Shown here piece after piece: positions 1 through 64,000 of a DNA stretch of 64,000 nucleotides. Every line of letters starts with the position of its first letter. Within the stretch, counting starts at the first letter, position 1. A model generated the notes under the pieces. It worked only from the letters and a program-made list of their open reading frames with translations. It was not told the DNA's origin and did not search any database. The position numbers and the translations under genes were made by a program. The stretch comes from Candidatus Njordarchaeum guaymasense. Lineage in GTDB: Archaea > Asgardarchaeota > Njordarchaeia > Njordarchaeales > Njordarchaeaceae. The stretch covers positions 1-64,000 of the forward strand of contig JAUQYT010000111.1 in assembly GCA_030587605.1 (NCBI GenBank), read 5' to 3'.

Positions 1-19
1 CAACTAAGGAGGAAGGAGC

Positions 20-625
20 ATGACATACCTTGGAAAGTTCAAGGAAGCAATAGGGTGTTATGACAAGGCATTAGGAGTCGACCCAATGTTTCTGCAAGCA
101 TGGTACAACAAGGGTCTAATAGTGATTACCCATAAGCTGGGTACGTATAATGAAGCTATAGAATGCTTTGAAAAAGCAATAGGAATAGACGAGAAATATG
201 TCCATGCATGGGTAGGGAAGGGCCTTTGCCTAGGCGAACTTGGAAAAGTAAATGAAGCGATGGAATGTTTTGACGAAGCAATAAGAATAAACAAGAAGGA
301 CGTATTCGCGTGGGCCGGGAAAGGTGAATGCCTCGGTAAACTTGGACAGCTCGAAGAAGCCACTGACTGTTTTGACAAGGCGATAAAGATGGACAAGAGA
401 GATCCATCTGGATGGACCGGTAAAGGTGTTGCACTTGCCAAACTTGGCAGATATGAGGAAGCCATGAAATGCTTCGACGCGGCGCTAAAGGTAGATCCAA
501 GGTTTGCCGTCGCCCTTTCCTACAAGGGGGATCTTCTTGAGAAGCTCGAAAAGCTGGAGGAGGCAAAGAAGTTGCATGAGCAGGCGATCAAAATACTGCC
601 TAGTGTCGAGACCGTCAAGTGGTAG
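20..625 (+). CDS. TPR-repeat protein
   Basis: About five tetratricopeptide repeats of 34 residues run through the whole 201-residue protein, each with the A..CFD.AI..D pattern and a W-x-GKG helix start. TPRs form a superhelical scaffold for protein binding, so a soluble adaptor role is likely and no enzyme domain is visible. The ATG has a strong Shine-Dalgarno (GGAGG at 8-12) and an in-frame TAA lies just upstream at 5-7, so the start is supported. The first repeat begins part-way through, so the protein could be the tail of a longer ancestral gene. A second TPR protein lies near the other end of the window. Confidence 0.85.
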   Translation: MTYLGKFKEAIGCYDKALGVDPMFLQAWYNKGLIVITHKLGTYNEAIECFEKAIGIDEKYVHAWVGKGLCLGELGKVNEAMECFDEAIRINKKDVFAWAGKGECLGKLGQLEEATDCFDKAIKMDKRDPSGWTGKGVALAKLGRYEEAMKCFDAALKVDPRFAVALSYKGDLLEKLEKLEEAKKLHEQAIKILPSVETVKW

Positions 626-922
626 GCTACTTTGCGTTGCGCACAGCCAACAAGCTGATCCACTTTGACGGCTTTTCTTTCCATCAAAGGTGGAAATCTA
701 TCCGACTGGAGGGTCATTGGAGTTGCACCACTCATAGCTTCTGGATTGGACCTGAGACAATCTAAACGACATCCCCAAGCTGCATGCAACGCAGGAAGGT
801 CAATGATAGGGAATTACTCCCGCTTGTTATCCTCTTTCCATAAGAGTCGATTGTGAAACACAAACACAGGTTTCCTAAGGAAAACCATGTCTTTGAATAC
901 CTCTGATACAGTTCTCTTACAA
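626..922. other. intergenic spacer, no gene seen
   Basis: This 297-base gap lies between the TPR gene and the convergent FGGY kinase gene. I see no convincing gene: the short ORFs in it have neither family motifs nor a good ribosome site. A small hairpin (TTTCC-TAA-GGAAA, near 871-883) is present and could help end transcription. Confidence 0.4.
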
Positions 923-2440
923 TTAAGTCTTGTTCGCTCTTGCCCTTATTTCAGCTAGCTTCTCATAGATACCTGCTTCCTTCAGTGCAGCGTAGCAGGA
1001 TCTGCATATCTTGAAACCCTCTTCATAGGTTCTGGTTCTCGAGAGATCCGGTTTTGTCACATCCGATATTCGCACCATGTTCTTAGCGGCCTCGAAAATG
1101 TCTCTGTGCGTGCCAGCCCCGATGGAGGCTAACATCGCCACGCCCAAAGTTGAAGACGGGTCCTCAGGCACAATTATGGGCTGACCAAGCACATCTGCTT
1201 TTATTTGTCTCCAGATTCTGCTTTTGGCTCCACCGCCGGCGGACCGTATCTCCTTAACTGGTATCCCCAACCCACTGCATACGTTAACAATCGCTTTGAG
1301 CAGGAAAGCTACTCCTTCCATCATACTACGATAAATGTGGGCGGAAGTCGTTCTGGGCGTGAGTCCGATCAACATCCCCGACACGTGAGGATCCCATCTT
1401 GGTGTCCTTTCACCAGTCATGGCAGCTTCGCAAAGTAGTCCCCCAGACAGCGGCTCTACTCTCTCAGCTTCATCATCTAGTTTCTCAAATGGTGTGTCAG
1501 GGAGAAGCATATCATGAAGCCATCTCAAGATGATCCCTCCCCCAGATGATGCCCCGCCGGCTATCCAGTAGCCTCGCTTGGGGTGAACGTGATAGTAGAT
1601 TCTGCCCAGGGGATCAGTGGTCAGTTTATCGGTTGTCACATGGAAAACTTGCGTTGTGCCAGTGACTTCACATGCTTGACCTGGTTCGACGGCACCTGAA
1701 GCGATAAACCCTGCAATTCCATCAGTTGCTCCCGCTACAACCGTTGTCCCTTCCTTCAACCCAGTTTCCTTTGCCGCTGTCCCAGTAACCTCGCCTATAT
1801 GTGTGCCAGGTTCCTTGAGATCAGGTAACATTCTGAAAGGAATCTCAAATCGTTCCAGAGTTCCTCTAGGCCACTGCTTGGTCACAAGGTTCAGACTGGT
1901 CTTCGCAGCATTGAAGTAATCACAGGAAACCAGACCACTCAACCTGAGAACGACGTAGTCCGTTGTTGCGAGGAACTTGTGAGTTCTTCTAAAAACTTCA
2001 GGCTCATTCCTCAAGATCCACAGGATCTTGGCTAGCCCACCAGAGGCATCCATCTTAGAACTCTGAGTCCTGCCCAGCTCCCTAATCTCATCATCGCGGG
2101 AGAGTTCCTCTGCTTGTTCAGTAGCCCGAGTATCGGAGTAAAGAATAGCTGGTCTAAGGGGCTCTCCATGGTCACCTACAGGAACGATTGTCCCAGATGT
2201 TCCACATACAGAAACAGCCTTAACGGCATTCGGAGAGGGAACTTTACCCATACATTCCTTTATTGCATGGAAAGCTGAACGCCACCATTCCCTCGCATCA
2301 TGTTCAATCCAGTTATACTTGGGTCTAAACGTGGTCAAGGGGTGATCTGCTTTTGCGCATAGCTTCCCCGTGGAGTCGTAGATTGAAGCCCTCGTCCCTT
2401 CCGTTCCGATATCGACTCCAAGGAACATGCACTCTGACAA
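923..2440 (-). CDS. FGGY-family carbohydrate kinase (xylulokinase-like)
   Basis: An ATP-dependent sugar kinase of the ribokinase/hexokinase/actin fold. The N-terminal phosphate-binding loop reads GVDIGTEGTRASIYD, and the C-terminal half has the FGGY-type GGGAKSRIWRQIKADVLGQ segment and a conserved GATDG. The length (about 505 residues) is normal for the family. I place the start at TTG 2440, because AGGAG lies 7 bases before it; GTG 2449 and ATG 2428 are alternatives. It follows a zinc alcohol dehydrogenase by 16 bases and a PEP carboxykinase, all on the minus strand. A polyol dehydrogenase plus kinase pair suggests oxidation of a sugar alcohol to a ketose that is then phosphorylated. The exact substrate cannot be read from the sequence. 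Confidence 0.88.
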   Translation of the reverse strand: MSECMFLGVDIGTEGTRASIYDSTGKLCAKADHPLTTFRPKYNWIEHDAREWWRSAFHAIKECMGKVPSPNAVKAVSVCGTSGTIVPVGDHGEPLRPAILYSDTRATEQAEELSRDDEIRELGRTQSSKMDASGGLAKILWILRNEPEVFRRTHKFLATTDYVVLRLSGLVSCDYFNAAKTSLNLVTKQWPRGTLERFEIPFRMLPDLKEPGTHIGEVTGTAAKETGLKEGTTVVAGATDGIAGFIASGAVEPGQACEVTGTTQVFHVTTDKLTTDPLGRIYYHVHPKRGYWIAGGASSGGGIILRWLHDMLLPDTPFEKLDDEAERVEPLSGGLLCEAAMTGERTPRWDPHVSGMLIGLTPRTTSAHIYRSMMEGVAFLLKAIVNVCSGLGIPVKEIRSAGGGAKSRIWRQIKADVLGQPIIVPEDPSSTLGVAMLASIGAGTHRDIFEAAKNMVRISDVTKPDLSRTRTYEEGFKICRSCYAALKEAGIYEKLAEIRARANKT

Positions 2441-2456
2441 AGAGAACACTCCTAGG

Positions 2457-3515
2457 CTATGGCTTGAGCAGGATCTTCAATCCTTCCTTTCTATCCATGA
2501 GGTTAAATCCCTTCTCCCACTCCTCGAGAGGAAGTCTATGTGAGATGAGTGGCTCAGTCTTGATCTTACCAGAAGCAAGAAGAGTGAGAGTTGTTTTCCA
2601 GCTTGTCCACACTGTCCCCCATGAGCCGACTACATCGAGCTCTTTCTCAATCACACTGTCTAGATTCACTTCTTCCTTGGGTCTGCCTGTGAGACCGATG
2701 TAGCCTATCCGACCGCATCTCCTAACCAAGTCAAACGCCTGTCTCCGAGCAGCTGGGGACCCTGATGCTTCAAATACAACATCGGCACCGAGATCAGAGG
2801 TCAAATCGTTAACGAGCTTGACAGCATTCTCCTTTTCAACGTTGATCGTAACGTTTGCGCCAAGCTTCTTCGTTATCCTAAGGCGTTCGTCATCAGCACT
2901 GGTTCCAGTCACAATTATCAGGCCGGCACCTTGGATGGCTGCTATCTGAGTTGCGATTAGACCCATCGGCCCTGGACCCTGGATCACCACGGTTTCGCCA
3001 GGTCTGACATTCACGCGCTCAATTGCGGCATGAACGACGCACGCTATTGGCTCCGCCAAGGCTGCAGATTCAGATGAAACATTTTGAGGAACCTTGTGAA
3101 TGATCTTAACTGGGACAACCATGTACTCTGCGAATGCACCATTGGCACCAGAAACGCCAAGTATCTTCTTTTTGGAGCTGACGCACCTGTTCTGGTGGTT
3201 TGTTCTGCAGAGGTAACATTCTCCACACGGGATGGTCGCTGGGCTGGTAACCCGTTCACCTTCTTCTATGCCTTGAACGCCTTCTCCTACCTCCAAGACC
3301 TTGCCGCAGTATTCGTGACCAATTACCACTGGCGGCGTATAGAATATCTGGTCGTGAAAAATATGGATGTCCGTTCCACATATTCCAGTTGATTCGATTT
3401 TTACTAAAACCTCGCCTTCTCCGCACTTTGGTTTGCTTATGTCTTTGAGTTCGACCTTCCCCTCTCCACGAGCGAACTTCAAAAGAGCCTTCAAGACAAT
3501 GACACCAACGTTCAC
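2457..3515 (-). CDS. zinc-dependent alcohol/polyol dehydrogenase (MDR family)
   Basis: A medium-chain NAD(P)-dependent dehydrogenase of 352 residues. The catalytic zinc site shows as CGTDIH and GHEYCG. The structural zinc site is the four-cysteine CGECYLCRTNHQNRC. The Rossmann turn is GPGPMGL. This layout is typical of sorbitol, threonine or arabitol dehydrogenases. The GTG start overlaps the stop of the upstream PEP carboxykinase by four bases (GTGA), showing translational coupling. An FGGY kinase follows. I infer that it oxidises a polyol to a ketose in the same pathway. The substrate is unknown. Confidence 0.9.
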   Translation of the reverse strand: MNVGVIVLKALLKFARGEGKVELKDISKPKCGEGEVLVKIESTGICGTDIHIFHDQIFYTPPVVIGHEYCGKVLEVGEGVQGIEEGERVTSPATIPCGECYLCRTNHQNRCVSSKKKILGVSGANGAFAEYMVVPVKIIHKVPQNVSSESAALAEPIACVVHAAIERVNVRPGETVVIQGPGPMGLIATQIAAIQGAGLIIVTGTSADDERLRITKKLGANVTINVEKENAVKLVNDLTSDLGADVVFEASGSPAARRQAFDLVRRCGRIGYIGLTGRPKEEVNLDSVIEKELDVVGSWGTVWTSWKTTLTLLASGKIKTEPLISHRLPLEEWEKGFNLMDRKEGLKILLKP

Positions 3516-5152
3516 TCTATAGCCTTGAGTATGACTGGGTTCAATGCCTTGAACTGCTTCATATATTGCACTCTTTCTGCTTTTAACGTTTCTACGTATC
3601 CTTCGATTTGCTCTCGTGTATAGAGGTTTGTCAAGTTGAATTTGTTCATGTCTGCGCCTTCAACTTTCTTGGGGACCTTGGTGCCAAAATGCGGCTCATC
3701 AACCCACTCGATTGTTCCCTTGCATATGCCCCTAATGATTGCAGCCATTTCGGGTATCTGAACTCGCAATACCTTCCGTTTCACTATCTTTGTCCCATCG
3801 GCAGCTTTCTCAAGAATCTCGCCGACTCCACCAGTGTTCAGGACATAGCACTCCACTTTCTCGCGGTTGCGCTTTAGAAACTCGTATATCCAGTTTCCCT
3901 CTTCAGCTTCATCGCCCACTATGAATGGGTTTGTTCCCACGACTCTTACTGATTCTCCTGCTCGCTTTGGATCGCCGCCGGTGCTCTCAATTGATTCTCC
4001 TAGCATGAAATTCGCGGCAGCTTGTTCAGCAGTCAGTTTCGCTGCTATTGGGAGGACCGTGTTCCTCCGAGTAATGAAAGCTAAGATGAGCTTGTCAAGT
4101 TGGGACAGAGGCAGAAGATTCAGCGATTCACTCATGAACTCCCCTAGGTCAGTCCGTTGTATGATTCCACGGCCATTACCTGTGAGGGTCTCGTCTTCAA
4201 AATCCAACTTTCCCTTGTAGTCGACAAGGATGTTTTCGAGGATGGTATCCCTTGAGGTTGCTGCTTTGTAGAGGAGCGGTTGCGTCTCAGGTTTGAGCCC
4301 CTCGGTCTTGATGTAGAATCCTCTCTCAGTACCAAGGGCAGAGCCATCCATGCTCAGCAACACCACGTCATCCTGTATTATCTTAACTTCTTCACCTTTC
4401 TCTGTCAATCCGTGGTTGTGGCACGTATGAGTTGTCTTACCCGTAGCTGTTAGGCCAAAGATTATCATACCAATTTTCTTTGTTCTGTCCGATTTGTCAC
4501 GTGCTTTCATGAACTTGGCGCCAGCGTGGAGTCCGAGCATTTCTCTCTTCTTCGCGGAATACATTGCCATCCTTAGGAAACCTTTCTTCACCTCGCCATA
4601 GTAGTCGCTGCTCAGAACCAGTGTAAAACCTTCGTCAGGGAAAACTATGATCTGCCTGTCCTGCTCCTGCCACTCAGGTAAATCAACCAGGTACAATTGT
4701 GGACCAGGAGTATCAGAGCGAGGAAACAGTGTCTGGTAAACCATGTACGCCAAGCGCACGTACTCAGACTTGTAACGAGACAAAATGAAGTCGCATTGCG
4801 GAGTTAGTATGTCGTTCTTCCCCATTGTTAAAGAGATATAGAAAAGCGGTGCGCGATGAAGATACGCTTCCACGAGTTTCAGAGTCTTTGGGAGGTTCTT
4901 GACGATCTCAGATTGCTGCTTACTCAAGTTTTGCTGGAGAACTTTGTCTCCACTAACATAAACTGTGAGACCAGCGCTTCTATTTCTGACAGTAGAGGAA
5001 AAATGATAGTTGCCAAATTCCGTGAGGCTCCCGATTCTTTCACTCTCTTCCCTAAGTTCTTCAATTGTGGGGTGCACCACATTATCACTGCTCGACAACC
5101 TCTTGACAAGCTTGAGAAGGTTAGGCAACTCGCCGCCATCCAATTGACTCAA
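3512..5152 (-). CDS. pckA: phosphoenolpyruvate carboxykinase, ATP type
   Basis: Interconverts oxaloacetate and phosphoenolpyruvate with ATP/ADP and controls flow between glycolysis/gluconeogenesis and C4 acids. The P-loop is GLTATGKTTHTCH (family form GxSGTGKTT), followed by the second metal/nucleotide motif IQDDVVLL. The 546-residue length is close to bacterial ATP-type enzymes and shorter than GTP-type ones. The start is TTG at 5152, with GGGGAG about 12 bases upstream. It is first in a minus-strand operon with a polyol dehydrogenase and an FGGY kinase, which suggests that its expression is tied to sugar or polyol use. Confidence 0.93.
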   Translation of the reverse strand: MSQLDGGELPNLLKLVKRLSSSDNVVHPTIEELREESERIGSLTEFGNYHFSSTVRNRSAGLTVYVSGDKVLQQNLSKQQSEIVKNLPKTLKLVEAYLHRAPLFYISLTMGKNDILTPQCDFILSRYKSEYVRLAYMVYQTLFPRSDTPGPQLYLVDLPEWQEQDRQIIVFPDEGFTLVLSSDYYGEVKKGFLRMAMYSAKKREMLGLHAGAKFMKARDKSDRTKKIGMIIFGLTATGKTTHTCHNHGLTEKGEEVKIIQDDVVLLSMDGSALGTERGFYIKTEGLKPETQPLLYKAATSRDTILENILVDYKGKLDFEDETLTGNGRGIIQRTDLGEFMSESLNLLPLSQLDKLILAFITRRNTVLPIAAKLTAEQAAANFMLGESIESTGGDPKRAGESVRVVGTNPFIVGDEAEEGNWIYEFLKRNREKVECYVLNTGGVGEILEKAADGTKIVKRKVLRVQIPEMAAIIRGICKGTIEWVDEPHFGTKVPKKVEGADMNKFNLTNLYTREQIEGYVETLKAERVQYMKQFKALNPVILKAIE

Positions 5153-5273
5153 CGCTGAGGCACGCTCCCCTGCAGAGAACTGCTTCTCTTAGAGAAGGAA
5201 ACAATCTAGAAGCAATCATGTTGGTGATAAGAACGTTCTGGGAAGGCACTAATCTACGAAATCTGTCAGGAGT

Positions 5274-5762
5274 TCATCTCCTTACATCTTTGCGTTTTCT
5301 AATGGTTTCTCTATGCTCAGCTGCTCTTCTTCCCCAGAGTAAGTACACGAGAAGGGTAGCTCCGATATAAAGGTTTACGGCAATCAATACAGGCTTCTGG
5401 AACGTACCCATTAGCAACAACAGCAATGACATACCGCATCCAGCCATGAATCCAGTCGAAACTCTAAGCCTATTGTTGCTTTCTCTAATCCCAACAGACT
5501 GCGTTGCCCAGTCCACGTAAACGGGTAAGATAGAGAGAGAGCCCACGAAAACCAATTCCTCACTCATGTAGACAAGCTGAGGAAACAAACTTACAAATAC
5601 ATAGGCAAAGAAAAGACCCGAAAAGATCCCAGTACATCTGGCGCAAACATAGACCGCACTGCCCCTAAACTGAACTCTCAAACATCTGTTCAACCTACCT
5701 GGCGGGTGATGCGCCAGTAACAGCCGCAAAAGCCTACCTTTCTTGCCTGAACTTCCCGCCAA
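5274..5762 (-). CDS. DUF2085-family membrane protein
   Basis: A 162-residue protein with four or five hydrophobic segments. The N-terminal part has the DUF2085 signature: HHPPGR followed by a VCARCTGIFSG segment, with paired cysteines that may bind a metal or lipid headgroup. The family has no known function. The TTG start at 5762 keeps the basic N-terminus before the signature. It stands alone between the PEP carboxykinase operon and a divergent regulator-like gene. The C-terminus is strongly basic, as expected for a cytosolic tail. Confidence 0.75.
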   Translation of the reverse strand: MAGSSGKKGRLLRLLLAHHPPGRLNRCLRVQFRGSAVYVCARCTGIFSGLFFAYVFVSLFPQLVYMSEELVFVGSLSILPVYVDWATQSVGIRESNNRLRVSTGFMAGCGMSLLLLLMGTFQKPVLIAVNLYIGATLLVYLLWGRRAAEHRETIRKRKDVRR

Positions 5763-5834
5763 GAGGTAACACCCGAATTCAAGTCAGCTGTCTCTGAGAA
5801 CTATAGCCGCTAGATAGCTCGAGTAAAGATAGAT

Positions 5835-5844
5835 CTTATATAGC
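5835..5844 (+). promoter_or_regulatory. TATA-box candidate for the HTH/zinc-ribbon gene
   Basis: CTTATATAGC lies about 65 bases before the TTG start at 5908. This spacing allows a transcript start near 5868. Confidence 0.45.
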
Positions 5845-5907
5845 ACCAGACAGACTTAACTTTAATCCAGAGATAGTCTGAACATCCAAAATTGAGGTGG
5901 TTGTCAG

Positions 5908-6402
5908 TTGGCTAGGAGACCATATCCAGAGTATCCCTGGTGTTGCCTCGCTATCTTCATATTCTCAATTGCTGGTGCAATCATTAAGAGTATCGCATCT
6001 ACGCCATTCACCATAGACCCTATTTTGGGTGCCCTATTCGGATTGGGCGGAATCGCATTGATCATCGCCTTGGTCGATATTCGCAAGAGGAACGAAGCGC
6101 AGAAGATCGTGAAGGCTACCATCGAGTCGCATGGGAAAGGAAGTGTTAAGGTTCAGGATCTGGCTGAGGAAGTTGAAATGAGTGAATTGGGAACGAGACG
6201 TGCCATAACTGACCTGAGAATCAAGGGACTCATAAAGGCTTACTTCGATCCCAAAAGTGGAGTAATCGTTATAGGCAAAGAATCCGGCGCTGTGGTCGAA
6301 GCTCCAGCTGAAGGTCGTCCAGCTAACTTCTGCCAGTACTGTGGTGCCAGAATCGCCCCGGCAGCGAGGTTCTGCGTCAACTGTGGCGCCAGCGTCGAAT
6401 AG
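5908..6402 (+). CDS. membrane-anchored winged-helix protein with C-terminal zinc ribbon
   Basis: Two transmembrane helices (residues about 10-32 and 38-55) are followed by a winged-helix-like segment (about 65-115, with DLAEEVEMSELGTRRAI and IKAYFDPKSGVIVI). A C-terminal four-cysteine zinc ribbon (CQYCG ... CVNCG) ends the protein. This matches a class of archaeal membrane proteins related to PCI/wHTH proteins. DNA binding is possible but not shown. The TTG start has GAGGTGG upstream. A Rab-like GTPase gene follows by 126 bases with its own TATA box, so the two may be separately transcribed. Confidence 0.75.
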   Translation: MARRPYPEYPWCCLAIFIFSIAGAIIKSIASTPFTIDPILGALFGLGGIALIIALVDIRKRNEAQKIVKATIESHGKGSVKVQDLAEEVEMSELGTRRAITDLRIKGLIKAYFDPKSGVIVIGKESGAVVEAPAEGRPANFCQYCGARIAPAARFCVNCGASVE

Positions 6403-6487
6403 ATGGCACATACTTCTGTGGAGAGTAAGGTGACATCTTGCGACTTTCCCTTCACTAATCCTAAAGAGAGGAAAAGAAAACAGTATA

Positions 6488-6497
6488 CTTTTAAATT
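6488..6497 (+). promoter_or_regulatory. TATA box for the Rab-like GTPase
   Basis: CTTTTAAATTA-type sequence about 35 bases before the GTG start, so the expected transcript leader is only 10-15 bases. Confidence 0.55.
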
Positions 6498-6528
6498 ACG
6501 TAGGTTATAGTGTTAGTGATAGCGGTGG

Positions 6529-7062
6529 GTGGTAAGTATTCTTAGGGCAAAGTACGTCTTCAAGACTGTGTTCGTAGGGGACCCCGCTGTAGGCAAGACC
6601 AGTATAATCACCAAGCACGTAATGTCAGCTTTCAGAGAGAACTATATCCCAACTTTGGGGGCTAACATCACTTCAAACGACTACGTTGTCGGCAATTATG
6701 GTGTAACCCTACTAATATGGGACATAGCGGGGCAAGAGATCTTCAGCAAAGTCCGTGAAAAGTACTATGGGGGAGCCAAGGCAGCTTTCGTAGTCTACGA
6801 TGTCACCCGAGCCGAGACCCTCGAAGGCGCCAAGAAATGGGTTGAAGATCTAAAACATTTCGTACCGGGTAGCATTCCACTAGTAGTTGTAGGTAACAAG
6901 ATCGACCTCAAGAGAAAAGTGAGCAAAGAAGACGGAGAAAAGTTCGCAAAGAAACTGGGTGCAACATTCATAGAGAGTTCCGCTAAAACGGGCGAAAACG
7001 TTTCCGAAGTATTCAAAGAAATCACAAAAGCTCTTGTCAGGAGAATAACTAAAACCGCTTAG
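6529..7062 (+). CDS. Rab/Ras-like small GTPase
   Basis: A complete 177-residue small GTPase with all five G motifs: G1 GDPAVGKT, G2 threonine in IPTLGAN, G3 WDIAGQE, G4 NKID and G5 ESSAK. The glutamine of the AGQE switch II is the Rab/Ras type. The C-terminus has no cysteine, so it is not lipidated in the eukaryotic way. Such proteins are known mainly from Asgard archaea and some TACK lineages, where they may act in membrane or polarity processes. The start is GTG at 6529. It sits between a membrane HTH protein and a TIM-barrel protein, without a clear partner. A degenerate relative lies at 52142-52975. Confidence 0.92.
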   Translation: MVSILRAKYVFKTVFVGDPAVGKTSIITKHVMSAFRENYIPTLGANITSNDYVVGNYGVTLLIWDIAGQEIFSKVREKYYGGAKAAFVVYDVTRAETLEGAKKWVEDLKHFVPGSIPLVVVGNKIDLKRKVSKEDGEKFAKKLGATFIESSAKTGENVSEVFKEITKALVRRITKTA

Positions 7063-7112
7063 TTAGTCACATTTCCTTAGTTACTCTCGTCATCAGCCGG
7101 TACTGCGCACCT

Positions 7113-8057
7113 TCAACTACCACTTATTTTCCTCAATAGATTAGCGGCCACTTTGAAGTCCTCTAAAGTCTGGTATCGCAGGACCTCAAGGTTGTACACT
7201 GCATTAACTCCAGCTAAGGTTTTCATTACACTGTTAAAATCTATCAATCCTTGACCAGGAGGGAGATGCAGATCTCCTAACCCTTTCTCTGCCTGTGTTC
7301 CGCCGATCGGAAATGGGATGAGCTTGTTATCGGACAAGTGAATGTGCTTTATGTATGGTTTGAGGAGCCTTAGTCCGGTTGTCAAATTGAATCCGTAGAA
7401 TGATGCCGAAAGGGCTAGATGTCCCACATCACAAGTTGTTTTGACATGTTCGTTGTTTAATGTCTCAACCATTGTTGGGATGACCATCGGGTTGTCTGCT
7501 ATAGGTAACGTGTCAAGACGTGGAACCTCATTCTCGAGACAGATCATCACATTATTGTCTTCCGCGACCTTAAGACAGTTCTCAAGCGTCCTGATAGCCA
7601 TCTCGACAGCCTTTGGTTTACCGAGGCGTTGATAGTCATTGACCATAAAAGAGACGTTGATACTGTTGCTTCTCTTCAACTCGGGGAACAGTGTTCCAGG
7701 GTGCTCGCACAAAGCTTGAACGTTAAACTTGGAACAGATCTCTATTGTCGAGATCAAGGTTTTCTCAGCAATTCTCCTAGTAGCCTCGTCGACGGAGGCT
7801 ATGTTGCTCATCACACCGAGTTCATCATCGTAGTATCCGTGAGCAGTAAGCTCCTCAATGCTGAATGCGCTTACCACGTCCTTGATCTCTTTCACGGCAT
7901 TCTTGTTGATCGACGAATCACGGTTTATGACATTATAGAACGGTAGGTATAATTCGAATACTCTGAACCCAAGTCCGTGTAGTTCTTCGAAGAACTGTCT
8001 GAACTTGCCCTTGGTGGATACGTTGTATATTGTCGCACCTATCTTCATCGAAACCAA
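7113..8057 (-). CDS. xylose-isomerase-like TIM-barrel protein
   Basis: A 314-residue AP-endonuclease-2/sugar-isomerase barrel. Candidate metal ligands and neighbours are CLENE, TCDVGH, HIHLSDN and a final NLEVLR. The family includes sugar epimerases/isomerases and endonuclease IV. The absence of other repair genes nearby and the divergent FGGY kinase favour a sugar epimerase or isomerase. The listed start is at 8057 (MVSMKIG); the internal ATG at codon 4 is also possible. It is divergent from the FGGY kinase gene across a 164-base spacer, so both could answer to the same substrate. Confidence 0.78.
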   Translation of the reverse strand: MVSMKIGATIYNVSTKGKFRQFFEELHGLGFRVFELYLPFYNVINRDSSINKNAVKEIKDVVSAFSIEELTAHGYYDDELGVMSNIASVDEATRRIAEKTLISTIEICSKFNVQALCEHPGTLFPELKRSNSINVSFMVNDYQRLGKPKAVEMAIRTLENCLKVAEDNNVMICLENEVPRLDTLPIADNPMVIPTMVETLNNEHVKTTCDVGHLALSASFYGFNLTTGLRLLKPYIKHIHLSDNKLIPFPIGGTQAEKGLGDLHLPPGQGLIDFNSVMKTLAGVNAVYNLEVLRYQTLEDFKVAANLLRKISGS

Positions 8058-8134
8058 CTCCGGAACCTTGGTCTCGTTCTAATAGACTCGTTCTATTCGA
8101 CTTAATACTTTCGTGTTTGTCAAAGTTACTGTGC

Positions 8135-8144
8135 ATTATATAAA
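8135..8144 (+). promoter_or_regulatory. TATA box for the FGGY kinase
   Basis: ATTATATAAA followed by GG lies about 80 bases before the kinase start, in the divergent spacer with the TIM-barrel gene. Confidence 0.5.
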
Positions 8145-8221
8145 GGATAGGAATGCATAATGATTCATCGAATTAGATAGATTTGCATGATAAGCTCGTA
8201 TCTCGATATGAGAAGGAGAGG

Positions 8222-9724
8222 ATGGGTTCAGACATGTCTGAAAAAGGACACTACTTGGCGGTAATAGATGCGGGAACCACAGGAGTGCGGTCGGTGATTT
8301 TCGACCCGCAGGGGAACATCAAAGGGATATCGTACAAGGAATACCCGGAGAAACGTCAACCTCCAGGCGTTTCGGAGCAAGATCCTCCAATGTGGTGGGA
8401 CAACTCTAAGCTCACAATGAAAGATGTCCTGAAAAAGTCAAACATACATCCAAAAGAGATTGCAGCGCTGTCAGTAAGCACTCAGCGCGCAACCACGCTC
8501 GCAGTCGATAGAGAAGGAAATCATCTCCTACCAGGGTTAACTTGGATGGATGGCAGAACATCACCCTCGATTGAACCATTGAAAAAAAAGATTACAAGAC
8601 CAAGTGGGTGGTGGACCAATTCTTCACTATCAAAGATACTATGGATAAAAGACAATCAGCCCGGAATATTCGACAAGACATACAAATTCATCCAAGTCGA
8701 CGGTTATCTCTACAACAAACTCACTGGGAAATTTGTGACGGATTACTCAAATGCCATCTACGGAATCTTAGATTTCAACACAACGGAATGGTCACAAGAG
8801 CTTGCCGATGCCACTGGCGTTCCAATAGAAAAGTGGCCAGACATATACCCTCCAGGAACGCTACTGGGTGAACTCACTGGCAAAGCTGCGGAGGAGACCG
8901 GACTCAATGCTGGATTGCCTGTAATTATGGGCGGTGCTGATGTGCAGTGCTCCGCCCTTGGACTTGGGATGACCGGTCCTGGACCAGCGAAGGCAACGAC
9001 AGGCACAGGAACTTTCGTGGTTTCGGTGCTCGAAGGAAAACCAATCTTCGACCCTGCAGGGAACTTGTTCACAAATCCCCATGTCATCAAAGGGAAATGG
9101 GTTCTTGAGGGCGCAATGCCTGGAACAGGTCTCCTCCTCAAATGGTTCAAAGATCAGTTTAGTGCCCACGAAGTTCAGAAGGCCAGTGAGATGAAAGTTG
9201 ATCCCTATGACTATCTCGTTAGAGAAGCGAAGGATATTAACCCGGGGGCTGGTGGACTACTCATAATACCGCTGTTTAACTTTGCCAAGGGAACGATGTA
9301 TGGCTTATCCTTTGGGCATACAAGGAAGCACGTTGCCAGAGCGATTCTGGAATGCAATGTCTACGCAATCAGGTTCTACCTCACATTGATGGAGACCATG
9401 AAGGTCAAACCAAATGAGATTAGGGTGGATGGCGGAGGCGCGAAATCCAACCTCTGGAATCAGATCCAGAGCGACGTGACTGGAAAACCAGTTGTCGTCC
9501 CAAAGGTTACTGAAGGATCTTCGTTGGGGGCAGCGATGCTAGCAGCCGTTGGAGTCTCAATGTATAGGTCTGTTGATGAGGCAGTTAAGAAGATGGTCCA
9601 CTTCGTCGACCGAAAAGAACCAAACAAAGAACACTCAAAAATCTATGATAAGATGTACAACGCATTCCAAACCCAGTTGATGACAGTATACTTGGGCAAA
9701 AGGGTCACAGGGGACGTGGTTTAG
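8222..9724 (+). CDS. FGGY-family carbohydrate kinase
   Basis: An ATP-dependent kinase of about 500 residues. The N-terminal loop reads VIDAGTTGVRSVIFD, and the C-terminal segment is GGGAKSNLWNQIQSDVTGK. The sequence resembles xylulokinase and autoinducer-2 kinase more than classical glycerol kinase. Since the anaerobic glycerol-3-phosphate dehydrogenase genes lie 0.7 kb downstream, glycerol or a related triol remains a possible substrate. The start is unsure: an AAGGAGAGG site abuts ATG 8222, ATG 8234 is next, and a longer TTG start at 8183 would put that site inside the gene. Confidence 0.87.
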   Translation: MGSDMSEKGHYLAVIDAGTTGVRSVIFDPQGNIKGISYKEYPEKRQPPGVSEQDPPMWWDNSKLTMKDVLKKSNIHPKEIAALSVSTQRATTLAVDREGNHLLPGLTWMDGRTSPSIEPLKKKITRPSGWWTNSSLSKILWIKDNQPGIFDKTYKFIQVDGYLYNKLTGKFVTDYSNAIYGILDFNTTEWSQELADATGVPIEKWPDIYPPGTLLGELTGKAAEETGLNAGLPVIMGGADVQCSALGLGMTGPGPAKATTGTGTFVVSVLEGKPIFDPAGNLFTNPHVIKGKWVLEGAMPGTGLLLKWFKDQFSAHEVQKASEMKVDPYDYLVREAKDINPGAGGLLIIPLFNFAKGTMYGLSFGHTRKHVARAILECNVYAIRFYLTLMETMKVKPNEIRVDGGGAKSNLWNQIQSDVTGKPVVVPKVTEGSSLGAAMLAAVGVSMYRSVDEAVKKMVHFVDRKEPNKEHSKIYDKMYNAFQTQLMTVYLGKRVTGDVV

Positions 9725-9748
9725 TACCAAGTTGCACCCACTACCTCC

Positions 9749-9755
9749 TTTTTTG
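9749..9755 (+). terminator. U-rich terminator after the FGGY kinase
   Basis: A run of six T after CCTCC, 25 bases past the stop. This fits the uridine-rich terminators of archaea. Confidence 0.45.
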
Positions 9756-9808
9756 GGAAATCTCTCATTATTGACAGGTTTGCACAAGTTGTCTATTGGT
9801 GGTTTCCC

Positions 9809-10195
9809 ATGATGAAGATATCTCTCATCGAGAACGTGAAGTTCGAGGCTGAGTGCAGAGGTCACAGGATAGTGTTGGATCAGCCTGTTGATGATGGTGG
9901 GTCAGACGCTGGCATGACTCCCATTGAGTTGTTTGTTGCTTCGCTGGGTTCTTGCATTGCCTACTACGCTGTCGTATTCTGTCAACGCCACAAGATACCC
10001 TCGGATGGCCTTAATGTTGAGTTGGGCTGGGAGTGGGCTGAAGATCCTCATCGGGTGGGCGCAATCGATGTCAAGATTACGTTGAGGATGAAACTTGGCG
10101 AAAAGGAGAAGACTGGGCTACTCAGGATGGTTAAGGGATGCACGGTCCACAATACAATGTGTAACCTACCGGAAATAGCATTCACAATCAATTGA
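9809..10195 (+). CDS. OsmC/Ohr-like protein
   Basis: A 128-residue OsmC fold protein. The two redox cysteines of the family are seen in LGSCIAYY and in VHNTMCNLPEI. OsmC proteins reduce organic hydroperoxides or act as small redox proteins. The start ATG at 9809 (or 9812) has GGTGG just upstream. It sits between the FGGY kinase and the glp genes. I see nothing that links it to glycerol use directly, except that flavin-dependent glycerol-3-phosphate oxidation can form peroxide. Confidence 0.85.
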   Translation: MMKISLIENVKFEAECRGHRIVLDQPVDDGGSDAGMTPIELFVASLGSCIAYYAVVFCQRHKIPSDGLNVELGWEWAEDPHRVGAIDVKITLRMKLGEKEKTGLLRMVKGCTVHNTMCNLPEIAFTIN

Positions 10196-10342
10196 GTCAG
10201 ATCTAGAAGAGAAACTGATTTCAAATTCGGAATCATGTTGAGTCATGCAAACATTCTTGGTGAACTATGCATCGCTGATAAACCAGTTCCTCTCATTGCA
10301 GTAGTTTCCACTATGAGAGAATAGATAGTAACACAGTATGCC

Positions 10343-10350
10343 TTATATCA
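10343..10350 (+). promoter_or_regulatory. TATA box for the glpA operon
   Basis: TTATATCA lies 47 bases before the glpA ATG, with GAGGTG as ribosome site nearer the start. Confidence 0.5.
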
Positions 10351-10396
10351 AACATATTGTTTCACTAGTTACTGATCCTCCATAGCGAGGTGACTT

Positions 10397-12061
10397 ATGA
10401 TTAGCGATTCTGACGTTAATGATCATGTTTTTGATGTTGCAGTTGTAGGCGGTGGAAGCGCTGGAGTGGGTACAGCAAGAGACTGTGCCAAACGGGGACT
10501 GAAAACCATCCTCTTGGAAAGAAATGATCTAGCCTCTGGCGCCGTGGCTACCTGCGCGGGTATGATCTCTGGTGGGCCAAAGTACCTCATGGAGCCCCCC
10601 ATGGTCAAACTCTGCTCAGCGGAATCAGCCGTAATCGCCAAGATTGCGAAGAACGTCATCTTCAGCACTCCAATACTGATTCCCTTGATCGAAAAGACAG
10701 ACATAAACAGAGGGAAGATGTTTTCGGCAGCTTACGCTGGCTACAGCGAACTCCGGAAAGGCGACCCAGTCATAACGCTAACAAAAGAAGAAGCCCTTAA
10801 ACTGGAACCTAGACTGAACCCTGATATTCAGAGCGCAATCTACTTCAGAGAATACTTCATCGACCCATTTCGCCTCATTCTCATGAATGCCCTCGACGCG
10901 AAACGCCAAGGAGCCCAGATCCTAACTTATACCGAAGTAGTCGGCATTTTGAGAAAAGATAACAGCGTCACAGGTGTAAGAGTCAGGGACAAGTTCTCAG
11001 GCGAGACCAAGGACATAAAGGCGAAGATTGTTGTGAACGCCGCCGGTCCATGGGTTTCCAAGGTAGCCAAGATGGCTGAGCTCGAACATCCACTCCGCCT
11101 CAACAAGGGAAGCCACGTGATCTTCGACCGAAGGATATCTGACATCGGTATCATATCCAAATGCATAGACGGAAGAACCGCCTACCTGTTCCCACACGAG
11201 AACACAACCATCCTCGGCACAACAGCCGTCGACATTTTCTGCGACCCCGACGAAGTCGAAACCACATACGATGACCTTGAGTACCTCATGGTAGCAATGG
11301 AGAAAGCAATTCCATCCATACGCCAAGCTAGAATCATAAGAACCATGACCGGAGTAAGACCCATGATCAACCAGTATGGCATCATTGAAGAAAACGTCAC
11401 AAGAAACTACGAGATCATAGACTTCGAAAACAAGGCTGGAGTCTCAGGCTTCCTATCCTTCGGTGGCGGAAAACTTGTTCTCTACCGTATCATGGCTGAG
11501 AAGATGACTGATTTAATATGCAAGAAACTAGGGAAGAGCGCCGAGTGCAAGACAAACGTAGATCCACTGATCGGCGCTGAGAAAGACGTGGACGTGAATG
11601 AACTCGCAACCAAATTCGGCGTCTACCCACACGTAGCAAGAAAGCTAGCATACCTCTACGGAACCATGGCAAGCGACGTTCTGCGCCTTGCGGAAGAAAA
11701 CCCACGGTACAAGATGGAGGTGTGCAACTGCGAATCTATACCCGAGGCTGCGATCAGGTACTCCATAAGAAGCGAGTGGGCCAAGACACTGAATGACGTC
11801 AGAAGACGAACAAGAGTCGCGATGGGACCCTGCCAAGGTTGTTCGTGTATCCACAAAGTTGCTGCCGTAGTAGCTGATGAACTCAAAATGTCTCCCGAAG
11901 TCTTGATGGAGGACTTAGGAAACCTGCTGCAAGAAAGGTGGAGAGGCAAAAGACCACTGCTTCTGGGACAGCAACTTGTACAAGAAGAGGTCCTCCAATC
12001 TAGCTATAGCCATGTCCCCAAGATTCGCCAAGGCTTGAGCGTAGGGGAAGAAGAATCTTAA
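10397..12061 (+). CDS. glpA: anaerobic glycerol-3-phosphate dehydrogenase subunit A
   Basis: The FAD-binding catalytic subunit that oxidises sn-glycerol-3-phosphate to dihydroxyacetone phosphate. The N-terminal dinucleotide loop is GGGSAGVGTARDCAKRG, then an ASGAVATCAGMISGG segment. The C-terminus carries a BFD-like [2Fe-2S] domain with cysteines in CNC and CQGCSC. The length of 554 residues matches GlpA. It is followed at 30 and 49 bases by glpB and glpC, the full classical set. Most archaea use the opposite enantiomer, glycerol-1-phosphate, for lipids, so this set points to catabolism of G3P or a link with lipid chemistry. Confidence 0.92.
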   Translation: MISDSDVNDHVFDVAVVGGGSAGVGTARDCAKRGLKTILLERNDLASGAVATCAGMISGGPKYLMEPPMVKLCSAESAVIAKIAKNVIFSTPILIPLIEKTDINRGKMFSAAYAGYSELRKGDPVITLTKEEALKLEPRLNPDIQSAIYFREYFIDPFRLILMNALDAKRQGAQILTYTEVVGILRKDNSVTGVRVRDKFSGETKDIKAKIVVNAAGPWVSKVAKMAELEHPLRLNKGSHVIFDRRISDIGIISKCIDGRTAYLFPHENTTILGTTAVDIFCDPDEVETTYDDLEYLMVAMEKAIPSIRQARIIRTMTGVRPMINQYGIIEENVTRNYEIIDFENKAGVSGFLSFGGGKLVLYRIMAEKMTDLICKKLGKSAECKTNVDPLIGAEKDVDVNELATKFGVYPHVARKLAYLYGTMASDVLRLAEENPRYKMEVCNCESIPEAAIRYSIRSEWAKTLNDVRRRTRVAMGPCQGCSCIHKVAAVVADELKMSPEVLMEDLGNLLQERWRGKRPLLLGQQLVQEEVLQSSYSHVPKIRQGLSVGEEES

Positions 12062-12091
12062 GGGGAGAACGAGTGGAGGAGTGAACTTAGT

Positions 12092-13489
12092 TTGAAAGAC
12101 TTCAGAACTGAAGTCGCCGTTATTGGCTGCGGAATTGCTGGATTAACAGCGGCCAAGAGAATCGCCCGCGAAGGTGTAGATGTTGCTGTGTTCTCAAAGG
12201 CTTATGGAGCCACAGCGATGTCCACAGGGGTAGTAGACGTTGCAAATCCCACGGTAATCAAACTTCCACTAAAAGCTCCCGAACAACTAATCCCAGAGAA
12301 ATACATTAGAAGAACGAATCATCCTTACGCTCTCATTCTCCGAAGAGAGAAACAACAAGAGGGTCACAGCGCTAAATCGGACAGGCATGGTTGCGGTGAA
12401 ACCATCAGTGAAGCCGTTGCGGACTTCCTAGGTGCTATGAAAGATGTAGGTTATCCTATGGAAGGGTCGCTTGAACACAACATGCTTCTCATCGACTCAA
12501 TAGGTTCAGCTAAGTGCACTTGTCTTGCGCCCCCAAGCATAGCTAGGGGGGACCTGACGAGAATAGACAAAGGTCAAATAGTCTTCGTTGGATTCAAGGG
12601 GCACCCCGACTACGATCCTCGTCTATGTTCCCAGAATTTCGGTCAGACTAAGAAGATTGTAGATCTGCCTACTGAGGTGGAAGAAGCTGGGGCTAAAGTG
12701 ATTGATTTCCCCGATTTTGAGGGGAGGAACACTTTGCTCAGCATTGAGGTAGCGAGAAGACTCGACCGCGAAGAAGGCGTTGCAATGAAGGTAGGACGCA
12801 AGATTGGTGATCTCTCCAAGGGCAATGGAGCAACCCATGTCTGTCTGCCCCCATGTATGGGGGTCGAGAATGTTGAAGAAAGCCTGAAGGTGATTGGTGA
12901 AGAGTCTGGTCTCATAGCATTTGAATGCGTTAACTTAGCACCGCCGTCCATCCTTGGCTTCAGACTGCAGTTAGCATTGGATGACTCAACCAGCAAATCT
13001 GGGGTAGTCGTCAGACTGCCATACGAGGTCAAAGGATTTGAGACAGAAGAGAACAACCTAAAAAGAATGATTGCTGTCTCAGGAGAAAGAAGCTTCCACG
13101 TTAACGCCGAGCGATTTATTCTCGCAACTGGTAGCTTCATAGGCGGCGGAATAGTTGAGGAAGATGAAACAGTCAAGGAGCCACTTCTAAATTTGCAGCT
13201 CTTCGACGAGAATGATGCGCAAGTAAATAACGTATTCGTTAGAAGAATGCTTTCTAGCGAAGCTGTTCCAATCAAGGGACATCCCGTTTTCTCTATCGGA
13301 GTGAAAGTAAACGAGAACATGCAACCAGTTTCAGCCAAGGGAGCGCCCACCTACAGTAACCTCTTCGCCTGTGGAAACATACTCTCTGGTTTCAACCACA
13401 CAAGCGGCGGCTGCAGACATGGAGTCGCGATAACAACAGGCTATGTAGCTGGTGAGGAAGCATCCAAGAAGCAGACCAAAACTAGCTAG
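12092..13489 (+). CDS. glpB: anaerobic glycerol-3-phosphate dehydrogenase subunit B
   Basis: A 465-residue flavoprotein beginning with a Rossmann loop (VIGCGIAGLTAAKRIAREG) and ending with the GlpB/FAD-binding CGNILSGFNHTSGGCRHG-type segment. In the known complex GlpB binds flavin and passes electrons from GlpA to GlpC. The start is TTG at 12092 with GGAGGAG upstream. It is the middle gene of the glpABC operon. The protein is longer than many GlpB proteins, with an insert around residues 70-130. Confidence 0.85.
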   Translation: MKDFRTEVAVIGCGIAGLTAAKRIAREGVDVAVFSKAYGATAMSTGVVDVANPTVIKLPLKAPEQLIPEKYIRRTNHPYALILRREKQQEGHSAKSDRHGCGETISEAVADFLGAMKDVGYPMEGSLEHNMLLIDSIGSAKCTCLAPPSIARGDLTRIDKGQIVFVGFKGHPDYDPRLCSQNFGQTKKIVDLPTEVEEAGAKVIDFPDFEGRNTLLSIEVARRLDREEGVAMKVGRKIGDLSKGNGATHVCLPPCMGVENVEESLKVIGEESGLIAFECVNLAPPSILGFRLQLALDDSTSKSGVVVRLPYEVKGFETEENNLKRMIAVSGERSFHVNAERFILATGSFIGGGIVEEDETVKEPLLNLQLFDENDAQVNNVFVRRMLSSEAVPIKGHPVFSIGVKVNENMQPVSAKGAPTYSNLFACGNILSGFNHTSGGCRHGVAITTGYVAGEEASKKQTKTS

Positions 13490-13538
13490 ATGAATTGGAT
13501 TAGAGAAGGAAAAGCGTTAGAGACAGAGGAGTGAAGAC

Positions 13539-14816
13539 ATGTCAGCAACAGGAAAAGAAGCAACCACTCAGGCTGCCGGCGGATACAATTTCATAAAGGA
13601 GAAAATGAAGTCGCTGAACCTACTTGAGAATCAACTTGGTGAGAAAGAGTTACTCTCACAGCTTGGCAGATGCTTGAACTGTGGCATATGCCTGTCGAGT
13701 TGTCCAGCCTTGGAGGCAACATCATTCGAGGTATTCCCTGGTCCGAGAGGCATAGCGACTACGGTTTCACGAGTGAATCCAAGTTTCTGGGACATCAGGG
13801 ACCTAATCTATACATGCACCGAATGCGGTAGCTGCCAAGAGATATGCCCTGAAAAGGTCCCAGTGCCAAAAGCCGTGACTCTACTTAGAGGAAAGATATT
13901 CAGATTAAGACCAGACCTGATCCCTTCGGGACACCAGGAGATGCTCAAAAACCTTTCCCAGCACGCAACAAGTTTGCCACCTGAAGACGAAGAATTCCGG
14001 AGTGATCTTGCGGAATCAGCGATGAAAGACCTCGGTCTCCCATACAAGAAGGATGTCTACAAGGGCTCGGCTGAAGTCGTCTACTTTGCAGGCTGCATAT
14101 CAACCCACAGAGCACCAGAGATTAGGGAGAGTGGCAAACTTATTCTAGACAAGCTTGGGGTCAATTTCACGCTTCTGAAAGACGTAGGGTGTTGCGGTCT
14201 CCCCGCATCCCTCATTGGGGACACGGAACTCGCGGATAAGCTAGTTACGTCGGTATTCGATAAAGTGAGACAAGTTGGAGCGAAAACCGTCATAGCGACA
14301 TGCTCAGGGTGCGCTAACACACTACAAGCGTATGTGAACAGGATGGGAGACAACGCTGGTATACAGGTGAAACACCTTGCTGAATACTTAGTTGAAGACG
14401 TAGGCATTGAGAAGGTTTCAAACCTCGCCAAGTCGAAAGAAAGCAAGAAGAAATCAAAAGGTACAGAGAACATTGCAATCCACTCAGCTTGCCACCTAAG
14501 CAGGCACCTAAGCAGACGCATCCAAGACTACGTAATTCAACTCGCTGAGGCACTCCCTGGGGTCCAAGTAACCACTTCAAACACGCGTCAGAGGTGCTGC
14601 GGAGCCGGAGGCCTACTCAGCATATTCAAGCCCGACGTATCCAACAAGATCACAAGCGCAAGGCTACAGGAGATCCTCGAACAAGGAAAGAAACCCGAAA
14701 AGATCGTGGCTCCATGCCCGACGTGTGTAATTCAGATGAATCAAGGAGTCTCCAACTCAGCACCAGAAATAAAGGTCGAAGATTTCGCCGTCCTCTTGGC
14801 GAGGAAGATTGTCTAA
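13539..14816 (+). CDS. glpC: anaerobic glycerol-3-phosphate dehydrogenase subunit C (CCG iron-sulfur protein)
   Basis: An electron-transfer subunit of 425 residues. Two [4Fe-4S] motifs are at the N-terminus (CLNCGICLSSCP and CTECGSCQEICP). Two CCG domains follow, seen as CCGLPASL and CCGAGGLL. GlpC delivers electrons to quinones in bacteria; in an archaeon the acceptor could be a heterodisulfide-reductase-like carrier. No membrane helix is visible. The ATG has GAGGAG upstream. A closely similar CCG protein (16369-17508) lies just downstream with an FAD oxidase, so the region holds two parallel oxidase modules. Confidence 0.85.
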   Translation: MSATGKEATTQAAGGYNFIKEKMKSLNLLENQLGEKELLSQLGRCLNCGICLSSCPALEATSFEVFPGPRGIATTVSRVNPSFWDIRDLIYTCTECGSCQEICPEKVPVPKAVTLLRGKIFRLRPDLIPSGHQEMLKNLSQHATSLPPEDEEFRSDLAESAMKDLGLPYKKDVYKGSAEVVYFAGCISTHRAPEIRESGKLILDKLGVNFTLLKDVGCCGLPASLIGDTELADKLVTSVFDKVRQVGAKTVIATCSGCANTLQAYVNRMGDNAGIQVKHLAEYLVEDVGIEKVSNLAKSKESKKKSKGTENIAIHSACHLSRHLSRRIQDYVIQLAEALPGVQVTTSNTRQRCCGAGGLLSIFKPDVSNKITSARLQEILEQGKKPEKIVAPCPTCVIQMNQGVSNSAPEIKVEDFAVLLARKIV

Positions 14817-14824
14817 GGCGTTGA

Positions 14825-14834
14825 TTATATAAAA
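14825..14834 (+). promoter_or_regulatory. TATA box for the FAD oxidase pair
   Basis: TTATATAAAA, about 90 bases before the TTG start at 14917. It suggests the FAD oxidase and its iron-sulfur partner can be transcribed apart from glpABC. Confidence 0.55.
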
Positions 14835-14916
14835 CCTCAAAAGCAAAAATCTACGAAATGAAGAATGAAATTCTCAAACTCATAACTTGCATGCACGTGA
14901 TAGGAGAGCATGAGAC

Positions 14917-16344
14917 TTGGGCGCTGGCAGAATCGCGGCAGAAAAACTTGCGGGAATCAAGCGCGCCTTGACCAACATCCTCGGAGAAAAGAACGTTACC
15001 GATTCCGAGTTCGACAAGATTTCATACTCAAAGGACACTTGGCCTCTCAGATTGATGGAAATAAAAAGAGGAGTCACCGAACCTTTCCCAGATCTAATAG
15101 TCTGGCCCGAATCAGTGGAGCAAGTCGCAAAGATAGTTAGACTCGCTAACGAAGAGAAGATCCCACTGATACCATATGGTGGCGGCGCAGGCGTAACGGG
15201 TGGAACCATCCCTATCTATGGCGGAATAATCGTCGACCTAAAGAAACTCGACAAGATCGTTGAGCTCGACGAGAAGTCTGCGACAGTCACCGTCCAAGCA
15301 GGAGTCATAGGCCAGGATCTAGAGAACTATTTGAACAAACGAGGCTACACGTTTCCACATCAACCCGCCTCCATGTATTGCTCATCAGTCGGTGGCTTCG
15401 TTGCCACCCGCTCAGCTGGAACCTTCTCATCCAAGTACGGTCGCGTAGAAGACATGGTTGTCTGCCTTGAAGCGATACTACCGACCGGTGAAGTAATCCG
15501 CACAAGGAAAGCTCCAAAGTCCTCAACAGGTCCGAATCTGAATCAAATCCTCATAGGCGCTGAAGGGACACTGGGAATCATAACGGAGATCACTTTCAAG
15601 GTAATGCCAATACCCGAAGAGCGAAGGTTTAAGGGCTTCATATTCCCGACTCTGCACAGTGGACTCGAAGCGGTTAGAAAACTCTACCGAAATAACGTTG
15701 TTCCATGCCTTATCAGACTCTACGATGAAACAGATGCGATGCTCGTGCTAGGAATGGTGAAGATCCCAAGGAAACACTGCTTCCTCATTCTCACGTTTGA
15801 AGGACGCAAGGAAATTGTCGACGTCGAGGAGAAAGTCGCCGCAAAGATCTGCGAGGAAGAAGGAGGCAAGGACGTAGGACGAGAAGAAGCCGAAAAATGG
15901 TGGGGTAAGAGATACAACATGTACTACCCCAACCCCGTTTACGCAAAGATGCACATGCTAGCAGACACAATAGACGTAGGAGCAACCTTCGACAAACTTG
16001 AGGACCTGTATAACTCTGTAAAGAAAGCCGTTGAGAAAAGTGGACGAGTCCAAGCTATGGCTCACTTCTCCCACTTCTACCCAGAAGGAGGCTCCATATA
16101 CATGATATTCGTCCTCACTGAGCCCGACGACCTTCGAGCCGAAGAAATCTACAAGAAATGCTGGGATGAAGGTCTGAAGACGGCGATCGAAGTCGGAGGA
16201 ACAATGAGCCACCACCACAGCATAGGACTACTGAAAGGAAAATGGCTGAAAGAGGAACTCGGCTCCTCATACCAAGTCCTGAAGACACTGAAGAAAGCAC
16301 TAGACCCGAACAACATAATGAACCCAGGAAAACTCGGTCTATGA
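14917..16344 (+). CDS. FAD-linked oxidase (GlcD/lactate dehydrogenase-like)
   Basis: A 475-residue flavoprotein of the vanillyl-alcohol-oxidase/GlcD group. The FAD pyrophosphate loop is PYGGGAGVTGGTIP. The C-terminal cap ends with HHHSIG and LDPNNIMNPGKL, typical for glycolate, D-lactate and alkylglycerone-phosphate synthase relatives. It probably oxidises a 2-hydroxy acid and passes electrons to the CCG iron-sulfur protein encoded 24 bases downstream. The TTG start has AGGAGA upstream. Because alkyl-DHAP synthases share this fold, an activity on a glycerol-phosphate derivative is another option. Confidence 0.88.
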   Translation: MGAGRIAAEKLAGIKRALTNILGEKNVTDSEFDKISYSKDTWPLRLMEIKRGVTEPFPDLIVWPESVEQVAKIVRLANEEKIPLIPYGGGAGVTGGTIPIYGGIIVDLKKLDKIVELDEKSATVTVQAGVIGQDLENYLNKRGYTFPHQPASMYCSSVGGFVATRSAGTFSSKYGRVEDMVVCLEAILPTGEVIRTRKAPKSSTGPNLNQILIGAEGTLGIITEITFKVMPIPEERRFKGFIFPTLHSGLEAVRKLYRNNVVPCLIRLYDETDAMLVLGMVKIPRKHCFLILTFEGRKEIVDVEEKVAAKICEEEGGKDVGREEAEKWWGKRYNMYYPNPVYAKMHMLADTIDVGATFDKLEDLYNSVKKAVEKSGRVQAMAHFSHFYPEGGSIYMIFVLTEPDDLRAEEIYKKCWDEGLKTAIEVGGTMSHHHSIGLLKGKWLKEELGSSYQVLKTLKKALDPNNIMNPGKLGL

Positions 16345-16368
16345 AAGAAAAGGGAGGATTATCTAACC

Positions 16369-17508
16369 ATGGCAACTATTCAGAGAGACACGCTTTTCGA
16401 CGCCAAGATGTGTACAGGCTGCTTCAAGATGTGCCGATTCGTATGCCCAACAGCAATAGTAACCAAGAATGAGTCAATCACACCATACGGGCGAAGCACC
16501 GCCTATCATCTCGCATCAATAAAGAAGGCTCCGTACTCGCCTAAGGCAGTCGAATCTCTCTACCAATGCGCGACGTGTGGCCTCTGCAAAACCTGGTGCA
16601 AACCAGAAGTAGACGTCGCCAACATAGTTGAAATAGCAAGAAAAGGAATCAGTCAGAAAGGATTAGCACCACAAAGCGTAACCAAGCTCAACGAAGTCAC
16701 TCAATCCAACTTCAACCCATACGGCGAACCCAGCAACAAAAGATTCTCCAAGATCAAGATAGGCGATGTAAAGAAGGGCGGCAAGGCTGAAACCCTGTAT
16801 TTCGTGGGTTGCACAACCTCCTATCGACATGCTGAGATCGCCAACGCGATTGTAAACGTGATGAAACTAGTAGGGGAAAACCCAACAGTCTTGGGTGACT
16901 CGGAGCGTTGTTGCGGTTCACCTCTAATAAGGCTAGGACTTGAGGAACAAGCCAAGAAGCTCTTAGCGCACAACTCTGAAGCCATCAACAAGCTAAACTC
17001 CAGCACCATAGTGACGGGCTGTCCAGGCTGCCACAGGACCCTGAAAGAGGACTACCCCAGGTTAGGCTTCAAGCTGGACGCCAAAGTCATGCACTTTACT
17101 GAGTACCTGGACTCAATGGGTAAAAGCATCCCGCGGGTAGAACTAGGAAGAAAAGTGACATACCACGACCCGTGCCACCTCGGAAGACACAGCAACATCT
17201 ACAACCAACCAAGAAACATCCTAAACCAGATTCAAGGACTGAGACTTGTTGAGATGGACTGGAACCAGAAGAACAGCAACTGCTGCGGAAGCGGCGGAGG
17301 TCTAAGGACGACTAACTCCAGCATCGCCGAGACAGTCGGACTAAAGCGCTTAGGAGAAGCCTACGAAACTGGGGCCGGGCTAATTGCAACCGCATGCCCA
17401 TTCTGCAAAGATCAATTGACTGAACTACAGGGCAAGAGTGTACAGGGTAACAGAAGACTGCCAATTCTTGATATCGCAGAGATCATAGGTGGAACCCTAA
17501 CCACGTAG
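16369..17508 (+). CDS. CCG-domain iron-sulfur protein (HdrD/GlpC-like)
   Basis: A 379-residue electron carrier. N-terminal [4Fe-4S] motifs are CTGCFKMCRFVCP and CATCGLCKTWCK. CCG domains follow with CCGSPLIRLG and CCGSGGGL. This is the standard partner of a GlcD-type oxidase, where it passes electrons to a quinone, a thiol/disulfide or ferredoxin. The ATG has GGAGG 10 bases upstream. It is the last gene of the FAD oxidase pair. It resembles the GlpC of the preceding operon, consistent with duplication of the electron-transfer subunit. Confidence 0.87.
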   Translation: MATIQRDTLFDAKMCTGCFKMCRFVCPTAIVTKNESITPYGRSTAYHLASIKKAPYSPKAVESLYQCATCGLCKTWCKPEVDVANIVEIARKGISQKGLAPQSVTKLNEVTQSNFNPYGEPSNKRFSKIKIGDVKKGGKAETLYFVGCTTSYRHAEIANAIVNVMKLVGENPTVLGDSERCCGSPLIRLGLEEQAKKLLAHNSEAINKLNSSTIVTGCPGCHRTLKEDYPRLGFKLDAKVMHFTEYLDSMGKSIPRVELGRKVTYHDPCHLGRHSNIYNQPRNILNQIQGLRLVEMDWNQKNSNCCGSGGGLRTTNSSIAETVGLKRLGEAYETGAGLIATACPFCKDQLTELQGKSVQGNRRLPILDIAEIIGGTLTT

Positions 17509-17585
17509 TACCCGTAAGCTCGATTTTTCTCGCGAGTTTCATACAAGTCACTTGATTCATTATTCTCCTGCCTTCTGCGCCTCTG

Positions 17586-17627
17586 AGCGATAAACATAAA
17601 AGGAAAACGATTTCATCTAGTGATTGA
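17586..17627 (+). repeat. 42-base identical promoter/leader block, copy 1
   Basis: This block, from AGCGATAAACATAAAAGG to CTAGTGATTGA, is repeated base for base at 27672-27713. It contains a TATA-like AAACATAAAA. Its 3' end lies where the transcript should start, 32 bases before the TTG of the RING-like protein. It is probably the core promoter of both RING-like genes. Confidence 0.9.
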
Positions 17628-17658
17628 AGAGAAGGTATTACTGAAAGGAGAACTAGCC

Positions 17659-18264
17659 TTGAAAGTTATCATTGCCTACACTAGTTCTTTTGACCTAGCT
17701 TGGATCCCCATCATAATTGTTGGCGCAGTCTTGTTCGTTTACTTGCTGTCAAAGATGCTTGTTAAATTCGAAGATGAGAGCGGTACTGAGGATGTAGATG
17801 CCAGGCGATATGATGATGTCGAAGTCTTAACGGAGCCTGAGACCGAATCTGAAACCGATCAAGAGGAAGCAGCCGAACTGCATGAACATATTGTTCCTAA
17901 GCCTTATTCGAATTCATGTCCGTATTGTGGTGTCAATCTCACGCGTACGGATGCATCATTCTGCTGGAATTGCGGTGCAAGTCTAGGACAAGCCTCAGAG
18001 CCAGTTGTTGTAGGAGGCGGAAAAAAGAAGCCTGTGAGGACGATTGGGAAGTGTATGGTCTGCAACCTGAAAGTTGAGACGGATGACACAGCCTTATGGT
18101 GCCCCCACTGTGGGAACGTTGCGCACAAAACTCACATGCTTGAGTGGCTACACGTAAAAGACTACTGCCCGACATGCCGCAAGCACTTGGAGGAAAGTGA
18201 CCTAAAGGATCAACCTACGAAGCGCGCGCCTCGAAAACACATATCTCTGAAACGTCAACCTTAG
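17659..18264 (+). CDS. membrane protein with zinc ribbon and RING-like finger
   Basis: One N-terminal transmembrane helix (about residues 17-35) is followed by an acidic linker. A four-cysteine ribbon comes next (CPYCG ... CWNCG, about 87-105). The C-terminal RING-like finger has C132, C135, C148, C151, H156, H159, C170 and C173, in the pattern CMVC ... CPHC ... HKTHMLEWL ... CPTC. The HMLEWL helix and CPxC end resemble RING-H2 ubiquitin ligases, although the spacing of the third ligand pair is closer to PHD/RING variants. I choose TTG 17659, because GAAAGGAG lies 8 bases before it, exactly as in the paralogue at 27746. A longer GTG start at 17620 is possible. It may be a membrane-tethered E3-like or adaptor protein; this is inference. 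Confidence 0.82.
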   Translation: MKVIIAYTSSFDLAWIPIIIVGAVLFVYLLSKMLVKFEDESGTEDVDARRYDDVEVLTEPETESETDQEEAAELHEHIVPKPYSNSCPYCGVNLTRTDASFCWNCGASLGQASEPVVVGGGKKKPVRTIGKCMVCNLKVETDDTALWCPHCGNVAHKTHMLEWLHVKDYCPTCRKHLEESDLKDQPTKRAPRKHISLKRQP

Positions 18265-18315
18265 CGTGTCGTCTTCTTGCCAACGTTCAGATTATTCACC
18301 TTTAGTCGGTCGACG

Positions 18316-19425
18316 CTAATGCTGGCCTCCGCCGGCGATCAGAATCGCCTTGGCAAAGTCAGTTGGGGTCGTGCCAGGCGATTCGATTCTGTTCTCTTCA
18401 TAGAATCTTGCAGTGACGTTTGTCAGAGTTTTTTCGTCAAGTTTAATGCCAACAAGTGTCCTCTCTAACTTGCGGATCTCTGTTGAGGGGATAAATGTGA
18501 AGTCTCCGCTGATCAATATGTCGTTAACCTTGCCTTCAACGAACTCTGCAGTGACCCTTATGAGTCCACCAGGAGACTTGTAGACACCCTGCCCGATAAT
18601 GGAACGTCCACTGACCTTCACTATCCTTGCTTGAGACAGAGTTGGGTGCCTATCACTATTCTCATAAGTCCATTTCTCTGAAAGATACTTTTCTCTCATC
18701 AGCTTATCTAGCAGTCTCCTTTCTTCTTGAGTGAGAGGTTCGCTAATGAATTTGACTCCAATTGTTTCCTCAAAGTTTTTCACGAGCAGTTCCTTGACTT
18801 TCTGGTGTTCTGGGATCCATCCTAGCTCGCGCTTTAAAGTTGTGACTCTCTCTCTGAGAGACTTGGTTAGCTTGTCTCTGAACTTCTCGTCTGGAGCCCT
18901 CAGTATCTTAGTCATCTCGTCGTAGTTGAAGTCGAGGATAATGTTGCCAGTCAGAATGGCGATGCCGTCAACCTCGCCTGCGCCATTGCCTGATATCTTT
19001 CTACCTTCCACTTCAATGTCATTCACAGGCTTGTAGACTGCAGGGACTCCGAGCTCTCTGCAAGTCTTGGTAGGTGCATCCAACATTTTCCGGAAGATAG
19101 CTTCAATGTCAACAGGTATTACCTTTCCGCCTCTCCGACCTATGATCTGATAAAAGACTTGATTTGAATCTAGGTAAACTGCTCCCCCGCCGAGAATTCT
19201 TCTAACGACAGGCGTCTTCTTCCTCTCGCAGTAGTCGACATCTACTTCTTTTTCAACTTCCTGAAAGTAGCCCACACACACAAGAGGGGATCTCGGCCAG
19301 CATATGATCAGTGTATCGGGAACGGCTCCTTTGCTCCTAGCTATCGCCGTGGCTTCATAAACAGCCTGCGTAGCCACAGGTTCAATACCACCTAGCTCAA
19401 CAAGTCTCCAAGTTTGATCAACCAT
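18316..19425 (-). CDS. lipoate-protein ligase A-like protein
   Basis: A 369-residue biotin/lipoate ligase fold. The core shows RRILGGGAVYLD and a lysine motif in GRKISGNGAG. The C-terminal accessory domain (about residues 260-350) matches the LplA C-terminal/LplB type. Two usual histidines are replaced (GGGAVYL where YH is common, and TGN where HG is common), so substrate or chemistry may differ. It would attach lipoate or octanoate to carrier proteins such as E2 or GcvH. I choose ATG 19425, preceded by GGTGG; TTG 19437 is the longest option. No lipoylated protein is encoded in the window. Confidence 0.75.
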   Translation of the reverse strand: MVDQTWRLVELGGIEPVATQAVYEATAIARSKGAVPDTLIICWPRSPLVCVGYFQEVEKEVDVDYCERKKTPVVRRILGGGAVYLDSNQVFYQIIGRRGGKVIPVDIEAIFRKMLDAPTKTCRELGVPAVYKPVNDIEVEGRKISGNGAGEVDGIAILTGNIILDFNYDEMTKILRAPDEKFRDKLTKSLRERVTTLKRELGWIPEHQKVKELLVKNFEETIGVKFISEPLTQEERRLLDKLMREKYLSEKWTYENSDRHPTLSQARIVKVSGRSIIGQGVYKSPGGLIRVTAEFVEGKVNDILISGDFTFIPSTEIRKLERTLVGIKLDEKTLTNVTARFYEENRIESPGTTPTDFAKAILIAGGGQH

Positions 19426-19485
19426 CGCAACCACCAACTTCCGATCTTGATGTAGGAGCTATTGGTAGAGAATACCTTCACATTC

Positions 19486-19497
19486 GGTATTTATCCC
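19486..19497 (-). promoter_or_regulatory. TATA box for the lipoate-ligase-like gene
   Basis: Read on the minus strand it is GGGATAAATACC, about 60 bases before the ATG. Confidence 0.5.
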
Positions 19498-19580
19498 TTT
19501 CGAGCGAGTAAGAAAAAGACAAGCTAAGATGAAGAAAAAAGTTCTCGGGTAGGTAGTCAAACGAGTGATGTGAACAACAT

Positions 19581-19590
19581 CTTTTAAGGA
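19581..19590 (+). promoter_or_regulatory. TATA-box candidate for the small protein/ThiI-like pair
   Basis: CTTTTAAGGA is placed to start a transcript near 19615, ahead of the small gene that overlaps the ThiI-like gene. Confidence 0.4.
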
Positions 19591-19749
19591 ACATAAATCC
19601 AGTTATTCTATACACAAACACTGAATTCATTAGACAGCAACTTTGACATAGGAAGTTGCGTGGAACAATCAGTGTTTGTTAACTCTAGCAAGAGCGTGTG
19701 CAACACTAGGAAACTAGTGATATCATATATTGGAGGCCAATCTATACCA

Positions 19750-20034
19750 ATGACTAACGAGATATTCATAGTAAAGCCCTGTTCAACAAGAGCAGCTTTT
19801 GAGGGCGTCCTAAAGCGTCAGGCCAAGCTAAACCTCACAGACTATTCAAAAAGACTTCGAGACAAGGGTTATGAGTTGATAGCTATAACAGACTACGTTA
19901 TAGTGGCTAAGAGAGACTACGAGTTCACCATTTTCCCCTCAGGGAAAGTCCTTGTCAAGGATATAGACGACCCTGACTTGGCAAAAAAGTTACTTCAGAG
20001 ACTCTACGGAGACCTCAACTTGTATGAACGCTAA
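19750..20034 (+). CDS. small conserved-looking protein of unknown function
   Basis: About 94 residues, mixed alpha/beta. The C-terminal half has a hairpin-like YEFTIFPSGKVLVKDIDD followed by a helix, which vaguely recalls TBP-like or small RNA-binding folds, but this is weak. I choose ATG 19750 (GGAGG 13 bases upstream); a GTG start at 19660 would add 30 residues. Its end overlaps the start of the ThiI-like gene by 11 bases, so the two are translationally coupled and probably work in the same sulfur-transfer or tRNA process. No function can be assigned. Confidence 0.6.
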   Translation: MTNEIFIVKPCSTRAAFEGVLKRQAKLNLTDYSKRLRDKGYELIAITDYVIVAKRDYEFTIFPSGKVLVKDIDDPDLAKKLLQRLYGDLNLYER

Positions 20035-20662
20035 AGTTCTGTGTCTGGTTTCTGGTGGCATCGACTCAGCTGTTGCCTGCTACATGATGATCAAGAGAGG
20101 ATTCGAGGTAGCAATACTTCATCTCAGTAATTGGCCTTACTCAGACAAGAAAAATATTACGAAGGTTGAAACTCTAGCAAAGTTGCTAAAGGAATACTAT
20201 GGGAAACCATTGAAACTCTACGTAGCGAGTCACGGCGGCAACCAGACTGAAATAATGAGAAATTGTGATAGGCACCTCACCTGCGTACTCTGTCGAAGAT
20301 TCATGTATAGGACAGCCGAGCAGATTGCGGCGAAGGAAGAGTGCCAGGCCATAGTAACTGGGGAGGCTATTGGCCAGGTTGCTAGTCAAACTCTCAAGAA
20401 TTTACGAGCGATCAGTTCAGCAGTGGAGGTACCAATTCTTCGCCCATTGATAGGCTTAGATAAAGAGGAGATAATGAACATAGCAAGAAAGATAGGAACC
20501 TATGATATCTCAACCTCACCAGGGCTGTGCTGCACCGCAGTCCCGAATAAACCCTCAACAGCAGCAAAACCTGAGAGAGTAGCCAAGGAAGAAGAGAAAC
20601 TCGATGTTGATGGAATGATCAAGAGGACTCTCGAAACAGTCGAGCTAAGGCTTATCTCATAG
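20024..20662 (+). CDS. stand-alone ThiI-type PP-loop ATPase
   Basis: A 212-residue protein equal to the adenylating domain of ThiI. The PP-loop is SGGIDSAVACYMM, and the family LTCVLCRRFMYR segment with two cysteines is present. The N-terminal ferredoxin-like and THUMP tRNA-binding domains of full ThiI are absent. It would adenylate tRNA U8 or a sulfur-carrier protein during sulfur transfer. The overlapping small upstream gene might supply RNA binding. A MoaD/ThiS-like carrier gene lies 114 bases downstream, supporting a sulfur-relay role. Confidence 0.85.
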   Translation: MNAKVLCLVSGGIDSAVACYMMIKRGFEVAILHLSNWPYSDKKNITKVETLAKLLKEYYGKPLKLYVASHGGNQTEIMRNCDRHLTCVLCRRFMYRTAEQIAAKEECQAIVTGEAIGQVASQTLKNLRAISSAVEVPILRPLIGLDKEEIMNIARKIGTYDISTSPGLCCTAVPNKPSTAAKPERVAKEEEKLDVDGMIKRTLETVELRLIS

Positions 20663-20776
20663 TTAAGCATGAATATTGTATCATAGTGGAATTGGGGTTA
20701 CGGAAAGTCATAGCACTTATCTCGGTAGAACATGCAACATGCCATCAGCGAATAGCAGTCAAAGAGGGATGGAACA

Positions 20777-21031
20777 TTGAAAGTGACGGTGAGGTTCCTC
20801 GGACCAGTTAAGGAAATCATCGGCGAACAAGAGAGAGAATTCGATATCAAGAAAGGGACTGTAAGAGAGCTTCTAGACAACATCATGAAGCTCTATCCCA
20901 AAGCGAAGGAGAAGTTGAAGCCGGCAGGAGTATTCATCGAAGGAAGAATAGTGAAGAAAAGTGAACTCCAAGTGCCACTGCTCAAGGAAGGCGACGAGGT
21001 ATCCCTAGTTATCCCTGTGGCTGGAGGCTGA
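20777..21031 (+). CDS. MoaD/ThiS-family sulfur carrier
   Basis: An 84-residue beta-grasp protein. It starts MKVTVRFLGPVKEIIG, has the LLDNIMKLYP helix, and ends in EGDEVSLVIPVAGG with the C-terminal diglycine that is activated as a thiocarboxylate. It would carry sulfur for molybdopterin/tungstopterin or thiolated nucleosides. The tungstopterin-dependent aldehyde oxidoreductase at 45.6 kb needs such a carrier. The start is TTG with GAGGGATGG upstream. Ubiquitin-like use (SAMP-type conjugation) is possible in archaea but not shown here. Confidence 0.9.
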   Translation: MKVTVRFLGPVKEIIGEQEREFDIKKGTVRELLDNIMKLYPKAKEKLKPAGVFIEGRIVKKSELQVPLLKEGDEVSLVIPVAGG

Positions 21032-21041
21032 GTAAAGATCC

Positions 21042-22757
21042 TTGCACAGTAACTTCGCTCCACAAGTAAAAGTGAACAGAATCTTCAAGGTTGGTTTCAT
21101 CCTAGTCATAATGCTTCTGCCCTGCCACTACATCACGAGCGCGCATGTGCCTTTTGATCCTTTTACCAAGGGAATAGACTCGCAGAACTCCTCATCAGAT
21201 GTGTCATCCGATGGAAAACTAAACCAACACTCAGTGGACAGAGAAGAATCCCCAGCTGGAGAGGCGCGCAGAGTTATCGTAATACTTGCACGACTTGAAG
21301 ACAAAATCAACTCGACATCAGTCGCGGAAATGAATTCAATAGTATTTGGAAAAATGATGTCATACTTCGAAGAGGTTTCAAACGGCAAGATGAGCGTAAC
21401 AGGGAACATCACTGACTGGATAGACATAAACAACAATACGGTAGACTACGGAAAGGACACAGGTAGTGGATCCACGGGTATCGACGACACAGACGGAGAT
21501 GGGATTCCAGATAGCTGGAAACTGATACGGGATGCCATGAACTTAACCGACGGATCTATCAACTTCACCAAATATGACGACATAATTGTCGTGCATTCAG
21601 GAGGAGATCAGGCGAAGACACACTACTCAGACGACATATGGTCAGCCTCCTACACTGGTCTCGAGATAGCGACAAACGATGGAATCACTGTAGACAGGGC
21701 GATTTTGATCGCCGAAACTGATCCCATGGGAATTTTCGCTCACGAATTCGGACACCAGTTAGGTCTCCCAGATCTATACAACACAAGTGGAGGTTCAGAA
21801 TACGTCGGTCCATGGGACTTGATGGCACTTGGAGCTTGGCTTCCAGGTAACCAAGGTACCTCTCCCTCACATCCAACATCGTGGAGTAAGAGTAAGCTCG
21901 GATGGATCTCACAAAACTCAACTATGATTGGTCGCAGTATGGAAAAAATAATCGACCCACTCGAGATTCAAGGAAGCAACCTTACAGCTCTAAGAGTTCC
22001 AATCACTACTGAAACCTACTATCTGGTTGAAGTTAGGAACAAAACTAGATACGATTCTTACCTGCCTTCAAATGGTGTTCTGATCCTCTACATTAATGAA
22101 AGCCGCTCATCAGGCAACGGAATAGTCACAGTCAAGTACTCTCAATCTCTGTATCAGGCTACATACACTGTTGAGGCTGGCATAAACACGTTTATTGACA
22201 ATGAGAGAAACATTAACTTGACTGTGGTGGCACAGTACTCGTTTTCCTACAAGGTTTCAGTTAGCCTGATTCGCGCTGACAATACCCCGCCGAGTATCAA
22301 CGTAACGCAGCCTGTTCCTTTGGGATGGTCGACCTCTCGCTCTGCAGGAGTTAGCGCCATTGTAACTGATACTGGACTCAATTCAAGTAGCGTAAAGAAC
22401 GCATCTATCATATACTCATCCGACGGAAGGAGAACCTGGCATCGAATTCAGATGATCCCTGGCAATAGCGACACCTACTCAGGTGTGATACCTCCGCAGA
22501 ACTCCTCGGCAGTCGAGTACTATGTTGAGGCATACGACTATGCGGGGAATGTCGCCGTCGCCAAGAATCACAACCAAAACTTCATGTATGGCAGCGTCGT
22601 CCAGACTGTCGTGATAGTGGCTTTCGTGATCACCTCAGTGCTGCTAACCGCCATCGCTATTTTCACTATCGTGCGTTTGCGAACGACGAGAGAGGCTCGC
22701 CAGAAAGAGAAGAAGACAGCCTTGGAGCAGACTCCCTTGGTCGGTCTAAGGGATTAG
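21042..22757 (+). CDS. secreted membrane-anchored M6-like metalloprotease
   Basis: A 571-residue surface protein. An N-terminal hydrophobic segment (about residues 14-30) acts as signal. The catalytic zinc motif is FAHEFGHQLGLPDLYN (HExxH plus third ligand), as in M6/immune-inhibitor-A-like proteases. Many N-x-S/T sites suggest glycosylation outside the cell. A beta-rich domain follows, then one C-terminal transmembrane helix (about 520-545) and a basic tail. The start is TTG, 10 bases after the MoaD-like gene's stop. It probably degrades extracellular proteins for scavenging; there is no functional link to MoaD beyond position. Confidence 0.85.
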   Translation: MHSNFAPQVKVNRIFKVGFILVIMLLPCHYITSAHVPFDPFTKGIDSQNSSSDVSSDGKLNQHSVDREESPAGEARRVIVILARLEDKINSTSVAEMNSIVFGKMMSYFEEVSNGKMSVTGNITDWIDINNNTVDYGKDTGSGSTGIDDTDGDGIPDSWKLIRDAMNLTDGSINFTKYDDIIVVHSGGDQAKTHYSDDIWSASYTGLEIATNDGITVDRAILIAETDPMGIFAHEFGHQLGLPDLYNTSGGSEYVGPWDLMALGAWLPGNQGTSPSHPTSWSKSKLGWISQNSTMIGRSMEKIIDPLEIQGSNLTALRVPITTETYYLVEVRNKTRYDSYLPSNGVLILYINESRSSGNGIVTVKYSQSLYQATYTVEAGINTFIDNERNINLTVVAQYSFSYKVSVSLIRADNTPPSINVTQPVPLGWSTSRSAGVSAIVTDTGLNSSSVKNASIIYSSDGRRTWHRIQMIPGNSDTYSGVIPPQNSSAVEYYVEAYDYAGNVAVAKNHNQNFMYGSVVQTVVIVAFVITSVLLTAIAIFTIVRLRTTREARQKEKKTALEQTPLVGLRD

Positions 22758-22856
22758 TTTTAAGTAGAACTAAATTCAAATTCTTACTTACTGGGACAAT
22801 TCAGACAATATTGACCTGCCAATGACGGTCTTCCGCAGGGGGTGTGATGAAACCTT

Positions 22857-23231
22857 ATGATTGAGATTCTCTACAGTCCGATCCGCCAGATCTGCATAAT
22901 GGAGGTTGTTAAATTCGAAACAAAAGAGGAACTGGCGAACATAGCGGCAGTCCTCTTCCGGATTGGACAACCCAGCATATTGAATTGGGTCGATGGAATA
23001 GTCTTTACAGGAGTGCCCTTGACTCCCACGTCGGCACCCATGTTCAAGGAGCTTATCCAAGGCCGTAGCTACTGGCTAAGCATAAGCTACGCGCCGATGC
23101 CTCAATACTCAGACAAGGTGAGCGTTGGAACAATAGACGTACCAGTCATTGACATGTCAAGAAGCACGGTAGCTCGACAGGTCGTAAGCTGGCTTAAGAA
23201 ATGGAAAGGGGAACAAAAAGAAGAGAAATAG
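22857..23231 (+). CDS. hypothetical 124-residue protein
   Basis: No family recognised. The protein is predicted soluble and alpha/beta, with a central hydrophobic stretch, and a lysine/glutamate-rich C-terminal helix. The ATG is preceded by AGGGGGTGATG, a near-full complement of the 16S rRNA tail, which supports real translation. It stands alone between the protease gene and a convergent HTH gene. An internal ATG at residue 15 is an alternative start. Confidence 0.6.
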   Translation: MIEILYSPIRQICIMEVVKFETKEELANIAAVLFRIGQPSILNWVDGIVFTGVPLTPTSAPMFKELIQGRSYWLSISYAPMPQYSDKVSVGTIDVPVIDMSRSTVARQVVSWLKKWKGEQKEEK

Positions 23232-23289
23232 TTCAGTGAAGTCTTTCAAATTAGGCGACGACGGCAACACTTTCTTTCTTGTTTTGCTT

Positions 23290-23766
23290 CTATTGTTTCT
23301 CCTCTGGAACCAGGAAAATGGCGTCTGCCCCTCTCCGCCCTTCTCTTCCCACGCGTTTCTTCACTAGCAGACGTAACCTTACTAGGCTGTTCAAAGTTGC
23401 GCTCGCTTGCGGTCTGCTAATCCCGATTTTACCACTGACTTGCGCTGCTGTTCCCCTACCACCGAGCTTGAATATTGTCATCAATGGTTTACGTAAGTGA
23501 TCGGGCAAATCCAATAGGGTTGAAACATCAACGCCCTTTGGGAGATACTCGCCCATTTCTCGTTCTTCAACACCTACCATAGCCCTAGCTCCCCGTTGTG
23601 CTTGCTCTTGGAGACGATCTAATATCTCTGTAGAGACGTGCAACAGTTTCTCCAAAAGAGAGGCAATCTTTTCCAGTCGCGCCACTATGGCGCTGTTCGC
23701 CTCGTCGGTAGAAGAAGTAGGAGGTGTTGGCGGAACCGATGATGAGGATTTAGATGGGCCTCCCAC
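23290..23766 (-). CDS. winged-helix transcription regulator with coiled coil
   Basis: A serine/proline-rich N-terminus and a coiled-coil helix (ARLEKIASLLEKLLHVSTEIL) are followed by a MarR/ArsR-like winged helix (residues about 95-150, ISRPQASATLNSLVRLRLL). I choose GTG 23766, because GGAGGG lies 10-15 bases upstream and a TATA-like TTATTATATACG falls inside the longer ORF (start 23856), which would make that region promoter. It is divergent from the MinD-like gene and shares the same AT-rich promoter, so it may regulate that cluster. Confidence 0.72.
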   Translation of the reverse strand: MGGPSKSSSSVPPTPPTSSTDEANSAIVARLEKIASLLEKLLHVSTEILDRLQEQAQRGARAMVGVEEREMGEYLPKGVDVSTLLDLPDHLRKPLMTIFKLGGRGTAAQVSGKIGISRPQASATLNSLVRLRLLVKKRVGREGRRGADAIFLVPEEKQ

Positions 23767-23825
23767 TAGGATATTTCCCTCCAAAGCGTTAAGGGCGGAA
23801 CGCACACATACCTTAATAATCTTTA

Positions 23826-23845
23826 ACGTATATAATAAGTTAATT
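23826..23845. promoter_or_regulatory. shared divergent promoter of HTH and MinD-like genes
   Basis: The AT-rich TATATAATAAG stretch reads as a TATA-like element on both strands. The two transcripts would start on either side, so the HTH protein could control both. Confidence 0.4.
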
Positions 23846-23904
23846 GTGTCCAACACGCAAACAGGTTTACTCGGAAGAGGGGCTTAGCCGAGGCGCAACT
23901 CGCC

Positions 23905-24714
23905 ATGAGTAGCAAGAAGAATGTGCGTGAAAAGGGACGAAAACTGGCTGTATCAGTTCACAGCTACAAGGGTGGAACAGGGAAGACCTCCGTCGCGGCA
24001 AATCTATCCATATACCTCGGACAAATCGGAAAAAGGATTCTTCTGGTTGACATGGATTTCAGAGCCCCAAGCATCCAAGCCTTATTCGGAATCGGCGACG
24101 ATGATGTGAAGGCATACATTAACGATTACCTATTCGGCAAAACCGAAGTAAATGAGGTGGCCATCCACCCTAAGACGATAGACTTGCCCATAGATGTTAT
24201 CTTAGCTGACTCCGATCCTCAATCCATAGATCTCATCACGTTGAAGTTCCTGACAGAACAATGGCAAATGAGCGCCCTGGCGAAGGTCAGTAAGCTAAAA
24301 GGCGTCGCGCTAGATGAACTGAAATACGACTATGTTGTCTTCGACACGAGCCCAGGAGTCGCTCACTCCTCAGTCAATGCAATGGTGTCAAGCGACAAAC
24401 TACTATTACTGACAAGGATGGACGGACCCGACCTCATCGGCACAGAGAAATTGATCAAAGGCTTCTACCGTCAACTCCAGCCACTTGACCCCCATATTGT
24501 TGTAAACTTCGCTTACCCAAGCGCAATATCAAAGGAAGAAGACAAGGAGAAAATGAAAAGAAACCTTGAGAAGAGATTAAAGTATCCAGTAGCAACCATA
24601 ATTCCATGCTTATGCGATGTGATGCTAACCAAACTCGACTCCCTATTCATACTCAAAAACCCAGAGCACATCTACACCCAATGCATCAAGGAAATCTCGA
24701 AAGTACTGCTCTGA
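23905..24714 (+). CDS. MinD/ParA-like ATPase
   Basis: A 269-residue deviant-Walker-A ATPase. The motif KGGTGKTS has the signature first lysine, followed by VDMDFRAPS and the Walker B VVFDTSPG. Such ATPases place proteins or DNA at membranes or poles. I see no amphipathic membrane-targeting helix at the C-terminus. Downstream are a RadB-like ATPase and a membrane protein of unknown type, but a terminator-like hairpin separates them. Its job may be positioning of a membrane complex or plasmid/chromosome partition. Confidence 0.88.
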   Translation: MSSKKNVREKGRKLAVSVHSYKGGTGKTSVAANLSIYLGQIGKRILLVDMDFRAPSIQALFGIGDDDVKAYINDYLFGKTEVNEVAIHPKTIDLPIDVILADSDPQSIDLITLKFLTEQWQMSALAKVSKLKGVALDELKYDYVVFDTSPGVAHSSVNAMVSSDKLLLLTRMDGPDLIGTEKLIKGFYRQLQPLDPHIVVNFAYPSAISKEEDKEKMKRNLEKRLKYPVATIIPCLCDVMLTKLDSLFILKNPEHIYTQCIKEISKVLL

Positions 24715-24792
24715 AAGAACGACAACTGCCCAGAACGAGGAACTTTTCGGAGATCTTACCGCAACCTGTTTCGAGGTTGTTTGAGTCTATCT

Positions 24793-24813
24793 GAGGTTCC
24801 AGACCTCTTTTTT
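24793..24813 (+). terminator. hairpin plus T run after the MinD-like gene
   Basis: GAGGT-TCCAG-ACCTC followed directly by six T, about 80 bases past the stop. It looks like an intrinsic terminator. Confidence 0.6.
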
Positions 24814-24848
24814 AGTCTTATTAAGAATGCAGTTTTGAAAGACTGTAC

Positions 24849-24950
24849 AAGGGGGTCCATAAGTGCCTGTCTCCCATTTGTTCGTCTACGTTTCTTCTCC
24901 TTCTCGGCGCAACATTTTTTTTCGAGAAGGGGATTGTGGTGGACCCCCTT
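24849..24950. repeat. nested inverted repeats
   Basis: An outer 11-base perfect pair (AAGGGGGTCCA at 24849-24859 and TGGACCCCCTT at 24940-24950) encloses an inner stem (CCTTCTCG at 24899-24906 with CGAGAAGG at 24923-24930, extended by three more pairs including one G-U). No tRNA or known RNA signature is seen. It could be a small structured RNA of about 100 bases or a protein-binding site. The rest of the 292-base spacer shows no gene. Confidence 0.6.
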
Positions 24951-25006
24951 ACCTAAATCTTCTTGTCCCCATGTGCGCCACGGAGTAGGAGTGTGCATTG
25001 GAATAA

Positions 25007-25726
25007 TTGAAAATCCCCTCAAATAGCCCAATAGATGTTCTACTTGACGGCGGAGTTAAGACAGGACTAGTAACTCATGTCTACGGTTCCGCTGGATGCG
25101 GAAAGACTACGCTAGCACTACAAATATCGATTAGCGCAGCGCAGCGCGGATACGACGTGATATACTACGACACGGAAGAAGCATTTCCAGCCACTCGACT
25201 CCGCCAGATGCTAGCGGACGGTGAAGACGCGCGCATCATGCAGAGGATCATCGTCTCCCAGCCCATTTCTTTCGATGAGCAACATGATTGCTTCCTGAGA
25301 CTAGGGGCTAAAGGAGGTAGACCGTGGGGACTTCGGGGCCTCAAGGTTGCTGTCGTGGACACGATAACAAGACACTATCGTACCGAATACACGAGAAAGC
25401 CTCGCGTTAAGGTGTTCCGGAACCTAGCCGAGCAACAACTCCCAGCGCTCCTCAAGGCTGCGAGGAAATTCGACATCGCCGTACTGCTACTGAATCAAGT
25501 ATCATCAGACATATCTGGTGCGCGACTTCTCAAACCAGTTGGTGGGGACGCGATCTGCAGAGCAGCGAAATACGAAGTGAAGCTGGAAAAGGAAGAGAAC
25601 TCCATCGGATACGCGACATTAACAAAGAGCCCAACACCCATGCAAATCGGAAAGAAGACCGACTATGCCATCACAGGAGCCGGGATAAGTCAACCTGCGC
25701 CGCAGGCACAAACCGACTCAGGCTGA
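25007..25726 (+). CDS. radB: RadB-like RecA-family ATPase
   Basis: A 239-residue RecA-fold protein without the N-terminal helix-hairpin-helix domain of RadA, as in RadB. Walker A is GSAGCGKTTLA and the Walker B strand is VAVVDTI. RadB is a recombination mediator or regulator in archaea. The start is TTG at 25007 with a GGAG-containing leader. It is followed 100 bases later by a membrane protein. A KaiC-like signalling role is an alternative because the core fold is shared. Confidence 0.8.
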   Translation: MKIPSNSPIDVLLDGGVKTGLVTHVYGSAGCGKTTLALQISISAAQRGYDVIYYDTEEAFPATRLRQMLADGEDARIMQRIIVSQPISFDEQHDCFLRLGAKGGRPWGLRGLKVAVVDTITRHYRTEYTRKPRVKVFRNLAEQQLPALLKAARKFDIAVLLLNQVSSDISGARLLKPVGGDAICRAAKYEVKLEKEENSIGYATLTKSPTPMQIGKKTDYAITGAGISQPAPQAQTDSG

Positions 25727-25826
25727 ACTTTCTTGGTCTTATAAGGAACTGGCTGTTGAACTAGTCGTGTTGATCAAAACTGCTGTAACCTACTGAGGTC
25801 TCTTCATCTTCGTTATTAGCTAGCGT

Positions 25827-27440
25827 TTGGTGTCCGTTATGGGTTTGCTGGGATTCCTCTTCAACAAGCGATTCTTGAAACTTGTCTTCATTATTGCGTC
25901 GGTCTTTGCATTCCTACAGTTTCTCAGATTATTCGTTTCATTTGTCAGTGGTTTCAACTGGACTCTCCAAGTGATTCTAGCCACGTTCACGCTATTCGTA
26001 TCCACTTTCTTCACCGTGAAGTTTGAGCGTTTTAGGTTTCTGTCTGGTCTGATGAAATTCCTATGCTTTGCTGTGGTTCTATTGATCCTGATCTTGAACT
26101 TCGTGTTGCCAGCTTCAATTCCATTTCCGTTAAGTCTCCCAGTGAAGTTGGGAACTTTAGTTCTTCCTTTCGCAGCCTACGTTGCATACCGGAAGAAACT
26201 CTGGATCTGGGGGAGGTCTTCATTTCTCAGCAGCGGACGCCGACGCTATGGAAGACTCTCAAGGGATGCCTTGCTTCCGAAGGCCCTAGAAGAGGGGCAC
26301 ATTGTCTACGGCGCCGGAATCAAAGGATTCAAAGTAATAAGATTCATCCAAGTTGAGGGTCAGCAGCCTGATATCATCGACGAACTTGTTTCAACTGAAG
26401 CCCAGCTCCCAGCAATAACTACAGAGCTAAGCGAGCATCTATCCTTGATGAGAAAACATGGGATAGAGATGAGCTACGAACTCTATATCCAAAACAGGAC
26501 ACTGCAAGGCTTCATAGGATTGGTGAACGAAGGCAGAGACTACCATGAGGTCAGAACGAGACTCGACGAGTTCTCAAGAACACTAGCCACTCGGTTGAGG
26601 TCAAAAGATGAGACCGCGAGTTCTGCTGCTCACCCTGTGGAAGATAATAATCGAGCCAAAAGGATCCTCATGATGCCTCTGTCTACAACCTTGGACGATC
26701 TGAAACGAATAGAAAACGATGACTATAACGTAAAAGTATTCGGCCGTAATAGTTCAGAAAGACCGACGAGACTTCGCTCAATCCACCTAGGCGGTCTCCC
26801 ATCAGTCAACCAAGGAAAAGGCTTCAGCCTAGTCGACGAATTCGTCCGGGCAGCGCTGGCACACAGACCCTCACAGAACTCTGCATATATTCTCCACATT
26901 AGACCCTTGTCCGACCATATAATAAACCGGGAATTGGCGAAGACTGCCAATGTCTACCAACAAGCGGTGACCCAATTCATTGAAGGGATAAGAAACGGAT
27001 TGCTCAACGGAAAAGCCAGAAACAAGAAATTGCTTTTCAATCGTGGAACCATTACCTTGGATCCAAGGTCAATCTTAGAGGCAGCAAGGACCAGATTTCA
27101 GCGTCTCAAAGAGGCTGAAGAATCAGGATACTTCGAGGTTAGCTTAACTATCATAGGGGAGCCAGCTACCGCAGAAAGCATCGCACGAGCGCTCAGGAAC
27201 AAGCTGACGCAAAGCAACCCCAAGGCGGCGCTCATCCTTGTTCGCTCTCCTCCGGCATTGATCCGGGGTGTGGTAAGAAGAGACCTAATACTTCCGCTGG
27301 GAAGAATTAACGGCAACGAGGTACAATTCCTAATAGCTCCTGTGGACAAGTCACCTGAACCTACAACAAGCAACAGCGAAAACACATCAATTAAACCATC
27401 CACTCAGCTGTTTACAGAGAAAGCTGCGACATCAAAGTAG
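25827..27440 (+). CDS. membrane protein of unknown function
   Basis: A 537-residue protein with three or four N-terminal hydrophobic helices (within residues 5-120), then a large cytosolic part. The soluble part has two alpha/beta segments (about 160-260 and 300-500). The layout and the position after MinD- and RadB-like ATPases recall accessory parts of secretion or conjugation machines, such as the N-terminal region of VirB4/HerA-type proteins, but no Walker motif is present. I do not recognise the family. The start TTG is at 25827, and ATG at codon 5 is an alternative. Confidence 0.6.
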   Translation: MVSVMGLLGFLFNKRFLKLVFIIASVFAFLQFLRLFVSFVSGFNWTLQVILATFTLFVSTFFTVKFERFRFLSGLMKFLCFAVVLLILILNFVLPASIPFPLSLPVKLGTLVLPFAAYVAYRKKLWIWGRSSFLSSGRRRYGRLSRDALLPKALEEGHIVYGAGIKGFKVIRFIQVEGQQPDIIDELVSTEAQLPAITTELSEHLSLMRKHGIEMSYELYIQNRTLQGFIGLVNEGRDYHEVRTRLDEFSRTLATRLRSKDETASSAAHPVEDNNRAKRILMMPLSTTLDDLKRIENDDYNVKVFGRNSSERPTRLRSIHLGGLPSVNQGKGFSLVDEFVRAALAHRPSQNSAYILHIRPLSDHIINRELAKTANVYQQAVTQFIEGIRNGLLNGKARNKKLLFNRGTITLDPRSILEAARTRFQRLKEAEESGYFEVSLTIIGEPATAESIARALRNKLTQSNPKAALILVRSPPALIRGVVRRDLILPLGRINGNEVQFLIAPVDKSPEPTTSNSENTSIKPSTQLFTEKAATSK

Positions 27441-27671
27441 TGAGAAGAGACGAGCAAGTAGCGACCTTTGGAATAAGATCCCAATCAAATAATAGAATAC
27501 GGGCGAAATGAGTTCAATTCATCGTCCTGCTGACCTGAGGCGAATTAGATTCTTGTTTTTGCACATCACGCAGAGCAGCATGCATCATTTTCAACGCTAG
27601 GATCCTTGGTTCTGAACCCCTAATCTTCTGCAACACAATATCATCGATGAGAACAGAAGAAACCACCTAAA
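27441..27671. other. spacer before the beta-propeller RING-like gene
   Basis: This spacer holds no gene that I can see. It ends at the second copy of the 42-base promoter block. Confidence 0.4.
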
Positions 27672-27713
27672 AGCGATAAACATAAAAGGAAAACGATTTC
27701 ATCTAGTGATTGA
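27672..27713 (+). repeat. 42-base identical promoter/leader block, copy 2
   Basis: Identical to 17586-17627. It ends 33 bases before the TTG start at 27746. Both genes also keep GAAAGGAG at 8 bases before TTG, so the conserved unit is promoter, leader start and ribosome site. Confidence 0.9.
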
Positions 27714-27745
27714 GGAGGACAGATAAGGGGAAAGGAGACCCAAAG

Positions 27746-29797
27746 TTGAGAGAGACGAGAACCAGGGGGACAACCTGTAAAGGGCTACTCGTGCTAATCT
27801 TAGCGATTGCCATGATAGCGCTACCACTTACCACGATGACATCAAATAGCCAAAACCAACTAGACGTAACGACGACCCTACAGAGTCAACAGCCAGAAAC
27901 AACAAGCTCACTAGCAGCACAATCACTTTTCATAAAGTGGGTCTACACCACGAGCAATATGGTTGAGTCTAATCCAGCAATAGGCGATGTTGACGGTGAC
28001 GGCCAACAAGAGATAGTAATAGGCTCGAACGACGGCAGAATATACTCCTTAAATGGAACATCGGGTGCATCGAAATGGAACTACTCAACTGGTGACTGGA
28101 TTTGGTCTTCTCCAGTTATCGCCGATGTGGACAAAGACGGGCAAAAAGAAGTGATCGTAGGTTCACACAACCACAAAGTTTACTGCTTGAATAGGTTTGG
28201 ACAGCTCAAGTGGAACTATACTACCGGAGGAGCCGTTGCTTCTTCTCCTGCCATCGCTGATCTTGACGGCGATGGGCAACTCAAAATAGTAGTAGGGTCA
28301 TGTGACAACAAGACCTACTGCTTGAATGGGATTGGTGGATTGGAGTGGAATTATACTACTGAGGGACCCGTTCTTTCTTCTCCTGCCATAGCTGATCTCA
28401 ATGGGGACGGACAGCTAGAGGTCGCAATAGGATCATGGGATAGGAAAGTCTACTGTTTGAATAGAACAGGAAAATTAGATTGGACCTACACAACAGGAGA
28501 TGTCATCTATTCCTCTCCGGCTATTGCTGACCTTGATGGAGACGGACAGAAAGAAGTGATAATAGGATCATGTGACAAGAACGTTTATTGCTTGAATAAG
28601 ACCGGCGGCGTAAGGTGGAAATATACAACAGGAAATCCAGTTCGATCTTCTCCCACAATAAGTGACATTGACGAGGACAACCGCACGGAGATAATAATAG
28701 GGTCGAATGACAACAATGTCTACTGCTTAAGTGGGACAGGTGGCTTGAGGTGGAACTTTACAGCGGGAGACATTATATCCCGTTTTCCAGCCGTCGCTGA
28801 CGTTAACTCGGACAACCGGAAAGAAGTAATTGTTGGCACTTGGTCTGGCACCATCTTTTGCTTGAGTAGAACTGGCGTGCAATTGTCCAACTTCGTCACA
28901 GGTGCCGCGGTTGTCTCTTCCCCTACAGTAGCCGATGTTGATGGGGACAGCAAGAAAGAGATAGTAGTAGGATCAGAAGACCGCAACGTTTACTGTTTGA
29001 GCAACTCTATACAACAAACTGGAACGTTGACAATTACTGTCTCTGATTCTTCCTCGGGTAACCGCATAAACGGTGCCTATGTCTATTCCACATCCGCGCC
29101 TTCAGGCCAAGCTCCGTTATCCAACCTGACAATGGCTGACGGATCCGTTACTTTCAGGGACATACTGGTTGGGTCCTACGTCTTTGCAATAAATATGAAT
29201 GGATACTACTACGCAACTCAATCCGTCTACGTTCTAGGTAACCAAACCACTACAGCGGAGTTTCTACTCACTAGGCAAGATCAGACAACTACAATTGTAT
29301 CCAGTTCCACCGGTATAGTAATCGCAGGAATTGCAGCTCTGTTCTTGGTTGTGATTTTAGTCCTGCGAAGCGCAAGTGGAGGCGGCAGGGATGATATAGA
29401 TATCCCGACGTACTCATATGAAAGCACGTCACAGCGCGAAGATCGATCTGAGGTTTTAGAGGAGCCGAAGGAACGTCTTTTATCGCCACGGATCTGTCCA
29501 TACTGCGGAGCTAGCTACGTACGTGCCGATGCCTCATACTGCTGGAACTGCGGAGCGGGTCTTGCAGGAGAGTCGGATACCGGCGTCATTCAAGGTAGAA
29601 AGAGAAGATCCCTGGCAACAGTGGGGAGGTGCATGGTTTGCAACTTGGACGTGAAAGAGGGCGAGAGCATGGTTTGGTGCACCTTCTGCGGAAATATCGC
29701 ACACAGAACCCATATGCTTGAATGGTTGCATACCCGAGATTACTGCCCGCACTGCTACCGTCACTTGGACGAGCGGGATCTGAGATCACAACAGTAG
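27746..29797 (+). CDS. beta-propeller receptor-like protein with cytosolic zinc ribbon and RING-like finger
   Basis: A 683-residue protein. After an N-terminal signal-like helix come eight FG-GAP/PQQ-like blades (about residues 60-430), each with an SSPAIADLDGDGQ-type calcium loop. A carboxypeptidase-regulatory-like domain follows (about 430-510), then a transmembrane helix (about 518-542), a four-cysteine zinc ribbon (from about 583) and a RING-like finger (from about 628: CMVC ... CTFC ... HRTHMLEWL ... CPHC). The tail closely matches the short paralogue at 17659-18264. Topology suggests an outside sensor or adhesin with an inside RING-like end. I choose TTG 27746, because GAAAGGAG lies 8 bases upstream; a longer TTG start at 27710 would overlap the promoter block. 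Confidence 0.85.
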   Translation: MRETRTRGTTCKGLLVLILAIAMIALPLTTMTSNSQNQLDVTTTLQSQQPETTSSLAAQSLFIKWVYTTSNMVESNPAIGDVDGDGQQEIVIGSNDGRIYSLNGTSGASKWNYSTGDWIWSSPVIADVDKDGQKEVIVGSHNHKVYCLNRFGQLKWNYTTGGAVASSPAIADLDGDGQLKIVVGSCDNKTYCLNGIGGLEWNYTTEGPVLSSPAIADLNGDGQLEVAIGSWDRKVYCLNRTGKLDWTYTTGDVIYSSPAIADLDGDGQKEVIIGSCDKNVYCLNKTGGVRWKYTTGNPVRSSPTISDIDEDNRTEIIIGSNDNNVYCLSGTGGLRWNFTAGDIISRFPAVADVNSDNRKEVIVGTWSGTIFCLSRTGVQLSNFVTGAAVVSSPTVADVDGDSKKEIVVGSEDRNVYCLSNSIQQTGTLTITVSDSSSGNRINGAYVYSTSAPSGQAPLSNLTMADGSVTFRDILVGSYVFAINMNGYYYATQSVYVLGNQTTTAEFLLTRQDQTTTIVSSSTGIVIAGIAALFLVVILVLRSASGGGRDDIDIPTYSYESTSQREDRSEVLEEPKERLLSPRICPYCGASYVRADASYCWNCGAGLAGESDTGVIQGRKRRSLATVGRCMVCNLDVKEGESMVWCTFCGNIAHRTHMLEWLHTRDYCPHCYRHLDERDLRSQQ

Positions 29798-29913
29798 CGG
29801 ACGTTTGCACGGGTAGCACGATTCTCTTCCCAGTGAATATAGGTTTTTTAGATCCATTCTTTTGAACCATTAAGATAGTTTCCCGCCCTCCATGTTTTGC
29901 AGCCTTAAATATC

Positions 29914-32900
29914 ATGGGCCTTTCATCTCCCTTCGACGCTGAACGAAGGAGGCCAAAAGGCTCTTTGCGCAAGGTTAGTAGAAGCTACCCCTCATGGTCA
30001 GTCTTTGCCATAGTCGCGCTCATATTCTTCTCAGCGCTCTTGGTAGGGCTGCAACCCACTCTTGGGTCTACTAAACCGGATGGAACACCCACAAATGGTT
30101 ATTCATGCAAACCCCTGTCATTCTCTCGTTCCTCGCCTTGGTTCTACTACCCCACATCCTGCATTCGCATTCTGATCTTGTATGATCTTTCAACTGGTGC
30201 GCAGGTGTACGCGGACAAGTGGGGCCCTCTTCTAGGGGACTATGGCTACAATGCAACGTTACTCTCAATCCAACAAGCAACTAGCAACATCAGCTTGACG
30301 TCACATTATGACTTGGTTTTAGTTGATCACTCATGCGGAGGTGATGGTGGAGAAGAGATTAATCAAGGAGAAGCCAACGCGCTATCTGGAATAAGTAAGC
30401 CTTTGGTTCTTCTTGGTGGAGCGCATGGAGTCATTGACAGGCTCGCAAACTACGTAGGAGGAACTGGACGAATCAACGTAGCAGGAACGGTTCAGAAAGC
30501 CTACGATATGGTTCATCATGAGATCTACACATCTCCCTATCTCATCACGGAAACTGTGGTTGGTCCTTCAGACTCGATTGAGATATTCAGCCAAACTGTA
30601 AGCCTTGAGTCATACCCCGAAAATGTAATCAACGGTCTCCACGATTTCGGCATCGTTGATGGAGCGACAAACCCTGTTATCGGAGCCCTTTTCAGCGCTC
30701 GCGGCAGTTGTGGGCGAGTCTACTGGTGGGCCTTCCAAGATCCCTCAAAACTCAACGCAAATGGAATGCAACTCTTCATCAACACGGTTGAGTGGATGGG
30801 CGGATTTACAAATTTCGGGCCGCTTTTTGATTTCCTTCAAGGAACTGAGAGTACGGACCCATTAAAGTCGACTTACTGGACAGGCGGATTCGGGGACTAC
30901 TTTGAACCTCAGATACCTGCAACCTACTACGCCTATGAATCACTCAGACTCATTGGGCGACTCAGCGCCATCAACACTTCAGCACTAGCCGACTGGCTTG
31001 CGAGCCACTGCTATTCTACCGATGGGAGCTTCTTCAAGTCCCCTTCCAGATACTTGTCGTCGTCTTGCTCTGGAGTTGTTGAGACAGGGATGGCTTTGCA
31101 GATCCTGTCCGGACTGGGAGCGCTGAGTAAACTCAACCTGACAAAGATCTCGACATACATTAAATCATGTCAGCTCGTAGATGGTTTTGTCCGCTACCCC
31201 GGTGACACCTCGAAGAGAATCACAAACACGTACTGGGCTCTAATCGCGTTGAATATAACAGGTTCAGTAAACAACATCAACAGAACAGGAGCGATAGACT
31301 ACATTGCCTCTTGTCAGAACGTGAACCCAGCTGATTCGGCCAATTATGGTGGATTCGCCAATTACCCTGGAGGAGTATCTTATGCCAGCTACACTTACTT
31401 GGCACTCAAGGCTGTCAAACTACTCGACGCAATGGGTTCCGTGAATATGATGATCGTTGAGAACTGGTTGATGAATGGCTACGTAGCGCCGAAAGGAATG
31501 TTCTACGAGGAACTAGTCGTACATCAACGTTCCCAGGTAACCTTTGGAACAAGTTACTCGACTGCGAGTTTGTCATTGCTTGGAAAGCTCAATCGCATTA
31601 ATCAATCACTGGTGGCGGGTTATCTTTCATCCGTGCAGTTCGGAGACGGGGGATGGTCCGGAGCTAACTGTACAGACGAATCAGTCGATGAGGTAGCTGA
31701 TTGCTACCATGCCATCTTGGGCCTGAGCGAATTGGGTCGCATTGATGCGATTAGGGACGTCGAAGGACTTGTCGGGTTCATCACAAGATGCCTCTCTCCG
31801 ACACCAACATACGGGTTTTCGAATCTCCCTCAAACTCTCTCAAACATCTGGCACACCTACAACGGAATTAGCGTTCTTCACGACCTAGGTATGATAGATG
31901 CCACAAAAGCGAGAACCCTAAACAGCTCCATACTCTCATCATATGACGGATACCGCGCGACGTTTGAATGGTATAGACTCGCTTACCCTGCCAGCTCAGA
32001 CGGGTATAATTGCAGCGATGTAAACATACCCTTCGAATTCTCATTTCTTCAGAGGGGCGCCAAGGGAGTAATACTAACAGATCTGGCGATCATATCTCTC
32101 TTAGACCTTGGTTCCAAGGATTGGATAGACAGCAATGCTCAGAACATATGGAGCAAAGTCAGCCAGTGTGAAGTAACCACAGGTTCTTACGGCGGCTACT
32201 ACACGATCTTTTCAGGCGCACTAGTCAATAACCTGACAGCAGGGATACGCTATACGTACCATGCTTTAAACTGCCTCTGGATCCTGGCTGGTTTCCTGAA
32301 CTACACAGGTGGCTTCCCAAGTCACCTCACGAATGCTTCTATGACGATTGAGAGAATAATAAGCCTCTATGACCCGCTAATCGGCCGCTTCAGAGACGAC
32401 GGCTACATTTTGGAACCATACTCTCCTGTTGAAACCACTTTCATGGCGCTCGCCTCACTTCAACTTCTGAACGCGGTACACAACGTCGACTACATCAAGA
32501 CAACCGAATACCTCAAATCACACCTATACTCAAACTTGGTGGACACCTACTACTCCTTCAAAGGACTACAAGTCCTCAACAAACTATCTGCCATCAACGC
32601 GACTAGGCTCTTGGACTTCGTTAAAGACTGCCAGAAACCAAGTGGGGTGTTTAAGTCAGATTATAGCGCTTCCTACAGACTGGAAACAACGAGAATGGCG
32701 ACCGAGATTTTAAGCTACTATAACCAAACATGGATTACGGCTCAACAGACTAAGGTAGTCATCAACTCGATCAGTGCACCGAGTACGATGAATCTTGGAT
32801 CCAACTACCTACTCAACCTAACTCTGACCGACGGTCAATTCAATCTACCCATGTCAGGGGCTACAGTAAAGGTCAGACTTGGGACACACGAGTATACGGG

Positions 32901-33936
32901 GATTGAGACACCAGCCAACAGCGGAGAATACGTCGTGAGCATCGCGGTCCCAGTCCAGGGGGCACTTCTTAGGACCCAGGGGCTAGCCATTAGAGCTTCT
33001 AAGGACAGGTTCCAGACTGGCACGACTCAAATGACTGTCCAGATCTCAGGCTATGGCGTCATCATTAAAGCGCAAACTGAGGTGGTCTTGATCCGACCAG
33101 GCGATAGCGATTACTTAACCACGTCAAACACAACAATCACAGCGCTAATCCTTGCCTTGGATCAGAGTTGGATTCCCGTCGGAAGGGCGGAACTGCGACT
33201 TTACGTAAACGACTCACTTGCTGACACGATGTCATCAAACTCATCAGGCCAACTTTCATTCAGTTGGAGACCAAACTCCTCAGGTATATACGATCTGAGA
33301 GTCATCTTTGAAGGCTCAGACACACTCAACGCTTCATGGGCAACGAAAGTCATCAACATTGAAAAGACACCGACCAAACTTACACTGTCCTCGGATTATG
33401 CTGGTGTGGAGTCCGTTGAGGTTGGTTCCACAATTAGACTCATGTCGAAACTTCTTGACAGAAATGGCTTTCTAGAGAAACTGATCGTGGGGGCAAACAT
33501 AACATTGATGGTGCTGGCGCCATCGGGAAAGGAGCTCTCACTAAATGCGGTGACTCGAAACGATGGGGTAGCATCTGTAGAAGTAACGATAAGTGAGACG
33601 GGTATCTACTCTTTATACTCCGTCTTTGAGTCAACTGGCTACTACTCGGGATCCACATCAGATGTCCTCTTGGTGAAAGCGATCTCGAACTTACCACAAA
33701 ATGGAGGTGGTGGAAACGGGGGTGAAGGAGTATCTTGGGTTGACGCGTTACTGAGTGCGATTGCTAGCCCTGGTGGCATTGTACTTCTAGTAGCTTCAGC
33801 TGGTTTGCTATCAGTAGTGTACCTGCTTGGGGCTAAGCAACGAGAGCTCGAGTCGCTGAACGGTAGGCGCAGTCAACGTAATGGGCGCAGAACTTCAGCC
33901 GCCGAGGATAGTACACCAGTTAGCAGGAAAACTTAG
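29914..33936 (+). CDS. giant surface protein with alpha/alpha toroid and Ig-like domains
   Basis: A 1340-residue protein. It has a signal/anchor helix (about residues 28-48) and an N-terminal alpha/beta domain similar to GATase/DUF4350-like folds (about 65-290, ILILYDLSTGAQ). A long run of prenyltransferase/terpene-cyclase-like helical repeats follows (about 310-960, with GGF..YPGG and Y.ALKAV patterns), then Ig-like beta domains (about 970-1270) and a C-terminal transmembrane helix before a basic tail. Many N-x-S/T sites fit glycosylation. A TATA-like TTAAATAT abuts the ATG, so the true start may be TTG 29965. I infer a cell-surface binding or carbohydrate-processing role; no catalytic residues are clear. 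Confidence 0.8.
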   Translation: MGLSSPFDAERRRPKGSLRKVSRSYPSWSVFAIVALIFFSALLVGLQPTLGSTKPDGTPTNGYSCKPLSFSRSSPWFYYPTSCIRILILYDLSTGAQVYADKWGPLLGDYGYNATLLSIQQATSNISLTSHYDLVLVDHSCGGDGGEEINQGEANALSGISKPLVLLGGAHGVIDRLANYVGGTGRINVAGTVQKAYDMVHHEIYTSPYLITETVVGPSDSIEIFSQTVSLESYPENVINGLHDFGIVDGATNPVIGALFSARGSCGRVYWWAFQDPSKLNANGMQLFINTVEWMGGFTNFGPLFDFLQGTESTDPLKSTYWTGGFGDYFEPQIPATYYAYESLRLIGRLSAINTSALADWLASHCYSTDGSFFKSPSRYLSSSCSGVVETGMALQILSGLGALSKLNLTKISTYIKSCQLVDGFVRYPGDTSKRITNTYWALIALNITGSVNNINRTGAIDYIASCQNVNPADSANYGGFANYPGGVSYASYTYLALKAVKLLDAMGSVNMMIVENWLMNGYVAPKGMFYEELVVHQRSQVTFGTSYSTASLSLLGKLNRINQSLVAGYLSSVQFGDGGWSGANCTDESVDEVADCYHAILGLSELGRIDAIRDVEGLVGFITRCLSPTPTYGFSNLPQTLSNIWHTYNGISVLHDLGMIDATKARTLNSSILSSYDGYRATFEWYRLAYPASSDGYNCSDVNIPFEFSFLQRGAKGVILTDLAIISLLDLGSKDWIDSNAQNIWSKVSQCEVTTGSYGGYYTIFSGALVNNLTAGIRYTYHALNCLWILAGFLNYTGGFPSHLTNASMTIERIISLYDPLIGRFRDDGYILEPYSPVETTFMALASLQLLNAVHNVDYIKTTEYLKSHLYSNLVDTYYSFKGLQVLNKLSAINATRLLDFVKDCQKPSGVFKSDYSASYRLETTRMATEILSYYNQTWITAQQTKVVINSISAPSTMNLGSNYLLNLTLTDGQFNLPMSGATVKVRLGTHEYTGIETPANSGEYVVSIAVPVQGALLRTQGLAIRASKDRFQTGTTQMTVQISGYGVIIKAQTEVVLIRPGDSDYLTTSNTTITALILALDQSWIPVGRAELRLYVNDSLADTMSSNSSGQLSFSWRPNSSGIYDLRVIFEGSDTLNASWATKVINIEKTPTKLTLSSDYAGVESVEVGSTIRLMSKLLDRNGFLEKLIVGANITLMVLAPSGKELSLNAVTRNDGVASVEVTISETGIYSLYSVFESTGYYSGSTSDVLLVKAISNLPQNGGGGNGGEGVSWVDALLSAIASPGGIVLLVASAGLLSVVYLLGAKQRELESLNGRRSQRNGRRTSAAEDSTPVSRKT

Positions 33937-34022
33937 CCGTTGCATTATTCTTAAGGTCGGCACGTGGTGTTTCGGCTCTCCGCAGAGTTGGTTGGCATTC
34001 TTCATGTGAGGGAGATCGGCTC

Positions 34023-36578
34023 TTGGTTCTTGGGTCGCTCAGGAAAAGTGGAGGTGGGGGAAAGGAGGATTTCCAGTCAGCCTTGAATAGTGTCATCAAT
34101 CGACTGGGTATCCGTGAGTTAAGTAGTATCCAGAAACTGGCTTTAGTTGAAGGCCTCATTGATGGGGCCAGCCTCACCGTTGTTGCTCCATCTGGGAGTG
34201 GAAAAACGCTCGTAGGTTTAATGGGAGTTCTCAAGCTGCTCGTTGATGGGGATGACAATAGGAAAGCTGTTTTGCTCGTTCCCTTGAAGGCGCTTGCCAC
34301 GCAGCAGTTCAACTATCTGAGACACGCATTGGGCATCAAGGGGATGAAAGTTGCGATCAATACAGGAGACTCCTCTCGTTCTATGAACAGAGGGGACCTC
34401 GCCACGCACCAAGTTCTGGTCATGACCTATGAGCGGTTTGACCAGCTCATCAGGTCAAAGGAGTGGTGGCTCAAGAGAATCAGACTGGCCGTAATCGACG
34501 AGATCAACTACTTGACAGACAAGAGCAGAGGACCCAGACTCGAGGGGACAATAGTGAGATTGAAGGAGAATTTACCTCACGCTCAACTCATAGCATTATG
34601 TCCTCCCACATGTAACGCTGGCGATATTGCTGATTGGCTGGGTTGTAAGCTCATAGTGGGAAACGAGCGACCAGTCCCGCTTCACTTGGATGTGGTTCCA
34701 ACCAATAACAAGGCTAGGTCAGCTGTCGAAATATCTCTAAAAACAATATCAGAAGGCGGAAGCGCCATTATTTTTACGTACAGCAGGTCGAAGTCTGAGC
34801 AAATTGCTTTTTCTCTTCTTGAAGCGATCCAGACAACCTTAACTGAAAAGGAACGAGCAAAAGCGAAAGGATTATCCACAATGCTAATGAGAACCGGCGA
34901 CGAGGCTCTTAGGGTCACTAAGAGACTTGCGTCATTGGTTAAAGGTGGACTCGCATTTCACCACGCTGGACTGAGCCTCGAGGACCGTAACATTGTCGAG
35001 GAAGGATTCAGAGAGGGCATCATAAAAGCAGTTGTGTGCACAACAACCCTCGGGACTGGCATCAACACTCCCGCAAGAACGGTTATCATTACGGACACGT
35101 CATACTTGGATGTCGAATCCCCTGCACTCTCTTCTCCACAACCGTTGCTGAAGAGGATAGAACCTGACAGACTGCACCAAATGCTCGGTCGAGCCGGTCG
35201 ACTAGGATACGACACAGTCGGATACGGAGTCATACTGGTCGGCAGCAGAACTGAGGAGGAATTTGTCAAGAAAACCTACTTTCAGGCAAACGGCGCGAAT
35301 TACAGGGGCAATGGGGCAGAACCCAGGTTTCCCATGATCGAATCTAGAATGAATAGTGACTCCGCAATGCTTGAACAACTTCTTATCAGAATCTACGAAT
35401 GCGGTGAATGCAGTGAAGAAGAATTACTAGATTTCCTATCGAAAACGTTCTGGTGGAAAGGCAAGACCGAGAAAGATGTCGACATTACTCCTTTGCTGAG
35501 ATCTGATTCATTTGATGGCGACCGAATACTAGACCTATTGTTGTCACTAAAGAAGTTGAAAGAGAGTTCTCATTTCAGCAAGCAGGGTGATGCCCGCTAT
35601 GGTGACACCGTTACCGGCATTAGCCGCAATGAAGAGGAACATGAATCTCTCCGCCCCATACGCCTACTGAATATTTCAAGACAGAGGGTCGAGGCAAGGG
35701 TTAAGGAAGATGCTGAAGGCGTATGGGTCACTTGCTCTTTCAGCTCCAAGAAAGGACCGAGATGTGACTGCGCCCAAATGCGGCTACAGAGAGGCGGAAA
35801 CGAGTGGAGTAATAGTACTATGTTATGCAACCATCTCGTCACTTTGGCTGACCATCTGCTCTCAACACGCTCAACCAGAGTTTACGCTGAGGAAATCATT
35901 GTCCGTTCGCTTTCAGGATCACTACCACTAGATCGCCTTCTTAACAACGGGTTAATTACGATTGTTGATGACAAGTATAGGTCCACTGAACTTGGTCACA
36001 TCGCTGCAACCTTGTACTTGCACCCACTGACCGTCCTCTTCATTAAGAATACTTTCGGGAAACTCCATACAGATGACGAGCTTGACTTGGAGTCGACGAT
36101 CAACATGGCTCTGAGGGCTCTCATAATCGAGGGGGGAGAGAAAGCGTCGCTGTTTAACCACGAAACCGTTGCAGGAGCCATAATGGAGTGGATCAACGAA
36201 GAAAGCGAAGAAGATATTCTCCGATCTAGGGCGATAGCTCCTGGAGACTTACATGAACTTAGAGAAGAACTAGGCAGAATAGCATATGCCGCCTCCCACG
36301 TTTCAGCGCTGCTGGGACTCATAAAGCTCTCCAAGAATCTCTCAACAATAAGTAGGAGAATACGCTACGGGGTCAAGGAAGACCTGATTCCTCTGCTAGA
36401 GCTGTCAATACCTTCAATCGGGCGCAAACTGGCTAGGAAACTCTACGACCTAGGATACACAAACACGGATGAACTTGTGAGAGCCACATCCGAGGAACTC
36501 ACAGAAGTTGTTCAGTTACCAGAAAACACGGTAACAATGATCAAAGAGTACATTGAGAAAGTCGCGACCAGCAAGTGA
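34023..36578 (+). CDS. Ski2/Hel308-like helicase with SWIM zinc finger
   Basis: An 851-residue superfamily-2 helicase. Motif I is APSGSGKT, Ia VPLKALATQ, V TTTLGTGINTP and VI QMLGRAGRLGYD. Motif II is DEIN instead of DEVH/DEAH, and motif III is CPPT instead of SAT. A SWIM finger (CDC ... CNH, around residue 580) sits in the winged-helix/ratchet region, and a helix-hairpin-helix segment ends the protein, as in Hel308. Hel308 acts on stalled replication forks. The altered motifs may weaken ATP-driven unwinding. TTG 34023 has GAGGGAG upstream. Confidence 0.85.
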   Translation: MVLGSLRKSGGGGKEDFQSALNSVINRLGIRELSSIQKLALVEGLIDGASLTVVAPSGSGKTLVGLMGVLKLLVDGDDNRKAVLLVPLKALATQQFNYLRHALGIKGMKVAINTGDSSRSMNRGDLATHQVLVMTYERFDQLIRSKEWWLKRIRLAVIDEINYLTDKSRGPRLEGTIVRLKENLPHAQLIALCPPTCNAGDIADWLGCKLIVGNERPVPLHLDVVPTNNKARSAVEISLKTISEGGSAIIFTYSRSKSEQIAFSLLEAIQTTLTEKERAKAKGLSTMLMRTGDEALRVTKRLASLVKGGLAFHHAGLSLEDRNIVEEGFREGIIKAVVCTTTLGTGINTPARTVIITDTSYLDVESPALSSPQPLLKRIEPDRLHQMLGRAGRLGYDTVGYGVILVGSRTEEEFVKKTYFQANGANYRGNGAEPRFPMIESRMNSDSAMLEQLLIRIYECGECSEEELLDFLSKTFWWKGKTEKDVDITPLLRSDSFDGDRILDLLLSLKKLKESSHFSKQGDARYGDTVTGISRNEEEHESLRPIRLLNISRQRVEARVKEDAEGVWVTCSFSSKKGPRCDCAQMRLQRGGNEWSNSTMLCNHLVTLADHLLSTRSTRVYAEEIIVRSLSGSLPLDRLLNNGLITIVDDKYRSTELGHIAATLYLHPLTVLFIKNTFGKLHTDDELDLESTINMALRALIIEGGEKASLFNHETVAGAIMEWINEESEEDILRSRAIAPGDLHELREELGRIAYAASHVSALLGLIKLSKNLSTISRRIRYGVKEDLIPLLELSIPSIGRKLARKLYDLGYTNTDELVRATSEELTEVVQLPENTVTMIKEYIEKVATSK

Positions 36579-36637
36579 CCAGTTCCACGATTACAGGATG
36601 TACACGGGGCAACTTCTGACTTTAGTCAAGGGGAGTG

Positions 36638-37114
36638 TCAAAGGAATCTGATCCAGCCTTTTCTTGGATGATAAGCTTGTCCGCCGCTCACGAGTTCTCC
36701 AATTAGCCTGTCTGCATACTCCCTTGGTATACCAGCCTTTTCACATTCTAGAAGAAGCTCCGTAACTTCTGTGTCCCTGTTCCTGTACCTAGTCAACACA
36801 TCTTCTTGGAAGGTTCTCAATAGACCCTTCCTCCTTTCTTTACTGGTTTCACTTTTCCTCAGACTTTCCTCGGTTAATCGAACTTCTGGCGAACTATTAA
36901 GGCTGCTTGAGTTACCGGGACCTGCCTTCATATTAAGGTCATTGATAAGCTTTCGAGTTTCCTCAAATCCTTCAACCCTTCTCGCATGAAAGTGATCTAT
37001 CTTTATGGTCTTCCCGCACTTGACGCATAAACGGGTCTTCTGCCTCTCAAAAGCAAGACTATAGAACCCACAGTCTGGGCACCTAAATACGACGTAGATC
37101 TTCTTGTGACTCAT
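36638..37114 (-). CDS. zinc-ribbon/winged-helix archaeal protein
   Basis: 158 residues. The N-terminal ribbon has CPDCG and CVKCG (about residues 13-35). A basic middle part follows. The C-terminal winged-helix-like segment (about 105-155) looks like those of MCM/Orc-like C-terminal domains. Such proteins are common in archaea and have no firm function; DNA binding is likely. It is convergent with the helicase gene, with only 59 bases between the stops. Confidence 0.68.
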   Translation of the reverse strand: MSHKKIYVVFRCPDCGFYSLAFERQKTRLCVKCGKTIKIDHFHARRVEGFEETRKLINDLNMKAGPGNSSSLNSSPEVRLTEESLRKSETSKERRKGLLRTFQEDVLTRYRNRDTEVTELLLECEKAGIPREYADRLIGELVSGGQAYHPRKGWIRFL

Positions 37115-37347
37115 GGTTCAGGACCACGCAGAGTTCTCATGGTCGACGGAGACAGGCGATTAGAAAAATTCGCCCATTGCATGATAAGTATGAGCATAGG
37201 AGACTAGTTCCGTCACTTTTGGATCATTGGCTTCCCTATTTAAAAGCCCTACTCTCCAGAAACAGACAACTTAGAACGAGCAAGGATCATTGTTGACCCA
37301 ACAGGTTTCCACAAGAGAATTGTTGAGCTCTTTATGTCTCCCTTATT

Positions 37348-39684
37348 TCATTTCTTGTCCTTTTTCTTCTCTTGCCCACTCTTTGTCCCCATTAAAGTCC
37401 TAACCATTTCTCGGATTTCCTCGACATTCACTCTTTCTTCGCCTCCACGAGTCCCTACGCTTGTTACTGATGAGAGTTCCTTGGATAGTCTATTCAGCTT
37501 ATCCGCAGCCACCATCGCTCCAGTTCTAAGAGGTAGGTCGATTGCAGCTGGCGGTAGCCCCCTTCTCTCCACTCTACTTCCTCCCTCCATGAAGCTTACC
37601 AGTTTCTTGGCTGTATACCCCGTTGACGTTGGATTCTTATCTTCTACCACGTCAAGTGACTCCTTGATGACCCTTACGAGGTTATTTCTCGCTTCCTCCA
37701 AGTTACCTAAGATCAGTTCTTTGAATCCCCTGATTAGCCAGACTTCTCTCCACCTTGCCTTGGCCTGAACCATTTCCTTCTCTGCCCGTTCAATTATTCT
37801 CTTGGCACTCGCTTTATCCCCTGTCTTGAAAGCAATCTGAGCTTGAAGTAATTTCTTTGTTGCATTGCATATCATTGAGAACTTGAGAGATTCACGTTTG
37901 AATGCTGTTTCCGTTTCACTAGACTTCTTGAATAGTTGGGCAGCCTTGTTTAGAGCGTTCCTCGCTTTTCTGTCATCTTCGATCAACATGTATACTGTTG
38001 CTAACTTGAAAAGTTCCTCACCAGCAAACTGCAGATATCTATTATTCACATATACAATGGCAGATTCATTCAAGCGGTCGATTGCCTTGTTTAGTTCCTT
38101 TCGATCCCCGGTGTAGCCATACTTCACGAGGTGGATCTCTGCAGCCACGGAATGCGTCCTGAGAAGCTCTGGATCTTTGGTTCCCGCAAGTAGTTCGCGA
38201 GCCCTATCAGTGACGCTACTAGCCTGCTCCAATGTTTTCAGGTTGTGACTTAGAACTCCTTTTACCATAAGAACCTCCGCGAGATTCGGGAGCATCTGTC
38301 TGATACTCTCTCTGTTTGGAAGGGCCTCGGCTGCCTGATAGGCTTTGAAGGCGTTCTGTTCAGCTTTTTCTATCAACTCTTCCTGATCTCTGGAAGTGAC
38401 TCTCAGCAACTTCAGGTAGTATCGCGACAGATTTAGATACCCAAAAGGAAAGACTTGTGGATCATGTACCCTCGGTTCTAGTTCCTCCAAGCCTTTGCTG
38501 AGGCTTTCTAACTCAACTACGACATCACGCGTGAGAGTCACTGGGCTTATGTCAGCTAACTCCTGCATGCAGACCAGCTTAACTACGATTGCAAAGAAGC
38601 GGACAGTTGCTTGGCTTGGGCTACTTGAGAGAGTGATTACCTCATCCATCTCTGTTGATGCTTTTTCGAGCAACTCGTTGAGTTTTACTACGTTGGGTTC
38701 AAACAAGGACAATTCAACTAGTGTGGAACCAGCATTATAGAGGTGTAACGGTAACTCTTCGCCAACGCCCCTAACGATTGAAGCTGCCTTCAAGTGCATC
38801 TCTCTCGCTGACTCGTACAGGCGTCTCCTCTGAGTAATCTTTGGCTCATGTTGAGCCTGAAGCTTCATTGCAATTGCGGTATTTGTGTACGAGCCAGCCA
38901 GCTTTGCAGGGTCTCCGAAAACTTCAGCAGCCTTGGACAACATCTCAGCATGGCGTCTAACCTGCCTGAGAAGATTACCAGCTCCCCTATCCTTTGGGCT
39001 CAACATGAGAAGCCTTCTGAAGTCGATTAGGAATCGCAGTCTGAACCCTGAGAAAAGAGCATCATAATCATTCACTTTATCCAGAAATCTGATTGTCGAC
39101 AGCGTCTTTTTCCTAGCTTCTCCAAGAAGTTCCGATCTCCTCGCAACAGAAGTTCCAAGAGCCCGCAAGTATATTACCCGAGCCTGCGCCAACCTTGCTC
39201 TGTTCAACCAGATTGGAGATCCTTCAAAGCACTTCACCGCATCACTGAGCAACTCGTCTTGCTCGGTTATGTTTGCTATGGCAGAAACAGAATCACGCTC
39301 ATACTCAACTATTGAGTCTAACCCCCGCTGCACTACAAACATCGTGAAACCTTGGAGAAGTTTCCCGCTAGAATCAGCTTGGGGAAGAGCCTGTCTCAGC
39401 GATTCAATGCAAGATCGAATTATCTTTGTAGCATCGTCTCTTGGAAGATAGTAAAAGCAATTTGACAAAATCAGAAGGTCATGTAGAAAGCAGCTGTCGC
39501 TTCTAAGCGCTTCCTCACCATATTTGCGTTTCTCATCGACGGTGAGGAAAGGAGACAACTCGTAGAACACGCGAGCAAAGTCAATTGATCCGTTGTCAAC
39601 CAGAGTTAGCGCTAGTCGCAACAGCTTTATCCTGTCCTCGTGCTTCAACAAGTAACCAATGCCAACAAGAAAATCAGTGTACAA
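37348..39684 (-). CDS. large TPR-like helical repeat protein
   Basis: A 778-residue, nearly all-helical protein with repeated A..L...A......K..R patterns, ending in a lysine-rich tail. The repeats resemble TPR/SEL1 solenoids, but most are degenerate. No enzyme domain or membrane helix is seen. It starts with TTG at 39684 after GGTGATTAGTGG. It is divergent from the PAC2 gene across 300 bases. It is probably a scaffold or signal-transduction protein; the specific role is unknown. Confidence 0.7.
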   Translation of the reverse strand: MYTDFLVGIGYLLKHEDRIKLLRLALTLVDNGSIDFARVFYELSPFLTVDEKRKYGEEALRSDSCFLHDLLILSNCFYYLPRDDATKIIRSCIESLRQALPQADSSGKLLQGFTMFVVQRGLDSIVEYERDSVSAIANITEQDELLSDAVKCFEGSPIWLNRARLAQARVIYLRALGTSVARRSELLGEARKKTLSTIRFLDKVNDYDALFSGFRLRFLIDFRRLLMLSPKDRGAGNLLRQVRRHAEMLSKAAEVFGDPAKLAGSYTNTAIAMKLQAQHEPKITQRRRLYESAREMHLKAASIVRGVGEELPLHLYNAGSTLVELSLFEPNVVKLNELLEKASTEMDEVITLSSSPSQATVRFFAIVVKLVCMQELADISPVTLTRDVVVELESLSKGLEELEPRVHDPQVFPFGYLNLSRYYLKLLRVTSRDQEELIEKAEQNAFKAYQAAEALPNRESIRQMLPNLAEVLMVKGVLSHNLKTLEQASSVTDRARELLAGTKDPELLRTHSVAAEIHLVKYGYTGDRKELNKAIDRLNESAIVYVNNRYLQFAGEELFKLATVYMLIEDDRKARNALNKAAQLFKKSSETETAFKRESLKFSMICNATKKLLQAQIAFKTGDKASAKRIIERAEKEMVQAKARWREVWLIRGFKELILGNLEEARNNLVRVIKESLDVVEDKNPTSTGYTAKKLVSFMEGGSRVERRGLPPAAIDLPLRTGAMVAADKLNRLSKELSSVTSVGTRGGEERVNVEEIREMVRTLMGTKSGQEKKKDKK

Positions 39685-39905
39685 CCACTAATCACCTAAC
39701 TCGACAGTCCTGCAGGCAACGGCCAGAGACAAGACCACATTTCCAAACGGAACCACTGCTGCAAAGTGGTGAGAAGATTAGAGTCGCTTACCCTCTTTCC
39801 TAAATACGCATCAAAGATATATATCAACTAACCTTTTGACAGATGCTCAAAGACGAACAAAAGCAATGCTGACGGTAGTCCATTTTGCTTTGGGCACACA
39901 AAATG

Positions 39906-39914
39906 TTTTAAATA
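39906..39914 (+). promoter_or_regulatory. TATA box for the PAC2 gene
   Basis: TTTTAAATA, a near-consensus archaeal TATA box, placed for a transcript start near 39940 and a leader of about 45 bases. Confidence 0.65.
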
Positions 39915-39986
39915 CCGTTCTCTTCTCTATATGCTCAACATTGTGAAACTGAGTGACTGAAATGCTAGGAGGGTGAGAAGCTAGAC

Positions 39987-40748
39987 TTGTCGCACCAGCC
40001 GAAGCAACCGATCAACATAGTTGAAGAGACTCAGGCTCCTAAGACCAACCAATTTGTCGTAATAGGTTTGCCTGACACGGGCCTAGTAGGCATTATCGCT
40101 GCAGGTCACCTGATTGAGTTCCTCAAAATGAAAGAGATTGGATACATTGACTCAGATCATTTTCCGCCAATTGTAGTCCTGCATAATGGGCAGGTCAAGA
40201 ATCCTCTTCGGATATACTCGGGTGATGGGATCACCCTTGTTGTCAGCGAAGTCCCAATGCCGCCAAGACTCGTAAACGAATTCGGCAAGGCAATTGTCGA
40301 GTGGGTTCAACAGAAGAACGCAAAGCTCATCCTAACCCTTGGTGGCATCCCCGTACCGAACAGAGTCAACATAGAGACTCCAGAGGTCTTCGCCGTTGGA
40401 ATAGGAGAAAAAGCAGGAGACATCATAAAGAAAGCCGGAGTAAAGCCTCTCGAAGAGGGGATGATGGCGGGACCATACGCGTCCATACTCTGGCAATGCA
40501 AGAAAAGGAACGTTCCAATAGTGTCTCTTCTGGCGCAGTCATTCGCAGAGTACCCCGACCCAGGAGCTGCCGCCGCAGTCCTAGAAACACTCTCCAAAGT
40601 AATCGACAAGAAGATAGAAGTAAAGGACCTAGCTGAGAAAGCAGAAGAGATCAGAGTCAAGACAAGGGACCTAATGAAGCAAACAGGCAAAAACATGCAA
40701 GAAATGGGCAAGGCTAGAGAGTACGAAATACCCCCGTTGTACGCCTGA
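39987..40748 (+). CDS. PAC2-family proteasome assembly chaperone-like protein
   Basis: A 253-residue protein of the PAC2 family. Features include GLPDTGLVGIIAAGHLIEFL near the N-terminus, PNRVN, and a conserved GAAAAVLETLSK segment at the C-terminal end. Archaeal PAC2 relatives help assemble 20S proteasomes or form ATP-grasp-like partner complexes. TTG 39987 is the start. An Hsp20 gene follows by 30 bases, so a protein quality-control operon is likely. Confidence 0.87.
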   Translation: MSHQPKQPINIVEETQAPKTNQFVVIGLPDTGLVGIIAAGHLIEFLKMKEIGYIDSDHFPPIVVLHNGQVKNPLRIYSGDGITLVVSEVPMPPRLVNEFGKAIVEWVQQKNAKLILTLGGIPVPNRVNIETPEVFAVGIGEKAGDIIKKAGVKPLEEGMMAGPYASILWQCKKRNVPIVSLLAQSFAEYPDPGAAAAVLETLSKVIDKKIEVKDLAEKAEEIRVKTRDLMKQTGKNMQEMGKAREYEIPPLYA

Positions 40749-40778
40749 AGCACTCGATGAACGAGGTGAAGAGAAAGC

Positions 40779-41240
40779 ATGTCTTCTGGCGAAGAAAAGA
40801 AGAAGCCTAGAGAGTGGTTCTCGAAGAAGTTTGACGAAATAGAAGAGCGCTTCGACGAAATGTTTGGGTCAATCTTCGAAGCATTCGGATTAGAGAAACC
40901 ATCATGGGATGCCGACCGGCAATGCCTCACACCCCTAAGTGACGTAACGGAAACCGAAGACAAACTGATCGTTACAGTGGATCTTCCATACGTCGACAAG
41001 GAAGACGTGAAGCTCCACGCGACGGAGGATGCGCTTGAGGTTGAAGCCAAGACTAGGCAAGGCATATGCTTCGACAGATGGGGGACTGTGCAAAGATGCC
41101 TAGAGTTCAACTGCTTCAGGAAGAAAATCCGGTTACCCGAAAAAGTGAAGCCAAATGAAGCAAAGGCAACCTTCAAGTCAGGGATACTAGAGGTTGAGCT
41201 AGCAAAACGAATTGAAAGAACAAAGATCAACATCGAATGA
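40779..41240 (+). CDS. hsp20: Hsp20/alpha-crystallin small heat-shock protein
   Basis: A 153-residue small heat-shock protein. An N-terminal helical arm is followed by the alpha-crystallin domain (about 50-150), with VDLPYVDKEDVKLH and the typical end FKSGILEVELAKR. It holds unfolding proteins to prevent clumping. ATG 40779 has GAGGTG upstream. It is co-directional with the PAC2 gene 30 bases upstream. Unusually it carries several cysteines near the domain core (GICFDRWGTVQRC). Confidence 0.88.
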   Translation: MSSGEEKKKPREWFSKKFDEIEERFDEMFGSIFEAFGLEKPSWDADRQCLTPLSDVTETEDKLIVTVDLPYVDKEDVKLHATEDALEVEAKTRQGICFDRWGTVQRCLEFNCFRKKIRLPEKVKPNEAKATFKSGILEVELAKRIERTKINIE

Positions 41241-41349
41241 GCTAAGAATAAAGAACCTTCATTCACCACCGTCAGTCAAGCGAATGTCCAGTTCCAAAAA
41301 CATGTCCACCAGATCCATCCGAGCGACTCAGAGTCGGCGACCAAAATCA

Positions 41350-41361
41350 TTTTAAGGTATA
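41350..41361 (+). promoter_or_regulatory. TATA box for the coiled-coil wHTH gene
   Basis: TTTTAAGGTATA, about 50 bases before ATG 41411. Confidence 0.5.
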
Positions 41362-41410
41362 CTTAACAAGTGATAATCTGTAACCCATCTTGAGGAGGCG
41401 TGCGCCCGGT

Positions 41411-41923
41411 ATGAGTCCATCTTCTGAAGGAACTTCAATTCTGGAGGACGCTCTCAGTCTAATCACGGAATATGAGGAGAAGTTCAAGGATCTCCATGAG
41501 AAACTCGGAAAAGCACTAGAGGCTGTCAAGGAAACCGAGGAAAGCAAGGGAGAGGAAATAAGAAAGCTAAGAGAATCGAATGCCGCGATGTCATCCAAGC
41601 TCAAAGACATCGAAACCCAAATGTCGAAGCTCTCCAAAACCTACCAGGAACTGGCGGGGAAACAAGTCGAAGCGCTTGATGTCCGTGAGCTTCTGGCAAT
41701 CTACGTAACCTTGCTGGAGCAGGTCTTTGAGGGGAGACCCCACGCGAAGATCCTTTGGCTTCTTCATGGTAAGAAGGCAACCATGACGAGAGCCGAAATC
41801 AACAATGCCTCGGGTGTCCAGCCTGCCATCGTCCTGAAGAGCATACACGACCTCGCAAATGCCAACCTAATCAACTACAACGAGGACACACAGGAACTGG
41901 GTGTCAAACGAAGACTATACTGA
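41411..41923 (+). CDS. coiled-coil protein with C-terminal winged helix
   Basis: About 170 residues. A long heptad-rich coiled coil (about residues 10-85) is followed by a MarR-like winged helix (about 105-170, KATMTRAEINNASGVQPAIVL). It probably forms dimers that bind DNA. I choose ATG 41411; a TTG at 41390 would overlap the GAGGAGG ribosome site. It stands apart from its neighbours, between the PAC2/Hsp20 pair and a metallo-beta-lactamase-fold gene. Confidence 0.7.
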   Translation: MSPSSEGTSILEDALSLITEYEEKFKDLHEKLGKALEAVKETEESKGEEIRKLRESNAAMSSKLKDIETQMSKLSKTYQELAGKQVEALDVRELLAIYVTLLEQVFEGRPHAKILWLLHGKKATMTRAEINNASGVQPAIVLKSIHDLANANLINYNEDTQELGVKRRLY

Positions 41924-42051
41924 ACTGACGAAAGTCTCTTCATAGCAGTATTCTGGCGTTGCGAAGCGTTCTTCTCTGCTCAACCAAACCGATTTATTAA
42001 ATGACCCTCTACTTTTTCTATCCGCTTAGACCTAGTTTCTCATTAGTAAGC

Positions 42052-42060
42052 ATTATATAC
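42052..42060 (+). promoter_or_regulatory. TATA box for the metallo-beta-lactamase-fold gene
   Basis: ATTATATAC at 46 bases before ATG 42106. It lies inside the longer ORF that begins at 42001, which argues for the shorter start. Confidence 0.55.
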
Positions 42061-42105
42061 TCACTTGGAGTAAGGTCTAAGAAATCTTGTGTTGAGGTTC
42101 CCCCG

Positions 42106-43050
42106 ATGCAGGTCCACGAGCCGATAGACAAAATCGAATTGAACTTACCGTTCGCAGAAACGCCTATACTGAATGTCTACGTGATTAAAGGCAGATCTGC
42201 CTCGGTCGTCATCGACACTGGAATGGATGATGCCAAGTCCAATCTAACCCTAATGAAAGGAATTGATGAGATAGGCATACCCAAGAAGAAAGTGTCGACG
42301 ATAATTAACACCCACGAACACATAGAACATTTCTCAGGCAACCACCGACTAGTTAATGCGACGGGCGCCAAGATAATTGCCCACAGAATTGCAAAGGAAC
42401 TAATCCAAGACCCGACGAAACAAATCCCAAGTGAGAGGGTTCTAAGAAGCCTACCCAAAGAAGCCGCAGAAATGATGCGGCGATGGACTTCATTCTTCAA
42501 GTACATCAAGCCAGCCAAAGTGAGCAAGACAGTCGAAGAAGGCGACGTAATTGAACCCGTCGAAGACATGCAGCTAAAAATAATACATACTCCAGGGCAT
42601 GCCGACGGACACATATGTCTCTACGACAAGGATAGGAGGATCCTCTTCTCAGGCGACCAAGTGCTAGGCGAAGGGACACCTTGGGTAGGCAAGTCCCCCT
42701 TCGGCGCTGGTGGCGACATGGCTGACTACATAGATTCTCTCAAGAAATTGCGAGAACTCAAACTGGACGTCATACTGCCAGGACACGGACCAATCATCAC
42801 AGAACCCTACAGGAGAATCGATGAGACAATAGATAGAAAACTCAAACGGGAAGAAGCGATAGTCAATTCGCTGGAAGAAGCAGACGAGAAGGACCTACTG
42901 ACCATAACAAGGGAAGTCTACAACTCCACGCCGGAAGAAGTCTACTACTACTCCTCATGCGTACTAGCGTATCTCAGCAAACTGAGGAAAGAAGGGAAAG
43001 TAGACTACACAGCAAAAGGGCTTAACATAGTATGCAGACTCAGAAGATAG
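42106..43050 (+). CDS. metallo-beta-lactamase-fold hydrolase
   Basis: About 314 residues. The metal motif is THEHIEHFSG, a variant of HxHxDH with Glu in place of Asp. Then come HTPGHADGHICLYD, SGDQVLG and GHGP. A C-terminal helical/winged extension follows, as in glyoxalase-II or LACTB2-like proteins. It may hydrolyse thioesters or RNA ends. ATG 42106 has GAGG 9 bases upstream and a TATA box in the right place; the upstream in-frame ATG at 42001 is less likely. Confidence 0.83.
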   Translation: MQVHEPIDKIELNLPFAETPILNVYVIKGRSASVVIDTGMDDAKSNLTLMKGIDEIGIPKKKVSTIINTHEHIEHFSGNHRLVNATGAKIIAHRIAKELIQDPTKQIPSERVLRSLPKEAAEMMRRWTSFFKYIKPAKVSKTVEEGDVIEPVEDMQLKIIHTPGHADGHICLYDKDRRILFSGDQVLGEGTPWVGKSPFGAGGDMADYIDSLKKLRELKLDVILPGHGPIITEPYRRIDETIDRKLKREEAIVNSLEEADEKDLLTITREVYNSTPEEVYYYSSCVLAYLSKLRKEGKVDYTAKGLNIVCRLRR

Positions 43051-43132
43051 GAACCTGAAGAGAAACCGCGTTGAAGACATCGGGAAAACACTAGTTCTGA
43101 GTAGCCTCATCGAATGCACCTTTGGTGGTACC

Positions 43133-43966
43133 TTGAGTAGCAAGACTTGGAAGACAGCAGAAATAATCTTCACGGGAAACGAACTCCTAAATGGAAATGT
43201 TTTGAACACGAATTCAGAGTGGATAGCTAAGGTACTAACTTCCTTGGGTGTTCAAGTCAAGAGGATGGCAGTAATCGAAGATAACATCAAGGTCATCTCA
43301 GATGTGCTCCAGGAATCGCTCGGCCGAAACCCCGACTACATTATCATATCCGGCGGGCTTGGACCGACGTATGACGACGTAACTCTTGAAGGCGTAGCCA
43401 AGGCTCTCAGAAAGAACCTTGAAGTGAACCCTGTGGCGCTGAAAATGATCCAAGAACGATACATACTCGCGCAGAAAGCTGGAATACTTAGGATCAAAGA
43501 CGTCGAAAAATCCATGGAGAAGATGGCTAAGCTACCAGCAGGTTCGGAGCCTCTCCCAAACCCGGTCGGAGCCGCACCAGGGATAATGATCAAACAGGGA
43601 AATACTACGATCTTCTCGGTTCCAGGTGTGCCAGTAGAGATGAAAGCGATCCTAACTCACAGCATAGTTCCTCTCATCAAGGCTACTGTGGGAAACGCTT
43701 TCCACCTTGAGAGAGTACTCCTCGTGACTGGTGTGGCCGAGGCTCGGCTCGGACCAGTAGTAGTCGACGCAATGACAAAGGTGGGCAACACATGGATAAA
43801 GAGTTGTGTACTGGGTCAAGGGCGGTCAGAGATATGCATCTCCACCACGGCCGAAAGCGAACAAGAAGCCAATAGAAGGATCAATCAGGCTTCGAACATG
43901 ATTAGGGAGGGCGCGCTGAAAGCAGGTGGGAAAGTAACAGAGGAAGAGAAGAAATCACTCGAATGA
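43133..43966 (+). CDS. CinA/MoaB-like molybdopterin-binding-fold protein
   Basis: A 277-residue CinA N-terminal-type protein. Motifs are GNELLNGNVLNTNSEWIA and SGGLGPTYDDVT. In CinA proteins this domain is an ADP-ribose/FAD pyrophosphatase, and the fold is shared with molybdopterin adenylylation (MoaB/MogA). The C-terminal amidase domain of full CinA is missing, as often in archaea. The TTG start has GGTGG 4 bases upstream. The tungsten enzyme gene is 1.7 kb downstream, but I see no operon link. Confidence 0.8.
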   Translation: MSSKTWKTAEIIFTGNELLNGNVLNTNSEWIAKVLTSLGVQVKRMAVIEDNIKVISDVLQESLGRNPDYIIISGGLGPTYDDVTLEGVAKALRKNLEVNPVALKMIQERYILAQKAGILRIKDVEKSMEKMAKLPAGSEPLPNPVGAAPGIMIKQGNTTIFSVPGVPVEMKAILTHSIVPLIKATVGNAFHLERVLLVTGVAEARLGPVVVDAMTKVGNTWIKSCVLGQGRSEICISTTAESEQEANRRINQASNMIREGALKAGGKVTEEEKKSLE

Positions 43967-44266
43967 ACCTGCACACGGGCATAGTTTGGATCCATTCCCC
44001 AGACCCTTAACCTTCTTCTGCAAAACTACTGAAAAGCAGCACCTGTTTTGTTGAGAGTATCGCAGGCATCGCGAAGATTTATGGCGAATATCGCAATAAA
44101 TACAGTAGACATTTAAGAGCGTTGTAGTACTTAGCAATAGTTGTAACGGAAAATGGGAAAAAGGTAGTAGCTGGAAGGGCTTCCTTCCAGTTCCTGATTA
44201 CGGAGCCACAAAGAACGTGATGCATGAAAGTAATTCAAATCCAGATTAAGAACGAGGGCGTCTCAA
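43967..44266. other. 300-base leader/spacer with hairpin
   Basis: It holds a TATA-like TTTAAGAGC near 44112-44119 and a perfect hairpin at 44171-44190. No gene is seen. Confidence 0.4.
44171..44190 (+). promoter_or_regulatory. perfect 8-bp hairpin in the leader of the MEDS-like gene
   Basis: CTGGAAGG and CCTTCCAG flank a GCTT loop. The hairpin lies about 77 bases before the ATG, inside the expected leader. It could be a binding site for a regulator or an RNA control element. Confidence 0.5.
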
Positions 44267-45400
44267 ATGTCCCAAACCCCTGACCCTCAATTAAGAGAGG
44301 TCATATACAGTCGGATAGCGGAGTCGAATGGTTGCTATCTGCTCGTATATTCAGGTCCAGGGGAGAAACTATCTTTCCTATCAGTCTTCCTGAAGGGGAT
44401 GAGAACCAAGGTTGCCCGTAAGCTGTTGATCGACCTTGGTTTACGGCACTATATTGACGAGTTCAATGTAAAGGGTACTACTGTAATTGGCAGCCTGTCT
44501 GAGATCGCCCAGAAGGATTCTTTCGAATCCTTTTTCCCGAGGTATCTTGGTGGTGAAATTGAGAAGCTGGCTGGCGCGCGTCGTGGTGGTGATGGTGCTG
44601 CTCCCGTCGTAATAGCTGTCGACATGTCGTCGTTCTCCATCGAATGGCGGAAGAGCAACGAACAGGAAATTTACTCGTTCCACAAGGGTATGGTCGATCT
44701 GATTCACTCTCTTAGAGGTGTGACCGCAATCTTACTATATGATGCTGATTCTCTAAGCGAGAGTCTCATGTCCAGACTAGTTAGCCTTCACGTGACTTCT
44801 GACCATCCCTTGAATAAATTCAGCAACCCCAAAGCGCTAAAGGACGAATCTAAAGTAAAGGCTGATGCCGGGTGTCTCTCTCCGGAGATAGTTGCGCTGA
44901 GAGGTGGTATTTTGTTCTTCGAACCGCCATCAAAGTCCGCTGCAGTGCTCGTACCTAATACAGACGCGATCAAAGAAGTGTTGCCCAGTGATCCACTCAA
45001 TGCTGCTCACCGTGATCTTGCGTTTGAAAACAACTATACAGCGTATGAGAGAGCATGTCCTTACTTCTCATCGGAGGTTCCAAGTGGTTGCTTATTAGAC
45101 CCCAATGTCATAAGTGCCATGAGTCTCCGAGGACGTTCCTTCATAGAAGGACATCCATGTATTACTGCAATAGATCACTCTCTATTAGAGGAGAAACCAA
45201 AGAAGAACGAGGATCGCGATGGTGAGGGCGACCCCAACTATTACGATGATGACAAAGCAACAGGCTTCACAACCGGAATCAAAGATACGGTCAGAGTAGA
45301 GGATTGTAACTCTCATGTCGAAACTTGGCCGAAAGACAATAAGGGCAAAGGAGCCCCAGAATCAGGGAGAATGAAAAATGTCTATCAGACACTCGGTTAG
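44267..45400 (+). CDS. MEDS-like domain protein with acidic tail
   Basis: A 377-residue soluble protein. The N-terminal about 190 residues resemble a RecA-like MEDS sensory domain: GCYLLVYSG, then VVIAVDMSSFSIEW, then AILLYDADSLSES. No Walker A is present. The rest is unfamiliar and has several cysteines; the last 70 residues are highly charged and probably disordered. MEDS domains sense ligands in regulators such as DcmR, but no DNA-binding domain is seen here. The assignment is tentative. It is separated from its neighbours by long spacers. Confidence 0.6.
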   Translation: MSQTPDPQLREVIYSRIAESNGCYLLVYSGPGEKLSFLSVFLKGMRTKVARKLLIDLGLRHYIDEFNVKGTTVIGSLSEIAQKDSFESFFPRYLGGEIEKLAGARRGGDGAAPVVIAVDMSSFSIEWRKSNEQEIYSFHKGMVDLIHSLRGVTAILLYDADSLSESLMSRLVSLHVTSDHPLNKFSNPKALKDESKVKADAGCLSPEIVALRGGILFFEPPSKSAAVLVPNTDAIKEVLPSDPLNAAHRDLAFENNYTAYERACPYFSSEVPSGCLLDPNVISAMSLRGRSFIEGHPCITAIDHSLLEEKPKKNEDRDGEGDPNYYDDDKATGFTTGIKDTVRVEDCNSHVETWPKDNKGKGAPESGRMKNVYQTLG

Positions 45401-45555
45401 CTTCAGAACCTTCTCCTTTTGTCGGGATCGTAAGTAGCTTGGAAGCATTCCTGCATCTTCTACCCTCAGTGGTCCATTGGCAACTTTTCAGTCCAAACTA
45501 GAGACTCCCAGCATCAAGAACCAATGCATAAGTGATGATTTGGAAAACGCCAACC

Positions 45556-45565
45556 TTTTTAATGA
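45556..45565 (+). promoter_or_regulatory. TATA box for the aldehyde oxidoreductase
   Basis: TTTTTAATGA, about 70 bases before ATG 45634; GGAGGA follows near 45619. Confidence 0.5.
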
Positions 45566-45633
45566 CTTCCTACCTCAATAGTTGACCAGTATATGCGAAC
45601 CAGTTGAGTTACTTAACGGAGGAATAGATTGAG

Positions 45634-47514
45634 ATGGTACTGCGTGGGTATGCTGGTCAAATACTCCATGTCGATCTCAGCAAGCAGAAGATCACGAAGA
45701 CACCGTTGGAGGAGAGCGTCGCCAAAGCTTACGTTGGTGGACGAGGAATAGCCGCTCGAATAATCTATGACGAGGTCGACCCAAAGGTTGGAGCATTTGA
45801 CCCGGACAACAGACTTGTCTTTATGACTGGACCACTAACAGGAACAACCGTGCCCTCAAGTGGGCGCTATGAAGTCTGCGCAAAGTCCCCTGCCTCGGAT
45901 GCATGGGGCGATGCAAACAGCGGTGGATACTTCGGGCCAGAGCTGAAGTGGGCTGGCTTTGACGGAATAGTTTTCCAAGGCAAAGCGCCCAAACCAGTCT
46001 ATTTATCGGTTCATGATGGAGAAGCCGAGATCAAGTCCGCTGAGCACATCTGGGGTAAGGATGCATATGAGACCGAGGATATCCTGCACCATGAGTTGGG
46101 TGACAACAAGGTTAGGACCGCATGCTGTGGTCCTGCAGGAGAAAGACTTGTCAGGTTCGCAGCGGTCATGAACGACAAGCACCGAGCAGCCGGAAGGTGC
46201 GGACTAGGTGCGGTAATGGGGTCAAAGAAACTCAAAGCCATAGCAACCAGAGGAACACGCAAGCCTCCCCTAGCGAACGAGGAGGGACTGAGGAAACAGA
46301 GTCTCGAAGCGATAAAAATGGTAAAAGAAAGTCCAATTACCCCAGCTTTGTCAGCCTACGGGTCAAGTGGCGGTTTGATAATGCTCGTAGGCGTAGGTGA
46401 TACACCAATAAAGAATTGGAGCAAAGGAGAATTCGCTAATGCTGAGAAGGTCTCTGGAGGAGCATTGACTGAGACCTACCTCAAGAGGAAATACGCTTGT
46501 TATAACTGTCAGATCGCATGTGGCCGATGGGTGAAAGTGACGGAAGAGCCTTATGCCTGCGAAGGAGGCGGACCAGAATACGAGACATGCGCCTCCCTCG
46601 GCACCAACTGCCTAAATGAAAATCTTGCAGCCCTCTGCAAAGCCAACGACTTATGCAACAGACTTGGATTAGACACGATCTCAGCTGGTTCAGTAATAGC
46701 GTTCGCCATGGAGTGCTACGAAAAAGGCTTGATAACAAAAAAGGACTGTGGCGGAATAGAACTAAAATGGGGAGACAGCAACGCGACAATTGAAATGATC
46801 AAGAAGATTGCTTATCGAATAGATATAGGCGACATATTAGCTGAAGGTGTCCGAAGAGCTTCTAGGAGAATAGGCAAAGGCTCAGACCAGTTCGCGGTAC
46901 AAGTCAAGGGTCTTGAGGTGGCAATGCATGATCCAAGGTACAACAAGTCACTGGCTGTCACATACGCAGTGGGTGCGACAGGTGGACGACACACCGAAGG
47001 GCAATCACTGGAGATGGGTCAATCTCCTGTGCCAGACGTTCCTAGTCTCTCAGAGCCAGTCGATGCTGCTTCTGAAGACCGCAAGGCAGCACTCTCAGCG
47101 GCTGCAATAGACTTCAATATGATAGTTGATGCTCTCGGGATGTGCACGTATGCTACATCCACGGGTTTCAGCGCTGGCCAATTGGCTTCTCTGCTCAATG
47201 CTGCAACCGGCTGGAGAATCACTGTAGATGACCTATTGAAAGCAGGTGAACGAATCGCGAATCTCACACGGGCTTTCAACATTAGGCACGGGCTCACGGC
47301 GAGAGATGATGTGCTTCCTAACCGTCTCATGCAGCCACAAACCGAGGGCGGAAACCAAGGCCAATCAATCCAGAACTTCCAGAGCCTAGTAAAAGAGTAC
47401 TACACGCTAAGAAAATGGGACCCTGCCACAGGTAAGCCAACTAAGGAAAAGCTAGCTGAACTGGGTCTTAAGAAGGAAGCAAAGGATCTCTGGGGGTCAA
47501 CTACCACCTATTGA
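45634..47514 (+). CDS. aor: tungsten aldehyde:ferredoxin oxidoreductase
   Basis: A 626-residue enzyme of the AOR family, which oxidises aldehydes to acids and reduces ferredoxin using tungstopterin and a [4Fe-4S] cluster. It starts with the family GYAGQILHVDLS segment. The cluster ligands are CYNCQIAC plus a later Cys in DALGMCTYATS. The length matches AOR, FOR and GOR proteins, and the substrate class cannot be told apart here. It is cytosolic and anaerobic. The MoaD-like carrier at 20.8 kb could serve its cofactor. The stop lies within a 7-bp hairpin (47505-47524). Confidence 0.92.
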   Translation: MVLRGYAGQILHVDLSKQKITKTPLEESVAKAYVGGRGIAARIIYDEVDPKVGAFDPDNRLVFMTGPLTGTTVPSSGRYEVCAKSPASDAWGDANSGGYFGPELKWAGFDGIVFQGKAPKPVYLSVHDGEAEIKSAEHIWGKDAYETEDILHHELGDNKVRTACCGPAGERLVRFAAVMNDKHRAAGRCGLGAVMGSKKLKAIATRGTRKPPLANEEGLRKQSLEAIKMVKESPITPALSAYGSSGGLIMLVGVGDTPIKNWSKGEFANAEKVSGGALTETYLKRKYACYNCQIACGRWVKVTEEPYACEGGGPEYETCASLGTNCLNENLAALCKANDLCNRLGLDTISAGSVIAFAMECYEKGLITKKDCGGIELKWGDSNATIEMIKKIAYRIDIGDILAEGVRRASRRIGKGSDQFAVQVKGLEVAMHDPRYNKSLAVTYAVGATGGRHTEGQSLEMGQSPVPDVPSLSEPVDAASEDRKAALSAAAIDFNMIVDALGMCTYATSTGFSAGQLASLLNAATGWRITVDDLLKAGERIANLTRAFNIRHGLTARDDVLPNRLMQPQTEGGNQGQSIQNFQSLVKEYYTLRKWDPATGKPTKEKLAELGLKKEAKDLWGSTTTY

Positions 47515-47524
47515 AGTAGGTGGC
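47505..47524. terminator. 7-bp hairpin over the end of the aldehyde oxidoreductase gene
   Basis: CCACCTA and TAGGTGG flank TTGAAG. No T run follows on the plus strand, so it may end the AOR message or be the last stem of the structured region on the other strand. Confidence 0.45.
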
Positions 47525-47891
47525 TTGTGCTCCTCTCGGCAAGCGTGGGCTACAAGCCAGATCTTGACCGAGGGTCATGGCACCGGGCGGGCTGGTTGAC
47601 TTCAGCCCCACTCTGGGAAATCTGGGCAAGGCTACTTTCTTCCTCTGAACGTTGCTTCGCCGGCTCCCAAAGCTGTTTGGCGGTGTTCCCCAACGCGTTT
47701 CTATCCGCGTTGGCGGTGAACCCGCATTCTTCTCCATAAGTTGCTTCTCTTCTCAAGCCTCTTGCACCGCAGCTTGAAGATGTCGCCGAGAGTCTGTTGA
47801 ACACTGAAATCGCTTCACCCAGGTTGGAGGAACTGGGTTGAGTTGACTTGGCAACCACTCTCCTAACCTTCATCTGCCAACAGTACTGTTG
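47522..47891. ncRNA. candidate long structured RNA (strand unsure, minus favoured)
   Basis: No credible protein is encoded here, yet perfect stems are dense: GGCTTGT/ACAAGCC (47522-47528 with 47552-47558), TGACC/GGTCA (47565-47577), GGGCTG/CAGCCC (47589-47608), CCAACGCG/CGCGTTGG (47690-47713, with an outer GTTC/GAAC), TCAAGC/GCTTGA (47753-47777) and ACCCAG/CTGGGT (47817-47838). A TATA-like TTTTTAAG on the minus strand (47902-47909) could start a transcript of about 350 bases. I could not match RNase P RNA, SRP RNA, 5S or other known signatures. Confidence 0.5.
47878..47891. repeat. perfect 14-base palindrome
   Basis: CAACAGTACTGTTG, followed at 47893-47900 by the palindrome CGGCGCCG and then the minus-strand TATA-like sequence. 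It looks like an operator beside a promoter. Confidence 0.6.
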
Positions 47892-47923
47892 TCGGCGCCG
47901 GCTTAAAAACAACCATACGGAGG

Positions 47924-47970
47924 CAGGGGCAACTCCTACCCCGTTTAAAAACGAGGGTCCCCTTGCCCTG
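47924..47970. repeat. 47-base imperfect inverted repeat
   Basis: CAGGGGCAA (47924-47932) mirrors TTGCCCTG (47963-47970). Inside, ACCCCGTTT mirrors AAACGAGGGT around an AT centre. The central TTTAAAAA could serve as a TATA box in either direction. Confidence 0.55.
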
Positions 47971-48178
47971 AAGCTCATGAAGAGTGCAGGTTTTCTGTTA
48001 CCATCCCCAATACCGCTTCTTGGATCCTCGGTCTTCCACGGTTCACTCCCTTTCCTAGGGTGCCTCAATGGGAGAGTTTAATTACTTGAATTATGCTTAC
48101 TAAAATGAAAACATTACGATTTATTGCATACGGGTTCAAGGTGAAGCTGAAAAACCGTGGAACTAAGGGGTTGATTGA
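47971..48178. other. spacer with promoter for the two-helix membrane protein
   Basis: GTTTAATTAC at 48076-48085 is a TATA-like box for the gene at 48179. No other feature is seen. Confidence 0.4.
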
Positions 48179-48913
48179 TTGTCTCGTGGCTTGGGAAAGG
48201 GCAAACAAGCAAAGGCTGATAAGAAAGGGGCTCCCAAGGCGGTTGCCGAGGAGCCCGAGGAAAGACTCGACCGGTTGGGTCAGATTGCCAACCTGGTGGA
48301 CTACTGGAGGAATGAACCGTCATCACTCCTGTTCACGAATCTTGCTCGAGCAGATCAATTTGTGAGGGAAACCGCTTCGGGTATCAAGAAGGTTCTCGAT
48401 GGATGGGATTCGATGCTAGAGAAAGTTCGTGCCATTAGATCAGCGCCGAAGGTTAAGAATGCTATGGACACTCTAACAAAGCTCTCTTCATCGAGGAACC
48501 CGTGGAGAATGATGAGTCTCCTCATGAGTTTCGCAGCGTTCGCAGTACTCATTCTTGCTATTTATCTTGTCCCGCAGTACTATATCATCGTCGTTCCAGT
48601 CGCATTTGTGTTCCTATTTGGAATGCAGTTCTACAGCCAAAGAAAGCTCAATAGAATGATTAAGGGCAACGTGGCCGCGATAGAGCAACACGGAGGGGCG
48701 ATGATCCAAGAGCTGTCAGGCTCATGCAAGGATCTCACCCAGACTATTGTGAATGCACTGAGATATGAGTTGCCAAAATATGGCAAGAGCTCAGATACAT
48801 TCACATTAAGACTCCTATCAAAAGACTACTCCAACGTCAAGCTAAGAATAGAGGAGAAAGTCAAGAAGCGAGGCCGAAGAACTGGCGACCTATATTCAGT
48901 AGTCTGGATGTGA
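48179..48913 (+). CDS. two-helix membrane protein of unknown function
   Basis: 244 residues. A lysine-rich N-terminus is followed by a helical segment (about 40-110), two adjoining transmembrane helices (about 118-155) and a cytosolic C-terminal domain of about 90 residues with positively charged patches. This helical hairpin anchor with soluble parts on one side recalls membrane-shaping or anchor proteins, but no family is recognised. TTG 48179 has AGGGG upstream. The neighbour upstream is the structured non-coding region. Confidence 0.6.
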   Translation: MSRGLGKGKQAKADKKGAPKAVAEEPEERLDRLGQIANLVDYWRNEPSSLLFTNLARADQFVRETASGIKKVLDGWDSMLEKVRAIRSAPKVKNAMDTLTKLSSSRNPWRMMSLLMSFAAFAVLILAIYLVPQYYIIVVPVAFVFLFGMQFYSQRKLNRMIKGNVAAIEQHGGAMIQELSGSCKDLTQTIVNALRYELPKYGKSSDTFTLRLLSKDYSNVKLRIEEKVKKRGRRTGDLYSVVWM

Positions 48914-49015
48914 GTGCTTACTAGCTAGGGATATTCTTAGCGCCAACCGCGATGGAAACAGTTCACCAGTCGATCTGCGATTCACAATAGGTTTTCATTA
49001 TTCTCTCTACGAAAG

Positions 49016-49024
49016 TTTTTAATC
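49016..49024 (+). promoter_or_regulatory. TATA box for the B12-type radical SAM gene
   Basis: TTTTTAATC, about 90 bases before ATG 49110. Confidence 0.45.
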
Positions 49025-49109
49025 CCCTCTTCCAATGAGTATCAATATCCTAGACAGCCTCTAACTGAAAAGAGGCTTTATTCTCGCAACATGATTTCTA
49101 TTCTGAGAG

Positions 49110-50561
49110 ATGAAGCAAAACATGGGTTCCAGCGTTCTACTCATTGCACCGTCATCCGTCGTTGACGACATCTCTGGATCACGCATCAACATGGAATCAA
49201 CCTCCCCTCCTCTCGGACTACTTTACATAGCTGCAACGTTAATGAAGCACGGATACTCCGTAAAAGTGCTGGACATGAACGCCGAGTGGATCCGTACAAG
49301 AGAAAAGCTTACAAGATACCTCAGAACGACAAAGCCGGATCTGGTAGGCATATCGACGCTCACTCCGACCTTCAAGAGCATTGTGGATATAGCAAACATA
49401 TGCAAAGAGGAGTTACCAAGCTCATATATAGCCCTTGGCGGCTATTTTGCAACATTCAACCATGATAGGATCCTCTCCAAGTACAGGTGTTTTGACTTCG
49501 TAGCGAGGAGAGAAGGAGAGGAGACGGCAACCGAGCTCGTAACGGAGCTCGAGAAGAGCAAGCCAAATTTCACTAGGGTGAGGGGCCTAACATACAGGGA
49601 AAATGGCCATGTTAAGGTAAACGAGGAGCGCCCCATGATCCAGAACTTGGACTCGCTACCTTTCCCCGCCTATGAGCTCGTATCGCACTTGACCTATGGG
49701 AACTTCGGAGGAATAAGGACAACCTACAAGAACCTTGGCGGACTTTTAACCTCAAGGGGATGCCATTTCAAGTGCAGGTTCTGCTCATGTAGCGCATTCA
49801 CAAACTCAACCATAAGGTGCAGGAGTCCTGAGAATGTCGTAGAAGAACTAAGGTACTTCGGAGACAAGTTCGGTTTAAGCGAATACATGGTTGTTGATGA
49901 CAACTTCACATTTGACAAGAAACGAGTCATGAAGATTTGTAAGTTGATAAGGGAGAACGGGCTCGATGTGGAGTGGTACTGCGAGGGTAGGATCAACCAG
50001 GCTGATGAGGCTATGTTCAGGGAAATGGTTAGAGCTGGATGCAGAGTCATGTACTTCGGCATAGAGAGTTGCGTCGACAGAATACTCAGATACTACTGGA
50101 AGGGAATCACCTACGAGATGATCAAGGACGCTGTCAAGAAAGCCCGTAGAGCAAATCTGGATGTCGTAGGAAGCTTCATACTTGGTGCGCCAATCGAAAC
50201 AGTCTCAGAAATGTGGGAGACAGTCACGAAAGCCGCGGCGCTAGATATTGACTTCGCTCAGTTCAATGCGCTTCGCCTAGTGAGAGGAATGCCGCTGTGG
50301 GAGGAGTTAGCTAAGCAAGGAATCATCAATGACGAGAAGAAGTGGGAAGACTCCATAATGGGCTTCGAAATCCACCCACAAGTCACCTTGCAGGAATCAT
50401 CCCAGTTGATGAAGGAATTCCACAAAGCTTTCTATCTGAGAAAATCATACCTCCTGAAACAAATAATGAGAACTCTGCTGCACCGCAAGAAGCAGATATT
50501 CATCAACCTTCCCCACCTGGGAAGGTTAAGAACCGAATTGAAGAACACACTTTACCTCTAA
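49110..50561 (+). CDS. B12-binding-domain radical SAM protein
   Basis: A 483-residue protein. The N-terminal Rossmann-like cobalamin-binding-type domain (about 1-150) includes PPLGLLYIAATLMKHGYSV. The radical SAM motif is CHFKCRFC (C-x3-C-x2-C, around residue 217). The barrel continues with YFGIESCVDRIL. Such proteins carry out methylations or other radical changes. A glycosyltransferase gene follows by about 100 bases, so it might modify a lipid or a surface sugar. The reaction is unknown. Confidence 0.85.
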   Translation: MKQNMGSSVLLIAPSSVVDDISGSRINMESTSPPLGLLYIAATLMKHGYSVKVLDMNAEWIRTREKLTRYLRTTKPDLVGISTLTPTFKSIVDIANICKEELPSSYIALGGYFATFNHDRILSKYRCFDFVARREGEETATELVTELEKSKPNFTRVRGLTYRENGHVKVNEERPMIQNLDSLPFPAYELVSHLTYGNFGGIRTTYKNLGGLLTSRGCHFKCRFCSCSAFTNSTIRCRSPENVVEELRYFGDKFGLSEYMVVDDNFTFDKKRVMKICKLIRENGLDVEWYCEGRINQADEAMFREMVRAGCRVMYFGIESCVDRILRYYWKGITYEMIKDAVKKARRANLDVVGSFILGAPIETVSEMWETVTKAAALDIDFAQFNALRLVRGMPLWEELAKQGIINDEKKWEDSIMGFEIHPQVTLQESSQLMKEFHKAFYLRKSYLLKQIMRTLLHRKKQIFINLPHLGRLRTELKNTLYL

Positions 50562-50658
50562 GGGTAAATCCCCCCAGATCCTTCGCACACTCCAGAACCT
50601 TCAAATAAACTGACGAAAGTCAACAGCAGTCACTTGAATTGCTGAGGATGGTCGTGGT

Positions 50659-51387
50659 ATGCGTTCCCTCAAACCAGACATTTCAGTAATAATCCCAACC
50701 CTAAACGAAGAAGATTATATTGGCTGGACCCTAAAAAGCCTTAGAAGGCAGACTTTCAAGAATTTTGAGATAATCGTGTCAGACTACAGGAGCACAGATA
50801 GGACTGCCAAGATAGCCAAAAGCCTTGGGGGAAGAGTTGTTCAAGCAGACAAACGTGGCATAGCCGCGGGAAGGAACTTCGGAGCCAAAGCCGCCCGCGC
50901 AGACATAATTGTATTCTGCGACGCGGACGTGGTCACCCACAAGAACTTACTCGTAGACATCAAGAAGTTACTGGATGAGAGACCTGACATTGTGGGTGGC
51001 ATGTGTATTTATGATACTCGATACGAGGGAACCGGATTTGACAGAGTTGTCTACAGGTTAGTGAACTTTTATATTCATGTGATGAACCGCCTGGGTTTTC
51101 CACATGACACCTCTTTCCTTACATATTTCCGGAAAGAAGTCTTCGACAAACTCGGAGGATATGATGAGTCCCGCAAACTTTGTGAGGGACATGATCTCGC
51201 CCTCCGTTCAAGGAAGTACGGAAAATACGGTTTCCTGAAGACTCCTGTCTACCCCTCGGTGAGAAGGTATAAGAAAGCAGGTTACCGGAACACTTATAAG
51301 GCATATATCGTGGGAACATTCTACTTCTACGCGACACGAAGGGTTCCCATGGAAAAAGTGGAATATCGACCCATCTGTGAACTGTAG
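50659..51387 (+). CDS. family 2 glycosyltransferase
   Basis: A 242-residue GT-A glycosyltransferase. It begins SVIIPTLNEEDYIGWTLKSL, has the metal-binding FCDADV motif and a later GHDLALRSRKYGKYG segment. It transfers a sugar from a nucleotide or dolichol donor in glycolipid or N-glycan assembly. A short hydrophobic end may let it sit at the membrane. The radical SAM gene upstream is co-directional. It converges on the archaemetzincin gene. Confidence 0.88.
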   Translation: MRSLKPDISVIIPTLNEEDYIGWTLKSLRRQTFKNFEIIVSDYRSTDRTAKIAKSLGGRVVQADKRGIAAGRNFGAKAARADIIVFCDADVVTHKNLLVDIKKLLDERPDIVGGMCIYDTRYEGTGFDRVVYRLVNFYIHVMNRLGFPHDTSFLTYFRKEVFDKLGGYDESRKLCEGHDLALRSRKYGKYGFLKTPVYPSVRRYKKAGYRNTYKAYIVGTFYFYATRRVPMEKVEYRPICEL

Positions 51388-51504
51388 TAGGGAGATGGAG
51401 CTATTCGCCCAACTTACTTCAGAGCAGCTGACACTAGAGGTTGTTGGCATATATGCATTAGTGGCGCTCCGTTTCACAGGCTCTTAAGAAACTCACATGG
51501 TCTG

Positions 51505-52062
51505 TTATGCCAATTTCGCTAGAATCGCTCTCAGTTGTTCTCTGCATTTCCCGCAGAAGTCTCTTCCCTTCCTAAAAAGTTCGTTTGGTGAGTTACTGTA
51601 CTTCATCACGCAGCCCCAGTCTTTGCAGTGAAGTAATCCAAGGGTGTGTCCGAATTCATGTGTTACGACTTTTCCCCATTGCTCTTCAAAGAACTCTCGA
51701 GTCTCTTTGATTCCCCAGAAAGATGGGTGTATTCTGCGACTTGAGACGACCGCAACTCTATGCGCAATATCCGCTAAACCAAAGACGTAATTCGTGGATC
51801 TGGCAAAAATGTCAACATCAGTTAGTAGCAGAGAAGCAAAGTGGTTCCAGGTTCTCTTGAGGTGTTCTGCTATAGGAAGAAACGCTTCTGCAGCATATTG
51901 CCCTCTTCGCCCATCATAACCATTAGCAGGGAGAGTAACAGGAGAGTCATTTAACTCAAATCCAAACGCCTGGCCAAGCCTAGTCTCCAAAACTTTCTTA
52001 GCATACAAGGCATCGCCCGCAGGCAAGCCGGTCGTGCGTATCAAGAGTACCTTCAATTCCAT
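51505..52062 (-). CDS. amzA: archaemetzincin metalloprotease
   Basis: A 185-residue zinc peptidase. The motif is HEFGHTLGLLHC, followed by CVMKYS (methionine turn) and FCGKC; the extra cysteines bind the second zinc of the archaemetzincin family. It is a cytosolic aminopeptidase-like enzyme. The length matches archaeal homologues. It is the last of a minus-strand trio, 79 bases after the pseudo-GTPase gene. Whether it shares their transcript is uncertain. Confidence 0.92.
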   Translation of the reverse strand: MELKVLLIRTTGLPAGDALYAKKVLETRLGQAFGFELNDSPVTLPANGYDGRRGQYAAEAFLPIAEHLKRTWNHFASLLLTDVDIFARSTNYVFGLADIAHRVAVVSSRRIHPSFWGIKETREFFEEQWGKVVTHEFGHTLGLLHCKDWGCVMKYSNSPNELFRKGRDFCGKCREQLRAILAKLA

Positions 52063-52141
52063 CCCCTTTCTACGAAAAGCCGTGACTGAGAAAAGGAAAA
52101 TCCCAAAAACTGAGTCAATAGGGGTTCTCTCGTGGACAACT

Positions 52142-52975
52142 CTAGGTGGCAGGTTGTCTAGTGGATCTTCTCAGGATCAAGTTGGTTAGGTATGTGAGTG
52201 GCTTGTCAGTCGTTGCAGGATGGGTAAGCGAACACCTGAAAAACGGGATGCTGTTACGCTTGGCCAGCTCTTCCTCATCATTCAAGTGTGTACTGCTCTC
52301 GCTGTGTCCGCCGACTTCATTGTATAGTCCAACAAGTATTATGGGTAGTTTCCTTCCATTGTAGAAACGAAGGTCATCGATGCTTCTCTGCAGATTCCTG
52401 AGTTTTTCAGGGTTGCCGTTCTCGGCGCATAGTATGACGCCTCCCATGGAGCCCTGAAGGTACTTGGCTCCTATGAATTTGAACTGAGTTGTGTAATTCA
52501 GATACCATATCTGCAACTTCACGGCAAGGTTACCAATATTGATTCTCTTGATGGCGAAATCGACACCGATCAACCTTGAGAAAGTCTCTTCGAGAGTAGA
52601 AAGCGACATAGAACTGATCCAAGGCCATTCAACATTAGGCTCAGAACCAATAAACGTGACCTTAAACAACAAGTCGTGATCCATGCCAATTTGCTGTCTG
52701 GGGGATGTCAACAGGTAGAGAGACTTGGCAATGACTTGGTCGACGATTGGTAACCCATAACCGAAGACCCTTAGACAGAGGAACTTTCCATGCTCATTGT
52801 ATACTTTCGCCGATCTCAGATCAACGAAATATCTTACTCCATCCTTCCGAGTGACTGTCAGCCTCTCGCCTTCCAACCGGAACGATCCGCCGCTTTCTTG
52901 TACGATGCTCTTCAGTAGACCTAGCGCTTTCCTCTCCGCTGTGAGGTCCTGAGCGTGTACGAGATTCTCCGACAC
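52142..52975 (-). CDS. degenerate Rab-like pseudo-GTPase
   Basis: A 277-residue protein. Residues 1-100 form an unknown N-terminal domain. Residues about 103-268 follow a Rab fold: LFKVTFIG, then LIGVDFAIKRINIG (switch I region), VKLQIW (strand before G3), KYLQG (YYRG-like), PIILVG (strand before G4) and IPFFRCS. The nucleotide motifs are lost: G1 is GSEPNVEWPW, G3 is WYLNYTTQF where WDTAGQERF is usual, G4 is GLYNEVG where GNKxD is usual, and G5 is CSLTH. It is therefore unlikely to bind GTP in the normal way. It starts 4 bases after the diglycine-ended gene's stop, so the two are co-translated. Confidence 0.78.
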   Translation of the reverse strand: MSENLVHAQDLTAERKALGLLKSIVQESGGSFRLEGERLTVTRKDGVRYFVDLRSAKVYNEHGKFLCLRVFGYGLPIVDQVIAKSLYLLTSPRQQIGMDHDLLFKVTFIGSEPNVEWPWISSMSLSTLEETFSRLIGVDFAIKRINIGNLAVKLQIWYLNYTTQFKFIGAKYLQGSMGGVILCAENGNPEKLRNLQRSIDDLRFYNGRKLPIILVGLYNEVGGHSESSTHLNDEEELAKRNSIPFFRCSLTHPATTDKPLTYLTNLILRRSTRQPAT

Positions 52976-52979
52976 TACT

Positions 52980-53264
52980 CTACCCGCCCGCTACAGGTGG
53001 AATAACCATTATCTTAACAGGTTCTTCCCCAGAATCGACCAAGAACCTAAAGTCTTCTTCCTTCTCAATTCTCTGGTGAGTGTCCCTACAATAGATCATA
53101 CATCCGCGAGCAGCCTCGTCAGCGATCAAGACAGCTGCTTCGTCAAAATCAGTTTCCAGTGCGGTATGTCCCCTAGGCCCCAACTTCTCTATAACCACAC
53201 GTCTCAACCAGTTAGCTCCCTCCTTCATCCATAACTCCCTTATAATTCCTGACTTTCCGCTCAT
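52980..53264 (-). CDS. small protein with C-terminal diglycine (ubiquitin/MoaD-like tail)
   Basis: 94 residues ending in VIPPVAGG, the same tail that MoaD, ThiS and SAMP proteins use for adenylation and conjugation. The N-terminal 75 residues do not clearly match MoaD; they are alpha/beta, with CMIYCR around residue 55-60. It is the first gene of a minus-strand operon: TATA-like TTTAATAAAG (53311-53320), AAGGT 6-10 bases before the ATG, and the pseudo-GTPase gene directly after. It may be a ubiquitin-like modifier or a carrier; this is inference from the tail. Confidence 0.72.
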   Translation of the reverse strand: MSGKSGIIRELWMKEGANWLRRVVIEKLGPRGHTALETDFDEAAVLIADEAARGCMIYCRDTHQRIEKEEDFRFLVDSGEEPVKIMVIPPVAGG

Positions 53265-53310
53265 CTCAGACCTTCAACGGCCAATTGTACGGATAAAGAG
53301 TAACATCTTT

Positions 53311-53320
53311 ATTAAACTTA
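53311..53320 (-). promoter_or_regulatory. TATA box for the diglycine-protein/pseudo-GTPase operon
   Basis: Read on the minus strand: TTTAATAAAG, about 50 bases before the ATG. The same stretch could also serve the divergent plus-strand gene. Confidence 0.5.
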
Positions 53321-53600
53321 ACGGAAGTCAAAACCGTATAGAGGCCCCCATTCAACCCATAACGCGGGCTGCCTCAGTGCAATTCCTACTCTTTCAGGTG
53401 GGAAGTCTGAAAACTGAGACAACCAAAATATCTGGGAAGAACAGATAGAAATGTTGTGCAACTCTCTCCTCAGAGAATCGCCTCCGTATTTCAGGATGTC
53501 GGTTAGCCGGTAAATCGAAAATACCTGAATGTGCATCGAGTATGCTGCCGACCTGCGATACCCACAACACTTGGGAAACAAGTGTCTGAATCAAGGCACG

Positions 53601-54731
53601 ATGGTGAGCAAGAAATTGTACAAAGTCATACCTCTGACTCTCAAAGGTAAAGCAATACACGACTTCGCGTACGGGCTGCGGCAAAGAAAATGCCCCCATA
53701 TGGGGCTAGTCAACCTAACTCCTCCCGGCCAATGTATCCATCTCTGCAGCTATTGCTACGCTAGAGGTTACAGGTGGAGCGTACATCCCGAGAAAACTGG
53801 AGAAGTCAAGTACTACAACAATATCCTAGAGAAACTTGAGGAAGAGCTATCCGCCATAACATTGTGCCCTCCACTCTACTTGTGCGCTACTACTGACGTC
53901 TTTCAACCGATTGACGAAATCATTCAATCAACAGTTGAAGTTGTCAAAACAATAATTAGATCTGGCATCTCATTTCACATAGTCACTAAAAGCGCGCTAG
54001 TTAGGAAACTACTTGAGATACCCGGGTTCACAAGCTACCCTTACTTTTTCCTTCAAATGTCCGTCGAAACCATTGACGACGAAAAGAGAAGGATATTGTC
54101 CCCAAATTCCTCACCCGTCAAAGACAGAATAGAAACCCTAAGGCTCTTCTCCTCAAAGGGCTTCTACACCGTGATGCGAATCGACCCAATAATATTCGGG
54201 TACACAGACAACCACGATGAGATACTCCAGCTTCTCCACGCCGCAAAGGAAATCGGCGTCAAACACGTGATCACAAGCACCACAAGGTTTGACACACAAG
54301 GAATTCAAGCAGTAAGAGACCGCCTCACAAAGGAAGGATTGGAGAAAACATACCAAAAGGTGAAAGAAAGCTACGAATATGAAAAAGGATGGCTAAGAGT
54401 ACCAAGAAGAAGACGAGAAGAGTTCCATAGAAAACTCAAAGCGGAAACAGAGAAACATGGAATGACCTACGCTGTGTGCATGGAGCTTGATAGGTCCTAT
54501 GACTCCCCGTCAATACCTCACTGTGAGGGCTCACCAAACTCCTATATGATGACGAGGAATAGTCAAGGCAAATTCAGACCAATCTGTCATGCTGACTGCC
54601 TAAGGAGTTGCCCAAACCAAGAGGAACCTCCATGTGGGACACCTCAGCTTGCAGTTCAATACCCGTACAGTGAAAAAACTCTATTTAGGAGAACCGTCTC
54701 ATCGACCCAGCTTAAACTTCACTCTTTGTGA
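53601..54731 (+). CDS. radical SAM protein of the spore-photoproduct-lyase-like group
   Basis: A protein of about 376 residues. The cluster motif is CIHLCSYCYAR. It then follows the SPL-like pattern with LCATTDVFQP and FLQMSVETIDDEKRRILSP. Such proteins use SAM for radical chemistry; the group includes DNA repair lyases and uncharacterised enzymes. I prefer ATG 53601. ATG 53529 would add 24 residues before the conserved part. The C-terminal cysteines (HCEG, CHADCLRSCPN) may bind a second cluster. It is divergent from the diglycine-protein operon. Confidence 0.82.
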   Translation: MVSKKLYKVIPLTLKGKAIHDFAYGLRQRKCPHMGLVNLTPPGQCIHLCSYCYARGYRWSVHPEKTGEVKYYNNILEKLEEELSAITLCPPLYLCATTDVFQPIDEIIQSTVEVVKTIIRSGISFHIVTKSALVRKLLEIPGFTSYPYFFLQMSVETIDDEKRRILSPNSSPVKDRIETLRLFSSKGFYTVMRIDPIIFGYTDNHDEILQLLHAAKEIGVKHVITSTTRFDTQGIQAVRDRLTKEGLEKTYQKVKESYEYEKGWLRVPRRRREEFHRKLKAETEKHGMTYAVCMELDRSYDSPSIPHCEGSPNSYMMTRNSQGKFRPICHADCLRSCPNQEEPPCGTPQLAVQYPYSEKTLFRRTVSSTQLKLHSL

Positions 54732-54765
54732 AAGCAACCGTTCGCAATGGCGAGAAACGTAAACC

Positions 54766-54774
54766 TTTATATTC
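54766..54774 (+). promoter_or_regulatory. TATA box for the GPH transporter
   Basis: TTTATATTC, 76 bases before the TTG start at 54850; GGAGGAG lies near the start. Confidence 0.5.
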
Positions 54775-54849
54775 TTGGTGAATGAAATCAGGGGACGACC
54801 CAATTCGTAGGATGATCATGCGATAATCCTTCGGAGGAGAAGCGGTGAG

Positions 54850-56220
54850 TTGTCCCTAAGCAGGAAAAGCAAGATAGGTTTTGGTCTCACCAATGTTGGC
54901 AGCCTGATGGCGCCACAAGCCGTCGGCATGTACCTGATATACTTCTACGTTAACAACACGGTCTTAGGACAATCTGACACGGGCAAACTGCTCATCGGAG
55001 CCGCTTGGGCTGTGTTCGCGATCTGGGACGCGATAAACGATCCCGCGATAGGTCAATGGTCTGACAGAACGAGAACAAGGTGGGGACGAAGGAAACCATT
55101 CATAATGTTCGGGTTACCATTCCTATTGATCTTCTACTACATCCTATGGAATCCAATACAATCGGCGGACACAATACTGATGTTCATTATCCTCCTGCTA
55201 CTCTTGTGCTTGTATGATACTTTTCTGACAATGTCAACTCTGTGGTATGCTATGTATCCGGAGATCTCAACAACCATGAGCGACAGACTGGAAATATCGA
55301 CATATCTCCAGATTGCAGGCATACTAGGTCTCATGTTCGCTTTTGTAGTTCCTTCTCTGCTCGGTCAATTGGGATATGGTTGGAACATCATAGCCTTGGT
55401 TTTGTGCGTTGTCACGTTCTTGTCATTTCTCATGCCCATAGTTTCCGTTAAGGAGAGACCAGAGTTCAGCCTAGGTAAGCCTCTCCCATTTAGGAAGGCT
55501 CTTACGTACTCAGTCAAGAATAAATCATTCTTAACGTACCTCGGCACTCAACTATTCCTGCAATTAACCTACTCCATAGCCGTCGCCACAATCCCGTTCT
55601 ACGTCAACGATGTTCTAGGCGCCGATCTAACCGTGTTGCTAATGGTGATGTTCCTGTCCATCATCCCTTCTTTGGCTGTTTGGGTTAGGTTCACGAATAG
55701 GAGTGGTCCTAGGAAAGCTCTGTCAGCCTCGATTGTGATATTGATGGCAGCGCTTATCCTCACATTTTTCATCACAGACTGGATCCAAGCAATTCCAGTG
55801 TTAATCTTGGCAGGTGTTGGCCTAGCTGGCCCGATGTTGATCCCAACAATGATGGTGGCAGATGTATGCGACGAAGACGAACTCAAGACAGATGTACGGA
55901 GAGAAGGCATGTATACGGGAATATCGGGCTTCATAGTGAAGCTCTCAACCTCGGTCTCAGGAGTCATAGTAACAGGTGTCTTGGCATTCTCAGGATACAT
56001 AGCCAAGACCCAAGGTCTTCCACCTCCGATAGAACCTGCGTCAGCAATTCTCGGAATAAGAGTCCTCATGGGACTGATAGCAATAATCCCGCTGGTTATA
56101 GCGCTTTTGGTACTCTCCAAATATCCGCTAGTTGGCGAGAGATTAACGAAGTTGAAAAAAGACGTTGAAGCGTTGCACGAAGAGAAAGCCAAGAAACTCG
56201 TGAAACAAGGAAAAAAGTAA
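54850..56220 (+). CDS. GPH-family sugar:cation symporter (MelB-like)
   Basis: A 456-residue, twelve-helix major-facilitator-type transporter. The GPH signature is DAINDPAIG followed by SDRTRTRWGRRKPFI between helices 2 and 3. Relatives carry melibiose, xylosides, glucuronides or other sugars with Na+ or H+. The C-terminal tail is a charged helix. The TTG start is supported by GGAGGAG 12 bases upstream. It converges on the ABC exporter operon with 12 bases between stops. The substrate is unknown; the FGGY kinases in the window could act on its cargo. Confidence 0.9.
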   Translation: MSLSRKSKIGFGLTNVGSLMAPQAVGMYLIYFYVNNTVLGQSDTGKLLIGAAWAVFAIWDAINDPAIGQWSDRTRTRWGRRKPFIMFGLPFLLIFYYILWNPIQSADTILMFIILLLLLCLYDTFLTMSTLWYAMYPEISTTMSDRLEISTYLQIAGILGLMFAFVVPSLLGQLGYGWNIIALVLCVVTFLSFLMPIVSVKERPEFSLGKPLPFRKALTYSVKNKSFLTYLGTQLFLQLTYSIAVATIPFYVNDVLGADLTVLLMVMFLSIIPSLAVWVRFTNRSGPRKALSASIVILMAALILTFFITDWIQAIPVLILAGVGLAGPMLIPTMMVADVCDEDELKTDVRREGMYTGISGFIVKLSTSVSGVIVTGVLAFSGYIAKTQGLPPPIEPASAILGIRVLMGLIAIIPLVIALLVLSKYPLVGERLTKLKKDVEALHEEKAKKLVKQGKK

Positions 56221-56232
56221 TAGGAGAATCTC

Positions 56233-57054
56233 CTAAGCGACGCTCCTTCTGAAGAGAATCGTTGCTAGAGTTATCAAGGCTATCGCAAAAACGCCAACCA
56301 CAGCAAGGTCAGGCAATAAGCCAAAGAACGTAGACCAGTCACTTATGAACAATGCTCTGATCGGGTCAACAGCGTAAGTCACTGGATTGAACTTTGTTAG
56401 AGTAACCATCCACGAGGGCATCATACTCGTCGGGAACATAGCGGAACTCATGAAGAGAAGCGGCAAAGTTAACAAGTTCAGGATAGGCATCATAGCCTCC
56501 ATGTTCTTCACTGAAGCTCCTATTGCCATCGACAATCCTGCAAAGGCCAAGCACAGCAGCATAGCTATCAGTATCGCAACTACGAATCCTACTGGACCAG
56601 TGGTCACTGTAACGCCCAGCATGAAAACTGCTATCAAACCTATTATTGCCGCTTGAAATCCCGCTCTGAGACTTGCAGCGATTATCTTGCCTGTGCCTAT
56701 AGATGTCCTCGAAATGGGCGCCGCAAGCATCTTGTTAAGATATCCAAGTCGACGATCCCAAACTATTGAGAACCCTCCGAAGATCCCACCAAAGAGCGTA
56801 GTCATCACTATTACCCCCGCTATGAAGAAATTCAAGTAACTTGATGTTTGGAAGATTAATTGGTTTAAATTGAAACCAGGCGGCAAAGAAAATCCTCCAA
56901 AGCTTACACTTGAGAAATTGAACGCGTTTCCCATGAATGTTAACCATATGACTGGCTGGATTAACACCGAAAACATCGCTGCCCTCGATCTAGTGAAATG
57001 CTTCAGCTCTCTCCAAGCCACGTACCATGTATCTGCAAGTACTTTAGTAACCAT
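56233..57054 (-). CDS. ABC-2 type transporter permease
   Basis: A 273-residue, six-helix permease of the ABC-2/DrrB type. Helices are seen in AMFSVLIQPVIWLTFMG, FIAGVIVMTTLFGGIFGG, IGLIAVFMLGV, VAILIAMLLCLAFAGL, and the C-terminal region. It pairs with the ATPase encoded upstream, its ATG sharing one base with the ATPase stop (TAATG). Such pairs export drugs, lipids or polysaccharides. It is in the PadR-controlled operon. Confidence 0.88.
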   Translation of the reverse strand: MVTKVLADTWYVAWRELKHFTRSRAAMFSVLIQPVIWLTFMGNAFNFSSVSFGGFSLPPGFNLNQLIFQTSSYLNFFIAGVIVMTTLFGGIFGGFSIVWDRRLGYLNKMLAAPISRTSIGTGKIIAASLRAGFQAAIIGLIAVFMLGVTVTTGPVGFVVAILIAMLLCLAFAGLSMAIGASVKNMEAMMPILNLLTLPLLFMSSAMFPTSMMPSWMVTLTKFNPVTYAVDPIRALFISDWSTFFGLLPDLAVVGVFAIALITLATILFRRSVA

Positions 57055-58241
57055 TAATGTCTCATCCTCCTCATTCTCATGAATTGCATCATGTGCTCCA
57101 TTCGACTACCTTCCTCTTCACGAAGCTCCCGACCGGTGTAAGCTAGGAACACATCGTCGAGGGATGGTCTTTTCACTGATATACTCTCTATTGTGACTCC
57201 GACCTTCTCTGCGACTTTGAATATCTGAGGTACGGCTGTGGCACCTTCTTTCACAACGATATTGAAAACGTTGTCCCCATTGATTGCTGACCTCTTGCCT
57301 AACTGCGTTGCCACCCAGGACTGCGCAGCCTCGCCGCCGGGGAACCCGTGTCCTGCTGGAAAACCCTTAGCTTTGCTTTTGCCCTTGGCTTTCTTCATCA
57401 TCTCGGCAATTTTCTCGAAGTTCACTGGCATACCAGGTGGTACCTGTTTTGCCTGTATCAGGTTCTGAACGAAGGGCTGTTTCCTGATCTCTGCTAGAGC
57501 TTCCTGCGTCTTGTCCTTGGATTCAGAAGCGATCTTTAGCGTTACGACGTCTCCCCCAACTTTGCCCTTGAGTTTTTCCGGGTCGTCCATGGCTTTTATC
57601 TCCCCATTGTCTATGATGGCGACCCTGTCACATAGTTTGTCAGCCTCATCCATGTAGTGCGTGGTAAGAAATATCGTCATTTTCTTCTCTCCTTGCAGGC
57701 GTCTAATGTACTCGTGGATCTTCTCCCGGGTCTGAATGTCCAGCCCAAGTGTCGGCTCATCCAAGAACAGGACTTCTGGTCTATGAATCAATCCTCCAGC
57801 TATGTCTAGGCGCTTTCGCATGCCCCCAGAGTAAGTTTCGACTTTGTCGTCTGCTCTGTCCGCCAAATCGAGTAGCTTGAGAACTTCGTCAGTTCGTTCC
57901 TTCAGTACAGCCTTCGGCAAGTGGTAGAATTTTCCTTGGAGCGTGATGTTTTCTCGTCCGGTCAGCTGGTCGTCTACGGCAACATCTTGACTAACGTAGC
58001 CAATACAGTTCCGCACAGCGTCTCTCTCAGTTCGAATGTCATGTCTACAGATCTTGGCTGTTCCACTCGTGGGATTCGTTAGCGTAATCAACATCATTAT
58101 CGTGGTGGTCTTTCCTGCTCCGTTAGGACCTAGGAACCCGAATATCTCTCCTTCTTCGATGTCAAAGGAAACATTGTTTACTGCCTTCAGCCCTCCAGGA
58201 TAGATCTTTGTCAGATTTTTCGCTTCTATCGCATGTGGCAT
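57054..58241 (-). CDS. ABC transporter ATPase (DrrA-like)
   Basis: A 395-residue ATPase. Walker A is GPNGAGKTT, signature YSGGMRKRLD, Walker B VLFLDEPTLGLD, and the H-loop lies in LTTHYMDEA. A long C-terminal extension (about 230-395) includes a glycine/lysine-rich insert and ends in a methionine/arginine-rich tail, larger than usual for DrrA-like proteins. It drives the ABC-2 permease encoded just downstream. ATG 58241 is the start. A PadR-like gene upstream and an operator-like site at 58304-58318 suggest negative control. Confidence 0.9.
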   Translation of the reverse strand: MPHAIEAKNLTKIYPGGLKAVNNVSFDIEEGEIFGFLGPNGAGKTTTIMMLITLTNPTSGTAKICRHDIRTERDAVRNCIGYVSQDVAVDDQLTGRENITLQGKFYHLPKAVLKERTDEVLKLLDLADRADDKVETYSGGMRKRLDIAGGLIHRPEVLFLDEPTLGLDIQTREKIHEYIRRLQGEKKMTIFLTTHYMDEADKLCDRVAIIDNGEIKAMDDPEKLKGKVGGDVVTLKIASESKDKTQEALAEIRKQPFVQNLIQAKQVPPGMPVNFEKIAEMMKKAKGKSKAKGFPAGHGFPGGEAAQSWVATQLGKRSAINGDNVFNIVVKEGATAVPQIFKVAEKVGVTIESISVKRPSLDDVFLAYTGRELREEEGSRMEHMMQFMRMRRMRH

Positions 58242-58303
58242 TTTAGTTGCACGACCTAAGATTTGGTTTGTTCGTATAATCCTGTCAAATATCGCATTAG
58301 ATA

Positions 58304-58318
58304 TATCTAATAAGATAT
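58304..58318. promoter_or_regulatory. PadR operator candidate at the ABC operon
   Basis: TATCTAATAAGATAT shares 14 of 15 bases with the site at 58910-58924. It overlaps a minus-strand TATA box (CTTAAATATC, 58314-58323) and an adjoining 14-base palindrome at 58297-58310 (TTAGATATATCTAA). Confidence 0.65.
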
Positions 58319-58333
58319 TTAAGGTTTACCCCT

Positions 58334-58885
58334 CTACTTTAGGGCACTCAGCTCCTTTTTAATCAAATCGAGTTCTTCCTGAAGGATTTTCATGATACCT
58401 TCTAAGAACTTCCTCTTCTTCTCGGCACTAACAGTATTCCAGTAATCATCATCAAGAACATGTCTGATTCTCTCAATGTCCCTTCTGCGCTCAGCGAGTA
58501 TTATGTCATCAAGTTCCATTCCTGGGTAGACCAAGTCGGCCCAGATTCTATAGATGTTTCTTGTCTGCATGTGCATCCTAGACTTGATGTTCCGCCTGAA
58601 CTTGCTGAGTGCCTCTTTCCCATTCTCCGTGATCTGGAGTGTCGTTCCCCTTTTCTGAGCCGTTCCCTTCTTCTGAACTGACGCCGCCTGAATAAGACCC
58701 TCCTTCTTCAGCGATTCAAGCATGGGATAGATTGAGCCCGGTCCAGGTTTCCAAACGCCTTCGGTCCTATTCTCGATCTTTGTGATAACTTCGTAGCCTT
58801 TCATAGGTCTATCTGTGAGCAGCCTCAGTATATAGAATCGGAGCAATCCTCTGGGGACTGCATGGGGTTCCCTTTCTCTCATCAC
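58334..58885 (-). CDS. PadR-family transcription regulator
   Basis: A 183-residue PadR-like winged-helix protein: LLRFYILRLLTDRPMKGYEV, then PGSIYPMLESLKKEGL and a C-terminal coiled-coil helix for dimers. PadR regulators repress transporters and often respond to small molecules. Its gene directly precedes the ABC ATPase gene in the same direction. It starts at ATG 58885 (or 58882). Matching operator-like sites stand before both it and the ABC operon, so it likely represses both. Confidence 0.88.
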   Translation of the reverse strand: MMREREPHAVPRGLLRFYILRLLTDRPMKGYEVITKIENRTEGVWKPGPGSIYPMLESLKKEGLIQAASVQKKGTAQKRGTTLQITENGKEALSKFRRNIKSRMHMQTRNIYRIWADLVYPGMELDDIILAERRRDIERIRHVLDDDYWNTVSAEKKRKFLEGIMKILQEELDLIKKELSALK

Positions 58886-58909
58886 TACATCCTCTTCAGA
58901 AAGTGAATG

Positions 58910-58924
58910 TATCTAATACGATAT
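58910..58924. promoter_or_regulatory. PadR operator candidate at its own promoter
   Basis: TATCTAATACGATAT, one base different from the site at 58304-58318. It lies just downstream of a minus-strand TATA-like TTAAATGA near 58937-58944. Confidence 0.6.
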
Positions 58925-59051
58925 GCAGAGTCATTTCATTTAAGATTAACGGCGAGACAAATGAATAAACAAGATCAACGAAGACTTGGACTATATGGAC
59001 TAGCTACTGATGAATTGCGAACTGCCGACGAGAAAACTGAAGACGACATTC

Positions 59052-59060
59052 TTTTATAGA
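59052..59060 (+). promoter_or_regulatory. TATA box for the Roadblock/V4R operon
   Basis: TTTTATAGA, about 80 bases before the TTG start at 59133. Confidence 0.45.
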
Positions 59061-59132
59061 AAAGGCAATAAGGGTAGACCAAATCATCGTACTTCATCAG
59101 GATTCATGTGACCAGAGTGGAGGGCACCCCCC

Positions 59133-59864
59133 TTGAGCCTAGCAAGTTTGGCAGAAGCCATAAAGAAGGAATTAACTACCTTAGGGATTCCCGCTGTTCT
59201 CGAAATGGCTCTGGTCTCAACTGCCGGTAAGACGCTATACTCCGATATGAGCAAACCTGCTATGAGCAAGATTTCACCATTCTACGATAGCCTCCTAATC
59301 ATGGGACAAGGAGACAACCTGTCACTAGCCGTAGACTCAACCAAGACGATAGTCGCTTCAAGAGTCTCCGCAAGAACGATATTGATAGCTCTAACCGACA
59401 AGAAGGTCGGGATCGTTCTCACCAAGATGGGAAGCGTAGCTGACAAGTTCGGTAGACTTCTAGATGAGCTTATAGCGCTAGAAGAATCAAAGGGCGGAGC
59501 GATGCCAATCCCCATTAAGCAAGCAGCGCCGGAGGAGGTTCCAAGTCCCCCCGCATTAACCCCCGTTGCCGAAGTTCAACCACCTCCACCGCTTAGCAGA
59601 CCTGTTTCACGCGAGGCGACTGCCCGCCCTGCCGTTTCTCCGCGAAGGGGTACTGAACGAGTGATAGTTCCAACCCTAACTGACCTTAAGGTTCTGGAGA
59701 AGTGCCCCGAAAAAGAACGGAGATTCCTTGAGTTATTCGATGGAGCGCTCAGCCTGAACGACATTGCAAAAAGGCTTGGGGTTCCGTTCTTTGACGCCCT
59801 CCAAATAGCGAACAAGTACAAGAACATGCGTAAAGTGGATATGAAAGAAGTTATCAGGGGGTAA
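59133..59864 (+). CDS. Roadblock/LC7-domain protein with C-terminal winged helix
   Basis: 243 residues. The N-terminal Roadblock/LC7 domain (about 1-115) has LEMALVSTAGKTLYSDM and a VGIVLTKMGSV strand-helix. A proline-rich linker follows (about 125-175), then a C-terminal winged-helix-like part (about 190-240, LSLNDIAKRLGVPFFDALQI). Roadblock proteins regulate small GTPases (MglB with MglA; Ragulator in eukaryotes). Two GTPase-fold proteins are in the window but not adjacent. The V4R-like gene begins 9 bases after its stop, so they are one operon. The start is TTG. Confidence 0.85.
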   Translation: MSLASLAEAIKKELTTLGIPAVLEMALVSTAGKTLYSDMSKPAMSKISPFYDSLLIMGQGDNLSLAVDSTKTIVASRVSARTILIALTDKKVGIVLTKMGSVADKFGRLLDELIALEESKGGAMPIPIKQAAPEEVPSPPALTPVAEVQPPPPLSRPVSREATARPAVSPRRGTERVIVPTLTDLKVLEKCPEKERRFLELFDGALSLNDIAKRLGVPFFDALQIANKYKNMRKVDMKEVIRG

Positions 59865-59873
59865 ACACACCAA

Positions 59874-60413
59874 TTGGGCATAAAAGGCAGAATAGCCTGG
59901 AGATTCATGGCTGAGAAAGCCAACCTAACACTCCTACAAGCATTGTATGGAAGCCTAATTGAGCTGCTCCTTCAAATAAATGGAGGAGACATACAACAGA
60001 CAAATCAAGATATTCTGCAAAAAGGAGGATCTATGGCTCCCAAACTACTCGCGAGATTCCACGACAGAGTTGGGAAGCACGCAAAGGATTTCAAGGAATT
60101 CAAGGACACACTGAACCTAGCCTACAAGTACAACTTCGGCAAGGAATTTGACAAGGTCACTCACATAAATGATGAAAACGGGGAACGAATACTCTATGAA
60201 GACAGCGACTGCCCTCTATGCAGAGGAGTAGCCCTATCATCTCAATACAAGGACTTGAAATATTGTAATGCTGTAGCAGGAGTGTTCTTGGAGGTCCTAA
60301 TCCTACGAGGATTTGAGGGAGTTGGAAAAGAAATTCAATGCAAAGCAGCCGGCGCAAAATCATGCATCACAGAGATAAAGTACGTCAAAAAGCTTGAACC
60401 CGCAAAAACATGA
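59874..60413 (+). CDS. V4R/TRAPP Bet3-like domain protein
   Basis: 179 residues. A helical N-terminal part is followed by a V4R-like domain: YNFGKEFD, then CPLC, YCNAVAGVFLEVLI and a final CKAAGAKSCITEIKYV. The cysteine pattern matches V4R domains that bind a metal or small ligand; the fold is shared with the eukaryotic TRAPP subunit Bet3. In the operon with a Roadblock protein this suggests a GTPase-linked membrane complex, which is inference. TTG 59874 has AGGGGG upstream that overlaps the previous stop. Confidence 0.72.
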   Translation: MGIKGRIAWRFMAEKANLTLLQALYGSLIELLLQINGGDIQQTNQDILQKGGSMAPKLLARFHDRVGKHAKDFKEFKDTLNLAYKYNFGKEFDKVTHINDENGERILYEDSDCPLCRGVALSSQYKDLKYCNAVAGVFLEVLILRGFEGVGKEIQCKAAGAKSCITEIKYVKKLEPAKT

Positions 60414-60503
60414 CACAACATGTCGCGAATGCAGTGCACATACTCTTTTCGATTTGACGGTAAATATTGCGAATCTCTTTCTCCTGAACCCTTCCTACCC
60501 TTA

Positions 60504-60524
60504 TTTTTTGACAAGCTTTAAATT
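60504..60524 (+). promoter_or_regulatory. T run then TATA box between the V4R-like and secreted-protein genes
   Basis: Six T (60504-60509) may end the upstream message; TTTAAATT (60517-60524) is a TATA box for the gene at 60586. Confidence 0.5.
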
Positions 60525-60585
60525 TGCGGAAAGCCGATAAACCAATCAACGAAAAACATGATAGGAAAGAAGGGAGAAAAGTCAG

Positions 60586-61434
60586 TTGCGGAACGCGAAA
60601 TACAAATTCATGGGACTTCTGCTTATCTTCACATTATTCGGGTTCGTTGTTCTTGCTCCAGTGAATGCAGTCGCTCCGTCATGGGTTAGCACTGATAAAT
60701 ACGCAAAGTACCGTGGTGGAGTGGATATAAACCTAGGTACAAATGCATCAGCATCCGTATTGGTGGACTTCAACTGGAAGATGGTGACAACCCTAGTAAC
60801 CGGAGTCAATGTTACGGGTGGGTGGATCTTGCATGCTCAGGTAAACTTGATGGGGTTAAATATGACTCTAAGTTTCAGTTCAAATGGCTGGGAAATCATA
60901 GACTTGTTTGACAGCACTCTTGTACCTCCACCTGGAGGCGACATCTTCTTTGGCATGGAACATATGGGTGCACACACCAATCTATGGGTCGACAACATGA
61001 CCGGCTTAACTCTGTCAAATGTCTCAATAGGTGGTCGCCGGTGTTATCAGGTTCCTGGCTCTGCGAGTATCGGTGGCTTACCCATACCTGGAGGAATTCC
61101 TGTCACGAAGTATTTTGACACCCAAACCGGTGTGCTAATGGGCCTAGGTATCTCGCTAAACCTAACCGCTTTGATGGGTTCTCCAACGCCACCCGCACAC
61201 GAGCCAGTGCAAAGTCTCTCTAAATGGTCTCGTGGCGGTGACGTGGGTGTCAACCAGTTTCCAGGAATGGAAGGCTTTGAGCTACTCACGTTCCCAGTGG
61301 TGATGAATAGTACGAACGTTGTTCCTTTTGCATGGAATGTTGGCGGCGACCCAGTTCTCTTGCTGGAAGCATTTGGAGTCCTCTTAGGGCTCTCGGCGCT
61401 CTTCGGTGTAATAATCTATACGAGGAAAAAGTGA
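60586..61434 (+). CDS. secreted/membrane-anchored protein of unknown function
   Basis: 282 residues. A signal helix (about 8-28) is followed by a beta-rich ectodomain with many N-x-S/T sites and a C-terminal transmembrane helix (about 258-278) ending in basic residues. No enzyme motif is seen. A polytopic membrane protein gene starts 27 bases later, so they may form one complex. The start is TTG 60586. Confidence 0.7.
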   Translation: MRNAKYKFMGLLLIFTLFGFVVLAPVNAVAPSWVSTDKYAKYRGGVDINLGTNASASVLVDFNWKMVTTLVTGVNVTGGWILHAQVNLMGLNMTLSFSSNGWEIIDLFDSTLVPPPGGDIFFGMEHMGAHTNLWVDNMTGLTLSNVSIGGRRCYQVPGSASIGGLPIPGGIPVTKYFDTQTGVLMGLGISLNLTALMGSPTPPAHEPVQSLSKWSRGGDVGVNQFPGMEGFELLTFPVVMNSTNVVPFAWNVGGDPVLLLEAFGVLLGLSALFGVIIYTRKK

Positions 61435-61461
61435 TCCTTTGGGAGAGAAGGTGAGTTAGAA

Positions 61462-62355
61462 ATGGTTCAAGAAGGAAAACCTGTGAAAGTAATCGCGGTT
61501 GGTGGCCCTGGAGCAGGGGCGGGACCAATGGCTAGTCTCGGGGTTGCTGGTGCACTAGTACTCTTCATAGTCAACGCCTTCACATTCTGGCAAATACTCT
61601 CTACCATACTCGGCATAGTTCAAGTAGTTACAGGAGCGGGAGGACTCGGCGGGACCGCAATCTTTGATGCCCTTACAGTAGTCCTGGGTCGCGTAAGCGG
61701 TGCTGCTTCAGGTCTAAGTTTCATGCTCTACTTGGATGTCGTAGCCTTCGCTTTTCTAGGTGTCGCTCTAATCTTCATAAAGGTCAAGCTTAGGCAGTCT
61801 GGCGCGAGTCCTGTAATCGCTGCGATCGGAGCCTTCGCTTTCTCAGGTGTAGCGCTCTACGTGCGTTTTAGCCTTTTGCCACCAATACTATCGTCATTTG
61901 ATCAGATGGCTGTAGCGGGAATGTCCCCAATGGCTTTGATTAAGCTTGCTGAGATCGCCCTGAGCTTAATGAGCTTCTCAACCGTGTTCTTGGTTCAAGG
62001 CATCGTGTTCTTCATATTCGGGATCTTCATGCGCAGCACAGTCAACGGCATCAACAAGTCCTATGGTAAGATGACCCGCGGAGGAAGACTGATACTTGTA
62101 GTTTCGATCATGAACTTGATAGCCATGGTCGCAGTATACTACGCTACCTCAGTTCTACAAACGGTGATTCAGGACATGCTTTCTGCCTTGAGTGGCGGCG
62201 GAGGACCAACGATTGACATTAGCACACTATTGGAGCCCATAATAGCCCTAGGGATCGGCATATTCCTAAAGCTCATAATTGTCCCCATTCTGGCATTGTT
62301 CGCATTTCTTTCGCTTACATTCGGATTCTATGGAATGGCCAGAGGCCCGAAGTGA
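61462..62355 (+). CDS. polytopic membrane protein of unknown function
   Basis: 297 residues with five or six transmembrane helices and glycine-rich loops. No transporter signature is recognised. ATG 61462 is 27 bases after the secreted protein's stop, so they are co-transcribed. The C-terminal helices are the most hydrophobic. It may anchor or partner the preceding secreted protein. Confidence 0.68.
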   Translation: MVQEGKPVKVIAVGGPGAGAGPMASLGVAGALVLFIVNAFTFWQILSTILGIVQVVTGAGGLGGTAIFDALTVVLGRVSGAASGLSFMLYLDVVAFAFLGVALIFIKVKLRQSGASPVIAAIGAFAFSGVALYVRFSLLPPILSSFDQMAVAGMSPMALIKLAEIALSLMSFSTVFLVQGIVFFIFGIFMRSTVNGINKSYGKMTRGGRLILVVSIMNLIAMVAVYYATSVLQTVIQDMLSALSGGGGPTIDISTLLEPIIALGIGIFLKLIIVPILALFAFLSLTFGFYGMARGPK

Positions 62356-62387
62356 TAAGAGAAGCACAACACTCATTTACTTCCTCT

Positions 62388-62400
62388 TTTTTATATTGTA
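62388..62400 (+). terminator. T-rich terminator
   Basis: CTCTTTTTTATATTG about 30 bases after the stop of the membrane protein gene. Confidence 0.5.
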
Positions 62401-62487
62401 ACGTCTGCAAGTGGTAATGCGGTTACAGATCCTTAGCGAAAGCGTTTATCGATCTATGTGTGTTGGTATCAAAGAGGGGAGAACATC

Positions 62488-63432
62488 TTGAGTTCAGATG
62501 AAAAGGAGCCTTCCCACAAGAAGTTGTCTTCTGCGCGCGGTAGTGTCGGGGGTAAGGCAAACGGAGAGGATTATGGTGCCGCGATTGAGAAGTTCGAAGC
62601 GATAATCAAGTCTGGTAATGCTGATGTCGGAACTTGGATCGCGTTAGGCAACGCGTACAATGCTTCAGGGTTGTACGATAAGGCGATAAAATGCTATGAC
62701 AAAGCGTTGCTTTTGAGCTACAATGTGAAAGACGAAGTATCCATCTTGGGCAATCTTGCAAGTGCATACGGAAAGATCGGGGACTTCGAGAAAGAAGCTG
62801 AGTGCTACACCAATCTACTGAAGAAATCACAGGCAGACCCTTCTATTTGGGGGAAGACTGCTCGCGCATACGAAAGAATCAGCAAAACTCAAGAGGCAAC
62901 CCTATACTATACGAGAGCGATCCAGTTGAATCCCAATGACCCAGACCTCCTATACAACTACTCATATTTCTGCGAGAAACTTGGTCAAGGAGACAACGCT
63001 ATTGCAGCCCTAGAAAAAGCCCTTATCCTCAAGCCCAACTCTCTAAGACTACTGGAGCGACTTTCCCTCATATACGGCAGGATATTCCGCTACGAAAACG
63101 CCTCAAGATACAGACTGAGAATGCTTCAACTTGATTCAAAAAACATTGAAAGGTGGGAAGACCTCGCACTTGCCTACAAGGCTGCCGACAAGACCAAGGA
63201 CGCGGTCAAAGTCCTCAACAAGGGAATACTAAGGAACAACGACGCCTCTCTCTGGGACCTGCTTGGAGATATCCACATAGATCAAAACAAACCAGGTAAC
63301 GCATTATACTGCTACGAGGTTGCCGCAGGGAAAGGTCATAAGGATGCAGAGATCAAGGCCGAAAAACTACGCCAGCAGAAAGTGATTCCAAAGGAAATTT
63401 CACTACGCGAGAGCGCTGTAGAAGGACTCTAA
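62488..63432 (+). CDS. TPR-repeat protein
   Basis: About 314 residues with at least six TPRs from residue 25 on (A-x-IALGNAYNASGLYDKAI and similar). The N-terminal 25 residues are polar and probably disordered. I choose TTG 62488, because AGGGGAG lies 6-10 bases upstream; the start at 62458 is weaker. It is a soluble scaffold. It differs from the TPR protein at the window's left end but belongs to the same class. Confidence 0.85.
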   Translation: MSSDEKEPSHKKLSSARGSVGGKANGEDYGAAIEKFEAIIKSGNADVGTWIALGNAYNASGLYDKAIKCYDKALLLSYNVKDEVSILGNLASAYGKIGDFEKEAECYTNLLKKSQADPSIWGKTARAYERISKTQEATLYYTRAIQLNPNDPDLLYNYSYFCEKLGQGDNAIAALEKALILKPNSLRLLERLSLIYGRIFRYENASRYRLRMLQLDSKNIERWEDLALAYKAADKTKDAVKVLNKGILRNNDASLWDLLGDIHIDQNKPGNALYCYEVAAGKGHKDAEIKAEKLRQQKVIPKEISLRESAVEGL

Positions 63433-63568
63433 CTGTCCAATGCAATGGCGCGCGCTCTGAGTGGCACACCCTCATTTTCCTAGTATTGTATTGCTCGAGA
63501 ATATTCCAACACAAATCCATTTATCCTTGCTCTCCTCCTCTCATCACATAAATGGAGATGGTGTTCAA

Positions 63569-64000
63569 GTGTCTTCGCCACATCAGGGAAGCGCTGCCAA
63601 CAAAAGCAATGCCCCCAATCAAGAGGATAATTCCATATCCAAACTAGCCTTGGATTTGGGTGCCTCCGAATCAAAAATGATTAGCCCAGACAGCGTGGTT
63701 ATAAGGGAGTGGGTAAGACTCAAATGCCAGTACGGTTGTCCGGAGTTTGGAAAAAGATTGACGTGCCCCCCCTTTGTGCCGACTGTCGACCAAATCAGGA
63801 GAGCACTCTCAGGATACAACAAGATCCTAATTTTGAAATTCGAGCAACCACCCATTTCGAAGAGAATTGGCGCAGAAGGGTTCATGAAAGAACTAAATAA
63901 ACGAGAGAGAAAAGTCAACGAAATCACACTAAAGATAGAGAAGCAACTAGTGCTGAAAGGATACTACAAGGCGTTCGCCCTTGAACCTGGAGTATGCAAT
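63569..64000 (+). CDS. DUF2284-family metal-binding protein (partial)
   Basis: Cut by the window end; 144 residues are visible. After a polar N-terminus it shows the DUF2284 pattern: KCQYGCPEFGKRLTCPPF, with cysteines likely to bind a metal or iron-sulfur cluster, then IRRALSGYNKILILKF. Function is unknown in this family. GTG 63569 has GGAG 11 bases upstream; the N-terminus is uncertain. Confidence 0.75.
   Translation, partial: MSSPHQGSAANKSNAPNQEDNSISKLALDLGASESKMISPDSVVIREWVRLKCQYGCPEFGKRLTCPPFVPTVDQIRRALSGYNKILILKFEQPPISKRIGAEGFMKELNKRERKVNEITLKIEKQLVLKGYYKAFALEPGVCN

Follow-up and report, generated by a model that had tools for sequence, protein, structure and literature searches.

The locus poses a simple question: why should two genes for RING-like membrane proteins, placed some 10 kb apart, be preceded by the same block of 42 bases? 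Both genes, here called A and B, lie in the window, by which we mean the whole stretch of 64,000 nucleotides of Candidatus Njordarchaeum guaymasense DNA that was analysed. The two copies of the block were found to be identical at 42 of 42 positions, as an earlier note on this DNA had stated, and a repeat search lengthened this to 46 nt with a single mismatch, at a spacing of 10086. No exact direct repeat in the window is longer than the block, and since the longest repeats in simulated windows (n = 20, order-1 Markov, same dinucleotide make-up) measured only 15-17 nt, the identity is not due to chance. Both edges of the match are sharp and the flanks of the two copies are distinct from each other. 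At the block, the repeat search turned up no paired inverted repeats of at least 25 nt, and no target duplication was seen there by eye; Rfam (at gathering scores) and ARAGORN gave no matches within the window. The Shine-Dalgarno-like signal that the note had placed 8 bases before TTG in both genes is likewise exact (GAAAGGAG-N8-TTG). Coordinates are collected in Table 1.

Table 1. Features of the two upstream regions and genes (positions in the window).
Feature	Position	Strand	Remarks
Block copy 1	17586..17627	+	upstream of gene A; 46-nt match to 17631
Block copy 2	27672..27713	+	upstream of gene B; 46-nt match to 27717
TATA-like CATAAAAG, copy 1	17595..17602	+	assigned by eye
TATA-like CATAAAAG, copy 2	27681..27688	+	assigned by eye
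Operator-like dyad GGAAAACGATTTCA, copy 1	17602..17615	+	one base off GGAAANNNNTTTCC; 43 nt before TTG
Operator-like dyad, copy 2	27688..27701	+	44 nt before TTG; kept at syntenic G013 gene
Shine-Dalgarno-like GAAAGGAG, gene A	17643..17650	+	8 nt before TTG
Shine-Dalgarno-like GAAAGGAG, gene B	27730..27737	+	8 nt before TTG
Gene A	17659..18264	+	likely start TTG 17659; 201 aa; one hydrophobic (TM-like) stretch, zinc ribbon, RING-like domain
Gene B	27746..29797	+	likely start TTG 27746; 683 aa; two TM-like stretches, beta-propeller, zinc ribbon, RING-like domain

In the product of gene A, a hydrophobic stretch near the start is followed by the zinc ribbon and then by the RING-like domain. That of gene B begins with a signal or TM-like stretch and continues with the beta-propeller, a CarboxypepD_reg-like stretch (32.1 bits, just under the Pfam cut-off of 32.3), the second TM-like stretch, and again a zinc ribbon and a RING-like domain. 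The description of the two products as RING-like is fair, but the scores are weak: gene A reached 31.0 bits against Prok-RING_1 (PF14446, cut-off 29.1) with no single stretch passing alone, and the tail of B stayed under the cut-off at 24.8 bits. The best PDB matches were RING-H2 E3 ligases, with E about 0.001-0.003. Structure prediction for B's tail yielded a poor model, with a mean pLDDT of 61, and all five inner branches were left open in a tree of eight RING tails. The earlier statement that the coding regions differ is true of the first part of each gene but not of the C-terminal zinc-ribbon/RING tails, which are 54% identical at the protein level. Third bases agree in only 16 of 32 same-residue codons in the RING and 7 of 17 in the zinc ribbon, so that a recent whole-gene duplication, which the note had also discounted, does not account for the locus. 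Judged by this codon divergence, A and B are old paralogues in the zinc-ribbon/RING tail, and the likeness of their promoters far exceeds that of the genes themselves.

In archaea the TATA box is followed by the transcription start at a distance of about 26 nt, and the length of the block fits a core-promoter footprint that reaches from the BRE to the start. The TATA-like CATAAAAG lies, by eye, at a fitting place for an archaeal core promoter. We propose that the block would serve as the core promoter of each of the two paralogous membrane RING genes, with a BRE/TATA-like part, AGCGATAAACATAAAAG, followed directly by an imperfect dyad, GGAAAACGATTTC(A), ahead of the expected transcription start. 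The first 29 bases would form the functional core, made up of the TATA-like box and then the dyad GGAAANCGATTTC(C), which is one base off in the window and perfect in G013, a genome from another family of the same phylum. If transcription is taken to start some 26 nt after the TATA box, the dyad would span roughly -22 to -9. A protein bound there would hinder the polymerase, which makes a repressor site the first guess, and because this site lies behind the TATA box, the putative DNA-binding regulator of the dyad would most likely be a winged-helix repressor. Such a regulator would turn A, the short RING protein, and B, the one with the beta-propeller, on and off jointly; from the shared upstream region, co-regulation of the two genes is a plausible hypothesis. 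Regulator sites between TATA box and start are found in repression of the MDR1, LrpA and Phr type. Archaeal BRE/TATA promoters with a regulator site resemble the block in having a TATA-like box about 26 nt before the expected start and a dyad directly behind it, but the block's TATA box is weak and its start is an expected one.

The gene order around B is common to contig C55 of G013, which carries genes for a ThiI-like protein, an M6 peptidase, a 124-aa protein, a winged-helix-like protein, a ParA-like and a RadB-like ATPase, a 538-aa membrane protein and a RING membrane protein (named by eye, except for the M6 and ParA/AAA_31 families, which rest on domain matches, and a weak MarR_2 match). 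Between G013 and the window the ParA-like ATPase is 83% identical and the RadB-like ATPase 55%. The winged-helix-like protein of the window is encoded at 23290-23856. The syntenic RING gene has the same tail and another ectodomain, which is carboxypeptidase-regulatory-like and without a propeller match. Upstream of it we observed AAGGAAAGCGATTTCC, where 14 of 15 core bases are as in the block; the dyad there is perfect (GGAAAGCGATTTCC), TATA-like box and dyad stand in the same order, and 45 nt separate the dyad end from TTG, as compared with 43 in A and 44 in B. In Markov resampling, 2 of 3000 pairs reached the 14/15 score within 3 bases of the register, and none of the 24 other upstream regions of the window tested (50 genes being listed) passed 11. 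Retention of the element at orthologous genes, which is one mark of a regulon, was thus seen in one syntenic relative, G013. Across the whole block, B and G013 agree at 25 positions, 22 of 29 in the TATA-dyad part and 3 of 13 in the tail. The note's phrase, a strictly kept regulatory element, has to be divided accordingly: the place of the block and the recurrence of its TATA-dyad part in G013 speak for a regulatory element, but strict retention does not extend to the last 13 bases. No partner of gene A was found in G013 by synteny, and it lies beyond the contig end or is missing; A's lipoate-ligase-like downstream neighbour runs off C55, and its upstream neighbour has 11 matches in G013, at most 42% identical. 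Constraint on the block is read from one informative relative, G013.

We compared the best ungapped 14-mer match in eight orthologous upstream pairs of the window and C55. RING gene B scored 13 and the ParA gene 14; 13 was also reached by the M6 gene (inside the preceding gene), the 124-aa gene and the 537-aa gene, and the rest gave 10, 11 and 12. Upstream of the ParA gene, the 23 bases behind the TATA box are identical in the window and G013. Since the upstream regions of these genes match equally well, the conservation at B is not exceptional, and retention of upstream sequence may be a general trait of these two contigs. Perfect GGAAANNNNTTTCC dyads also lie inside two other G013 genes among the stretches compared (L046, 8879; L048, 3507). 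As aligned, the RING promoters of B and G013 are homologous, with the front part kept, and this does not of itself point to a dedicated operator.

The note had further suggested that more copies of the block might exist, and its reading implied a tie to RING-like genes; neither additional copies nor a tie to RING genes in general was borne out. In the own assembly (G000; 3.46 Mb, 377 contigs), two copies only were found at up to 3 mismatches, both with the 42-mer and with a 22-mer, the backward control of the latter giving 1 match. The 30-nt core of the block had no match in 58 relatives (a set that did not include the same-species genome G187), no exact 28-mer of the block was present in viral contigs, and the 241 bases around copy 2 showed no plasmid similarity. 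At up to one mismatch, the core 15-mer occurred at 5 sites in G000, 5 in G013, 2 in G187 and 3 in G003, and its backward control at 0, 0, 2 and 2. The exact sites were the two blocks, the G013 RING promoter and one antisense in a helicase-like ORF of G013 (L079). Of the one-mismatch sites, three in G000 fall within open reading frames (L084, L087, L089) and one in G013 is placed about 220 nt before a non-RING gene (L083); L076, L078, L080, L082, L085, L086 and L088 were left out of this view of surrounding genes. A phylum-wide pattern in G013's register gave 27 matches, spread over 25 of 227 genomes, where the backward control gave about 47 (hand tally), which is chance level, and only L098, the known G013 locus, had the RING motif used; the pattern does not fit G000's own spacing and says nothing about G000. 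As to RING genes in general, the element was present on 1 of 7 G013 RING contigs compared (8 matched at E<=1e-8, C150 being left out) and, at up to one mismatch, at 0 of 33 other loci of the RING query (L007-L011 and L015-L042, two overlapping), where the comparison reached at most 1.5 kb upstream of the match and may miss the starts of long RING genes. A general RING-gene promoter element is not supported by these counts.

These observations lead us to lean, with modest confidence, towards a reading in which the two RING-gene promoters share a core promoter with an operator and were made identical by recent copying. Two promoters already sharing the core would have been made alike by gene conversion or promoter transplantation. 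The front part of the block seems to have been inherited and kept; A and B agree at each of the last 13 bases although G013 does not keep them, which favours recent copying and suggests it as the source of the full 42-nt identity. A stretch of 46 nt is short for gene conversion. The sharp edges and the footprint-like length would equally fit strict selection on all 42 bases (BRE, TATA box, operator and initiator) without any copying event, but the diverged tail of the syntenic G013 promoter, set against its well-matched TATA-dyad part, makes this rather unlikely. We think it unlikely to about the same extent that a recent, accidental copying of a short stretch of promoter, through a template switch or microhomology repair, produced an identity that carries no regulatory meaning. 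A chance copy would go well with two copies only, sharp edges, one mismatch in 46 and a conservation in G013 no better than at several other genes; it sits poorly with the matching position of the two copies ahead of paralogous genes, and with a core kept at B's syntenic partner.

The other two explanations concern the nature of the repeat itself. For a widespread intergenic or MITE-like mobile repeat, which the note had named as what would overturn its proposal, nothing speaks but the repetition. The own assembly of 3.46 Mb has just two copies at up to 3 mismatches, the 58 relatives lack the 30-nt core, the viral contigs lack an exact 28-mer, and neither an inverted-repeat pair of that size nor a visible target duplication accompanies the block; such a repeat is extremely improbable, and within the genomes searched it is excluded. 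A dispersed repeat or mobile element calls for many copies, and two were found. An assembly artefact, that is, a wrong join or collapsed copies rendering the blocks identical, is conceivable in a metagenome bin of 377 contigs with 11.9% contamination, but the flanks are distinct and the gene order around B recurs in G013, which covers the join at B and not that at A; we hold it to be very unlikely. All told, the block is probably a promoter common to the two genes and conserved in part, of an ordinary kind.

Small RING finger proteins (srfp) belong to the archaeal ubiquitin cascade; in a reconstituted version of it the E3 role falls to a small RING protein, and the same paper mutates residues W58 and I30 (PMC5654768). 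The RING-like zinc-binding core is common to srfp and the present proteins, and counterparts of these two residues look kept by eye; here, by contrast, the RING stands behind a TM-like stretch and a zinc ribbon, with a large ectodomain added in B. No E1 or E2 genes were found beside the RING genes among the window ORFs inspected. Eukaryotic RING-H2 E3 ligases gave weak matches (Arkadia, E 0.0007; RNF126, 0.001; ZNRF3, 0.17) and share the CPxC and WL signatures and, as in A and B, a RING C-terminal to a TM-like stretch; the ligand order here differs (C4H2C2, by eye), scores are weak, and the likeness is one of sequence. A narrow search of the open-paper literature found no text on membrane RING proteins of such build. 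It is tempting to picture in this Asgard lineage a small regulon given over to receptor-like membrane RING proteins, a prokaryotic forerunner of regulated membrane E3 ligases, in which interchangeable ectodomains (beta-propeller, carboxypeptidase-regulatory-like, solute-binding) would be carried on one transmembrane zinc-ribbon/RING tail, and at least two members would stand under one operator with promoters made alike from time to time; we consider this a speculative and improbable reading. As an example of a shared control sequence, the block is sound though not very unusual. Should A and B prove to be co-regulated, they would give a definite starting point for studying how genes are controlled in an Asgard archaeon that has not been cultured, and two uncharacterised membrane RING proteins would be linked in function; if they are not, the locus is a good small example of old paralogues' promoters made alike.

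The contig itself may not belong to the genome in which it was placed. The ParA-like protein is absent at E<=1e-60 from the four genomes of the same labelled genus (G001-G004) and from G187 (same species, 73% complete), and a scan of genome contigs with it gave 4 distant bacterial matches. G001-G004 also gave no RING-tail match at 1e-8 and no RadB match at 1e-20 (G187 was not included). The G+C content is 46-50% in the G000 stretches compared and 33-37% in three G187 stretches, in a sample biased by its choice through RING, motif or protein matches. From these absences, the G+C gap and the contamination of the bin (11.9%), we conclude that the window contig probably belongs to an organism near G013 and was mis-binned.

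In the window and in G013, a genome of another family in the same phylum, a single type of TM-zinc-ribbon-RING tail was observed to be combined with differing ectodomains across three proteins. The RING tail of gene B (29483-29797) also matches, weakly (E 0.016), the GATOR2 components WDR24/WDR59, which are beta-propeller proteins with RING domains at their C-terminal end.

Features of the window and of G013
Feature	Location	Character	Tail or position
Gene B	window 27746-29797	beta-propeller ectodomain	TM-zinc-ribbon-RING
G013 syntenic RING gene	L043 9174-10391	carboxypeptidase-regulatory-like ectodomain	TM-zinc-ribbon-RING
G013:C92 RING gene	L044 2240-4618	solute-binding family 5 ectodomain	TM-zinc-ribbon-RING
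TAATTGTGTCCAACACGCAAACA	window 23841-23863	23-base stretch	before ParA-like gene, immediately past TATA box
1340-aa protein	window 29914-33936	prenyltransferase-type alpha-toroid repeats	adjoins gene B downstream

Comparison of the window with the syntenic contig G013:C55 revealed that all 23 bases of TAATTGTGTCCAACACGCAAACA are the same there, from 5336. The stretch lies between two divergently oriented genes and contains the dyad GTGTCCAACAC; it is possibly an operator for the adjoining winged-helix gene. In G013:C212 (L079), the end of a similar alpha-toroid protein is followed by a helicase-like gene, as in the window.

Since the ParA-like gene has no counterpart in the same-species genome G187 (protein search, E<=1e-60), and G+C is 47% in the window as against 33-37% in three G187 stretches, the window contig (G000:C33, 1-64000) is probably mis-binned.

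A gene cluster of ubiquitin type was observed elsewhere in the bin (L051, G000:C250:8000-20000), comprising an E2 (UQ_con), a ThiF-type E1-like protein whose ubiquitin-like tail scored sub-threshold, a tandem RING protein, a JAB protease and EAP30/Vps36.
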